49,821 nt of DNA from Candidatus Woesebacteria bacterium. GTDB lineage: Bacteria; Patescibacteriota; Microgenomatia; Woykebacterales; 2-01-FULL-43-14. Shown here piece by piece: positions 1 through 49,821 of the stretch (its first letter is position 1; the number at the start of each line of letters is the position of its first letter). Location: contig JAGVAV010000019.1 of NCBI GenBank assembly GCA_020060105.1, positions 1 through 49,821 of the forward strand, given 5' to 3'. The notes beneath the pieces were generated by a model, which made no database searches, was not told the origin of the DNA, and worked only from the letters and a program-made list of their open reading frames with translations. Made by a program: the position numbers and the translations under genes.

Positions 1-10
1 CGATCATCAA

Positions 11-538
11 GTGACTTTAACTAACCTTACCGATAACTCCAAGTATTTCTTTAAGGTTAAATCCCGGGATAAGTTTGGTAATTTAGCCGAGTCGGGGGTT
101 TTAGAATTAACTACCTTAACCGACACCGTTCCGCCCGCCATTTCCGAGATTCGTTCGGAAACCTCGGTCGTTGGCAGCGGCGAAACTTCCCGAATTCAGA
201 TTGTCATTAGCTGGTCCACCGACGAGCCGGCTACTTCAATGGTGGAATATGATGAGGGATTGGGACTGGGCTTAAGAACCTACTCACAAAAAACTAGCCA
301 AGATCAAGTCTTTAATCAATCTCATCTGGTCATTATCTCCGGCCTGAAGCCTTCGGCCACTTATCATTTCCGGGCTGTTTCTAAAGACCGGGTCGGCAAC
401 GAATCTTACTCTTCAGACTATACTGTCTTGACCCCACCCAAGGACATCTCCGTTCTCCGATTGATCCTTAAAAGTTGGGAAGAAACCTTCGCTTGGGTTA
501 GCAATCTTAAGAATGTTATTCCCTATTGGCCGTTCTAG
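11..538 (+). CDS. Fibronectin type III-like repeat protein, C-terminal part (probably continues upstream of the window)
   Basis: FnIII-like pattern (LTNLTDNSKYFFKVKSRDKFGN ... SGLKPSATYHFRAVSKDRVGNESYSSDYTVLTP); frame begins at the window edge. Confidence 0.65.
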   Translation: MTLTNLTDNSKYFFKVKSRDKFGNLAESGVLELTTLTDTVPPAISEIRSETSVVGSGETSRIQIVISWSTDEPATSMVEYDEGLGLGLRTYSQKTSQDQVFNQSHLVIISGLKPSATYHFRAVSKDRVGNESYSSDYTVLTPPKDISVLRLILKSWEETFAWVSNLKNVIPYWPF

Positions 539-578
539 AAACTAGTAAGTAGAGAGTAGAATCTAGAAAGTAGTAGTT

Positions 579-938
579 ATGAGCACAAAGACGTTTAAGG
601 ATTTGGTTGTTTGGCAGAAAGCAAGAGACTTAACAGTTGCTGTTTATCAATTAACAGAAGGATTTCCTAAATCGGAGATCTACGGGTTAACTAGTCAGAT
701 GCGGAGGGCCTCTGTTTCTATTTCATCAAATATTGCTGAAAGTTACCATCGATTTCATCGAAAAGAAAAACGGCAACTCTTAATCGTAGCCTTTGGTTCG
801 GGGTCCGAGTTAGAAAGTCAGCTAGAATTAGCAAAATTATTATTTCCGAAGTTACACTATCAAGAAACAGAATTACTGTTATCAGAAGTTATGAAAATCC
901 TGAATAAAATTTTGAATTCAAAGCCAAAGGTTTTATAG
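579..938 (+). CDS. Four-helix bundle protein (23S rRNA intervening-sequence protein family)
   Basis: Family pattern FKDLVVWQKARDLTVAVYQLTEGFPKSEIYGLTSQMRRASVSISSNIAE. Confidence 0.88.
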   Translation: MSTKTFKDLVVWQKARDLTVAVYQLTEGFPKSEIYGLTSQMRRASVSISSNIAESYHRFHRKEKRQLLIVAFGSGSELESQLELAKLLFPKLHYQETELLLSEVMKILNKILNSKPKVL

Positions 939-996
939 TTTTCTCAATTTCTACTACTTACTATTTTCTATTTACTAACTACTATATAATAAGTCC

Positions 997-1944
997 ATGG
1001 AGAAACTGTTAGTTATTGTTGGGCCGACGGCGACCGGAAAAACCGATTTGGGCTTGAATCTGGCCAAAGAGTTTGATGGTGAAATTGTTTCGGCGGACAG
1101 CCGGCAAGTTTATCAAGGAATGGACGTCGGGACGGGGAAGGAACTAACCCAGGAAGGCTACGAAATAGAAAAAGAGAAAGGTAGGTGGGTGGTAAATGGG
1201 ATACCTCTCCACCTTTATGATCTAACTGAGCCGGATGAGAGATTTAGCGTGGCTGAATATCAGCAACTTTCCTACAAGGTCATTGAAGACACTCATTCTC
1301 GAGGAAAACTGCCGATATTGGTTGGCGGAACGGGGCTTTATGTCCAGGCGGTGACGGAAGGGCTAAAGATTCCGAAAGCGCCGCCGGATCTAAAACTTCG
1401 GGAGAAACTTGAACGTAAGCCTCTAAGTCACCTGGTGGCGGAGTTAGAAAAAGTCGATCCGGAAACGGCTAAGAGGATCGACGAGAAAAATCCGCGGCGC
1501 CTTGTTCGGGCCCTGGAAGTGTACTACTTAACTGGCCAGCCTATCTCAAAGCTTAAGAAAAAGTTTAAGGTGAGCTTTGATTCTCTGATGATTGGTTTGA
1601 CCGCTCCTCGAGAAGTGCTTTATGAAAGAGCGGATAAGAGAACGGAACGTTGGTTTGAAAAAAATGGTTTTCTCGAAGAAGTGCGTGAATTGTTAAAAAA
1701 ATATTCCCCAGATTGGCCGGCCATGAGCGCGATCGGCTATCGTCAGGTGGCTTTGTATTTGTCAGGAAAAGTTGACCTGAAAGAAGCGATTCAACGAACT
1801 AAATTTGACATCCACGGCTACATCCGCCGCCAACTAAGCTGGTTTAAAAGAGATAACCGAATATTTTGGTTTGACATTAGTCAGCCTGATTTTAAGAAGG
1901 AGGTGAGGGAGTTAGTAGGGGGATGGTATAAGAGGCGAGATTAA
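997..1944 (+). CDS. miaA: tRNA dimethylallyltransferase
   Basis: VIVGPTATGKTDLGLNLAKEF, SADSRQVYQGMDVGTGK, VGGTGLYVQAVTEG and AIGYRQ motifs; full length. Confidence 0.96.
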   Translation: MEKLLVIVGPTATGKTDLGLNLAKEFDGEIVSADSRQVYQGMDVGTGKELTQEGYEIEKEKGRWVVNGIPLHLYDLTEPDERFSVAEYQQLSYKVIEDTHSRGKLPILVGGTGLYVQAVTEGLKIPKAPPDLKLREKLERKPLSHLVAELEKVDPETAKRIDEKNPRRLVRALEVYYLTGQPISKLKKKFKVSFDSLMIGLTAPREVLYERADKRTERWFEKNGFLEEVRELLKKYSPDWPAMSAIGYRQVALYLSGKVDLKEAIQRTKFDIHGYIRRQLSWFKRDNRIFWFDISQPDFKKEVRELVGGWYKRRD

Positions 1945-2076
1945 AAACGTCTAACAATGACATAAGTTGCATAAATTTTGATTTAAGACAGAGTTTAAAA
2001 AGTAAGAAATCAAAGTAAATAAGAGTTTTAAGTTATTGCCAAGAGATTTTTTATATGATTTAATTAGGTTAAGTTT

Positions 2077-3096
2077 ATGGAAAAGATTCATATTTCTTTA
2101 AAGACAATTCTTCTTTTCTTCGCGGTCCCTTTGGCGCTTTTGACTTTGTGGGAAATAAGAGGAATTTTAATTGCCTTGGTTATTTCGGTGATTTTAATGT
2201 CGGCCATCGCTCCTTGGGTGGATAGTTTCGAAAAGAGAACGAAACTGCCAAAGGTGGTGGCGATGCTGGCCATCTATTTGAGCGTCTTTTTGGTCTTGGC
2301 TTTTGTGATTTGGGGAGTGGTTCCGCCCTTAATCTCTCAGACTCGAGATTTATTTGGGAATCTTCCTTTTCTAATCGGAGAGGCTGTTCGGATTTTAGGG
2401 CTGGCGGTTGAAGAAGATCAGGCTCAGTTTGTGACCCAAAGGGCAATATCTTTTTTTGAAGATCAGTTTGGCCAATTTTTTGCCAACGTCGTTCAAGTAA
2501 CTTTAGATATTTTCTCAGGGATTTTAAACTTCTTTGCCGTGGCGGTCTTTAGCTTTTATCTTCTTTTGGAACGAGAAAAGGTCAAAAATTCTCTCCATTT
2601 TCTCTTTCCTCACTTAAAGAAAGCCAAAGTTAACCACTTAGCTGACAAAGTTGAGGAAAAATTAGGTGCCTGGTTAAGAGGCCAACTGTTCCTAAGCGTT
2701 ATCGTCGGTCTGATGACTTGGTTGGGCTTGACTATCCTGGGGGTGAAGTTTGCCTTACCTTTAGCGATTATTGCCGGGGTTCTCGAGATCGTGCCGATGA
2801 TTGGACCCATTATTGCCGCCGTACCGGCGATTATTGTCGCTTTAGTTCAAGATCCCGTCCTGGCTTTGGGCGTGGCCGCCCTTTATCTTTTGGTGCAGCA
2901 AGCGGAAAATAACCTGATCGTGCCAAAAGTGATGGAAAGAGCGGTGGGAATGAGTCCGCTGCTAGTGATTTTGTCTTTGATGATTGGCGGGAGATTATTT
3001 GGCGTCTTGGGCGCTCTTTTAGCGGTTCCTCTAACTTCCGTGATTGTCCTGATTGTTCGGGATTGGCGGGAGAATTTGCCTACCAAAGAGAAGTGA
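2077..3096 (+). CDS. AI-2E family transporter / PerM-like permease
   Basis: Multi-TM protein with C-terminal GVLEIVPMIGPIIAAVPAIIVAL ... NNLIVPKVMERAVGMSPLLVILSLMIGG. Confidence 0.9.
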   Translation: MEKIHISLKTILLFFAVPLALLTLWEIRGILIALVISVILMSAIAPWVDSFEKRTKLPKVVAMLAIYLSVFLVLAFVIWGVVPPLISQTRDLFGNLPFLIGEAVRILGLAVEEDQAQFVTQRAISFFEDQFGQFFANVVQVTLDIFSGILNFFAVAVFSFYLLLEREKVKNSLHFLFPHLKKAKVNHLADKVEEKLGAWLRGQLFLSVIVGLMTWLGLTILGVKFALPLAIIAGVLEIVPMIGPIIAAVPAIIVALVQDPVLALGVAALYLLVQQAENNLIVPKVMERAVGMSPLLVILSLMIGGRLFGVLGALLAVPLTSVIVLIVRDWRENLPTKEK

Positions 3097-5542
3097 TTTT
3101 AAAGGCGGGGTGAAGCGGGGCGAAGGAAAGGATGAAGAGTTGAAGCAGGATTGTTAAGATGACGGTAAACAGTAAGGTAGGGTTACTGTTCCAGCGATGG
3201 TCTTTTCTCACGACAAAAACTAGGCCGATCTGAACTATCACTAAAAAGGTAAAAGCGAGAGTTTGCGCTTTATCTTGGTTGCTCAGTCTTAGGACAAGAT
3301 AAAAACTAATGAGGGTGGCTATTGCGATCAAACTGCCGACAGCGCTAATCCACTTAACGTTGACGAAGTCGGTTAAGCCTTTTTCCTTGTTTCTTGGCTT
3401 TCTTTTCATGACCCCTGGACTTTTCGGGTCAACCGCCAGGGCCAAGGCGGGTAAACCATCGGTGACAAGATTAATCCAGAGAATTTGGACGGGTGTCAGG
3501 GGATTTGGCAGTCCGACAAATATCGCGCCCAAAATGATGAGAAGCTCACTAATATTGCCCACGATTAAGTAACGGATGGCTTTGGTAATGTTGTCATAGA
3601 TTACTCTTCCTTCTTCAATCGCTTTGACAATTGAAGCAAAATTATCGTCGGTGACGACCATGTCCGAAGATTCTTTGGCCACATCGGTTCCGGTGTTACC
3701 CATGGCTACTCCCACATTACCTTGTTTTAAAGCTGGCGCGTCATTGACTCCGTCGCCGGTGACGGCGACGACGGCCCCTTTTTTCTGAAAGGCTCTGACG
3801 ATTCTTAGCTTGTGTTCGGGGGAAGTCCGGGCGAAAATTCGGATCTTTTCAATTACCTTATCTAATTCTTCATCGCTGATTTTGTCCAGTTGCGCTCCGG
3901 TTAGGACGTCTTCGCCCGCTTCAATCAGGCCGATTTCCCGAGCGATTGAGGCGGCGGTGAGCTCATTGTCTCCCGTGATCACGACCGCTTTTACGCCCGC
4001 TTCTTTGGCAACGCGAACCGCTTCTTTAACTTCCGATCGGGGAGGGTCGGCGATTCCGACAAAGCCGACGAAGATAAGACTGTTTTCCAGTTTTTCCCGT
4101 TGGTATTGCCTAGCCGGGGTGACCGATCGATAGCCAAAGCCGATCAGACGATACCCCTCTGAAGCCATTAGGTTATACGCCTCAATTATTTTCGTTTTTC
4201 TTTTTTCATCCATTTCGACAATTTTTCGATCCCAAAGAACTTTATCGGAAATGGCTAAAATGCTTTCCGGCGCCCCTTTAGTTAAAAGGTCCATTTTTCC
4301 GTCGAGGTTTTTCCAAACCACGCTCATCATTTTTTTAACTGAGTCAAAGGAAAACTCTTCTACCAACTCCCCATTTTCTTTAAACTTGTCAATTTTTAAG
4401 CCGGAATCGGCGCCGAGAACCAAAAGAGAGCCTTCTGTTTTATCGCCTAAAATGTCGTAGTGGCCGCGGTCGAGGCGAAAGAGAAGAGTCGCGTTGTTGC
4501 ATAAAATGCCGATTTTGAGAAGACGAGAAAAATGGGTATCGCTGAGTCCTGGATGTCTTTTCCTGATCTCATGGGCCTTTCCGCTGAGCCAAACCTTTCT
4601 GACGCTCATTTCATTTTTGGTTAAAGTTCCGGTTTTATCAGTGCAGATGACGTCGATGGACCCCAAGGCCTCGATGGCGGCAAGCTTTCGGACGATGGCT
4701 GCCCGTCTGACCATTCTTTGAACCCCAATGGCCAAGGTAACCGTGACCACGGCGGGCAGTCCTTCGGGAACGACGGAAACCGCCAAACTAATACTGGTTA
4801 GAAGCATGTTGATAAGATCTTTTCCGGTCAGGACGCCGAGGACAAAAATAAGACTGCAAGAGACGACGGCGAGCAAACTAAGGTTCTTGCCTAAACTATT
4901 AAGCTGTTTTTGAAGGGGAGTAGGATCATCTTCAATCTCTCCTAGGGCGGCGGCAATTCGGCCGAATCTTGTTTTCATTCCGGTCGCGCTGATGAGGGCT
5001 TTACCCCTTCCTTTTTCGACAATCGTACCCATGAAGACTTTGATCTTATCGGAATTTTTAAGATCCTTTTGAACGGGGATCGACTCTCCGGTCAAGGAGG
5101 CTTCGTTAATTTCTAAATTAACGATTTCAATCAGATCGCCGTCGGCCGGGATCTTATCGCCTTCCTCTAAAATGATCAAGTCTCCGGGAACGATTTCTTT
5201 ACTGTTAACGTTCATTTCCTTTCCGTCTCGAAGGACTCGGAAATCATTGACGACCATCTTTTTTAAGGCCTGAATTGCTTTTGAAGCTCGATACTCTTGG
5301 ACAAAACCAAAAACAGTGTTTATCAGGACAATGACAAGAATAAAGATTGCCTCCAAACTTTCTCCCACGAAGTAAGCAATGAAAGCGGCGGCGATGAGGA
5401 TCCAGATTAAGAAGCTATTTAGTTGAGAAATAAAAATTCGCCAAGGAGAGACCTTACTTTTATCCTCAATTTGATTAGGACCGTAAATTTGAAGGCGTCT
5501 CTTGGCTTCCTGGGCACTTAATCCTTTAGGCAGAGATTTCAT
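3080..5542 (-). CDS. Cation-transporting P-type ATPase (P2A/Ca2+-type-like)
   Basis: DKTGTLTKNEM phosphorylation motif, TGES, GDGVNDAPALK, N-terminal cation ATPase domain, C-terminal TM domain. Confidence 0.95.
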   Translation of the reverse strand: MKSLPKGLSAQEAKRRLQIYGPNQIEDKSKVSPWRIFISQLNSFLIWILIAAAFIAYFVGESLEAIFILVIVLINTVFGFVQEYRASKAIQALKKMVVNDFRVLRDGKEMNVNSKEIVPGDLIILEEGDKIPADGDLIEIVNLEINEASLTGESIPVQKDLKNSDKIKVFMGTIVEKGRGKALISATGMKTRFGRIAAALGEIEDDPTPLQKQLNSLGKNLSLLAVVSCSLIFVLGVLTGKDLINMLLTSISLAVSVVPEGLPAVVTVTLAIGVQRMVRRAAIVRKLAAIEALGSIDVICTDKTGTLTKNEMSVRKVWLSGKAHEIRKRHPGLSDTHFSRLLKIGILCNNATLLFRLDRGHYDILGDKTEGSLLVLGADSGLKIDKFKENGELVEEFSFDSVKKMMSVVWKNLDGKMDLLTKGAPESILAISDKVLWDRKIVEMDEKRKTKIIEAYNLMASEGYRLIGFGYRSVTPARQYQREKLENSLIFVGFVGIADPPRSEVKEAVRVAKEAGVKAVVITGDNELTAASIAREIGLIEAGEDVLTGAQLDKISDEELDKVIEKIRIFARTSPEHKLRIVRAFQKKGAVVAVTGDGVNDAPALKQGNVGVAMGNTGTDVAKESSDMVVTDDNFASIVKAIEEGRVIYDNITKAIRYLIVGNISELLIILGAIFVGLPNPLTPVQILWINLVTDGLPALALAVDPKSPGVMKRKPRNKEKGLTDFVNVKWISAVGSLIAIATLISFYLVLRLSNQDKAQTLAFTFLVIVQIGLVFVVRKDHRWNSNPTLLFTVILTILLQLFILSFAPLHPAFKITSLW

Positions 5543-5614
5543 AAGCAGGCTATCAAAAACTAGTTTCCTTGGGATTATTATATCAAAAGATGGGAAGGTT
5601 GTTTAGAGAAGAGG

Positions 5615-5643
5615 TTGAACTTAAGCCTGAATTGTGGTATAAT
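5615..5643 (+). promoter_or_regulatory. Sigma-70-type promoter of RNase P RNA
   Basis: TTGAAC (5615-5620), 17-bp spacer, TATAAT (5638-5643), 7 nt before the predicted RNA 5' end. Confidence 0.75.
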
Positions 5644-5650
5644 GGGGCCA

Positions 5651-6101
5651 GTTTAAGGGTAGTCGGATGATCGCCCCACTTCGCGTGAAGCTAGGTGGGG
5701 AGGAAAGTCCAGGCAGCATAGAGCAGGGTGTCCGGCGCAAGCCGGAAGCCGTAAGGCCTAGTTTCGTCCGTCGGCTGACGGACGACCCTCCAAAATTCGC
5801 TCCACGAGCCGTGTACGAATAATACTAAAAGGCGAGTGGTAAGAATTGGAGGGAGAGCAACAGAAACGAACCACGGTCAAGCTTAGCTTGATGCGGTGGA
5901 TGAAACGGGCAATCCTCCCCGCTGCAACCTCCGAAAGGTACGTTAGTAGGTGGCTCGCCGAGTACCAAAGACGAGGGCACTCGCCCAAAAGGGCGGGAAA
6001 TGTGGTCTCTTTACGACACGTTTAGATAGATGATCATCTAGCTCCCATAGCTTTACGCGAAGGGGGTAAAACAGAACCTGGCTTACGAACTACCTTTAAA
6101 C
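5651..6101 (+). ncRNA. rnpB: RNase P RNA (bacterial class A)
   Basis: Conserved GAGGAAAGTCCAGGC..CATAGAGCAGGGTG near the 5' end and ACAGAACCTGGCTTACGAACT near the 3' end; terminal P1 pairing GTTTAAGGGTAGT / ACTACCTTTAAAC. Confidence 0.95.
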
Positions 6102-6117
6102 AGTTTTTAAACTATCC

Positions 6118-7155
6118 TTACTTCTTCTTATCACTTATTAGTTTTTCATATACCTTTTCATACTCATCGACCATCCTTACCACGCTGAAATTCTTTTCCA
6201 TATGTTCTCGACAAGCCACAGGAGAGATTTTCGAAATATTTTCGTAAACCGATACCATTTCCTCTAAATCCTCGACAATGAAACCTGTTTTTCCGTTAAC
6301 AAGGATTTCCGGAACGGAGCCGCGGTTAAAGGCGATTACCGGCGTGCCGCAAGCCATCGCCTCGACCATGACCAAACCAAAAGGTTCTCGCCAGTTGATG
6401 GGGTGAAGAAGGCAGGAGGCCCGACTCATCAATCTGTTTCTTTCTTCCGCATCGACTTCCCCGACCCAACGGATCTGTTCTCCCTCAAGTTCGGGTTCAA
6501 TCACATCTTCAAAATAGCGAAGATCGGCTTTTTGATAAGGATCAAGTTTGGCGGCGATAATTAAAGTTTTATGAAGATGCCTAGCGGCATCAATCGCGAA
6601 ATGGACCCCTTTCTCCCGGGAAATTCGGCCAACGAAGAGAAGATAGTCGTCCTTTTCTTCGGAAAAAGGAAAAGTGATAACATCAATGCCGTGATAAATA
6701 GTCTTGATGTAGTTTAGAGTCGGGAGAGGTTTTCTTTGAGCGTTTGAAATCGAAACGTAGTTTAAGTTTGAATAAGCAGAGTAAATGTATCGGTTTTCCA
6801 GGTTAAAGGAGCCGTGAAGAGTGCTGACGGTGGGGGTGGAAGAAATTGGGATGAAGGGAAGACCGTAATAATCAAGATGGTTATGGATGACCTCAAATTC
6901 CCTGGCTCTTTCGAAAGCCGCCCCGGCGTTAAGTAACTGAAAGGCTTGAAATTCGTCAATTTTGGCTTCCCGAAGCGATTTTGAGTAAACAGATTCAAGT
7001 TTGGCGGTGGTGATTGAATCGCCGCTAGCAAACAAAGTTACGTCGTGTCCTCGCCGGACTAATTCCTCGGTCAGGAGGCTGACGACTCTTTCGGTGCCGC
7101 CGTACTTTTTTGGCGGGACTCTTTCTATTAACGGTGAGAGTTGCGCAATCTTCAT
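6118..7155 (-). CDS. Glycosyltransferase family 4 (group 1)
   Basis: N-term PPKKYGGTERVVSLLTEELVRRGHDVTLFASGDS; C-term EPFGLVMVEAMACGTPVIAFNRGSVPEI. Confidence 0.92.
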   Translation of the reverse strand: MKIAQLSPLIERVPPKKYGGTERVVSLLTEELVRRGHDVTLFASGDSITTAKLESVYSKSLREAKIDEFQAFQLLNAGAAFERAREFEVIHNHLDYYGLPFIPISSTPTVSTLHGSFNLENRYIYSAYSNLNYVSISNAQRKPLPTLNYIKTIYHGIDVITFPFSEEKDDYLLFVGRISREKGVHFAIDAARHLHKTLIIAAKLDPYQKADLRYFEDVIEPELEGEQIRWVGEVDAEERNRLMSRASCLLHPINWREPFGLVMVEAMACGTPVIAFNRGSVPEILVNGKTGFIVEDLEEMVSVYENISKISPVACREHMEKNFSVVRMVDEYEKVYEKLISDKKK

Positions 7156-7324
7156 GGGTTTTGAAAACTAACTGAGGAGACATTAAATATTGACAATAAT
7201 ACTATCATAACTTAACCATGAGTCACTGTCAAGTGTCCACCTCTCATTAATATGTTTTTCTAGACGTTTTGAGTTAAGTTGACACTTACTTTCGTTTGCT
7301 TGATAATTAAAGCAGGAACTGTCT

Positions 7325-8848
7325 ATGCTAGCCAAAGTAATTTCTGGAGCTGTCGTTGGTTTAAACTCGGTCCCGATCGAAGTAGAAATCGATATTGCCT
7401 CCCACGGGTTGCCTTCTTTCACTATTGTTGGCTTACCCGATAAAGCGGTTGAAGAAGCCAAAGAACGGGTCCGCTCGGCTCTGCGCAACACCGGCGCCGA
7501 TTTTCCGTCCAAAAGAATTACCGTTAATCTCGCTCCCGCGGATTTGCCGAAAGAAGGACCCGCTTATGATCTGCCGATTGCTTTAGGTCTGCTGGTGGCC
7601 TCCGGCCAACTGCAGGCCGATCTTTCCCAGACTTTAGTTCTTGGAGAACTTTCCCTTGACGGTTCCCTTCGCCACACCGCCGCGGTCTTGCCGCTTATTC
7701 TTCTGGCTAAGGAGAGGGGTTTCCAAAAGGTCTTTTTACCTCACCTAAATGCCTCAGAAGCGGCAATTGTTGAAGGAGTGGAAATTTACCCAGTCGAAAA
7801 TTTGTCTCAACTGTTTCATCACTTGAATCAGTCAAAACCGATCAGCCCCCACCCTTTAGTTAAATTGGATTTTAATTTTGTCCAAGGCTATGAGTTTGAC
7901 ATGAAAGACATTCGAGGCCAAGAGCATGCCAAAAGAGCTTTGGAAGTTTGCGCGGCGGGAGGCCATAACATTCTTTTAAAGGGCCCTCCAGGGGCAGGGA
8001 AGACCCTTTTGGCGAGAACTTTACCTTCAATTCTTCCTAGGCTGGTTTTTGAAGAAGCTTTAGAGGTGAGTAAAATTTATTCGGTTATTGGCCAGCTACA
8101 CCGAGAAGAACCGGTTATTAAACTTCGTCCCTTTAGATCCCCTCATCACACTACTAGCGCGGTGGGGCTGATTGGCGGCGGGACTCACCCAAAACCCGGC
8201 GAAATCTCTCTGGCCCACCGGGGGGTTCTTTTTTTGGATGAATTTCCGGAATTTTCCCGCCCCATCTTAGAAGCCTTGCGTCAGCCTCTTGAAGATGGTT
8301 ATGTTTCGGTTAGCCGGGCTCAAGGAACTGTTAACTTTCCAACCAAGTTTATTTTAGTAGCCGCCGCCAATCCCTGCCCTTGCGGTTATCTGGGTAGCGG
8401 GGACAAGAACTGTTTTTGCCCTCCCGCCCAGATTATCCGTTATCAAAAAAGAATTTCCGGGCCGATTTTAGATCGAATTGACTTGCACGTAGAGGTTCCG
8501 GCGGTGAAGATGGAAAAGCTAACTTCCGAAGGGATGGAGGCTGCCGAAAGTTCTGATTTGATTCGAGAGCGGGTCCAAAAAGCGCGGGACCGTCAGACGA
8601 AAAGATTCGCCCAAGACGGGATTACTTGCAACGCGGAAATGCGCAGCAAAGAAGTGAAGGAATATTGCCAGTTGGATAGCCGATCCTTAGAGATAATCAA
8701 GACAGCGATTACCCAGATGCGTTTATCTGCTCGAAGCTACTTCCGAGTCCTGAAGGTCGCTCGGACAATTGCCGATTTGGCCGAAGAGGAAAAAATTCAA
8801 CCCAATCACTTGGCAGAAGCCCTTCAATATCGGGCGAAGGAAAATTAG
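7325..8848 (+). CDS. comM: YifB/ComM family Mg chelatase-like AAA ATPase
   Basis: GLPDKAVEEAKERVRSALRN, GPPGAGKTLLARTLPSILP, FRSPHHTTSAVGLIGGG, AANPCPCGYLG. Confidence 0.95.
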   Translation: MLAKVISGAVVGLNSVPIEVEIDIASHGLPSFTIVGLPDKAVEEAKERVRSALRNTGADFPSKRITVNLAPADLPKEGPAYDLPIALGLLVASGQLQADLSQTLVLGELSLDGSLRHTAAVLPLILLAKERGFQKVFLPHLNASEAAIVEGVEIYPVENLSQLFHHLNQSKPISPHPLVKLDFNFVQGYEFDMKDIRGQEHAKRALEVCAAGGHNILLKGPPGAGKTLLARTLPSILPRLVFEEALEVSKIYSVIGQLHREEPVIKLRPFRSPHHTTSAVGLIGGGTHPKPGEISLAHRGVLFLDEFPEFSRPILEALRQPLEDGYVSVSRAQGTVNFPTKFILVAAANPCPCGYLGSGDKNCFCPPAQIIRYQKRISGPILDRIDLHVEVPAVKMEKLTSEGMEAAESSDLIRERVQKARDRQTKRFAQDGITCNAEMRSKEVKEYCQLDSRSLEIIKTAITQMRLSARSYFRVLKVARTIADLAEEEKIQPNHLAEALQYRAKEN

Positions 8849-8934
8849 AAAGAAGAATTTAGAATACAGAAAATAGTAGTTTTTCTATTTTCTAGATACT
8901 AGATACCAGTTTCTAAGAGAGGGGGTGAAAAAGA

Positions 8935-9438
8935 GTGAAAGGTCGAATAAATTTTGACTGGTTAGTTCTTATCCAAATGATTATTGGCTATGAATGGTTA
9001 GCGGCCGGTTGGGAAAAGCTCAGCGGGGGCAATTTTGTGGCGGGAATTAATCAAACTTTAACTAAGTTTGCCACTCTCGGAACGCCTCCTAAGGGAAATT
9101 CAAACGGCTGGTATGTCGACTTCCTAAAATCTACCGCTATTCCCAACGGAGAACTGTTTGCCAATCTGGTTATGTACGGCCAAATTCTGGTAGGAATTGC
9201 TTTGCTGGGCGGCGGATTGCTCCTAATGTTTGCTAACTTGGGTAAATACGCCCAGCCTTATTTTTGGCTGGCTTTGATTTCCTTGGTTGGCGGGGCGCTG
9301 ATGAATCTAAATTTTTACCTTGCCGCCGGTTGGATGAGTCCTTCAACCAGTTCTGTTAATCTGCTTATGCTTCTTATTCAACTGGTCTTGATTGGCTTCA
9401 TTTACAAGTTCTTGACAAACAAGGAATTGAGATCCTGA
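8935..9438 (+). CDS. DoxX-like integral membrane protein
   Basis: 167-aa four-TM protein with WLAAGWEKLSGGNF and NGELFANLVMYGQILVGIALLGG. Confidence 0.65.
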   Translation: MKGRINFDWLVLIQMIIGYEWLAAGWEKLSGGNFVAGINQTLTKFATLGTPPKGNSNGWYVDFLKSTAIPNGELFANLVMYGQILVGIALLGGGLLLMFANLGKYAQPYFWLALISLVGGALMNLNFYLAAGWMSPSTSSVNLLMLLIQLVLIGFIYKFLTNKELRS

Positions 9439-9457
9439 GACATCGGCAAAACCTGTT

Positions 9458-9485
9458 GTAGGGGCGGAAGATCTTCCGCCCCTAC
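9458..9485. repeat. 28-bp perfect palindrome GTAGGGGCGGAAGATCTTCCGCCCCTAC
   Basis: Self-complementary; near-identical second copy at 28108-28135. Confidence 0.85.
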
Positions 9486-9504
9486 TCGTGGATTTTCCCA
9501 AAAG

Positions 9505-9530
9505 AAAAACCCCCGCAAAAGGGGGTTTTT
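9505..9530. terminator. Intrinsic terminator, bidirectional
   Basis: AAAAACCCCC GCAAAA GGGGGTTTTT hairpin between a + strand and a - strand gene. Confidence 0.9.
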
Positions 9531-9557
9531 CTTGTTGGTTTTAAACTAATATTCAAA

Positions 9558-9704
9558 CTAACCACCGATTCGAAACATCTTTGTTCCGCAGCTTGGGCAA
9601 GAGGCGCGAAGAGCGGACTTGCCGTTTTTCATGGTTACTCTTTCTGGATTGGAAACTTCTTGCTTGGCGCGGCACTTTACACAATACATTGAAGCCATCA
9701 ACAT
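9558..9704 (-). CDS. Small zinc-ribbon protein, DUF5679-like (48 aa), absent from the supplied ORF track
   Basis: Reverse-strand translation: MLMASMYCVKCRAKQEVSNPERVTMKNGKSALRASCPSCGTKMFRIGG*; two CxxC pairs. Preceded on its own strand by a GGGGGG purine stretch. Confidence 0.85.
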   Translation of the reverse strand: MLMASMYCVKCRAKQEVSNPERVTMKNGKSALRASCPSCGTKMFRIGG

Positions 9705-9845
9705 TCACCCCCCTTCGAGTGAATTTTCAGGAAAACGAAAATTCACAGTTCTTAGTATTTAGTAATTATTAGTTAGAAAACAATTAACTCAAGCACAACT
9801 TTGAGAAAAATCACTTCTCGAAGTACTAATTACTCACGCTCTCTT

Positions 9846-10184
9846 TTAAGCTAGTTTTAAAAACTTCAGGATCGTTTGATCGTGCCCTAGCGATATTATC
9901 AAGCTTAGCATAATCTCCAAAGCGATTGCAAGGGAAGCGTAGAAAGCAATCCTTCTTAAATCAAAGTAAACATGAGAATAATCGTAGGCGCTGGCGTTAA
10001 GGTTTGTTTGGTTATCGGAAACAGGAATTTTGAAACTGAAACGGCTTTTTTCACTAGCTGAAGCGGGTTTTTCTTCAACGGTGACTGTCTTGATTTCGTC
10101 AAAGCCTTTTTCCTCCTCGACTTTTTTCTTTAGTTGGCGAAGTTGGCTTAGGATTTTTTGCTGCTTAGTTTTATTTTTGGCCAT
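9846..10184 (-). CDS. Hypothetical protein with basic/coiled-coil N-terminus and C-terminal TM
   Basis: MAKNKTKQQKILSQLRQLKKKVEEE ... hydrophobic C-terminus; intact ORF. Confidence 0.6.
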   Translation of the reverse strand: MAKNKTKQQKILSQLRQLKKKVEEEKGFDEIKTVTVEEKPASASEKSRFSFKIPVSDNQTNLNASAYDYSHVYFDLRRIAFYASLAIALEIMLSLIISLGHDQTILKFLKLA

Positions 10185-10430
10185 AATAGATTGCCTCTTT
10201 AAATATACTAATAGGTTCGGATCAGATTTGTCAAATCTGACGCCTTCTCATCCCTTCCGTTGCATCTTTTTGGCTTGCCTTAACCATGAAGTAAAGTTAA
10301 CGACTCCATTAATCAAATTTTGTTTCTTGAAATTTAGTGCTTAATTTTCTTAGGTTTTAAAAGTGCCGGTGGGTCAGGTATTGCGTTGCTTAATGAGAAA
10401 TGTTATTATACCGAGTAAAGGACCTACTCA

Positions 10431-10898
10431 ATGAGGGAAGAATACCTTTTAATCGTTGCTGGGGCAATTTTTCTTTGGCTAATAAGCTTAACCTTTCTTT
10501 GGTGGAAGGTGTATTCTCACTATCAAAAGTTAACGAAAAATGTTAATGCGGGTGATTTGAAGAAATTGCTTGAGGAACACTTGGTTAAACTTAAGCTAAC
10601 TTCGGATAAAGTTGAAGAGTTAACTAAACGTTGCGACATCTTCGACGAGAAAATTCCTCGTTCTATTCAAAAAGTTGGTTTAATTCGCTGCAACCCTTAC
10701 CAAGACGTGGGCGGAGACCAAAGTTTTTCCTTAGCCCTTTTAGATAAAAATGGAGATGGGGTGGTCGTGAGCGCTTTGCATAATCGAGAGGCCACCCGGA
10801 TGTACGCTAAGCCGGTGGTGAAGGGAAAAGAAGGGAAGTACACTTTTTCCCAAGAAGAAAAATCCGCCATTGAGGTGGCGGATAAAATTATAAGTTAG
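10431..10898 (+). CDS. DUF4446-like membrane-anchored protein
   Basis: N-term TM, then QKVGLIRCNPYQDVGGDQSFSLALLDKNGDGVVVSALHNREATRMYAKPV. Confidence 0.85.
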   Translation: MREEYLLIVAGAIFLWLISLTFLWWKVYSHYQKLTKNVNAGDLKKLLEEHLVKLKLTSDKVEELTKRCDIFDEKIPRSIQKVGLIRCNPYQDVGGDQSFSLALLDKNGDGVVVSALHNREATRMYAKPVVKGKEGKYTFSQEEKSAIEVADKIIS

Positions 10899-10915
10899 CT
10901 CCACGAGGAGGAAGG

Positions 10916-12070
10916 ATGTTTCGGAAAATGTTAAATAAATTAAATTACCTAAAGGAAAGGCTTGATCGGTTTTCTCGCTGGAAAAAAGGGTTGGTTTTGT
11001 CTAGTTTGATAGTTGCTTTGCTCAGCGTTGGTGCGGTTTTGGCTGTGGGGGCAAAGGCTTTGAATAAAACGGAAACGGTGGTTTCTCCGGCGATACCGGA
11101 TTCTAACTCCTTTAAATCGGTGGTGGTTTCGCCTAACGAGCCAAAAGATACGCCTAACCCAATTAATGGAGTCTTATTTACCAAAACGGAAGCGGAAAGC
11201 TGGAAGGGGAAGGTTCCTTTGGCGGTGATGATTGAAAACCTTGTTTCGGTGCGTCCTCAATCCGGGCTTTCCAAAGCGGAGGTCGTCTATGAAGCCCTAG
11301 CCGAAGGCGGGATAACGCGGTTTATGGCGATCTTTCTGGCTAACAACGCGGAACTCGGGCCAATTCGTAGCGCTCGGGCTTACTATCTTGACTGGCTTTC
11401 TGAATACGGGGCCGGTTACGCTCACTGGGGCGGGAGCCCGGAAGCAATGGATTTGATCAGGGCTTACCAAGTTAAGGATTTGGATCAGTTTAGCTTAGGG
11501 GCGCCGACTTACTGGCGAGTGAGAGATCGAGAAGCGCCTCATAACGGTTACACTAACACCGAAAAGCTTTGGGAAGCGGCGGGGAAGAAGGGTTACAATA
11601 GTTTGGCTAACTTCGACAGCTGGAAATTTAAGAAAGACGCGACAGACTCAGCTCGGCTGGCTTCGACGATCAAGATAAAATTTACCGGAAGCGCTCCTTA
11701 TGAAGTAGTTTGGAAGTACGACTCGGAAAAAAACAGCTATCTTCGAGAAAATGGCGGTCAAGCTCACTTGGATAAAACTAATGAAGAGCAGCTGAGCGCG
11801 AAAAACGTTATTGTCCAGTCAGTAACGGCGAACACTTACGATAACTATGGTCGGTTAAGAATGGACACCATCGGTGAAGGAGAATTGAAAGTCTTTCGAG
11901 ATGGAAGTCTGATCGAAGGAACCTGGAAAAAACTTTCTCGGGAAGGAAGAACCAAGTTTTACGATAAAGAAGGGAAAGAAATCGAGCTGAATCGGGGTCA
12001 GATCTGGATTGAGATTATTCCTTCCTCTCAAGGCTCAGTGAGAAACGTGGGTTTAGAATATAGCAGTTAA
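10916..12070 (+). CDS. DUF3048 (YerB-like) putative lipoprotein/secreted protein
   Basis: PLAVMIENLVSVRPQSGLSKAEVVYEALAEGGITRFMAIFL and GPIRSARAYYLDWLSEYGAGYAHWGGSPEA motifs. Confidence 0.88.
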   Translation: MFRKMLNKLNYLKERLDRFSRWKKGLVLSSLIVALLSVGAVLAVGAKALNKTETVVSPAIPDSNSFKSVVVSPNEPKDTPNPINGVLFTKTEAESWKGKVPLAVMIENLVSVRPQSGLSKAEVVYEALAEGGITRFMAIFLANNAELGPIRSARAYYLDWLSEYGAGYAHWGGSPEAMDLIRAYQVKDLDQFSLGAPTYWRVRDREAPHNGYTNTEKLWEAAGKKGYNSLANFDSWKFKKDATDSARLASTIKIKFTGSAPYEVVWKYDSEKNSYLRENGGQAHLDKTNEEQLSAKNVIVQSVTANTYDNYGRLRMDTIGEGELKVFRDGSLIEGTWKKLSREGRTKFYDKEGKEIELNRGQIWIEIIPSSQGSVRNVGLEYSS

Positions 12071-12091
12071 CGCTGCCCCAAAGGGGGTTAT

Positions 12092-12667
12092 ATGTTGACC
12101 GATTTGTTTTTATCAAAAACTAGGGTAAAGCTGCTCCAAACTTTTCTCTTTCCACCAGGAAAAATTTATTACGTTCGGGAATTGGTTCGGTTGGTTAAGG
12201 AAGAAATAAATGCCGTTCGGGCGGAACTGGCCAGGATGGAAAAACTGGGCATGGTCGATTCCGAAATGCGGGCTAACCGTAAGTACTACAGCTTTCGGAA
12301 AGATTACCTTTTTTACGATGAGCTGCTTCGATTGGTGGCCAAAACAACCGGTTTGGGCGGAAGCATTATTAAAGAAAAAATGAAGTTGGGAAAAGTTAAA
12401 TTTGCCATGCTTTCTGGGACTTTTTTCCGGGGGCGGTCGGTGGGGCCAAAGGATGTTGATCTTTTGTTAGTGGGAACAATCGTCTTGCCTCAGTTGTCCC
12501 AAATGGTTCGAAGCGCGGAAACAAAAATCGGTCGGGAGATAAACTATACCGTGATGACTGAGGAAGAATTTAATTTCCGCAAACGCCGCAACGACCCTTT
12601 CATCTTAAGCGTTTTGAATAAAAGCAAGCTGATGTTGATTGGGGATGAGGAAGAACTGCTCAAATAA
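12092..12667 (+). CDS. Winged-helix DNA-binding protein fused to a nucleotidyltransferase-like domain
   Basis: LFLSKTRVKLLQTFLFPPGKIYYVRELVRLV (wHTH) and LSGTFFRGRSVGPKDVDLLLVG (NTase-like). Confidence 0.7.
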   Translation: MLTDLFLSKTRVKLLQTFLFPPGKIYYVRELVRLVKEEINAVRAELARMEKLGMVDSEMRANRKYYSFRKDYLFYDELLRLVAKTTGLGGSIIKEKMKLGKVKFAMLSGTFFRGRSVGPKDVDLLLVGTIVLPQLSQMVRSAETKIGREINYTVMTEEEFNFRKRRNDPFILSVLNKSKLMLIGDEEELLK

Positions 12668-12759
12668 GTTTTTGATTATTTTGATTAAAGATTAAATGAA
12701 TTTTTACTCGTTAATTTTTAAGCATTAATTAGAAATCGGAATTCTGAGTTTATTATTAG

Positions 12760-13689
12760 ATGAAACTGATTCGTTATACAGGTAACCCAATTTTAACCCC
12801 TACCTCTAATTGGTGGGAAACTGCCGCCACTTTTAACCCCGGGGCAACTATTTATCAGGGAAAGGTGGTTTTGCTTTACCGGGCGATCGGCGGAGACGGC
12901 CTGTCTCGCTTTGGTTTGGCTGAAAGCGGGGACGGGTTTAATTTTCAAAGGTTTGAGGATCCGGTGCTTGAGGGGGAGCTAACGAACCCTTACGAGCGAC
13001 TGGGGGTTGAAGATCCTCGGATTGTTCAAATAGAAGAGACTTACTATATTACCTTTACCGCGGCTTCTGTTTACGAGGCTTGGGTTTACCAGCAGCAAAA
13101 ACACGCTCCTTCTTTGAGTCACCATGCTCCTTGGCGAATTCGCCCCACTCTAGTGACGACTAAGGATTTTAAAGCCTTTAAAAGGCAAGGCATCTTGCTG
13201 GAAACCGATACCAAAAATGCCACTCTTTTTCCCGAAAAGATTTCTGGCCAGTACTGCCTAGTTCATCGGATTTATCCAAACATGTACTTGACTTTCTCAC
13301 CGGCCCTAAAGGACTGGCGGGTAGGCCAAATCTTGATTAGTCCAAGAGAAGGATTTTGGGATAGTGAAAGAGTGGGGTTGGGAGCTCAGCCGATAAAGAC
13401 CGAGAAAGGCTGGTTGTTGTTTTATCACGGAACAAATAAAGACCGGGTTTATCGGCTAGGTCTTTTACTACTGGACCTGAAAGATCCGGCGAAGGTTCTT
13501 TATCGCAGCGACAGGCCAATTCTAGAGCCTCAGGAAACATATGAAAAAGAAGGCCTGACCCCAAATGTCGTTTTTACTTGCGGAGCGGTAGAAAAAGATG
13601 GGCAATATCTGGTTTATTACGGGGCGGCGGACAAAGTCATTGGCTTGGCCACGATTGGTAAAGAAAAGCTTTTAGCCTATCTCCCCTAG
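12760..13689 (+). CDS. Glycoside hydrolase family 130-like protein (beta-mannoside phosphorylase-type)
   Basis: GNPILTPTSNWWETAATFNPGA, LLYRAIGGDGLSRFGLAES, GVEDPRIV, LFYHGTNKDRVYRLG, YYGAADKVIGLA. Confidence 0.9.
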   Translation: MKLIRYTGNPILTPTSNWWETAATFNPGATIYQGKVVLLYRAIGGDGLSRFGLAESGDGFNFQRFEDPVLEGELTNPYERLGVEDPRIVQIEETYYITFTAASVYEAWVYQQQKHAPSLSHHAPWRIRPTLVTTKDFKAFKRQGILLETDTKNATLFPEKISGQYCLVHRIYPNMYLTFSPALKDWRVGQILISPREGFWDSERVGLGAQPIKTEKGWLLFYHGTNKDRVYRLGLLLLDLKDPAKVLYRSDRPILEPQETYEKEGLTPNVVFTCGAVEKDGQYLVYYGAADKVIGLATIGKEKLLAYLP

Positions 13690-13846
13690 ATATTTTCCCT
13701 GATCAACTTGCATTTACTAACTTTGAAATTATTGTCGGGGCGTATTGCCATACGTCCTACTGTCTTGACAACTCATAGCTTGTTTTCTTATGATAAATTC
13801 TAATCTGGCGCCCAAGAGGCGCTAATTTCGTAAGGAGGAGAGAGCA

Positions 13847-14644
13847 GTGGTAGATGTAATTGATATCTTCGATTACGTTGTGCCTTTCACGGTCAAGAAG
13901 ATGTCGGAGGAAGATTGTTGCCGGTTGATACTGGAGGCAGATCAGTTCGACATCGTGGACGTGTCTGCCGGAGAAGAACCCTTTGAGTACAGCGCTAGCA
14001 CCCCTACAGCCCCTTTTTATGGGCCGGGATATCTTGTCTTGAAGGCGGTGGTCGGTCAGGCGCCGATCTTTTTTCCCTTGGTTAACCAAATGGCTCTCAA
14101 GATCGCCGAAATTGACCCGCCTTTTCAGGTGATCTGTGGCAACGTTTCTGGGGGAATGACTCCGGCTTTTCTCCTGACCTTGTACCTTCACAAGCTTTAT
14201 GGGGAAAGGCCAATTTACATTTACGCTCGAGAGATGCGTAAACAACACGGCTCTAAAGAGATGCTGGTAGGATTTGAAAGGAATCCAGGCATCAAACCGG
14301 GGATGATTGCTCTGGACTTTGAAGAGTTGGTCAACCGGGCCAACACCACTTGTCACGCTGCCTTAACCTTAAGAGCAAGTGGATTGGCCTGCGATTTTGC
14401 TGCAACTTTGCTTGATTACCGGAATCCTCAAGCGATCAAACAAAGGAGGGAAATTGGGTTAAATCAAGTGAGTCTGACCACTTTACCCGTTCTTCTTGAC
14501 GTCGCTGAATCCATCGGTCGGTTTTCAAGAAGAGTGATTGAAGACTACCGAAGGTTCTTGGCCGATCCTGGCCAATGGCAGGCCGATAACGCTGGGGTAA
14601 TTGCGAAAGCAGTCGCCCGCAAAAACGCGGGAAAGAGTTCCTGA
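13847..14644 (+). CDS. Orotate phosphoribosyltransferase-like (type I PRTase fold), divergent
   Basis: GTG start after TAAGGAGGAGAG; VICGNVSGGMTPAFLLTLYL...IYIYAREMRKQHGSKEMLVGFERNPGIKPGMIALDFEELVNRANTT resembles the OPRT core; PRPP loop atypical. Confidence 0.6.
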   Translation: MVDVIDIFDYVVPFTVKKMSEEDCCRLILEADQFDIVDVSAGEEPFEYSASTPTAPFYGPGYLVLKAVVGQAPIFFPLVNQMALKIAEIDPPFQVICGNVSGGMTPAFLLTLYLHKLYGERPIYIYAREMRKQHGSKEMLVGFERNPGIKPGMIALDFEELVNRANTTCHAALTLRASGLACDFAATLLDYRNPQAIKQRREIGLNQVSLTTLPVLLDVAESIGRFSRRVIEDYRRFLADPGQWQADNAGVIAKAVARKNAGKSS

Positions 14645-14653
14645 AAGGAGAAA

Positions 14654-15400
14654 GTGATGCAAGTTCAACTCTTAAGGCCCGATGGAACGATGGAAACTTT
14701 TAACCGACCGTTACTTTGTCCGGCGTTGGACCTTCAGACCCTTGATGGCAACCTTCGGTTGGCTGAGGAAATTGCCGATCTTGCAGATGCCTTCAAGGTA
14801 AATGATGATGCAGTGGATGACGCGGGATTGGAGGCGTTAGTCAAGCCATTTGGGCAGTTTGGTCGCCCGATCTTCGTGGACATGAAGATGCTCAAGGGAA
14901 GCCGGACGATGAAGGAGCGGGCACAGGGGGCGGTAAGGCTTAACGTTGCCCTGATCAACGCCTTCGCTTTGGCTGATAAGCTTCTAGCGAAAACGACAGA
15001 GTTTCTGAAGGGTAAAGGGACCCGCCTTTTGGCCGTAACTGTTCTTACTCACCACGACGAGAATTACTGCCAAGAGTACTTCCGCCGCTCTGTCGAGGAA
15101 TCAGTCCGTTTCTTCTCTCAGAAGGCGCTCGATTTTGGCTGCGATGGTTTTATCCTGCCGGCGCCAACACTTCCCGCCGTCAAGGACTTCGATGGGATCA
15201 AAGGTACGCCGGCAATTCGACCGGTATGGTCGCAGAGGGATGCAAACGATCAAGAGCTGACTGCTACTCCTGCCGAAGCCGTTCGAATGGGCTCTAACAT
15301 CTTGATCGCCGGAAGCCCAATCGCCAAGGCACCGAATCGACGGGAGTCGGTGCTGAGATTCCTTGAGGAGATGGACAATGCTTGGGCGAAGGTAGGCTGA
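14654..15400 (+). CDS. Orotidine-5'-phosphate decarboxylase-like protein, divergent
   Basis: LCPALDLQTLDGNLRLAEEIADLADAFKVND, IFVDMKMLKGSRTM, FGCDGFILP, GTPAIRPVWSQRDANDQELTATPAEAVRMGSNILIAGSPIAKAPNRRE. Confidence 0.7.
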   Translation: MMQVQLLRPDGTMETFNRPLLCPALDLQTLDGNLRLAEEIADLADAFKVNDDAVDDAGLEALVKPFGQFGRPIFVDMKMLKGSRTMKERAQGAVRLNVALINAFALADKLLAKTTEFLKGKGTRLLAVTVLTHHDENYCQEYFRRSVEESVRFFSQKALDFGCDGFILPAPTLPAVKDFDGIKGTPAIRPVWSQRDANDQELTATPAEAVRMGSNILIAGSPIAKAPNRRESVLRFLEEMDNAWAKVG

Positions 15401-15930
15401 CTTTGTCAGCGGTTTTCGACGAGATCCCTGATTACCTAAGACTTGCCTGGGAGGCTCACCAGGTTTCTCCCAGGCAAGAGAGTGTTCGGACTAGACGACA
15501 CGATGTTCTAACACCATACTTCGTTCACCCTCAGTGGGCGTCAGCAACGGTTATGCAGGAGTGGCGGCTGCCAATAGAACTGCGTTGGATTGGCTGGAGG
15601 GTGTTGTTGCTTCACGATGTGTTAGAGGACACCACTTACCCTCTTCCTAACTGGGTGCCAGAGGAGGTGTTGAGTTTGGTGAAAGCAATGAGCTTTGAGA
15701 ACTCTCTGGCTGAGCGGGAAGAAGTGTGGGAGAGACCTCCAATCATCTGGCTCCTTAAGGCTTACGATAAAGCCTCAAACCTAATGGATGGTAGTTGGAT
15801 GGACTCACGTCCGCCCGAGTACCGGCAAAGCTATAGGCAGTTTGCCTTAGAATTGGCGGCCAGAGTAAAAGAAAGGTACGGTGATCTTAACATCGTGCGA
15901 ATTATCCATGCTCTCTGCCAACTAACTTAA
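15382..15930 (+). CDS. SpoT/MESH1-like HD-domain hydrolase
   Basis: PYFVHPQWASATVM, VLLLHDVLEDTTYP and LKAYDKASNLMD match the His / His-Asp / Asp metal ligands of (p)ppGpp hydrolase-type HD domains. Confidence 0.75.
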   Translation: MGEGRLTLSAVFDEIPDYLRLAWEAHQVSPRQESVRTRRHDVLTPYFVHPQWASATVMQEWRLPIELRWIGWRVLLLHDVLEDTTYPLPNWVPEEVLSLVKAMSFENSLAEREEVWERPPIIWLLKAYDKASNLMDGSWMDSRPPEYRQSYRQFALELAARVKERYGDLNIVRIIHALCQLT

Positions 15931-15940
15931 GCGAAGGTTC

Positions 15941-15988
15941 GCCCGCGAGGTTGATTTGCCACACAAGTCAACAGCGCGGGCTTTTTCT
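15941..15988 (+). terminator. Intrinsic terminator of the PRTase/OMPDC/HD cassette
   Basis: GCCCGCG-ag-GTTGATTT-gccacac-AAGTCAAC-ag-CGCGGGC-TTTTT long hairpin with U tract. Confidence 0.82.
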
Positions 15989-16028
15989 TGGTTGACTACT
16001 CCTCTTAAGATATGACAAAATTAGCTTA

Positions 16029-16877
16029 ATGGATAAGGTAAAACAAAAACTGATTTTTCTTAAGTTTTGGTTAAGGGAAAGATGGGGCTCTTTTAGAATT
16101 TCCCGACCGCTCATTTCCCTGCCGACTTTGCCTGATTCTTTTTTTACCCAAAGAAACGCCATTATTTACGGAGCGGCGATATTTGTTTTAGTCAATTTAG
16201 GCTGGTTTTTATTCTTTATCTTTTCCTTTTCCCCGAAACAAAGCGAGACTGAAACAACTTCTTCCTTAGAAAAAGTAGAAGATGTTTCTCTGCCGCCTCT
16301 TCCCTTTTCTCCTCAGCAGGTAAGCTTGACTCCGATCGAGAGCGGTCATATGGTCAAGTGGTTAGGGACGGGGGAGGAAGGGAAGTATTACCAAGTTTAT
16401 CGTAAAGCCCCAAAAGATGAGGGCTGGACCTTTTTAACCACCGTTGATTTGAAAGGGAATAATCAGGGTTGGTATGAGTACGAGGACTCCTCGGGTGAGG
16501 GTAGCTTTATCTACGGGGTTTCGATGGTTGACAACTATGAAAGAGAAAGCGAACTTTCCCAGACGAGCAGTCAGCAAACTGATTTCATCAGCTCCGAGGC
16601 GGCCCTAAAAGACTTGGAAGAATTACCGGAAGGGTTGTTATATGAGGGTTCTTTGGCCGGAAATGTTTCTTTTATCCCCTTGATTGAGCCGGGTGAAAAA
16701 AAACCTTACTGGGGTTTTAAGGTAGTTGATGAGGAAGCGGCTCGGATCAAAACAGGTTCCGGCCACCTAAACTGGGCTTACGTGGACGCGCGAAGTGGTG
16801 AATTTATTTGCGCCGACACTGAATTTGGTTTGGTTAACGACTCTTGTTGGAGCAAGCTGGAAAATTTAGACAAATAA
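16029..16877 (+). CDS. Membrane-anchored protein with FnIII-like extracellular region
   Basis: TM segment AAIFVLVNLGWFLFFIFSF, then MVKWLGTGEEGKYYQVYRKAPKDEGWTFLTTV...YEYEDSSGEGSFIYGVSMVDNYERES. Confidence 0.6.
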   Translation: MDKVKQKLIFLKFWLRERWGSFRISRPLISLPTLPDSFFTQRNAIIYGAAIFVLVNLGWFLFFIFSFSPKQSETETTSSLEKVEDVSLPPLPFSPQQVSLTPIESGHMVKWLGTGEEGKYYQVYRKAPKDEGWTFLTTVDLKGNNQGWYEYEDSSGEGSFIYGVSMVDNYERESELSQTSSQQTDFISSEAALKDLEELPEGLLYEGSLAGNVSFIPLIEPGEKKPYWGFKVVDEEAARIKTGSGHLNWAYVDARSGEFICADTEFGLVNDSCWSKLENLDK

Positions 16878-17027
16878 TCCGAAGCAGCATTACCCGCGAG
16901 AGTTGTACGAAATTTATTGGATCCCTCCGTCATCCCCGATATAATCGGGATGACAGTGGAGAATGCGACGGCTTTGCGGCGGATTTGACGAAGATAAAAA
17001 TTTGTCGCATAATAATAGAAGCAAAAG

Positions 17028-18353
17028 ATGAAGTACAGACGTTTGACGCTTTGGGGTATTGTCATCCTCACGATCCTGGCCCTCGTTGTTGATTGGCCCA
17101 AAGTCCCGCTAAAATTTAATATTGGCACGCTTAAAGTTGATACAGTTTTGGCTGGTCCAGACATCGACTTTAACCTTTTTGGTTGGAAAATCCGTCGAGA
17201 GCTAAACATTAAACAGGGTTTGGATCTTCAGGGTGGAACAAGGTTGGTTTTGCAGGCGGATATGGCCAGCATTGACCCGGCTCATTGGGAACAAGCCCAT
17301 GAGTCCGCTAAAGACGTTATCGAAAGAAGAGTTAACCTTTGGGGGGCGAATGAACCTCTGGTTCAAACTTCTAAGGTAGGGGAAGATTACCGAGTGGTTG
17401 TTGAACTGCCGGGAGTAAAAAATGTTGAAGAGGCGAAGGACTTGATCGGCCAGACGGCCAAATTAGAGTTTCGAGAATTTACCGACGCTTCGGCCGCCGC
17501 CTCTCCTTATAACTTTCCGACCTTAGAGAATACTCAGTCCGTTGGGTTAACAGGTAAGGATCTTAAGCGGGCGCAAGCCGATTTTAACCGTGAAACCAGC
17601 GAACCGGTGGTAGCTTTTGAAATGACCTCTGAAGGCGGTTCGAAGATGGGTGAAGTGACCAAGAGACTGGTGGGTAAGCCTCTGGCTATCTTTTTAGATG
17701 ATCAGCCAGTCAGTTGGCCGACGGTGAGGGAGACTATCACTAATGAAGGAATAATTTCTGGTAATTTCACTGTTGAAGAGGCTAAAAAACTGTCAGTTCA
17801 ATTAAACGCCGGAGCCTTGCCGGTGCCGGTCCAAGTCGTCGAAGAAAGGACGGTGGGAGCAACTTTGGGCCAGGAGTCAGTCAACAAGAGTATTTTTGCC
17901 GGGGCGGTTGGTCTAGTCATCATCGTTCTCTTTATGATCCTATACTACCGCTTGCCTGGAATAATCGCAGCCGGCGCTTTAATAATTTACTCGCTTTTGG
18001 TCTTGGCGATATTTAAACTCATCCCCGTGACCCTAACTTTGGCGGGAATTGCCGGGTTTATTCTTTCTATCGGTATGGCGGTGGACGCTAATATTTTGAT
18101 TTTTGAACGGATGAGAGAAGAATTAAGAGCGAATAAGCCAAGATGGATGGCGATTGAAATTGGTTTTTCCCGAGCCTGGAGTTCGATTCGAGATTCTAAC
18201 ATCGCTTCTTTAATTACTTGTGGAATTCTTTATTGGTTTGGGACGGGGATTGTTCGCAACTTTGCTTTAACCCTAGCGATTGGAATTTTAGTCTCGATGT
18301 TTAGCGCGATTATCGTGACAAAAAATTTCTTACGATTGATTTATAAAAAATAA
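17028..18353 (+). CDS. secD: Protein translocase subunit SecD
   Basis: LNIKQGLDLQGGTRLVLQAD, VVELPGVKNVEEAKDLIGQTAKLEFREF, SIGMAVDANILIFERMREE. Confidence 0.96.
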   Translation: MKYRRLTLWGIVILTILALVVDWPKVPLKFNIGTLKVDTVLAGPDIDFNLFGWKIRRELNIKQGLDLQGGTRLVLQADMASIDPAHWEQAHESAKDVIERRVNLWGANEPLVQTSKVGEDYRVVVELPGVKNVEEAKDLIGQTAKLEFREFTDASAAASPYNFPTLENTQSVGLTGKDLKRAQADFNRETSEPVVAFEMTSEGGSKMGEVTKRLVGKPLAIFLDDQPVSWPTVRETITNEGIISGNFTVEEAKKLSVQLNAGALPVPVQVVEERTVGATLGQESVNKSIFAGAVGLVIIVLFMILYYRLPGIIAAGALIIYSLLVLAIFKLIPVTLTLAGIAGFILSIGMAVDANILIFERMREELRANKPRWMAIEIGFSRAWSSIRDSNIASLITCGILYWFGTGIVRNFALTLAIGILVSMFSAIIVTKNFLRLIYKK

Positions 18354-18383
18354 TATCAAAGATCAAAATAGTATCTTTGATAT
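18353..18383. repeat. Perfect 11-bp stem-loop downstream of secD
   Basis: ATATCAAAGAT-caaaatagt-ATCTTTGATAT. Confidence 0.75.
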
Positions 18384-18404
18384 TTAATATTTGATTTTTA
18401 TGTC

Positions 18405-19391
18405 ATGCTGCCCTTAAGGAACTTTGGAAAATTGAAAAAGAAAACTAGAAAACCTTCTAAAATCTTTAGGAGGTTGCATAAAAAACTTGCCGTTCGGCAC
18501 GAAACGGTGATGGGAGAGCTGAAGGCAAAGCACCAAGAAGGTCTGAAGTGGTTAGAGAAAAAAGGAAAGTCGGTGGATGATTTGACTACTACCGCGGCCC
18601 AAACGGTTGCCGCGTCTGCGGTGACTGGGATGCTCCTTCTTTCTCCGGGAACAGGGAAATTAAAAGATTTGCCGAGTTCTCGTCCGGCTCAGCTAAGAGA
18701 AGCGGCGCCGGGTCAGATCAGCCATAGCATCAAAGGCCAGTTGGATAAAGGGGTAGAACTTGCAGAAAGGCTTAAGAAGATTTTACCCGAAAAGCCGGAA
18801 CCCCTAACGGAGGAAAAAGCCCAGGAAGTTAGCGCGGTTATCAAAGAGCTGACTGGAATGACCGCTGTCTCTGGGCTGGAAGGAAAAAGATTAAATACCG
18901 ATTATGGTTGGGTGGGGGCCGAACAACACCTTTATCGGTTTCCTGGTGACACCCTTTCCCAACACGCTGAAAATTCTTCGGACTGGCTAAAGTACGGTCT
19001 TTCCGGAATCGCTCCCCACCTGGGGGCTTGGGGTTATTTTTCCCAAGGGCATTTAGGTTTAACCAAGGAAGCTCGAGATAAAGAACGTTATTATTTGGTG
19101 GCCCAAACCTTTTTGGCCCCCGGTTGGAAGGATAACTATCAGGAACTTTACGAATGGTTTAAATTTCGAAAGATGGTTATGATCAACCCCGAGACCGGTC
19201 AAGGAGTGGTGGGAGCTTTGGGAGACGCCGGCCCGTCAGAATGGACCGGGAAACAGTTTGGCGCTTCGCCGGAAGCGATGGACATTTTGGGGTTAGGCAG
19301 CGGGCCAAGAAAAGGAAAGGTTATCTTATTTTTTGTTGACGATCCAGAAAACAAAGTCCCTTACGGACCTATCAACGGGGAGGAAAAATGA
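18405..19391 (+). CDS. Hypothetical protein between secD and secF
   Basis: Intact 328-aa ORF in tight operon; no family recognised. Confidence 0.6.
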   Translation: MLPLRNFGKLKKKTRKPSKIFRRLHKKLAVRHETVMGELKAKHQEGLKWLEKKGKSVDDLTTTAAQTVAASAVTGMLLLSPGTGKLKDLPSSRPAQLREAAPGQISHSIKGQLDKGVELAERLKKILPEKPEPLTEEKAQEVSAVIKELTGMTAVSGLEGKRLNTDYGWVGAEQHLYRFPGDTLSQHAENSSDWLKYGLSGIAPHLGAWGYFSQGHLGLTKEARDKERYYLVAQTFLAPGWKDNYQELYEWFKFRKMVMINPETGQGVVGALGDAGPSEWTGKQFGASPEAMDILGLGSGPRKGKVILFFVDDPENKVPYGPINGEEK

Positions 19392-19705
19392 TTAGCTTTT
19401 ACCAAAGATTTGGCCAGACCAAACTTATTCACGAAGAACTGATCTTACTTGACTTAGCAGAGGAAGAAAGACAGCAACTTCTACGCCTTTTGGAGAATAC
19501 TTTTAATCATAAAATCCTCAGCGCGGTGATGGAAGAACTTACTGACGAGGATAAAGTGGTTTTTTTAGAAAAAGTGACCCAGGAAGATGAGGTTGCCGTA
19601 GTGGAGTTTATCAGATTGAAAACCAATGATATCGAAAATAAAATTGAGCTTGTGGTTAGAGAATTAACTCAACAAGTGGTCGATGACATTAGAGAGGTAA
19701 GGTAA
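19388..19705 (+). CDS. Small helical hypothetical protein (possibly DUF5663-like)
   Basis: ATGA overlap with the preceding ORF; 105 aa, acidic and helical. Confidence 0.6.
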   Translation: MISFYQRFGQTKLIHEELILLDLAEEERQQLLRLLENTFNHKILSAVMEELTDEDKVVFLEKVTQEDEVAVVEFIRLKTNDIENKIELVVRELTQQVVDDIREVR

Positions 19706-19708
19706 GCA

Positions 19709-20665
19709 ATGCTAGACATTGTCGGTAAAAAATATTTATATTTCGCCGTTTCTTCTTTTCTGATTTCGGTGGGGATTTTTTCCTTATTTAATTGGGGTTT
19801 GAGGTTAGGTATTGATTTTACAGGAGGTTCCTTGATCGAGTTAAAATTAGAGAAAGCACAAGCCGGCAGTGAGATAAGTAACGACCTTAGCGCTAAGGAA
19901 AAGCAGCAGATTAGGGATTCTCTCGGTAAGGAGTCTTTAGAAGCGTCGACGATTCAGCGTTCAGGCGAGAAAATTTACACTCTCCGTACCAAACCTTTAG
20001 AGGAGCAGCAGCTAGAGAAGTTAACAGGGTCTCTACAAGAAAGTTTTGGTCAGGTGGAATTGTTAAGACTAGAGACCGTTGGGCCAACTATTGGCCGGGA
20101 ATTGCTCCAGAAAGCGCTAGGGGCTTTGGTGGCGGCTTCGGTGATGATCATTCTTTACATTGCCTTTGCCTTTCGGGAAGTTCCGAAACCCGCTTCGAGC
20201 TGGCGTTTCGGCCTTTGCGCCATTCTGGCTTTAATTCATGACATTTTGATCGTAGTGGGAGCCTTTTCTTTGTTTGGCCATTTTTATCAAGTCGAGATAG
20301 ACTCCATGTTTGTCACGGCCCTGTTGACGATCATTGGCTTTTCGGTTCATGACACAATCGTGGTTTTTGACCGAATTCGAGAAAATTTGAAAAGAAGGAT
20401 TTATCCCACTTTTTCAGAAACGGTTAATCACTCGATATTGCAGACCTTGGGGCGCTCGTTAAATACTTCCTTAACGGTGATTTTTGTTTTGTTGGCTTTG
20501 CTGCTTTTTGGCGGCCTAAGTATTCGCTGGTTTGTAATGGCTTTGCTGATTGGAGTTATTGTCGGGACATATTCCTCAATCTTTACTGCCTCTCCGATTT
20601 TGGTTGCCTGGCAGGAATGGCGAGAGAGGAAAAACGTCAAGCACCAAGTTCAAGTGGCCACATAA
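19709..20665 (+). CDS. secF: Protein translocase subunit SecF
   Basis: LGIDFTGGSLIELKLEKA, ETVGPTIGRELLQKAL, TIIGFSVHDTIVVFDRIREN. Confidence 0.96.
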   Translation: MLDIVGKKYLYFAVSSFLISVGIFSLFNWGLRLGIDFTGGSLIELKLEKAQAGSEISNDLSAKEKQQIRDSLGKESLEASTIQRSGEKIYTLRTKPLEEQQLEKLTGSLQESFGQVELLRLETVGPTIGRELLQKALGALVAASVMIILYIAFAFREVPKPASSWRFGLCAILALIHDILIVVGAFSLFGHFYQVEIDSMFVTALLTIIGFSVHDTIVVFDRIRENLKRRIYPTFSETVNHSILQTLGRSLNTSLTVIFVLLALLLFGGLSIRWFVMALLIGVIVGTYSSIFTASPILVAWQEWRERKNVKHQVQVAT

Positions 20666-20838
20666 ACACCAATACCTAATTATCGAAATTAGAACAATTG
20701 AGCCTCACCGCTCAGATTCGAGGAGCTCGAAGAGCGGGAATCCCGAAAGCTTCATTTATCTGGATTCCCAGTCAAGACGGGAATGACAACTAGAGGTAAT
20801 TGCGTAACTTGTGGTTAGAATTTAGAGTTTAATTGCTT

Positions 20839-22488
20839 ATGAAGGAAAAACGTTGGGTTATTGCTCCTAGAATCAAAGAAGATCTTGTTGATCAACTTCT
20901 TTATAACCGACAAATAACTACCGACTTGGAGAAGGAAAACTTTTTAAGTTCCATTTTTGATTTTCAAAACTTAGTTTCCCCCGATCAACTAGAAAAAGCG
21001 GTCAAGAGAGTTCGTCAGGCGATTGAAAAGACGGAACCGATCCTGATCTACGGGGATTTTGACGTTGACGGGGTGACTTCCACTGCCTTACTTTGGGAAA
21101 CTCTGGTGAGATTTGGGGCGAAGGTGACTCCTTATATTCCTCACCGAGAAAAGGAAGGTTACGGCCTTTCCGAAAACGCGATCTTAGAGGCAGCCGCGGG
21201 GGGAACGAAACTAATTATCAGCGTTGATTGCGGGATCAGCGCGGTGGAAGAAGTGGCCTTGGCGGCTTCTTTAGGGATCGACGTGATTATAACCGACCAT
21301 CATCACCAGCAGGAAAAAGTTCCTCAGGCTTACGCAACCGTTCACACCACTCAGTTGGCCGGAGTGGGGGTTTCTTATGAACTTTCAAAAGCAATATATG
21401 AGGAATTCAGCCAGTCTTTTCCGGAAAGCTCTTTAGATCTTGTCGCGCTGGGAACTCTGGCCGATATGGTTACTTTACTGGGAAAAAATCGAAGCTTGGC
21501 TAAACAGGGGTTGGTTCAGCTAAACAACACTCAAAGAGAAGGTTTGCGATCTTTGATCGAGACGGCGGGAATAAAGTTAGGGAAGGTCGGCACTTATGAA
21601 GTGGGCTTTGTTCTTTCGCCGCGGCTTAACGCCATGGGCCGACTGGAGCACGCTATGGATTCGCTTCGGCTGCTTTTGACTAGAAAAAAGGAGAAGGCGG
21701 ACGAGTTAGCCAGGAAGCTTTCCGAGACGAATGAACAAAGGCAAAAACTAACTTTGGAAACCCTCAGTCACGCTCGGGAGATCTTTGAAAAAAATAGCCA
21801 AAGTAAAAAAATTTTGGTTTTATCCCATCAGAGTTGGTCGCAAGGAATTATTGGTTTGGTGGCGGGGAGATTGGTGGAAGAACTAAATCGCCCGGTAATT
21901 GTGGTCAGTGAAGGGAAAGAGTTTAGCAAAGGTTCGGCCCGCTCGGTGAACGGCTTTAACATTGTCGAAGCGATTTGCGGTTGTGAAGATCTTCTCGTTA
22001 GCCACGGGGGTCATCCTCAAGCGGCGGGCTTTACGATTGAGACGAAAAACCTAGCCGACTTTGAAAGACGGCTTTCTAAATGGGTGGAGGAAAAACTAAG
22101 CGAAACGGATTTACAACCTTTAGTTAAAATCGAGGCGGAGGTGACTCCGGAGAAGTTAAACTTTGAGACCTATCGACAGATCAAACAATTTGAACCTTTT
22201 GGCGTGGGTAACCCGGAACCGATTTTGGTGGGGCGAGGCTTTGAAGTGAAAGACTTTCGGACGGTGGGTGGGGAAGGGAAGCATTTAAAGCTAAAGTTGG
22301 CTAGTGAGGTGAAAGGAGCTTGGACGAGACAAGGAATTTTTGAGGCGATTGGATTTGGTTTGGGGGAGTGGTCCTTTCAGCTTCGCCCCGGCATGAAAGT
22401 CGATCTAGCCTTTGTCTTGGATGAGGATAACTGGAACGGGAATAAGAAACTGCAGTTGAAGGTTAAGGATTTGAAGTTAAGTAACTAA
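20839..22488 (+). CDS. recJ: Single-stranded-DNA-specific exonuclease RecJ
   Basis: IYGDFDVDGVTSTALL, ITDHHHQ, LGTLADMVTL, LNAMGRLEHA, VSHGGHPQAAGFTI. ATG at 20839 is the likely start. Confidence 0.95.
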   Translation: MKEKRWVIAPRIKEDLVDQLLYNRQITTDLEKENFLSSIFDFQNLVSPDQLEKAVKRVRQAIEKTEPILIYGDFDVDGVTSTALLWETLVRFGAKVTPYIPHREKEGYGLSENAILEAAAGGTKLIISVDCGISAVEEVALAASLGIDVIITDHHHQQEKVPQAYATVHTTQLAGVGVSYELSKAIYEEFSQSFPESSLDLVALGTLADMVTLLGKNRSLAKQGLVQLNNTQREGLRSLIETAGIKLGKVGTYEVGFVLSPRLNAMGRLEHAMDSLRLLLTRKKEKADELARKLSETNEQRQKLTLETLSHAREIFEKNSQSKKILVLSHQSWSQGIIGLVAGRLVEELNRPVIVVSEGKEFSKGSARSVNGFNIVEAICGCEDLLVSHGGHPQAAGFTIETKNLADFERRLSKWVEEKLSETDLQPLVKIEAEVTPEKLNFETYRQIKQFEPFGVGNPEPILVGRGFEVKDFRTVGGEGKHLKLKLASEVKGAWTRQGIFEAIGFGLGEWSFQLRPGMKVDLAFVLDEDNWNGNKKLQLKVKDLKLSN

Positions 22489-22638
22489 GATACTTCGTCG
22501 TTAAAGTTACTTCGCTAACGCTAGATTTCTCATCCCCCTTGTCAAGACTACAGGATTCGAAATGACGAAATTATCTTGCTGCTCATATTTCCCATTTGAC
22601 GCCTGAGGGGAATTTGTTGGATAATAGACTAAATTATC

Positions 22639-22750
22639 AAGCACCAAATTCAAATAACCAAATAATACTCAATAACAAAATTCAAAATATTCAAAACCGT
22701 TTTTGGAATTTGAGTATTTGAATTTGAAATTTATTTGGTCGTTGGTGCTT
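22639..22750. repeat. ~112-bp fold-back (MITE-like) intergenic inverted repeat
   Basis: Outer arms AAGCACCAA ... TTGGTGCTT; inner arms contain ATTCAAAT / ATTTGAAT and CCAAATAA / TTATTTGG-type complementarity. Confidence 0.85.
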
Positions 22751-22772
22751 AGGATCTTGGATTTATTCGTTT

Positions 22773-24137
22773 ATGGAACGGAACTTAATCATTGAAACAA
22801 TCGAAAAGGTAGGGCAGGAAGTCCTTCTCAAGGGTTGGGTCGAAAGCCGGCGGGACCATGGAAAGCTGATCTTTTTGGACGTGCGGGATCATACTGGAAC
22901 TGTTCAGATGGTGATTAACCCTAAGGTTTCTGAGGAGGCCCACAAGACGGCTTCTGGCTTAAGTGTCCAAGACGTTATCTCTTTGATGGGAAAGGTCAAT
23001 GCGCGCCCTAAGGGGGCGGAGAACCCCGATTTACCGACCGGTACGGTCGAGATAGAAGTTAAGAAGTTGGAAATGCTTAGTGACGCTGAGTCTTTACCTT
23101 TTGATTTTGGGGCGAGGGAACTTCCGATTAATTTAGACACCGCTCTTGACTTTCGTCCCTTGACCCTTCGCCACCCAAAAAATCAAGCGATTTTTAGAAT
23201 TCAGGCGGAAATTGTCAAGGCCTTTCGAGACTTTCTGACGGAACGCAGTTTTGTCGAAATTCAATCGCCCAAAATTACCGCTGAGTCAACGGAAGGCGGG
23301 GCGAATGTTTTTCGAGTCGACTACTTTGGCCTTCCGGCTTATTTGGCTCAGAGCCCCCAATTTTACAAGCAAATTATGGTTGGGGTTTACGAGCGGGTTT
23401 TCACTATTGGCCAAGTTTACCGGGCCGAGGAACACAACACTACCCGCCACGTCAACGAATATACTAGCTTGGATCTGGAATTTGGCTTTATCCAAGATCA
23501 TACCGACATTATCGATCTCGAGATTGATTTTTTGAAATACCTTTTTCCTTACCTGGACGAGACCGTCAAACCGGAAATTGAATTTTTAGGAATTAAACTG
23601 CCGACGGTGGGAGACGTACCCTCTCTTAAACTCAGAGAAGCTCAAGCGATTATCGAGCGAGAATTTGACCGGAAGGTTTCCCATGAACCAGACCTTTCCC
23701 CCCAGGACGAGCGGGATATCTGCCAGTACGCCCAGGAAAAGCTGGGGAGCGAATTTATCTTCATTACCCATCAGCCGGTAGATCATCGGCCAATGTACAC
23801 CATGCCCGATGAGGCTGACCCTGGCTACACGAAAAGCTTCGATTTACTGTTTCGAGGAATAGAGATTACCACCGGCGGACAAAGAATTCACGATTACGAT
23901 CAATTGGTGAGCAGCATCAAGAAACGCGGACTTTCCCCGGAGAATTTCAGCTTTTACCTGATGGCTTTTAAGTACGGCTTGCCCCCCGAAGGAGGCTTGG
24001 CGATTGGATTGGAACGTTTGACGGCCAAGATCGTAGGCGCGGAAAACGTTCGGGAGGCGACCCTTTTTCCTCGAGACGTGACTCGAATTGATTTGCCTTT
24101 AGCCAAGATCAAAAACCATGAAAAGAAAGGACGTTAA
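22773..24137 (+). CDS. aspS: Aspartyl-tRNA synthetase, archaeal/eukaryotic-like short type
   Basis: GWVESRRDHGKLIFLDVRDHTG, ITAESTEGGANVFRVDYFGLPAYLAQSPQFYKQIMV, GLAIGLERLTAKIVG; 454 aa, lacking the length of the canonical bacterial enzyme. Confidence 0.92.
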   Translation: MERNLIIETIEKVGQEVLLKGWVESRRDHGKLIFLDVRDHTGTVQMVINPKVSEEAHKTASGLSVQDVISLMGKVNARPKGAENPDLPTGTVEIEVKKLEMLSDAESLPFDFGARELPINLDTALDFRPLTLRHPKNQAIFRIQAEIVKAFRDFLTERSFVEIQSPKITAESTEGGANVFRVDYFGLPAYLAQSPQFYKQIMVGVYERVFTIGQVYRAEEHNTTRHVNEYTSLDLEFGFIQDHTDIIDLEIDFLKYLFPYLDETVKPEIEFLGIKLPTVGDVPSLKLREAQAIIEREFDRKVSHEPDLSPQDERDICQYAQEKLGSEFIFITHQPVDHRPMYTMPDEADPGYTKSFDLLFRGIEITTGGQRIHDYDQLVSSIKKRGLSPENFSFYLMAFKYGLPPEGGLAIGLERLTAKIVGAENVREATLFPRDVTRIDLPLAKIKNHEKKGR

Positions 24138-25047
24138 GAGGTTTAAATTTTCTCGCATACTTATTTTCCTTTCTTTGCCGGTTCTTCCCATTTTGTTTCA
24201 GATTCCCAACGGTAACCCTTACGATTCCGAGAAGCTCTTTATTCAGGAGCCTTTAGTGAATCAACTTTCCTTAGATCTTCCTTCACCCGCTCCTTATCCA
24301 TCTGAACTAGAGAATGTTAGCCCGCCGAATTTAACGGCCGCTTCTGCTCTCGTGATGGATTTGGACTCGGGCCGGGTTTTATATGAAAAGGAACCTTATC
24401 TAAGCCTTCCTCCGGCCTCCACGACAAAGATAATGACGGCGGTTGTCGCTTTAGAAACCTATCAGCTTTCAGATGTTTTAACGGTCAAAAATCTGAAAGT
24501 GACTGGAAACGTTATGGGGCTAAAAGAAGGAGAAAAGATATCCGTTCAAAATCTCCTTTATGGCTTGCTGATAAAATCGGGAAATGACGCTGCTTATGTT
24601 CTTGCGGCGAGCCATCCAAAAGGATACGAGCAGTTTATTTACTCAATGAATAAAAAAGCCGAAAGTTTGAACATGTTTAATACTCATTTTAGCAATTCGT
24701 CCGGACTACCCGATAAAAATCATTACACCAGTGTCCGAGATTTTTCCTTACTGACTGTCTACGCCTTAAAGAACCCTATTATCAACGAGATGATTAAAAT
24801 AAAAAAGATTACGGTTAGTAGCGTTGATAGTCAGTTCCAGCATTATTTGGAAAATACTAATCTTTTACTGGGCCACTTAGGGGTGGATGGAGTCAAAACT
24901 GGCTGGACTCAAGAAGCCAAACAGTGTTTGGTCGTTTCAGCAACTCGCGGCGGGCACCGGGTAATTGGGGTAATATTTAACTCAGAAGATCGTTTTGGCG
25001 AAGCCTCTTCACTCCTGAACTATGTATTCGCTCGTTACCGCTGGTAG
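24118..25047 (+). CDS. D-alanyl-D-alanine carboxypeptidase (peptidase S11)
   Basis: PPASTTKIMTAVVALE (SxxK), LLIKSGNDAAYVLA (SGN), VDGVKTGWTQEA (KTG). Confidence 0.94.
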   Translation: MKRKDVKRFKFSRILIFLSLPVLPILFQIPNGNPYDSEKLFIQEPLVNQLSLDLPSPAPYPSELENVSPPNLTAASALVMDLDSGRVLYEKEPYLSLPPASTTKIMTAVVALETYQLSDVLTVKNLKVTGNVMGLKEGEKISVQNLLYGLLIKSGNDAAYVLAASHPKGYEQFIYSMNKKAESLNMFNTHFSNSSGLPDKNHYTSVRDFSLLTVYALKNPIINEMIKIKKITVSSVDSQFQHYLENTNLLLGHLGVDGVKTGWTQEAKQCLVVSATRGGHRVIGVIFNSEDRFGEASSLLNYVFARYRW

Positions 25048-26145
25048 GTAGATAGTGAAAGATGAAACTCGGTTATCTTGGGTAAAACCCTGGCCGGAAA
25101 AAACATAAATTGGTTGAAGGTAGTTTTGAAGGTTGCCGTCGTCAAAATAAGCCAAAGAAATATTTTGAATAGTAGCGCTAATGATATTTGGATTTTGGAC
25201 TTGAACAACCACCCCCTGGTTATTTAACAGGTCATTCCAGGCCTGTTCAGGGGTTCTGATAGGATAGGTATTTGTTTCGGCCGACTCAATCGGCCAGTAA
25301 GTATAGTTTACCGAAAGAATTTTCCTTTTTTCTCCCATTGAGATTAAGGCTCTGACCAAAGCCGCTTCGGGGTTGGGAGTGACAATGGGGTATTCCTGGC
25401 CGCTATACTGCAACTTGCTCCGGAAAAACTCTAATCTAATGGCGTTGGCTTCTGAAGGTGAGTTAACCTCTTTTTCCAGGTTTTTAGAGATAGAAACGTA
25501 TTTTGCAGATACAGACGCTTCTTGGAGATCTTTCGGTAGACTGACCCGTTGGCTAAGAAAGTTTTTTGCTTGAATAACCGCTGATTCAAGATCAAGTAAA
25601 GTAAGTTTGTTGGCAGAGCTGGTTTCAAGAACGGAAGAGTTAGCTTGGAAATCGTAATGATATTCAAAGTTTCCACTTATCGGGTCGATACGAAACTTTT
25701 CGTAAGGAAGACTGGGGTCCTGCCAGCGGTAATCGGTTTTAGAAACTATTTGCGGTTCGTTTTTAAAGCCAAATGAAGCGGCGACTTTTTTGGCGTTGTC
25801 CGTATTAAGAATATTTGGTTGGGGTTGAGGGACAACGTAAACAGGCAAGATGGGTGGAAGCTTGGGGAACCTACCGCTAACCGTTTCTAAGCTTAAGTTT
25901 ACGTTATAAAGGTTGACCAGGGATGGGGGAAGGCTGATTTTAGGCAGCTGTCCGAAAGGAACGGTTGGTTTGGGAGGAGGGTTTGGCTTAACGGCCTCCC
26001 AGACATATAAGCCACCGCTCCATAAAATCCTAAGGAGGATTAGGCCGATAATCGCTAAAACTGACCAGCGAGCAAATTTGCGGATAAGCTCAGAAGTTTC
26101 TGATAAAGACATAAGGCAGGAACCAAAAAACAAATCAAAACGCAT
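25009..26145 (-). CDS. Hypothetical membrane-anchored extracytoplasmic protein
   Basis: N-term TM followed by 340-aa domain; intact ORF convergent to the S11 peptidase. Confidence 0.6.
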   Translation of the reverse strand: MRFDLFFGSCLMSLSETSELIRKFARWSVLAIIGLILLRILWSGGLYVWEAVKPNPPPKPTVPFGQLPKISLPPSLVNLYNVNLSLETVSGRFPKLPPILPVYVVPQPQPNILNTDNAKKVAASFGFKNEPQIVSKTDYRWQDPSLPYEKFRIDPISGNFEYHYDFQANSSVLETSSANKLTLLDLESAVIQAKNFLSQRVSLPKDLQEASVSAKYVSISKNLEKEVNSPSEANAIRLEFFRSKLQYSGQEYPIVTPNPEAALVRALISMGEKRKILSVNYTYWPIESAETNTYPIRTPEQAWNDLLNNQGVVVQVQNPNIISATIQNISLAYFDDGNLQNYLQPIYVFSGQGFTQDNRVSSFTIYLPAVTSEYIVQE

Positions 26146-26237
26146 TATAAATGCACTTGACGTACCGACAATTCAAGGATTGGATTGTCTGATAGATTAG
26201 GTTGAGTATAACATCTAGGTATGCTAAAATTCAAGGT

Positions 26238-27668
26238 ATGTTTAGAACTAGATTCGCGCCTTCTCCAACCGGGGAGCCGCATATCGGGAATATCCGGACA
26301 GCTTTATTTGAATATCTTGCCGCCCGTCACCAAGATGGTAAGTTTGTTTTGCGGATTGAAGATACGGATAAAAGCCGGGAGGTGCCGGGGAGCAAAGAAA
26401 AAATAATGTTGGGGTTGAGTTGGTTAGGTTTGGCTTGGGATGAGGGCCCAGAGGTTGGCGGGCCGTATGGACCGTATGTTTCGTCTGAAAGGCTGGATCT
26501 TTATCAAAAATTGGCTAAGGAACTAGTGGAAAAGGATTGGGCCTACTATTGTTTCTGTTCTCCCCAAAGGCTTGAAGAAGTCAAAAAAGCTCAAGTGGCT
26601 AAAGGAGAAATTCCTCGTTATGATCGGCACTGTCGAGCCCTTTCTCGTGAAGAATGCCAGATTCGGTTAGATAAAGAAGAAAAGGCAGTGATTCGATTAA
26701 AAGTTCCGGAAACGGGGGAGATCAGTTTTGACGATATTGTTCGAGGAAAAGTCACTTTCCAAAATAAAGACATTGATGATCAAGTTCTTCTCAAATCCGA
26801 CGGTTACCCGACTTATCACCTGGCGGTGGTTATTGATGATTATTACATGAAAATAAATTACATTATTCGGGCCGAAGAATGGCTCCCTTCAACGCCTAAA
26901 CATCTCCTACTTTATCAGGCATTCAATTGGGAAATTCCTTATTATGCCCATTTGCCGATGGTTTTAGGTCCGGATCGAGCCAAACTTTCCAAGCGCCACG
27001 GGGCGACCTCTTTACTGGAATATCGCGATAAAGGTTACCTGCCGGAGGCGATGATTAACTTCTTAGCTCTTTTAGGCTGGTCGCCGAAAGACGGGCGAGA
27101 TTTATTGACCAAAGAAGAGTTGATCAGGGAATTTAGTTTGGATCGGATTCAGAAAAACCCGGCTGTTTTTGATAAAGATAAATTGGACTGGTTCAATGGC
27201 CAATACATCCGTAAACTCGAGCCACAAGAACTTTCAGAGCGTCTGAAGCCTTTTATTCCCGCTGATTACGACAAAGAGTTGGTCAAGAAAGTAGTTCCGC
27301 TAATCCAAGATCGCTTGGTGACGCTGAAGGATTTTGCTGCCCTTACCGACTTTTTCTTCGTGGAGAAGTTGGAATACGATAAGAAGTTGTTAATCCAGAA
27401 GGGAAAAACGGTGGAAGAAGCGAAAGAAGGGTTGGAAAAAGCGGTTGAGTTGGTTGAAAAATCTGCTTGGGAGCACGACGCGCTTGAATCAGCCTTTCGA
27501 AGTCTGGCGGAAGAATTGGGTTGGAAAACTGGCGAATTATTTATGGCTTTACGGGTTGCCCTGACCGGCCGCACAGCGACGCCGCCTTTGTTTGAGACGA
27601 TGATAGTTCTTGGCCGGGAGAAAGTAGTGAAGAGGCTGAAGGAAGCCGTGGGGAAGTTAGCTGAATAA
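26238..27668 (+). CDS. gltX: Glutamyl-tRNA synthetase
   Basis: RFAPSPTGEPHIGNIRTALFEYL (HIGN), GPDRAKLSKRHGATSLLEY (KLSKR). ATG at 26238 preferred over the listed 26202. Confidence 0.95.
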   Translation: MFRTRFAPSPTGEPHIGNIRTALFEYLAARHQDGKFVLRIEDTDKSREVPGSKEKIMLGLSWLGLAWDEGPEVGGPYGPYVSSERLDLYQKLAKELVEKDWAYYCFCSPQRLEEVKKAQVAKGEIPRYDRHCRALSREECQIRLDKEEKAVIRLKVPETGEISFDDIVRGKVTFQNKDIDDQVLLKSDGYPTYHLAVVIDDYYMKINYIIRAEEWLPSTPKHLLLYQAFNWEIPYYAHLPMVLGPDRAKLSKRHGATSLLEYRDKGYLPEAMINFLALLGWSPKDGRDLLTKEELIREFSLDRIQKNPAVFDKDKLDWFNGQYIRKLEPQELSERLKPFIPADYDKELVKKVVPLIQDRLVTLKDFAALTDFFFVEKLEYDKKLLIQKGKTVEEAKEGLEKAVELVEKSAWEHDALESAFRSLAEELGWKTGELFMALRVALTGRTATPPLFETMIVLGREKVVKRLKEAVGKLAE

Positions 27669-28073
27669 TTGGGTAAATTTCTCTCTTTCTTCCTCCGGCA
27701 ATTCTTTCCATAACTCCTTTTCGAACTTTTGGCTTTGTTGGTACAATTCATCTTCAAGCTCTCTTGGCTGAAGATGGAAATGAAGATGGTTAACTTTGAC
27801 CCAGCCGGGTTTGAGGAAAGGCCGGTAATTTGACCTGATGTCGCAACCGGTGGAGAATTTGGCCAAAACTGTTTCTTGCATTTTAATGACCGCGTCAAAT
27901 ATTTCCCGACGTTCTTCTTCGGATAGCTCCGAAGCTTTTTCCATGTGTCTTTTGGGAATGATGAGTAAATGACCTGGGACCAGACGGGGATTACTTAAGG
28001 CGACATAGTAGGTTTTACCCTCTTGGACAATCCTAGTTTTTTCTTCATCGATATCACAAAAAGGACAATTCAT
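27657..28073 (-). CDS. HIT family protein
   Basis: N-term CPFCDIDEE, LVPGHLLIIPKRHMEKASEL, and HLHFHLQPR (HxHxHx). Confidence 0.93.
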   Translation of the reverse strand: MNCPFCDIDEEKTRIVQEGKTYYVALSNPRLVPGHLLIIPKRHMEKASELSEEERREIFDAVIKMQETVLAKFSTGCDIRSNYRPFLKPGWVKVNHLHFHLQPRELEDELYQQSQKFEKELWKELPEEEREKFTQLFS

Positions 28074-28107
28074 GATTAGATTATATCACGGTTGTAGATT
28101 ATTTATT

Positions 28108-28135
28108 GTAGGGACGGAAGATTTTCCGCCCCTAC
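28108..28135. repeat. 28-bp near-perfect palindrome, second copy of the 9458-9485 repeat
   Basis: GTAGGGACGGAAGATTTTCCGCCCCTAC; differs from the first copy at 2 positions. Confidence 0.83.
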
Positions 28136-28171
28136 GAGTCGGATTTGTCTTTAGCCTCAAAATCGGATATA

Positions 28172-28275
28172 ATAGACAGTTAAAAGTGTAAGATGCAAAG
28201 TTAAAAGTTGATGAGTCAACATGACTAATAAGACCTATCCAATTTTTAATTTTTAACTTTAAACTTTTAACTGTT
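28172..28275. repeat. AT-rich imperfect inverted repeat upstream of tRNA-Gln
   Basis: ACAGTTAAAAGT ... AAAGTTAAAA ... TTTTTAACTTT ... ACTTTTAACTGT. Confidence 0.65.
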
Positions 28276-28279
28276 TCGT

Positions 28280-28353
28280 TGCGGGATCGTCTAGTGGTAG
28301 GACATCGGGTTCTGGCCCCGGCAACCTAGGTTCGAATCCTAGTCCCGCAGCCA
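28280..28353 (+). tRNA. tRNA-Gln (anticodon CUG), CCA encoded
   Basis: TGCGGGA acceptor, D-arm GTCTAGTGGTAGGAC, anticodon loop TTCTGGC, T-arm CTAGGTTCGAATCCTAG, TCCCGCA-G-CCA. Confidence 0.95.
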
Positions 28354-28368
28354 CTATTTCGTTTTTTT

Positions 28369-28932
28369 TTGATAAATTTAACATCAAGTCAATTGACATC
28401 TTGCACTCAAAAGATAATAATAATTTCAGTGAGTATAAATAAAGGATTGATAAACGTTTCAAAAAAACTCATATTTTTGTTTGTTGTAATTGTATTGTCT
28501 CTCCTTGCTCTTCTATTTTATATAGCGAGCTTTAACACTAACCATTTTAGAAATTACGCTGAGTGGAAAGAGTACACAAATCCAAGGTTCGGCTATTCCT
28601 TCAAATACCCACCAGACTGGGAACTCGAAGCTGAACCAGGTGCATCAGAACAGGTAATCCGGGTTAAGAAAGGACCCTACTCTCTAAGTATATATTCGGG
28701 AGAGAGTAGAACCTTTGCCGGAAACGGTGGAAGAGTTTTAAAATCTGACCAAGTATTAGTTGGTGAAAAAAATTTCGAAAGAAAAAGATATCAAGGATTA
28801 TTCTCAATAATAGAGCTCACAAGTGAAACAAAAATAAATCAGATTTTGCTTTGGTATACAGAAGGGGAGATGGACAACAAAAACGAGGAGATTTATAAAA
28901 CAATCCTTTCCTACTTTAAGTTTTCCAAATAA
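28369..28932 (+). CDS. Membrane-anchored hypothetical protein, PsbP-like pattern
   Basis: TM segment then EYTNPRFGYSFKYPPDWELEAEPG...; true start uncertain (listed start is TTG immediately after the tRNA). Confidence 0.6.
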   Translation: MINLTSSQLTSCTQKIIIISVSINKGLINVSKKLIFLFVVIVLSLLALLFYIASFNTNHFRNYAEWKEYTNPRFGYSFKYPPDWELEAEPGASEQVIRVKKGPYSLSIYSGESRTFAGNGGRVLKSDQVLVGEKNFERKRYQGLFSIIELTSETKINQILLWYTEGEMDNKNEEIYKTILSYFKFSK

Positions 28933-29289
28933 ACACATTTTACGCTAATTCCCGCTACAAGTATTACTCATTTTTCGAAATTTATCTTTTCCTATAAAAA
29001 GAGTGATTTAGTAAACTGTAATAATTTCAGTAAAGAATTAAATAAACAACCGAGCTTTAAAGAAGCTCTTCAAGAAACAGATTTAGAGTATCAAGTTGCT
29101 CCTGCGATTATTGAAGCTAGAGTGAAAAAAGGATTAACTCAAGAATCTCTAGCCGAAGCAATGCATACTAAACAATCAGTAATTTCTCGTATAGAGGACG
29201 CTAAAACAGTCCCCTCACTTTCTTTCCTTAAACGATTAGCGCATGTTCTAAACGCATCGCTTCAAGACCAATTAAATTTTAGACAATAG
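28933..29289 (+). pseudogene. XRE/HigA-like HTH antitoxin-type frame without a standard start codon
   Basis: Open frame translates to ...NNFSKELNKQPSFKEALQETDLEYQVAPAIIEARVKKGLTQESLAEAMHTKQSVISRIEDAKTVPSLSFLKRLAHVLNASLQDQLNFRQ*; no in-frame ATG/GTG/TTG before the HTH. Interval is the full open frame. Confidence 0.72.
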
Positions 29290-29559
29290 TGAGTAGACTA
29301 GTGGGGCAAAAAGACCAATCATTGGTTCTAAGCGTGTTGACTATAGCCAGCCATTCGATTCGTGCATTAAAAGTGCGCTCATTCATGGTCATAATCATTC
29401 GATTCACTCCGCTCGCTCATGGCTTTCAGCCAAAAATTAGCCAGAGGCTGTTCTTTGGGTAACCAGGTGATAAACCTCATTTTCAAGGACCGTCCCCTAA
29501 GTCCTCTACCGAGCGTAGTGCTAATACCAATTTGGTGTAAGTTTTGTTAACATATAGTT

Positions 29560-29985
29560 ATGACGGAGAAATTAGGTACTTGTGTTATCGTTTTAAGTAA
29601 GGATAAACAGAAAGTTTTGCTTGGGAAGAGGCTTAACTGTTATAAAAGTGGCCACTATGGTTTGCCGGGTGGCCGCGTAGAAATAACAGAGCAAATCTTT
29701 GAATGCGTAAAAAGGGAATTATTGGAAGAAACAGGGCTTACCGCTAACTCTGTAGAGTATCTAGGGGTAATTCGGGAGTTACAAACTGATTATAGTTTTG
29801 TTCACTTCGCGTTTGTTTGTCATGATTTTTCTGGAGAACCGTTCGTACCTGAACCAGATAAATGCGAGGCCTGGGAATGGTTCACCCTAGAAAAGATTCC
29901 TCAGAATATCTTACCTGGGCATATCGCCGCCATTGACATCTTCTTGAACCCCCACTTTCCTCCGATTCGAGATATCTCTTCTTAG
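29560..29985 (+). CDS. NUDIX hydrolase
   Basis: GLPGGRVEITEQIFECVKRELLEETGL (Nudix box). Confidence 0.93.
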   Translation: MTEKLGTCVIVLSKDKQKVLLGKRLNCYKSGHYGLPGGRVEITEQIFECVKRELLEETGLTANSVEYLGVIRELQTDYSFVHFAFVCHDFSGEPFVPEPDKCEAWEWFTLEKIPQNILPGHIAAIDIFLNPHFPPIRDISS

Positions 29986-30013
29986 AAGATCAGTATCCGA
30001 TCGTTTCTAGTGG

Positions 30014-30048
30014 AAAAAAACACCGTCCTAAACGACGGTGTTTTTTTT
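30014..30048. terminator. Bidirectional intrinsic terminator
   Basis: AAAAAAACACCGTC-ctaaac-GACGGTGTTTTTTTT between convergent genes. Confidence 0.93.
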
Positions 30049-30082
30049 GTCTGAAGGCTCTATTTTTCCAAGTCGGAACAAA

Positions 30083-30934
30083 TCAATTTGCGGATTCCTC
30101 TACCTTTTCACGGAAGCTGGCAGAGGGAGTTGCTTCCGAACCATGGTTAAGTGTTATCCTGAAAGTGCCCCGAAGTTGAGCAATGTCATGGCGAATTTTT
30201 GCAAATTCGGCTCGAACTTTAGCTAACTCTTTTCGAACTTCCGTAAGGACGGCTTGAGGGTCTTGGGTTTGGCTGTTAATGCTCTCAAGTTTAGTTTTAA
30301 CTCCGGAAAGAGTAGTTTCGACGGTGTTTAATCGTTCGTTGATACTGTCAAGATTTTCTTGAAGCTCCTTTGTATCCTTGCCCTGGGACTTCAGTTCATT
30401 AATCAGACTTTGCACCTTTGGGGTTAACCCTTTAATCTTAGTTAAGAGTGACTCCAAGCGGCTGACAGCAAACGTTAGATTAGCTTTAGGCATCAAGGCT
30501 TGACGGCCTTTCTTTTCTTGAAACATCTGCTGAAGACCTCGAATCGCCTCTTCGTCTTTTCCTAGAGCTAACTTTTCTTTCACCTGATTTATTTCGTTAA
30601 GGGCCTCTTGAATTTCTTTAGTCAGCCGGGACTTTTCTTGTTCCGTTAAACGTTCATCTCCTTGAATCCGCTCTAAAATTCTCTTCAACTGATCTGCTCC
30701 CTTAAGGAGAATATGCCCGGTTTGACCTCTCAAACGACCCACTTCCTCAAGAGCAATTTTTCCGGAAGGACTAGAAGAATCCGAAGCTTGTTTTAACTGT
30801 TTGAACGATTCCCCAATACCCTTTAAGTTTTCAAACATCTTCTTCTGTCCAAGACCCTCTTGAGCCAAAGCCAGTCCGCTCGACGTGAAAATCAAGGCGC
30901 CGACCGTCAGAAAAACCAAGAAATGCTTTTTCAT
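30083..30934 (-). CDS. Secreted coiled-coil hypothetical protein
   Basis: Signal peptide MKKHFLVFLTVGALIFTSSGLALAQ; long heptad-rich helical region. Confidence 0.7.
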   Translation of the reverse strand: MKKHFLVFLTVGALIFTSSGLALAQEGLGQKKMFENLKGIGESFKQLKQASDSSSPSGKIALEEVGRLRGQTGHILLKGADQLKRILERIQGDERLTEQEKSRLTKEIQEALNEINQVKEKLALGKDEEAIRGLQQMFQEKKGRQALMPKANLTFAVSRLESLLTKIKGLTPKVQSLINELKSQGKDTKELQENLDSINERLNTVETTLSGVKTKLESINSQTQDPQAVLTEVRKELAKVRAEFAKIRHDIAQLRGTFRITLNHGSEATPSASFREKVEESAN

Positions 30935-30946
30935 TTGTCACCTCCT

Positions 30947-31534
30947 TCAATCTTTAAATTCAAAAAGAGAAACATTTATCGAATTCTCAATATCTTTCTC
31001 CGCCTGGCTGAGATCTTCCTGAATTATCCGTTCCGTTTTCTCTAACTCCCGGTCAACATTTCCAGTAGTAATTACACTGACAAAACCCCCTTCCTCCGGC
31101 GAATGAGAGACGTCTTTTCTTTCTTGGGGAGCCTGAGCCAACTGATTAGTGGGTTGAGGTAGAGAAGGAACTTTCAGATAGTTTAGTCCCCCAATTATGC
31201 CAAGACCTAGCACTAAAAATAAACCTAAGGACAAAGCTGCTTTTAACGGCCATTGTTTAAACATTCCCAAAGATCCTCCAAAGATAGTTTGAGAATGGTT
31301 AGCCTCGACGGAAGTGGGCGGCTTACTTAAAGGCAAGCGCATTAAAACCTTTTCCAGCGAACTTTTTGAGGGAATCAGATTCGCTCGTTCCGCTTCAAGG
31401 CGAGATAAAGTCGGTAATAACTCGATCAATTCTTCCCGAAACTCGGGAAAAAGTTCGGCCACTTGAGTATCGGATTTTCCTAACTTCTTTAAGCTGATTG
31501 CTTTTTCTAAGACCAATTCAAAATCATCTTTCAT
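30947..31534 (-). CDS. Anti-sigma-like single-TM protein
   Basis: Follows the ECF sigma gene by 3 nt; cytoplasmic helical N-term, central TM (ALSLGLFLVLGLGIIGGL), extracytoplasmic tail. Confidence 0.6.
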   Translation of the reverse strand: MKDDFELVLEKAISLKKLGKSDTQVAELFPEFREELIELLPTLSRLEAERANLIPSKSSLEKVLMRLPLSKPPTSVEANHSQTIFGGSLGMFKQWPLKAALSLGLFLVLGLGIIGGLNYLKVPSLPQPTNQLAQAPQERKDVSHSPEEGGFVSVITTGNVDRELEKTERIIQEDLSQAEKDIENSINVSLFEFKD

Positions 31535-31537
31535 AGC

Positions 31538-32149
31538 TTAGACCACCCCCAAGCTTTTCAACTTCTCTTTTAACTCTTTCAAAGCTCGGCATTGGATTTG
31601 CCTGACCGCTTCCTCACTTTTACTAATAACTTGAGCGATCTCCCGGTTTGACAAATCACTGATAAATTTTAGAATCACGACTTCTTGTTGAACCTCGTTC
31701 AAACTTTGGATTGCCTGACGTACTGAAGCCGCTTTCTCATCTTTCAATATTTTTTCTTCCGGACCGTCTTGTCCATCCGTTAAAGGAATAAATAAAAATC
31801 GGCTGTTTAGGGAAACTTCTTTTTTCTTTCGCCAGTGGTCAATAACGCAGTTTCTAGCTACCGTGAAAAAGTAAGCTAAGATTTCCCGGTTTCTTTCTTG
31901 GTACTTGTCCAGGGAATAGTAAACTTTCAAAAAGACGGTGCTTGTCAGATCTTCAGTCTCCTCCCTGTTTTTTACCCGCAGGTAAATGTAGCGATAAACG
32001 GGGAGATAATACATTCGATAAAGGCTTTCAAAGGCCTCCGTTTCTCCTTCCTTGGCTCTCTTCATCAATATTTTCGGATCGGTTTCAGTCAAACCAAATT
32101 TGGTTTGATCTGCCTGGTCCTGATTAGACCGAGATTGAGTCCCCATCAT
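31538..32149 (-). CDS. ECF-type RNA polymerase sigma-70 factor
   Basis: Region 2 AFESLYRMYYLPVYRYIYLRVKNREETEDLTSTVFLKVY; region 4 LNEVQQEVVILKFISDLSNREIAQVISKSEEAVRQIQCRALKELKE. Confidence 0.92.
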   Translation of the reverse strand: MMGTQSRSNQDQADQTKFGLTETDPKILMKRAKEGETEAFESLYRMYYLPVYRYIYLRVKNREETEDLTSTVFLKVYYSLDKYQERNREILAYFFTVARNCVIDHWRKKKEVSLNSRFLFIPLTDGQDGPEEKILKDEKAASVRQAIQSLNEVQQEVVILKFISDLSNREIAQVISKSEEAVRQIQCRALKELKEKLKSLGVV

Positions 32150-32346
32150 AAATTAGTAACGGTAAACCTCCATTTTTGTGACAGACTTTCTAAACGTGAT
32201 TAAGTATATTACAAAGAAAAAAATTTTGACGGGTTGGCTGTTATCAGAAGAGTAAAAAGGTTATTCTTAGGTCAAAAAACCTATAATTGACTGATGGTAA
32301 GTTTTTTGGTAGAATTTATGCCCAAACAAACCTGAAAGGAGTAGTG

Positions 32347-32892
32347 ATGGATCAGCAGAGATGTCCTTGTGGGGTAAGGCTGCAAAGATTTATCGTTAGA
32401 GTCGGCGAAGACGGAAAAAGATTCGAGGTAGCGCCTTTTGATCCTCAATTAGATTCTGAAGGGGAGTTTGAGCAGTACGGGCTCTGGGCAGAAAGTGTCT
32501 CAGATGCAAGTCGCCACGTGAATACTCTAGATTTGGGACGACACGATGTCTTAGGCCCATTTGGCGTGACTCTGCGAAGAGGAGATCACGGCTGGATTGA
32601 GTTGAGTAGTCTCAGTAGCCTGAAGGTTCGGCAGATACCTCAACTTGGCCAGCCTTTATGGGTTGAAACTAATAAAGGGACTGTAATTGCTTGTGGTCAA
32701 GTGCTCGGGTGTCGGTACCTAGCTCTGTGGCCAGAGGAGGAAGGGGTGGCCTTTCGGGTGGAGACAACCCTCTACCCAGAAGGATTGGTGGTGAGAGCGG
32801 CTGACGAGATTCAAGTACCCCAATTGTTCCCTCGAGCAACTCTCGGTTTGGATAAGTATGCCCGAGATCCCCGCTTTCCAGATGGGAGCTAG
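32347..32892 (+). CDS. Hypothetical protein
   Basis: ATG at 32347 preceded by GAAAGGAG; the listed 32287 start is less likely; no family recognised. Confidence 0.6.
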   Translation: MDQQRCPCGVRLQRFIVRVGEDGKRFEVAPFDPQLDSEGEFEQYGLWAESVSDASRHVNTLDLGRHDVLGPFGVTLRRGDHGWIELSSLSSLKVRQIPQLGQPLWVETNKGTVIACGQVLGCRYLALWPEEEGVAFRVETTLYPEGLVVRAADEIQVPQLFPRATLGLDKYARDPRFPDGS

Positions 32893-32986
32893 AGAGGGGG
32901 CATCGCTTCTTTTACTTTAGCCAATAAGGGCCTATTTTCGCCTTCTTTGGACAACCACCAGGAAGGCGATTTCTTTACGTGAATAG

Positions 32987-33003
32987 CACACCCTCCAGGT
33001 GTG
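32987..33003. repeat. REP-like palindrome CACACCCTCCAGGTGTG
   Basis: 6-bp stem; related to copies at 35035 and 35784; followed by tandem CAGGTGTGTTTTTT duplication. Confidence 0.7.
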
Positions 33004-33105
33004 TTTTTTCAGGTGTGTTTTTTAAATTTTAGGGCGAAGATTTTCTAGCTAGATTGAAGCTAGAAAGAGTCTTTGTTTAGAAAAGAAAAAAGTTTTACTT
33101 ATCTT

Positions 33106-33990
33106 TCATTGTAGTTGGGGGAAGTGTTGGCGCAGGAGCAAAACGCTTTCTTGTTTATCCTTTACTTCCAGCATGATGTCCAAATCCAGATCTTTTACCT
33201 TTCTATAAAAGCTCTTAAACTCAATTAGATTAATCTTTTCAGAGTGCGCCCCTTTATTTTTCTTAGGATCTTGATTTGAATAATGAATTTCTTGCCTTTC
33301 GCTCGCGCCCCAAGTTTGTCGATGAAGTAAGATAACCTTCCTGAGCGAGAGGTTTTCTAAACTTGGCAGTATTTGCTGATGAAAAATATCTAAAACTGAG
33401 GGAACATGTGTCTTAGTCGAGACGCTTAGTATGTCCTTAGCGTTAAATACTTTTTCGTCGTTTTCTAGCGCTAATCTCCGATGAATTTTTGTCGGCAGAT
33501 CATTAATTCTTTGCACTAATACGTTCATTGACTTTTCTTTATCTCCATAACCTCCTCCACCGTGGATGACAATTCTGTGCTGAAAATCTAGCTCCATCAA
33601 ATCTAGAACTTGAGCATGGTAGTCAAGATCAGCTAAGCTATTTTGCAGATGATTAGGGTTGGGGGTATTGAGGGTGGTGTACTGCCCTGGATGCATAGAG
33701 ACTTTTAACTGGTTGTCTCTAATGATTTGTCCGATTTTTTTAAAGTCATCTTTTAAAACCGTTTTCCAGCAACCTTTATTTACTGGGTGAGAGGCAAAAG
33801 GGATTAACCCAGAGGAAATTCTGAAAATCTTAATGAGATGCTCGGCGTTCCAGTTAAGAGTTTTTTCAAGGTTTAGAAGATTTACCTTTGAATACTGAAT
33901 CATCTTTTCTTCACTATAAGAAGATATTCTGAAGGTTTTACCTGAAGTAGCTAATCTTGTATTTAATCCGACGTATCCTAAACGAATCAT
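33106..33990 (-). CDS. uvsE: UV DNA damage endonuclease
   Basis: IRLGYVGLNTRL, FRISSGLIPFASHP, VSMHPGQYTTLNTP, RIVIHGGGGYGDKE, RLALENDEKVF, VLDIFHQ. Confidence 0.94.
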   Translation of the reverse strand: MIRLGYVGLNTRLATSGKTFRISSYSEEKMIQYSKVNLLNLEKTLNWNAEHLIKIFRISSGLIPFASHPVNKGCWKTVLKDDFKKIGQIIRDNQLKVSMHPGQYTTLNTPNPNHLQNSLADLDYHAQVLDLMELDFQHRIVIHGGGGYGDKEKSMNVLVQRINDLPTKIHRRLALENDEKVFNAKDILSVSTKTHVPSVLDIFHQQILPSLENLSLRKVILLHRQTWGASERQEIHYSNQDPKKNKGAHSEKINLIEFKSFYRKVKDLDLDIMLEVKDKQESVLLLRQHFPQLQ

Positions 33991-34141
33991 CGTAACTATT
34001 TATAATCGGATTAAAGATTAACGACAATAGTCAAACTTCTCTAAAGTCAACTCCCAAGGGCTTTAAGTCGCGGTAATGAGTTTAAAATTTTAGTTGGCTT
34101 TGTTGCCACCCGCTTGGTAATAGCGACCAATTAATATTATA

Positions 34142-35014
34142 ATGCTAGGTATGCTGCTAGATTTATTTAACAGTTGGCAATTGAACTTTATTGGTTATCT
34201 GATTTGCGCGGTTGTTTTTAATCAGTTTTACAAACTTTCCCTTAGAGAAGTAAAGCGGGACGGGGCGGTGACGATACTACTGCAAGCGATAGCCGGATTG
34301 AGTGTTCTAATGCTAGCGCCTCTTTTTCCGCTCAATTTTCCTTCGGAGCCAAGATTTTACCTTCTTCTTGCCGTCGCTTGCGTATTTTACGCGCTTAGCG
34401 ACAGGCTTCAAACAACTACAAGGAAAAATCTCGAAGTCTCCACTTACTCGATACTCAACCAACTTTCCTACGTTTTCCTCATTTTTATCGGCATTGCTTT
34501 CTTTGGTGAAGCGGCTCTTCTGAATAAATTTATCGGTGCTTTCTTAATCATTGGCGGAAACGCCCTGATATTTTACAAAAAAGGTTTTCAGACTGACAAG
34601 TATGCCTTGCTGACAGTTTTGGCCAGAATAATTTTTTCCATCGCCATCTCAATCGATATTGGCATATCCAAGCAATTCAACTTGCCTATTTACATCATGA
34701 TTACCTTACTCTTACCCGCATTTTTCATTATGACGGTGGAGAAAATTAATCCTCTTTATTCAATACGCGAGATGCGCGACGGAAATAAGCTGTTTTTAAT
34801 CATCACCGGCTTGGCCTGGGGAACGGCCATCTTTTTTCTTCTTCGAGCGTTTCAACTTGGAAAGGTCACGGTCGTGGGACCGTTGCAGGGAGTCTTAGTT
34901 TTAGCCAATGTTGTCGCGGCGTACTTGTTTCTTCGAGAATCTGATAATCTGAAAAGAAAGATTATTGCCGCCGCTTTGGTGATTGTGGGAATTTATACCA
35001 TAACGGCTTTTTAA
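34142..35014 (+). CDS. EamA/DMT family transporter
   Basis: Ten hydrophobic segments, paired-repeat DMT architecture (IGAFLIIGGNALIFY ... VVGPLQGVLVLANVVAAYLFLRE). Confidence 0.78.
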   Translation: MLGMLLDLFNSWQLNFIGYLICAVVFNQFYKLSLREVKRDGAVTILLQAIAGLSVLMLAPLFPLNFPSEPRFYLLLAVACVFYALSDRLQTTTRKNLEVSTYSILNQLSYVFLIFIGIAFFGEAALLNKFIGAFLIIGGNALIFYKKGFQTDKYALLTVLARIIFSIAISIDIGISKQFNLPIYIMITLLLPAFFIMTVEKINPLYSIREMRDGNKLFLIITGLAWGTAIFFLLRAFQLGKVTVVGPLQGVLVLANVVAAYLFLRESDNLKRKIIAAALVIVGIYTITAF

Positions 35015-35034
35015 AAGAGGCTTGTTGTAGGTAT

Positions 35035-35051
35035 CACACCCTCCGGGTGTG
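35035..35051. repeat. REP-like palindrome CACACCCTCCGGGTGTG upstream of the RAYT
   Basis: 7-bp perfect stem, 3-nt loop. Confidence 0.8.
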
Positions 35052-35091
35052 TTAGGTTGACACCTGTTCTTTTATCTTGTAATGTTAGTTT

Positions 35092-35763
35092 ATGGCAACT
35101 AATAGGAAGATAGTTTTTAGAAACGAAGATATATACCATGTCTTCAATCGAGGAGTTGAGAGGCGAGTTGTTTTTATTAACAATAAAGATCTTGAAAGAG
35201 CTAGAAATTTAATCAAGTTTTATCGCCATCAGGAAGTTCCCGTTCGGTTTTCTCAGGTATACAGGCAGCCTGTAGATATTAGACAGCAGATCCTAAGTGA
35301 TTTATATAAAACCCCTCGGTTGGTTGATATTTTGGCTTTTTGTTTAATGCCAAATCATTTCCATTTTTTATTAAAGCAAAACTCGGAAAGAGGCGTTCCA
35401 ACTTTTGTTGCTAATTTTACAAATGCGTACACAAAATATTTCAATACTAAACATGAAAGAACAGGCCCTTTGTTTGAAGGCGTTTTTAAGGCAGTTTATG
35501 TTGAAAGTGACGAGCAATTAGTTCATCTTTCGAGGTATATTCATCTAAATCCGGTTGTTTCAAGTGTAGTCAAAGATAGCCAACTAAGTGATTATGCTTG
35601 GTCTTCCTATCCTGAGTATTTATCTTTATCGAAAGATGCTATCATTCAGAAAGAAGTAATCTTAAACATGTTTAAGACGGTTGATAGTTATCGAGAGTTT
35701 GTCGGTAGTCAAATAATGTATGGAAAACAGTTAGATTCTATCAAGCAGTTGACACTGGAATAA
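35092..35763 (+). mobile_element. REP-associated tyrosine transposase (Y1_Tnp / IS200-like, RAYT)
   Basis: VFNRGVERRVVF, LAFCLMPNHFHFLLKQ (HFH motif with downstream Tyr), YIHLNPV, WSSYPEY. Confidence 0.93.
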
Positions 35764-35783
35764 AAGAAGAGGTGTGAAGCTAT

Positions 35784-35800
35784 ACCACCCTCCGGGTGTG
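35784..35800. repeat. REP-like palindrome ACCACCCTCCGGGTGTG downstream of the RAYT
   Basis: CACCC-TCC-GGGTG core shared with the upstream copy. Confidence 0.7.
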
Positions 35801-35803
35801 CTT

Positions 35804-36709
35804 ATGGTGCCTATGGAAAAAAGAATTTTAGATCACTATCTTCAGTTCGGAGAATATACAAACCCTGGTTTGTATAAAGAGATATTACAGAAGAATTTGC
35901 CAGAGAATGTTCGCGAGATTGGACTTTTAGTCAGGAAACAGCTTGTCCACCGCTCGACTCTAAAAAATGGAAACACAGGTTCGAATAAAGACTTAAGATA
36001 TGGGGATATGACTAAGGTTCCTTGGTACAGGCAGGCAGAGGATGATGTTTTTCCGACTGCTTCCGCTATGCTGGCAGAACTTTTCAGAAGAGACCCGAGA
36101 GGTTTTATTTCGGATCGAGTGGTTGAAGATAAACTTATCCTCACTTGCAGATTTACGGCTATTTTAATGGCCTCGATTTTAAAGGCTAAAGGCGTACCAA
36201 CACGCGTTAGGTCAGGTTTTGCTTCCTATTTTATGGTGGAAGGGTTGGAGGAAGGCACAAGCGATGATCACTGGATTAACGAATACTGGGATGAAAGTAA
36301 GTCACACTGGGTAACAATCGATGCCGATGGGTGTTTAGAGGGATATCTTAACTTTGATCCTTTTGATCTACCCAGCGGGACCTTTGATTTTTCAGCCGAC
36401 GCCTGGATTGCCGTAAGAAGAGGAGAGGTTGAAGGAAGTCACTTTAAGGATGCTGCCGGGTTCGAAGGGTTAATAACGATTGGTTGGGAACTATTTCATG
36501 ACTTCCATTCCCTGATGAATAATGAAATTATCTATCAGCAAGGACCATCATTCGGGTGGGGCCGGATGGATAAATTAACGGAGAGTGAATTAGAAGAAAT
36601 AGATAAGCTGGCAAAATTAATGCAAAATCCCGATGTTAATTTTGATAAGTTAAGAGAAATTTGGGAAACAAACAATAAGTTTAGGATTCTTAAAGGCGGG
36701 TTATTGTAG
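35804..36709 (+). CDS. Transglutaminase-like domain protein
   Basis: CRFTAILMASILKAKGVPTRVRSGFA ... DDHWINEYWDESKSHWVTIDAD (Cys-His-Asp). In-frame ATG at 35804 preferred; the listed GTG start (35774) reads through the REP copy. Confidence 0.8.
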   Translation: MVPMEKRILDHYLQFGEYTNPGLYKEILQKNLPENVREIGLLVRKQLVHRSTLKNGNTGSNKDLRYGDMTKVPWYRQAEDDVFPTASAMLAELFRRDPRGFISDRVVEDKLILTCRFTAILMASILKAKGVPTRVRSGFASYFMVEGLEEGTSDDHWINEYWDESKSHWVTIDADGCLEGYLNFDPFDLPSGTFDFSADAWIAVRRGEVEGSHFKDAAGFEGLITIGWELFHDFHSLMNNEIIYQQGPSFGWGRMDKLTESELEEIDKLAKLMQNPDVNFDKLREIWETNNKFRILKGGLL

Positions 36710-36827
36710 TTAATAACCTCTAACACAAAAATCAACCCAAGGATGTGACGTTGAGCAACCTAAGCTGAGAATGGCATGTGGTATAATGTGGAGAGGTTTG
36801 GGGGAAAGAAGAAAGGAGAAAATTATG

Positions 36828-37109
36828 GTATTGAGGAGCCTTCAGAAGAGGAGGTTCGTTTGTCCAAAGTGCCGAGTCACTCTCACGGTGCTTGACAATC
36901 CCAAAATCGCTCGACCGATTACCAAACCCAAGTGCCAGTTTTGCAGCACAGTAATGAGTCCGGTCGTGACCTCTCGCGAAGTAGGAGAAGACGTTATCTT
37001 CGAATTGTTTCCCCAGAGGGCTTCTCTCGGATGGTTGGTCGATAATCTAATCTCTAATCTAGCCTCCAAGGCATTTGACTTGTGGGCTAAATGGCGCGCT
37101 AGAGACTGA
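36828..37109 (+). CDS. Small zinc-ribbon protein
   Basis: RRFVCPKCRVTLTVLDNPKIARPITKPKCQFCSTVM (CxxC...CxxC); preceded by AAAGGAG. Start assigned to the internal Met (MVLRSLQ); position approximate to a codon. Confidence 0.62.
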   Translation, partial: VLRSLQKRRFVCPKCRVTLTVLDNPKIARPITKPKCQFCSTVMSPVVTSREVGEDVIFELFPQRASLGWLVDNLISNLASKAFDLWAKWRARD

Positions 37110-37124
37110 TCAATCCTATAGTGC

Positions 37125-37155
37125 TTGACAAAAAAAAGCAAAGGTATGCTATAAT
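37125..37155 (+). promoter_or_regulatory. Strong sigma-70-type promoter
   Basis: TTGACA (37125-37130), 19-bp spacer, extended TG-C-TATAAT (-10 at 37150-37155). Confidence 0.8.
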
Positions 37156-37161
37156 GGTTAG

Positions 37162-37525
37162 CATTGATTTAATAAGGAGAGACAAGTGAAATATCTTGTT
37201 TAGGTAAGCTGCAGGGAGAACTTCCCCGCAAGGGTCGCAGCTTACCAGAAACTTAGGAGTTCTCCCCGAGAAAGGGGCCCTCGGATCGAGGTCTCTCAGG
37301 TAACCAAAGTTTCGCCTTTAGCCCTGACGTTCGGAAGCGCGGGTAAGAAGTTTGAGCTCACTTCTTTATCCAGAGCCTGCCAGGGCACAGCGGCAGCGGC
37401 CGCTTGATCTAGCAGGGCCCAGTTTGTCTTGGTGCTCTGCGGGGCGACTTGTGGGGTTATCTGTCAGAGGGTGGATGACGATCTTGATGTCTTCGGACGT
37501 TGAGAGCCGCCCTCTTTCTTTTTCT
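37162..37525 (+). ncRNA. Putative novel structured non-coding RNA (~360 nt)
   Basis: Own promoter; 10-bp perfect stem 37203-37212/37237-37246; 9-bp potential pseudoknot 37214-37222/37258-37266; CCC-GCAA-GGG hairpin; CCTCG-GAT-CGAGG hairpin; hairpin around 37341-37372; intrinsic terminator; no plausible CDS. Ends approximate. Confidence 0.7.
37467..37525 (+). terminator. Intrinsic terminator of the putative ncRNA
   Basis: GAGGGTGG (37467-37474) pairs with CCGCCCTC (37507-37514), inner TTGATGTC-TTCG-GACGTTGA hairpin, then TTTCTTTTTCTT. Confidence 0.75.
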
Positions 37526-37684
37526 TCAAAATTTTTCTTCCTCAATTTTAAAAAACCATAATTACTTAGGTTTGAAGCCATTTAACCCCGGGGGTTAGAA
37601 GAGTATCAGAAGAGGGAATGGACTTGATCATTCGAGTTAGGGTATGATTAAAACCGGGTAAAATATGTTAAAGAGCTTAAAGCA

Positions 37685-38617
37685 ATGAGCGGAATCATTC
37701 TTCAAGTGGAAAATTTGGTTAAAAGATATGGTCTCTTTACGGCCGTGGACGGGGTCTCTTTTGCCGTGCCTAAAGGAAAGGTGGTTGGTCTTTTGGGGCC
37801 AAACGGAGCCGGGAAAACGACCACTATTCAGATGCTTCTAGGGGTAACTCTTTCCGATGGGGGAACGGTGAAGTACTTCGGCAAAGATTTTGCTAAAAAT
37901 CGTCAGTATTGCCTTCAGCGGATAAATTTTTCTTCTTCCTTTAATACTTTGCAGGGAAGGATTTCGGTTTGGGAAAATCTTTTGGTTTTTGCTTATCTTT
38001 ACAGTCTCAAGAAACCTAAAGATAAGATTTTGGAATTATCTGATTATTTTGAAATCACTCATCTTCTTTCTCAAAGATTTTGGGACCTTTCGGCGGGGCA
38101 GAAAACCAGGGTTAATCTGGTTAAGTCCCTTCTTAACGATCCGGATATTATCCTGATGGATGAGCCAACCGCTTCTTTGGATCCGGATATTGCCGATAAG
38201 ACTATCTCTTTAATTGAAAAACTAAAAGAGTCCCGGGAATTATCCTTGCTTTACACCAGTCATGACATGGCTGAGGTGACTCGGGTTTGTGACGAGGTAA
38301 TCTTTTTAAATCGGGGGAAAATTATTGCGCATGACACTCCTTTGGGTTTAACGAAACGGATCTCCAACGCGACTCTAAAGATTACTTTTGACGGTCCAAA
38401 ATCCCTGGTTGAAGATTTTCTTAAAAAACGCAACCTATGCTTTTCTTTTCACGATCCTCATGTGGTGAATATTGATACGGAAGAAAAACTGATTCCGGAA
38501 ACCATCTTTGGTTTTAGCCAGTTGCCAATCTTAATTACGGATATCGAGATCAAGAAACCGACTCTTGAAGATTTCTTTTTACAAACTGCTCGGGGGAGCC
38601 TGGATGTCGCTAACTAG
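37685..38617 (+). CDS. ABC transporter ATP-binding protein
   Basis: LLGPNGAGKTTTIQMLLG (Walker A), DLSAGQKTRVNLVKSLL (signature), IILMDEPTASLDP (Walker B). Confidence 0.95.
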   Translation: MSGIILQVENLVKRYGLFTAVDGVSFAVPKGKVVGLLGPNGAGKTTTIQMLLGVTLSDGGTVKYFGKDFAKNRQYCLQRINFSSSFNTLQGRISVWENLLVFAYLYSLKKPKDKILELSDYFEITHLLSQRFWDLSAGQKTRVNLVKSLLNDPDIILMDEPTASLDPDIADKTISLIEKLKESRELSLLYTSHDMAEVTRVCDEVIFLNRGKIIAHDTPLGLTKRISNATLKITFDGPKSLVEDFLKKRNLCFSFHDPHVVNIDTEEKLIPETIFGFSQLPILITDIEIKKPTLEDFFLQTARGSLDVAN

Positions 38618-39392
38618 AATAAAAGCTATTTTGAGCCAAGAATTATTTATCACCAAAAGATCGCTGGAAGTGATTATGGACTTGCCGGTCTTTTCTATAA
38701 TTTCGATTGTCGTTTTTGGCTTTATTTCTCTTTTTCTGGCCGGAACGGTCGAATCAGAGATTGCCTATTATCCTTTGGTGGGGATAATCTTGTGGGAAGT
38801 GGTTCGGATTGCTCAGTACTCGATGTCGGTGGGTAGTCTTTGGAACGTTTGGTCAAGAAACTTAAGCAACATGTTCATTACCCCTATCTCCACGGCTGAA
38901 TACCTGATTGCTTACATGATCTCCGGAACAATTAAAGCCCTGGTCGCTTTTCTTCTTGCGTCGGTCATTGCCAAGCTTGTCTTTGACTTAGACATCTTAA
39001 GTTTAGGACTGTTTAACCTAAGCGTCTTTTTCTTAAATCTGATCATTTTTGCCTATTCCGCCGGGATTATCATCCTTGGCTTGATCTTTCGTTTTGGAAC
39101 TCGAATCTCCGCTCTGGCCTGGGGACTGATCTGGCTTTTTCAGCCCTTAACCGCGGTCTTTTTTCCGGTAAAATTATTACCGCCGTTTCTCCAACAGATC
39201 GCCTATCTGCTGCCTCCAACCTATATTTTTGAGTCGGCTCGAGGGGTTTTGAGCGGGCAGCCCTTAAACTGGAATTATTTAGGGGTGGCCTTTGTCGAAA
39301 ACGTCCTCCTTTTTGGCCTTTCTCTTTGGCTCTTTTCATTAATGTTTCGGAAATCTAAAGAGACGGGCCAGTTTGTCCGAAACGAAGGTTAA
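38604..39392 (+). CDS. ABC-2 type transporter permease
   Basis: Six TM segments, overlaps the ATPase gene end; ATG at 38604 preferred over 38565. Confidence 0.85.
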   Translation: MSLTRIKAILSQELFITKRSLEVIMDLPVFSIISIVVFGFISLFLAGTVESEIAYYPLVGIILWEVVRIAQYSMSVGSLWNVWSRNLSNMFITPISTAEYLIAYMISGTIKALVAFLLASVIAKLVFDLDILSLGLFNLSVFFLNLIIFAYSAGIIILGLIFRFGTRISALAWGLIWLFQPLTAVFFPVKLLPPFLQQIAYLLPPTYIFESARGVLSGQPLNWNYLGVAFVENVLLFGLSLWLFSLMFRKSKETGQFVRNEG

Positions 39393-39461
39393 GTGTAGCA
39401 GTGATAGAATAACGCTAATTAAAAGACCTGTTTTGCAGATTAGAGAGAGTGGTAAAAATGT

Positions 39462-40934
39462 TTAAAAGGGGTTTAGAATGAAAGAAGAAGGGTAGCTATA
39501 GGGCTTTACTTTTCCGTCCCATCCCCAGTCGCTCGAGGTTGCCTCGACGTCGTCCGAATCGATTATCCCGTCCGCCCCTTTTGAGGCGACTTCGTAAATA
39601 CGATCATATAAATCATCCCCAACCGTCATTTGGTAACGGCCGGCAACGGTCTGGATATCAACGATATTAACCAAATTATTAAAATCAAAGTCGGTTTTAT
39701 GCCACATCAGGTTGGGATGGACTTCTACGTTGAACAATCTGCCGTTTTCATTCCTTTCAAGGATTACCGCCACGTCTGGCATTTTATCAGCTCGGTTAAA
39801 GCTGCCTGAGGCGATGATGGTGGCTTTTGGTTTGGAGGTGGGGATTTTACGAATCTCAAAGCTTCCTAAGCCATTGTTTTTAAAGAAGATAACGCTGCTG
39901 CTAACAAGGGAAGTGGCGATTAAATCTATATCCCCGTCTCTATCTAGATCAGTCGAGTCAAGGCCGTAAGTAATTTCGCCAACGTCAATTTTTTGGACGG
40001 TGAAATTCGGGAAGTAGTTGTAAATGATGGTCACGTGATTAGCTCCTTTATTGGCGGTAGCAATATCGATACGGCCATCCTTATTAAAATCTCCAGTGTT
40101 AACAGTTACGGATTCTTGTTGTTCTCCGGGTACCACAACCGTGATTTTATTTGTCAAATCAAATTCTCCTAAACCTTTGTTTAAGAAAATATATTGATTA
40201 TTCATGACACCATTGTTAGCAAAGGTAAGGTCCATGTCCCCGTCGTTGTCTAAATCCGCAACCGCCACATCCCAAAGATCGTCGTTAAGGTCTTTAGGTA
40301 AAATGACATCAACACCAGCTTCGTTAAATCTTCCTGCTTGAGGGTCCCAATATCTTAGGTGAAATGCCGGGTGTGAATCTGCTACGAAAACAATGTCTTG
40401 ATAGCCATCTTTGTTAAAATCCGCTCCCTTAATCGAGACCGGGTCTGGCTTGCCTTTTAATGTTTGGACTGATCTAAATCCTTTAAAAGAGGCACTTGCG
40501 CTACTCGTCTCATTGACTAAAAACTCAATTACAGAATCTTGGTTCCCGCCAGGCGGCATAAGATTACCCCGAACTAGATCGTCGTATCCATCACGGTTAA
40601 AATCATAAGCGTAGAGTCCCTGAGGTTGGAAGATTTCTTGAGAGTAGGCCGGCTTGAAGTAGCCGTAACCGTCGTTTAGGAAGACATAAACTTTATTGGC
40701 GAAGGTGTCTCCAACTACCAAATCTGTAGCTCTATCGTTATTGAAGTCCCCGGTTTTGATATTATAGAAACTTACGGGTTCCTCTATTGTTGATTCTGTC
40801 GTAAGCGAAGCCTCGCTTTTCAAGTAAGTTGGTTCTTGGACGCGACTGACGAAAATGGCCAAACTGGCGACTAAAAAAGCTAAAGTTAAAGAGGAAAGGA
40901 CCCCAAATTTTTGATGCGGCGGCAGCAGATTCAT
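39462..40934 (-). CDS. FG-GAP/VCBS repeat surface protein with dockerin-like C-terminus
   Basis: Repeated DFNKDGYQDIVFV, DLDNDGDMDLTFA, DFNKDGRIDIATA, DLDRDGDIDLIAT; C-term DFNNLVNIVDIQTVAGRYQ. Confidence 0.9.
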   Translation of the reverse strand: MNLLPPHQKFGVLSSLTLAFLVASLAIFVSRVQEPTYLKSEASLTTESTIEEPVSFYNIKTGDFNNDRATDLVVGDTFANKVYVFLNDGYGYFKPAYSQEIFQPQGLYAYDFNRDGYDDLVRGNLMPPGGNQDSVIEFLVNETSSASASFKGFRSVQTLKGKPDPVSIKGADFNKDGYQDIVFVADSHPAFHLRYWDPQAGRFNEAGVDVILPKDLNDDLWDVAVADLDNDGDMDLTFANNGVMNNQYIFLNKGLGEFDLTNKITVVVPGEQQESVTVNTGDFNKDGRIDIATANKGANHVTIIYNYFPNFTVQKIDVGEITYGLDSTDLDRDGDIDLIATSLVSSSVIFFKNNGLGSFEIRKIPTSKPKATIIASGSFNRADKMPDVAVILERNENGRLFNVEVHPNLMWHKTDFDFNNLVNIVDIQTVAGRYQMTVGDDLYDRIYEVASKGADGIIDSDDVEATSSDWGWDGKVKPYSYPSSFILNPF

Positions 40935-41070
40935 TAGTTACTCCTAGTATCTATCTTACACGAGGAAAGGCTACCTGTCAATCAAGGCCTTGTCTGGTAA
41001 AGATATGGAAAGAGTCAAACACCTTTTGAAAAAGTTACCATACATTTGAGACAATAAGGTTAAAAGAGTA

Positions 41071-41076
41071 TATAAT
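41071..41076 (+). promoter_or_regulatory. -10 element (TATAAT) placing the TSS at or beside the ATG at 41083
   Basis: GTATATAATCAAATTATG; 6 nt between the -10 and the start codon. Confidence 0.55.
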
Positions 41077-41082
41077 CAAATT

Positions 41083-41742
41083 ATGAAAAGAATCAGTTTT
41101 GCCGTTACTTACCGGGTTGAGGCCATAATTCTTGACTTTTTGGTTTCTAAGCTTCCGAAGTGGGTTTCGCCCGATCTTTTGACGCTGACAGCTTTCCTCG
41201 CCGCTCTTTTTGGCGGTTTATTTTATATTCTGGCCGGAGAGAACCTTTTTTATTTGCATTTAGTTAGTTTAATGGTTATTCTTCATTGGTTCGCCGACAG
41301 TCTCGATGGGCGGGTGGCCCGTTACCGCAAGGTCCCTCGGCCAAATTACGGCTACTTTGTCGATCACATTTTAGACTCAGCTTCCACGATTTTATTCCTT
41401 GGCGGCCTTACCGTCTCGGCCGTTACTAGCACTTCGGCTTGGCTCTGGGTTGGGGTTTTGTACTTACTGATGATGATTCACATTTTCTTAAAGGCTCGGG
41501 TTTTTAACACTTTTCAATTATCTTTAAGCGCCATGGGCCCAACAGAAGCCAGGATCGGCTTGATTTTGGTTAATACCCTAACCTTTTTCTTTGGTTCCTT
41601 TTCCCTAACCTTTTTAGATGTTATCGTAAACTTTGTCGACATTGTTGGCCTAGTGGCGGCAGGAGGGATCCTGGCGGTTCTCATTCCCGATGTTATTTAT
41701 ACTTCGGTTAAGCTAAACCAGATCGATAGGAAGAAAATTTAG
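41083..41742 (+). CDS. CDP-alcohol phosphatidyltransferase family protein
   Basis: DSLDGRVARYRKVPRPNYGYFVDHILDS matches the DGxxAR...GxxxDxxxD motif. Confidence 0.92.
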   Translation: MKRISFAVTYRVEAIILDFLVSKLPKWVSPDLLTLTAFLAALFGGLFYILAGENLFYLHLVSLMVILHWFADSLDGRVARYRKVPRPNYGYFVDHILDSASTILFLGGLTVSAVTSTSAWLWVGVLYLLMMIHIFLKARVFNTFQLSLSAMGPTEARIGLILVNTLTFFFGSFSLTFLDVIVNFVDIVGLVAAGGILAVLIPDVIYTSVKLNQIDRKKI

Positions 41743-41762
41743 ATTTGAGGAGTTAGTAAATT

Positions 41763-42029
41763 ATGAAAATTGAGAAAAAAGTTTGGCCGCAGTATTTTCA
41801 GAAGATCTTAGAAGGGGTTAAGACTTTTGAGTTGAGACTGGCGGACTTTGATTGCCGACCCGGGGATATCCTAATGTTGAAAGAGTGGGATCCCCAGACT
41901 GGAAAATATACTGGCCGGACCCTGGAGAAAGAGATTACTTACGTTGTTAGGACTAAGGAGGTCGGTTTTTGGTCGGAGAAAGATGTTGAAAGTTACGGTT
42001 ATCAAATAATCTCCTTTAGGGACAACTAA
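41763..42029 (+). CDS. ASCH/DUF3850-like (PUA-fold) protein
   Basis: KKVWPQYFQKILEGVKTFELRLADFDCRPGDILMLKEWDPQTGKYTGRTLEKEITYVVR. Confidence 0.8.
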   Translation: MKIEKKVWPQYFQKILEGVKTFELRLADFDCRPGDILMLKEWDPQTGKYTGRTLEKEITYVVRTKEVGFWSEKDVESYGYQIISFRDN

Positions 42030-42083
42030 AAAGCGCCCCAGGGTGGCAGCTTGGTGACGAGAAACTTTGGTATAATGAAAAGT

Positions 42084-43652
42084 ATGGAAAGGCTTGCCCA
42101 CTTGGAAACGGTTCTATTGATAGTTTTCCTCATTGCCTTAGCGTTTCTCGGTCGATCTGAGAAACTCCTCGCTCAGTCAAATCCTGGGCAAAAGGTAAAT
42201 GCCCCTTACTTTTCCGGTAACATTTCTTACGCCGAGGCGGCCGTTTTTTGGTTTGGCAGAGTGACGCCAAGTGAAAATCATGTCGACGTGCGAGTGGGCT
42301 ACAACGAGAGTAAGCTTCTTGTTAATGTCGCCATCTTTGACCGGCGGCTTTGGTACGATCAAATTCCTTCCGCAACCGACCTGACGAACTGGGACGCCGT
42401 TTCGCTTTACCTAAACCTTCGCGGAAATACCGGCGAAAGGCCTCAGGAGGATACTTACCGGTTTGATGGTCAGTTGAACTGGTGGGAGAGTCGAGAAAAT
42501 TACCAAGCCGCTTATCAAGGGGACGGTTTGGGCTGGTTGGTCTCGGACGCGTCTTTTAGCGCGGTTTCCGGTTGGCGGGGAAACGCGCCAAACGATGATC
42601 AGGATGATCGGGGTTGGGTCCTGACTTACCACCTTCCTTTCTCTTCTTTTGGACTTTCCGGACCGCCCCCTTCCGGGACGGTTTGGGGAATGGCTATGAC
42701 CGTTTATGATCGAGACGGGACGGAAGGTATGGTTACTCCCAGTAAGAGCTGGCCGGAAGTCTTTGAGCCGAACAGACCGACTACCTGGAATCAGTTTTCG
42801 TTTGGTCTGCCTGTTTTTCAGTTTCCTCCGGCTGTTTCCACTCAATCAGCGATAATTCGAGATAAACTTAACGGGGCGGTGGTACCCGACGCGATGGTGG
42901 GGGGAGGAACGGTTTGCGGAGACGGTTTGGATTTTTGGACGCAGTGGGGCGAAGCCAATTACTCAGGCTACACTTACGTCAATGTTCAAAATCAAACCGA
43001 CGTGGCGGACTGGCCCTGTTTTTCCCGCTATTATCTCGCTTTTCCTCTTTCTTCCCTGCCTTTCGGAAAAGAGATTGTTTCTGCCAGGCTGACTCTACAT
43101 CAATTTGGTAATTCAGATCCTAGCCAGGCCCAGCCGTCCCTGATTCAGATTTTTAGGGTTGGGGAAGACTGGGATGAGGGAACCATTAACTGGAATAATT
43201 CTCCATTAGCTTTGGAAAACGTCAGCCAATCCTGGATTGATCCATTGACGGAGTCGGTTCCTTGGCCGGGAGCTCCTCGCCATTGGGACGTCAGCGCCGC
43301 CGTTTCTCGGGCTTATCAATTAAACGAACCCTTGAGATTAGCCCTTTATTCGGCCGATTCAGCTTATCATAGCGGCAAATATTTTGTTTCCTCCGATACC
43401 GGGGACTGGAACGAGGTTGGCCGACCGACCCTGGAGGTGGTTTACGGCGATCCTGCCAGCCCCGAGACTTTTCCGGACGTTAATCGAGATGGGGTGGTGA
43501 ATGGGTGGGATTTTGTTTCAACCAGTCATTCTTTCGGAACAGCTCTAAATGAGCCTGGCTTTAATCTGGAAGTAGATTTTAATTCAGACGGAAGAGTGGA
43601 TCATTTAGACGTCAACCTTCTTTTAACAAATTGGCGAAGAGAAACATTGTAA
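42084..43652 (+). CDS. Secreted protein: CBM9-like region, DNRLRE domain and type I dockerin-like repeats
   Basis: YAEAAVFWFGRVTPSENHVDVRVGYNESKLLVNVAIFDR; LTLHQFGNSDPSQAQPSLIQIFRVGEDWDEGTINWNN; DVNRDGVVNGWDF / DFNSDGRVDHLDV. ATG 42084 chosen because TATAAT overlaps ATG 42075. Confidence 0.8.
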   Translation: MERLAHLETVLLIVFLIALAFLGRSEKLLAQSNPGQKVNAPYFSGNISYAEAAVFWFGRVTPSENHVDVRVGYNESKLLVNVAIFDRRLWYDQIPSATDLTNWDAVSLYLNLRGNTGERPQEDTYRFDGQLNWWESRENYQAAYQGDGLGWLVSDASFSAVSGWRGNAPNDDQDDRGWVLTYHLPFSSFGLSGPPPSGTVWGMAMTVYDRDGTEGMVTPSKSWPEVFEPNRPTTWNQFSFGLPVFQFPPAVSTQSAIIRDKLNGAVVPDAMVGGGTVCGDGLDFWTQWGEANYSGYTYVNVQNQTDVADWPCFSRYYLAFPLSSLPFGKEIVSARLTLHQFGNSDPSQAQPSLIQIFRVGEDWDEGTINWNNSPLALENVSQSWIDPLTESVPWPGAPRHWDVSAAVSRAYQLNEPLRLALYSADSAYHSGKYFVSSDTGDWNEVGRPTLEVVYGDPASPETFPDVNRDGVVNGWDFVSTSHSFGTALNEPGFNLEVDFNSDGRVDHLDVNLLLTNWRRETL

Positions 43653-43661
43653 GATCTAAAA

Positions 43662-44351
43662 ATGAAGCTGACTTACCTAAAACTTAAAAAACCCGTTGCG
43701 AAAATTAAAGCTTTAAAGCTTAAAAAAACTTTACTTTGCCAAACTAAAAGCTTTACCCTTGTTGAACTCCTCGTGGTGATTGCCATCATTGCCGTGATGT
43801 CCACCATCGTTTTAACGGCCATAAATCCTGCCGCTTATCTAAACAGAGGGGAGGATAATGAAAGGACGACGGTGTTGCGGACGATTCAAGAGGGCTTAGA
43901 CATTTATTATCTACGGCACGGGCGTTACCCTGGGCTGGGCCCAGGCGGTTCTGGAGGAGACCACGGTGGAGATGGGTGGTGGGGGTATACTTACGCCAAA
44001 TGGAACGGAGGTTTATGCTCGGGGGGAATAAGTTTGAAGTTTGAAAACAGCGCTTCAATCGGATTCTTAGGGGTTTTAACTGACGAAGGAATTATCAAGT
44101 CGCCGGATTTGAATACTTGGAATGATCCAAATGACCCCGTTTTAGTTCCAGGCGATCCTAGTTTAAAATATAATTGCCGTTACGTTGTTCCCCAAGGAGA
44201 ACAACTTGCCGGTAATGTCCAGCGCTACCTTCTCCACTGTAACCTCGAAGAAATGAACGATCTAGAGGCCAACGATGGGGGAACGAACCCGACGGTTTTT
44301 GAAATCATGGAGCCTAGCCCTTGGGTTTGTATTATTGGGAACTATGACTGA
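43662..44351 (+). CDS. Type IV pilin-like / pseudopilin protein
   Basis: Prepilin motif SFTLVELLVVIAIIAVMSTIVLTAINPAAYL followed by a pseudopilin-like globular domain. Confidence 0.9.
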   Translation: MKLTYLKLKKPVAKIKALKLKKTLLCQTKSFTLVELLVVIAIIAVMSTIVLTAINPAAYLNRGEDNERTTVLRTIQEGLDIYYLRHGRYPGLGPGGSGGDHGGDGWWGYTYAKWNGGLCSGGISLKFENSASIGFLGVLTDEGIIKSPDLNTWNDPNDPVLVPGDPSLKYNCRYVVPQGEQLAGNVQRYLLHCNLEEMNDLEANDGGTNPTVFEIMEPSPWVCIIGNYD

Positions 44352-44433
44352 GGAAGCAAGGACGTTTTTGGGGAGACTCTAAGGGTTGCAAAATTTCATT
44401 GAAAGAATGTATAATGAAACTGGTAGAAAGCTT

Positions 44434-45108
44434 ATGGACGAAACATCTTCGGAAAATCGGATACCCGAACTTTCTTTTCCTTCTCAAAGCCCTTCACCCT
44501 CCGAACCGGCGGTTTCAAGCGGGTCTGGGGCTGGTGCCTCTCCGGCGCCTATCGCTTTTCAGCCTCCTAAGGGATATTCCTGGCGAGGGTGGCTGCTAAT
44601 TTTTTTCCTTGCTTTGACCATAATCGGGGCAGGTTTTGCCGGGACGACCTATTTTCTAAATCAACCAAGCCAAGCGAATCAGGAAGGGGTGAAGGTCAAG
44701 TTAGCCAAGGCCTCGAACAAAGCCGATGAGCAGAGAAAAAATGATTTGAAATTGATTGCCGGAGCCTTAAACAGTTTTTACCAGAAGTATCAGATGTATC
44801 CGTCGTTTAAGAAAGAAGGTTACGAGTGGTGCGATGCGACTCGGTTAGGCCAGGATTTAGTTCCGGAGTATTTGGAAGAGATTCCTTCAGACCCGACCGG
44901 TAAGCCTTACTTTATTTATCTTATCCCTGATGGGGGTTATGTGGTCGCGGCAAAGCTAGAAGATGGGAATGACCCGGACGCGACAAAGGAGAAAACTATT
45001 CCTTACGAGATGGGAGAGATATCCGGAGGGACTTACACAGAAATAAAGTTTAATACCGATTCTTGTCCGGCTGGAGCATCTTTTAACTTTTGGTTAACCA
45101 GCCAGTGA
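44434..45108 (+). CDS. Membrane-anchored pseudopilin-like globular protein
   Basis: TM segment then KNDLKLIAGALNSFYQKYQMYPSFKKEGYEW...YLEEIPSDPTGKPYFIYLIPDGGYVVAAKLE, as in pilin-like globular domains, but no prepilin motif. Confidence 0.72.
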   Translation: MDETSSENRIPELSFPSQSPSPSEPAVSSGSGAGASPAPIAFQPPKGYSWRGWLLIFFLALTIIGAGFAGTTYFLNQPSQANQEGVKVKLAKASNKADEQRKNDLKLIAGALNSFYQKYQMYPSFKKEGYEWCDATRLGQDLVPEYLEEIPSDPTGKPYFIYLIPDGGYVVAAKLEDGNDPDATKEKTIPYEMGEISGGTYTEIKFNTDSCPAGASFNFWLTSQ

Positions 45109-46170
45109 GCTTTCCCTAAGCAAATTTCTTGCTTGATCTAAGACCTCTTCCGGGGAAACGTCCTCGACAAAAGAAACTTTATGACCGCAATTTCCCCGAT
45201 GGCACCTTGGGCAATTTGTTTGCCAGGAGATGGCAGGGCGATGAATTCGACGGAAAAAAGGGGCCCAGGTAATCGTGTTGCCGATCCAAAAAACCGTAAC
45301 GGTGGGGACGTCAAGAGCCACCGCCAAATGAGAAGGACCGCTGTCGTTGCCGATAACCAGACTAGCTTGGCTGATCAAGGCCGTTAAGGCGCCTAGGGAG
45401 GTTTTTCCCGTGAGATTGATAACTGGAGTACTCATTTTTGCGGCTACCTCTTTCCCGAGAATTTCTTCATCTTTTGTGCCGATTAGAACAGTTTTCCCTC
45501 CGTATTCTCGATGCAGTTGAGCAGCAACAAAGGCAAAGTTTTCGGCGGGCCAATGGCGGCGAGGGTCGTGGGCGCCTGGGTGAATGACTACATATTTGGT
45601 TAACGAAAGTTTTAGCTTCTCTAAGACAGACGCTAATTCTTCTCGGTCCGATTCTTTGACAAAAGCTTCAGTTTGAAACTGACTGGGTTTAACCCCGATA
45701 AGAGAAAGAATTTCGAGAGTGCGAAAAATTTCGTTTTGATAAAACTCATAGCGAAGATTAAGATCTAAATAATCTTTTACCTCAGGAGCAGTTGTCCCTA
45801 AGGTTAGTTTTGCTCCCAGTTTCTTAACGAAAGGATTTGAGTATTTTCCTCCTCCGTGCATTTGAATGGCTAAGTCGAAGTCTTCCTTTTGCATTTCCTT
45901 AAAAAACTTATCCGAATCCAGTCCTTCATGTTGATCAGGGTAGTTTAGGATTCCTGGGGAAAATGGAATGGCGCGGACTTGGTGGATATAAGGGTAACGA
46001 TCTTTGATGAATTCAACCATGCTTGGCCGCGCTAGGAGGGTGGTCTCTGCCCCTTTAAACGCCATTGAGAGAGTTTTGAGGGCAGGGGTAGCGATCAAAA
46101 AATCTCCCAGAACTCCCGCTCTAAGAACGGCGATTTTTTTCACTGACTTGGGGTGGGGCGCTTTACTCAT
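45094..46170 (-). CDS. Glycosyltransferase family 9 (heptosyltransferase-like)
   Basis: KIAVLRAGVLGDFLIATPALKTL, VVIHPGAHDPRRHWPAENFAFVAAQL, VIGNDSGPSHLAVALDVPTVTVFW. Confidence 0.93.
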   Translation of the reverse strand: MSKAPHPKSVKKIAVLRAGVLGDFLIATPALKTLSMAFKGAETTLLARPSMVEFIKDRYPYIHQVRAIPFSPGILNYPDQHEGLDSDKFFKEMQKEDFDLAIQMHGGGKYSNPFVKKLGAKLTLGTTAPEVKDYLDLNLRYEFYQNEIFRTLEILSLIGVKPSQFQTEAFVKESDREELASVLEKLKLSLTKYVVIHPGAHDPRRHWPAENFAFVAAQLHREYGGKTVLIGTKDEEILGKEVAAKMSTPVINLTGKTSLGALTALISQASLVIGNDSGPSHLAVALDVPTVTVFWIGNTITWAPFFRRIHRPAISWQTNCPRCHRGNCGHKVSFVEDVSPEEVLDQARNLLRESSLAG

Positions 46171-46241
46171 CTTAAACTAATTAAGATGACGGGCGAAAAA
46201 AAAACAAGAAAAAAGAGGGGGCTTGCTGAGAATTGCGGAAA

Positions 46242-46280
46242 ACACCTGGGGTGTCAATAAGAAGCCACCCCAGGGGTGGC
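46242..46280. repeat. Tandem pair of short palindromes
   Basis: ACACC-TGG-GGTGT (46242-46254) and GCCACCCC-A-GGGGTGGC (46264-46280). Confidence 0.72.
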
Positions 46281-46326
46281 ATGGCTTTTTCTTGATAATG
46301 AAACTTCACTCGTGTTAACTAAGGTG

Positions 46327-46989
46327 ATGACTATCAGAAAAGTTTCGTGGGAACTCGCTTTGGTTATTCTTTCGCCTTTGGCTTTAATTGCCGGGATGTT
46401 GTTCTTTCAGGTTTCCGGTTGGTTTCCGCCGCTTTTATTTTACGCCATTTGGGCGATCTTTTCCCCGATGGTTCTTAAAAGGAGATTTTCTTTAGCTGTC
46501 TATAAGGATTTTGGTTTCAGTTTGCCTATTTCTAACCCCCGGGCTTTTAAAGTTTTGTTACTGGCTCAAGTAGTTCTTTCCTTACTCTTGATTTCTTTCA
46601 CTTATCGACTAAACTTGTCTCTTTTTCTTTTATTTTTGTCCTTGATGCCCCTTTTTCTAATCAGTCCTTTGGTGGAGGAAGTTTATTGGCGTGGGGCTTT
46701 GATGAAAGTGTTAGATCAATTGAAAGATCGAGTTTTATCAGGAAAAAAGATGGCTTTAATTGGTTACTTTTCATTTCTGTTTTGGCTTTATCATTTTTTA
46801 CTTTTTGGCCTTTTTGGAAAGCAAATGTGGCTTTCTCCTTTGATGTTTGTTCTGTCTTTTGGGGCAGGTTTTGTTTGGTCCATCTTTTATTTGAAGACAA
46901 AAAGTCTCCTTTATTCTTATTTGTCTCATCTGCTGGCTGATGTTCTTCTAGTTTTATTTTTAGAGCCGGTGATTTTTGGGGGAAGTTGA
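46327..46989 (+). CDS. CPBP family intramembrane metalloprotease
   Basis: SPLVEEVYWRGALMKVL (EExxxR) and SYLSHLLADVLLVLF. ATG 46327 preferred. Confidence 0.85.
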   Translation: MTIRKVSWELALVILSPLALIAGMLFFQVSGWFPPLLFYAIWAIFSPMVLKRRFSLAVYKDFGFSLPISNPRAFKVLLLAQVVLSLLLISFTYRLNLSLFLLFLSLMPLFLISPLVEEVYWRGALMKVLDQLKDRVLSGKKMALIGYFSFLFWLYHFLLFGLFGKQMWLSPLMFVLSFGAGFVWSIFYLKTKSLLYSYLSHLLADVLLVLFLEPVIFGGS

Positions 46990-46998
46990 TTAAGGAGT

Positions 46999-47370
46999 TT
47001 GCCGATGAAAGTTTCTTGGTTAGCGAAGGGATTACTGATTGCCGTTTTGGTTTTCTCTGGGATTCGATTGAAAGAAAGCCTTAACTCTCAATCAAATCCG
47101 CTTAGGGAGGAATCGGGCCGGAAAATTTTGACTGAGGAAGTAAAGATTTCGGATAATTCCTTCAATCCTCAAGATTTGACCGTGGAGAAAGGAACTCGGG
47201 TTGTTTGGCACAACACCGACGAAGAAGTTCATCGTTTGATCAGTCCCGTTTTTGGCACGGGAGACATTGAAGACGGCCAAAGGTGGAGCTACTTATTTGA
47301 AAACCCAGGCGAGTTTTCCTATTCTTGTTTGATTCACCCTCAGATGAAGGGGAAGGTAACGGTTAAGTAA
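46999..47370 (+). CDS. Cupredoxin/plastocyanin-like protein
   Basis: ISDNSFNPQDLTVEKGTRVVWHNTDEEVHRLISP ... GEFSYSCLIHPQMKGKVTVK (His/Cys/His/Met copper ligands). Confidence 0.93.
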   Translation: MPMKVSWLAKGLLIAVLVFSGIRLKESLNSQSNPLREESGRKILTEEVKISDNSFNPQDLTVEKGTRVVWHNTDEEVHRLISPVFGTGDIEDGQRWSYLFENPGEFSYSCLIHPQMKGKVTVK

Positions 47371-47560
47371 CTAATCTTATTTGATTATCGAAACAAGTCA
47401 AAAAAGGTAAAGCAGAATTAATAGTGGTTTATTATGGTCGTTTGTTGACCTTAAGGGCCGATTTTAATACAATTAGTCTTGATTTTGAGGGCAGAATTTA
47501 ATATATCTAAAACAAGAATTTTCGGCCTGGTCAGGGCTTTTTTCATGCCCAAATCTTTAA

Positions 47561-48841
47561 ATGAGGGTGTTGAGGGTTATGTGGCGATCTCTAAAGATCC
47601 GCCTAAATCAAAGTTTAGCTAAGTTAATTAAATTTAATATTTTATCTTCGGAAGCCAAAAAATTAGTGGCAATACAGACAATTTTTACTTTTGCTTCTCT
47701 CATTTCCGGAACTTTTCTAAACATTTTCCTTTGGAAAGAAACTCAAAGCCTGTCAATTTTAGCCGCCCACAATATCGCCTGGGCCTTGGCGATTCCCCTG
47801 CTGTTTATTCTTAACGGTTATTTGATTAAAAGATACCCAATTTCGTTTTCTCTCAAAGGCGGTTTACTAATCCTGGCGGTTTTTTATTTAGGAATACTTC
47901 TTTTAGGCCCAAAAATCAGTTTGTTGATTGTTCCATTAGGTTTCATCCGGGGAGCGGGGGAAGCGCTTTTTTGGTCAAGCTACAATTTGCTTACCTTTGA
48001 TCACACTCATGATCAGAATCGGGATATTTACGTGGGGGTAAACGGTGTTTTTAACACTGCCTTGGGAATTTTTGCCCCATTTCTGGCAGCATTTCTGATG
48101 GTTTTTAACGGTTATGTTTATAACCTAGGCTATTATCTTATTTTTTCCTTAACGATAATTTTGTTTTTAAGTACCTTCTATATTTCCAGTAAACTAAAAC
48201 TAAGAAAAAAGAACAGTTTTCGTTTGGAAAGAATTTGGCGCCTTTCTAAACGAAACCAAAAATGGGAACATATCCAAAAAGCCTCTTTTATCCAAGGGTT
48301 TTCCGGCGGAATTTTTGGTTTTTTAGTGGGGATTTTAACCTTTGTCATTCTAAAAAATGAAACGAGTATGGGCAATTTTGCCGGGATTATCGGCGTCGTT
48401 TCTTTGCTGATTAATTTCTTAATGACTCGAACGGTTAAGCCTCAGTCACGTTTCAACTACGCTCTTTCCGGGGCTTTACTGCTTTCTTTCTCCAGCATCC
48501 TACTACCGATTTCTCTTTCGATTACCGCCCTTTTAGCTTTTAATCTTCTCCGAAGCATTGGCATGCCGCTTTTTGGCAATGTCTTAGTGCCCTTAACCTT
48601 TTCCGCCATTGAAGCCGATCAGGAAGCGGATAAGTTAAGATATGAGTATCTGGTCAGCAATGAAATTTTCTTGGGGTTAGGAAGATCTTTGGTTTTGGGG
48701 CTATTTATTTGGTTTAATTCTTTAGTCTCTGATCCGGTCTCTTCCCGGTTTATCTTGGTTTTAGTTGGCCTGGCGCCGATAATAATTATTTTTTATCTTT
48801 CGAGAGTTCACTACTCCAAAACATCCATCAACTATTGTTAA
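47561..48841 (+). CDS. MFS-like transporter
   Basis: Twelve hydrophobic segments; GFIRGAGEALFWSSYNLLTFDHTHDQNRD. Confidence 0.75.
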   Translation: MRVLRVMWRSLKIRLNQSLAKLIKFNILSSEAKKLVAIQTIFTFASLISGTFLNIFLWKETQSLSILAAHNIAWALAIPLLFILNGYLIKRYPISFSLKGGLLILAVFYLGILLLGPKISLLIVPLGFIRGAGEALFWSSYNLLTFDHTHDQNRDIYVGVNGVFNTALGIFAPFLAAFLMVFNGYVYNLGYYLIFSLTIILFLSTFYISSKLKLRKKNSFRLERIWRLSKRNQKWEHIQKASFIQGFSGGIFGFLVGILTFVILKNETSMGNFAGIIGVVSLLINFLMTRTVKPQSRFNYALSGALLLSFSSILLPISLSITALLAFNLLRSIGMPLFGNVLVPLTFSAIEADQEADKLRYEYLVSNEIFLGLGRSLVLGLFIWFNSLVSDPVSSRFILVLVGLAPIIIIFYLSRVHYSKTSINYC

Positions 48842-49001
48842 CAGTATAAGTAGACTATCAAAATCCGTACTGGTAAAACTCTTAAAGAATAATTGCTTAT
48901 TTAATTGGTTTCATCGAGAAAAATGTCAATCCAGACACAAGCTTCGGCGGAAAAACCAGTTCCAGACCAGACCTTAACTCGTTGCTAATCTGTGGTGAGT
49001 T

Positions 49002-49821
49002 TCATTGTCCAATAGCAATCCAATGAATTGATCCGGCCCCACAATTTCGTCCGTAGTCATTAGTGCTCCAATAAAATTGAAAACCAGTATTAGTAATACT
49101 TCCACTAACGATACTAGCTACTGGAATTGCGCCAGCTACTGTTACACCCACAGCAGTAATAGTGATTGCAGGAGTAGAGGTAAAACTTCCTGCTGGGAAA
49201 CTAGCGGTATAAATAGCGTAGTTAGCCCCTCCACTACAGGCATAAGATGGGGCGTTAGTGGTTCCGGAGATGATTTTGGTATTCGAGGAGGTTGGCCACT
49301 TCGTTCGGCAATCTCCACTAATACAAAGTTCGGTGGCGTTAGCCTTGCCGTTGACATCCAGAGCGTACCCAGGGTCAGTTTTACCGATACCAACGTTATC
49401 ATTAGCCCCCAAAGTTATAAAAGCGTCGCTGGCTCTTTTAGTTGTATCAACATCCATTTCTAAAACTAGGGCAGTGGTAGTCCAGTCATTACCGTTGGCT
49501 GTGCGTAAGGCTCTAACCCCCAAACTAGTGGTATTGAGGTTGGAGGTAAAGCCCAAGTTTCCCAGAGCCAGCTCGTCTTCGGCAATAGCCCCCAACTCTC
49601 CGGCATCGACCCTGAAAGAGTTGCTGATAACTGGAGTGTGCCCTCCCGAAAGACCGCCGATATCAAGCTTTGCCTCAGGATAGGGAGTTCCAATACCTAC
49701 TTTCCCAGGAATCGTTAATACTCCATCTTTATTTAACTTCATCCGTTCGGTGTAAAGCATTCCGTCAGGAGTGGTATACCAGGAATGATTTTCTCTGGTG
49801 GAATACCATTGGGTAAAAGCG
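49002..49821 (-). CDS. Repeat/structural protein, C-terminal part, 5' end beyond the window
   Basis: Frame stays open to the window edge (AFTQWYSTRENHSWYTTPDGMLYTERMKLNKDGVLTIPGKVGIGTPYPEAKLDIGG...NVGIGKTDPGYALDVNGKANATELCISGDCRTKWP); tail-fibre/S74-type 'VGIGTxxPxxxLDV' repeats. Confidence 0.8.
   Translation of the reverse strand, partial: AFTQWYSTRENHSWYTTPDGMLYTERMKLNKDGVLTIPGKVGIGTPYPEAKLDIGGLSGGHTPVISNSFRVDAGELGAIAEDELALGNLGFTSNLNTTSLGVRALRTANGNDWTTTALVLEMDVDTTKRASDAFITLGANDNVGIGKTDPGYALDVNGKANATELCISGDCRTKWPTSSNTKIISGTTNAPSYACSGGANYAIYTASFPAGSFTSTPAITITAVGVTVAGAIPVASIVSGSITNTGFQFYWSTNDYGRNCGAGSIHWIAIGQ

Follow-up and report, generated by a model that had tools for sequence, protein, structure and literature searches.

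A trio of OPRT-like, OMPDC-like and alarmone-hydrolase-fold genes recurs in CPR bacteria and DPANN archaea and probably encodes an uncharacterised nucleotide pathway

Introduction

The active site of OMPDC, a textbook enzyme, is regarded as universal, and the enzyme is among the most proficient known. The suprafamily to which it gives its name is catalytically diverse. In the UMP synthase module, OPRT (PyrE; e.g., 4ohc from Burkholderia cenocepacia) acts with OMPDC (PyrF; e.g., 3ru6), and eukaryotic UMPS has the two in OPRT-then-OMPDC order. Canonical pairs of CPR genomes (e.g., L005) are adjacent genes with OMPDC first; these keep DIPNT and GRPI and have an ordinary PRPP loop. In human OMPDC, the ribose 2'-OH is contacted across the subunit interface by the third Asp of the active-site motif (Asp317'), and Arg451 holds the 5'-phosphate (PMC12631982).

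Small alarmone hydrolases (SAHs; MESH1/HDDC3, PaSAH 6yvc, RelH 7qod) consist of a single HD domain of ~180 amino acids. They remove 3'-pyrophosphates and 2'- or 3'-phosphates, with ppGpp, ppApp, and NADPH as substrates (PMC9765508). CoA is given as a further substrate (PMC13221220).

Here, we describe an operon that places relatives of all three enzymes side by side in a 49,821-nucleotide contig of a Candidatus Woesebacteria genome (hereafter, the window). CPR and DPANN symbionts often lack nucleotide synthesis, and the operon bears on how they get their pyrimidines, as well as on gene traffic between them. A clade in which three OMPDC residues are replaced, with an altered OPRT and a hydrolase, would represent either a natural re-engineering or a new nucleotide pathway. 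Our search of the open-access literature returned no description of this gene set; subscription papers may differ.

Results and Discussion

A self-contained operon of three enzyme genes

The host genome (CPR, Patescibacteria) is 1.09 Mb and 97.9% complete. The operon is self-contained, with a promoter-like site, a strong Shine-Dalgarno sequence (SD), three coupled genes, and a strong terminator. The sigma-70-type site, TTGACA-18-TATGAT (13765..13794, + strand), has 11 of 12 consensus matches but is a consensus match only; such sites are no commoner in the region than in shuffles. The SD, AAGGAGGAG (13833..13841, +), precedes the GTG start of the OPRT-like gene (13847..14644, +; 265 amino acids). 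The OMPDC-like TIM-barrel gene (14657..15400, +) has its own SD and encodes 247 amino acids from ATG 14657, with GTG 14654 as a possible alternative. For the HD hydrolase gene (15403..15930, +), TTG 15403 is the likelier start and TTG 15382 a possible one, and the start overlaps or abuts the OMPDC-like stop codon. An intrinsic terminator (15941..15987, +) follows, in which a 16-bp interrupted stem (minimum free energy −33.7 kcal/mol, z = −5.27) leads into the U-run TTTTTCTT. The layout agrees with the original prediction of a cassette of adjacent or overlapping genes with a strong SD and a terminator. An Rfam search gave nothing usable. A GH130 mannoside phosphorylase gene (12760-13689) flanks the operon on the promoter side and a gene without family assignment (16029-16877) on the terminator side; HTH and nucleotidyltransferase (MNT-like) genes lie nearby (12092-12667).

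The OPRT-like, OMPDC-like, and SpoT/MESH1-like calls originally made from motifs were right at the fold level. The first protein has a PRTase fold closest to OPRT. The Pfam PRTase model misses it, and it does not reach the NCBIfam pyrE equivalog cut-off (TIGR00336, 20.4 versus 106.8 bits); however, a profile of 15 family members matches OPRTs in the PDB (best 4ohc, E = 2.5e-22), and Foldseek with the AlphaFold model (pLDDT 90) gives 4ohc as the best PDB structure (E = 1.2e-16). The second protein matches PF00215 (E = 2e-26, 93.7 bits versus a cut-off of 27) but not the NCBIfam pyrF models at their cut-offs (TIGR01740, 84.8 versus 92.3 bits; NF001273, 100.6 versus 193).

As modelled, the HD protein is a single-domain protein whose nearest solved structures are SAHs (MESH1, PaSAH). 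It has no Pfam match above cut-off and is only ~20% identical to known SAHs, with TM scores of 0.6-0.7. A five-member profile places MESH1 (3nr1) first (E = 1e-7), and SAHs occupy Foldseek ranks 1-19 for the predicted model (pLDDT 86; 5vxa, TM 0.69; 6yvc, TM up to 0.72). All HD-box residues are kept: H49, H78-D79, E82-D83, D129, and N133 (numbered from 15382) are invariant in the five homologues, and this H..HD..ED..D..N series aligns to that of MESH1. Unlike the described SAHs, the gene sits in a pyrimidine-type operon without a known synthetase partner, and support for an alarmone role goes no further than the predicted fold. The salvage, detoxification, and alarmone roles first suggested for the operon cannot be told apart by sequence.

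The trio is rare but recurs in two domains

Single-protein pattern scans found no relatives, whereas the OPRT-like family profile did, at 15 loci over GTDB species. These belong to CPR lineages and to Woesearchaeota, Pacearchaeota, and Aenigmatarchaeota, and most of the comparison genomes are MAGs. Around twelve genomes from CPR and DPANN carry the OPRT/OMPDC-like pair (loci L033/L044, L003/L049, L004/L058, L045-L048, L050, L052, L053, and L056). In nearly all loci the OMPDC-like gene lies 3' of the OPRT-like gene, and stop and start usually overlap. Among 380 Patescibacteria genomes searched at the protein level, three have the pair (the host genome, G224, and G308); canonical OMPDCs were found besides.

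An HD gene stands beside the pair in five genomes (the window, L033/L044, L050, L051, and L052), and a remnant does so in a sixth (L045). The trio is therefore intact in four genomes besides the host, from both CPR and DPANN. Gene orders at the trio are of four kinds: HD downstream on the same strand (window and L033, the latter from G385, a genome of the host's own taxonomic order in which a search of relatives found the trio complete); downstream and convergent (L052; also L050, where MNT-HEPN genes intervene as a pair at 7461-8493); upstream and divergent (L051); and a truncated upstream remnant (L045). The HD family occurs in 2 of 371 DPANN genomes (the phylum of L050), each time beside the pair. 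Chance would hardly keep these genes together through such rearrangement and across two domains. Most genomes with the pair have no adjacent HD gene, so the HD gene is not obligatory. The conservation of gene neighbourhood that had been looked for across CPR was upheld in that the trio recurs, in CPR and DPANN alike, but the trio is rare and is not a general CPR trait. Because the same set recurs in such distant bacteria and archaea, the trio is probably an uncharacterised nucleotide pathway.

Both partners have rebuilt active sites

The OMPDC-like proteins (12 rows) and the OPRT-like proteins (16 sequences) each form a clade with 100/100 support, apart from canonical OMPDC and OPRT. With the UMP synthase module they share the folds, the gene order of eukaryotic UMPS, the acidic pair of the PRPP site, and the catalytic Lys/Asp/Lys of OMPDC (K47, D75, and K77; the equivalents of K59/D91/K93 are invariant). 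However, three OMPDC residues described in the literature as conserved are replaced (PMC12631982). In place of DXKXXD, all 12 OMPDC-like members have DXKxx[N/K]GxRT, in which Gly, Arg, and Thr never vary. At the position of the pyrimidine-loop Ser (yeast S154, VLTS) all 12 carry His, and at that of the phosphate-gripper Arg (yeast R235, GR[PQ][IV]) all 12 carry Ser. The window protein reads DMKMLKGSRTM, VLTH, and GSPI, as against the canonical DxKxxDIPNT, VLTS, and GRPI. We considered whether the invariant His is the catalytic His of HPS/KGPDC and dropped the idea, as an alignment with UlaD does not put them together. G430 (L059 / L105:6969-7721) encodes a further OMPDC variant, whose motifs are DWKYYDTASV and GSPI and which falls outside the clade.

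The OPRT-like partner has changed too, with both the PRPP loop and the dimer loop replaced. Where OPRTs have the PRPP-binding loop ED..(S/T)TGGS, the clade has EELVNxAxTT. The window protein carries GPGYxxxK, RExRKxxG, and EELVNxAxTT; across the clade (n = 16), the motifs are GPxYxxxK, R-x-x-(R/K)K (L051 excepted), and EEL(V/I)NxAx(T/S)T or near it. Canonical CPR OPRTs (n = 29) instead have xPxYxDxR, VRxxxKxxG, and EDxxSTGxS with few variants. Loop variation alone is no proof of a new substrate, because the Burkholderia OPRT (4ohc) also deviates (EDLTTDSRSK). We do not count the changes at orotate contacts (Lys of KSG, Arg of LDR) as evidence, because these residues are also missing from canonical Gram-positive and CPR OPRTs.

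Loss of the OMP-specific Ser, within a suprafamily of diverse chemistry, would also fit a barrel that acts on a phospho-sugar or other suprafamily substrate (hexulose-phosphate synthase or keto-gulonate-phosphate decarboxylase type) together with a phosphoribosyltransferase. The barrel and DxK core are indeed common to the OMPDC-like protein, UlaD/KGPDC, and HPS. Yet the clade retains a Lys (K47) that is absent from UlaD and is without the third Asp and phosphate Arg still present in UlaD, OMPDC rather than HPS is closest in every search, and the partner is an OPRT homologue. We consider such chemistry quite improbable.

Genomic context points toward orotate

A class-2 PyrD (C36:17860-18747) is encoded in the host genome, as is a PRPP-synthetase-like gene recognised by its motifs. 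In this 97.9% complete assembly, we found no PF02729 or TIGR00857 match for PyrB or PyrC, nor did any further protein reach the OMPDC or OPRT cut-off. No OPRT above the NCBIfam cut-off turned up in any of the 15 genomes with the pair, and just two of these have a second true OMPDC (DxKRxDIG type): G385 and G431, the latter with a frameshift. The lack of such an OPRT in the 15 genomes and of PyrB and PyrC matches in the host, with the loss of three conserved OMPDC residues, bears out the view that this is not a standard pyrimidine operon. Rare co-occurrence, or canonical enzymes within a complete pyr pathway, had been named as grounds against that view; the genes do co-occur elsewhere, and in the host they are not canonical enzymes belonging to a complete pathway.

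The same context gives weight to a more conventional account, which we place close behind our preferred one and regard as a realistic possibility: a rewired but ordinary UMP synthase that takes orotate to OMP and on to UMP. R83 and H132 would stand in for the missing Arg and Ser, PyrD would supply orotate, and the HD enzyme would be an accessory phosphohydrolase or regulator. The pair is often the only candidate for these steps, the catalytic Lys/Asp/Lys is invariant, and PyrD is found in about 10 of the 15 genomes, with PyrD-like genes flanking the trio itself in L051 and L052. Each of the six genomes that have the HD gene, whole or as a remnant, encodes PyrD, versus ~4 of 9 with the pair only (one partial, at a contig end), although these numbers are small. 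ATCase occurs in G308 and G423 (a match in G427 looks like OTCase) and DHOase (PyrC) in G423 and, beside PyrD, in G429; G428 has a PyrC-like fragment close to its trio. In L055 (5268-8646), an OPRT-like gene without an OMPDC-like partner sits amid thymidylate-kinase-like, dCMP-deaminase-family, and Thy1 (ThyX) family genes. This context argues for orotate, or something close to it, as the base.

Against ordinary UMP synthesis stand the three lost residues, with their alternatives fixed, and the lack of PyrB and PyrC matches in the host. Furthermore, G385 carries a second PyrF-PyrE-like pair, so its trio is not simply supplying a missing UMP step. The co-occurrence of PyrD with the pair is only suggestive, as 5 of 10 CPR members have PyrD, which is not significant against the CPR baseline of 73-117 of 380. 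No common peculiarity was seen among the PyrD sequences of pair-carrying genomes.

A candidate neofunctionalised module

Context says orotate-to-UMP, whereas the active site says no ordinary OMPDC; the two facts pull apart. We give slightly more weight to the active site, because three "universal" residues are replaced throughout the clade and the partner OPRT has changed too, and also because the pair is linked to a third enzyme and G385 retains its other PyrF-PyrE-like pair. Our tentative preference is that the operon encodes a neofunctionalised UMP-synthase-like module, the product of which would be processed by an SAH-type hydrolase. The OPRT-like protein would join an orotate-like pyrimidine acid to the phosphoribosyl donor. 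On the resulting nucleotide, the OMPDC-like protein would carry out OMPDC-type chemistry with its retained Lys/Asp/Lys, in a pocket predicted to place Asn/Lys and Arg close to the ribose 2'-OH, to present His from the base loop, and to have Ser instead of the 5'-phosphate Arg. With the pocket rebuilt in this way, the enzyme probably does not act on ordinary OMP bound as usual. The SAH-type enzyme may then hydrolyse a phosphate or pyrophosphate group off a nucleotide that the pair produces or consumes. Several observations count against this preferred reading. The pair is the only OPRT/OMPDC in the host and most other genomes, with PyrD present, which favours plain UMP synthesis; some pair genomes have ATCase or DHOase (G308, G423, and G429); canonical OPRTs such as 4ohc tolerate loop variation; and the pair is mostly without an adjacent HD gene.

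A more specific version, which is speculation and rather unlikely, is that the module makes a pyrimidine nucleotide via 2'- or 3'-phosphorylated intermediates. It is prompted by three features that coincide: the 5'-phosphate Arg has gone, the corner at the ribose 2' position has become positive, and the third enzyme has a fold that removes 2'/3'-phosphates. In the OMPDC-like protein, the subunit-interface loop at the ribose 2'-OH would present Asn/Lys in place of Asp, plus an invariant Arg, and the 5'-phosphate loop of the OPRT-like partner appears to have been rebuilt as well. We know of no pyrimidine route that runs through such intermediates.

Probable lateral transfer and neighbouring genes

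CPR and DPANN members are intermixed in the trees. In several CPR genomes the cassette is much richer in GC than its flanks (0.54-0.56 versus 0.39 in G385, 0.53-0.57 versus 0.36 in L045, and 0.50-0.54 versus 0.44 in the window), whereas in DPANN hosts the two are close. Lateral transfer of the cassette is apparently the natural reading, and GC composition points to it. In L045 (2-1015), a serine recombinase gene adjoins the truncated HD remnant and the pair, which is consistent with mobility. Foreign GC and this recombinase would also suit a laterally transferred accessory nucleotide cassette of a defence or toxin-antitoxin-like kind, in which the SAH-fold enzyme would act as antitoxin or effector, and bacterial SAHs often confer self-resistance against toxic alarmone synthetases (PMC9765508). 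However, PADLOC gave no match, no toxic synthetase is adjacent, and no homologue was found in the viral contigs and phages searched, so that a defence role seems highly unlikely. A phage gene set is likewise unsupported, as the viral contigs, phages, and plasmids searched held no clade members.

Several neighbourhoods have features of their own. In G385, closely similar LysM-protein genes lie upstream of the trio (L033:500-1084) and of the PyrF-PyrE-like pair (L102:1662-2225), possibly because of a shared insertion site or duplication. The Aenigmatarchaeota locus L051 (5336-9605) is a five-gene cluster of HD, duplicated OPRT-like, 127-amino acid protein, OMPDC-like, and PyrD-like genes. Its OPRT-like protein is tandem-duplicated, the first copy lacking the acidic pair; its OMPDC-like protein is more degenerate, and the 127-amino acid protein belongs to no known family. 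In L057 (4291-6447), on a contig labelled Bacteroidetes, a joined ORF of WD40-type and tRNA-synthetase-like parts lies just 5' of the OPRT-like gene; the contig looks chimeric in assembly, which makes the Bacteroidetes assignment doubtful.
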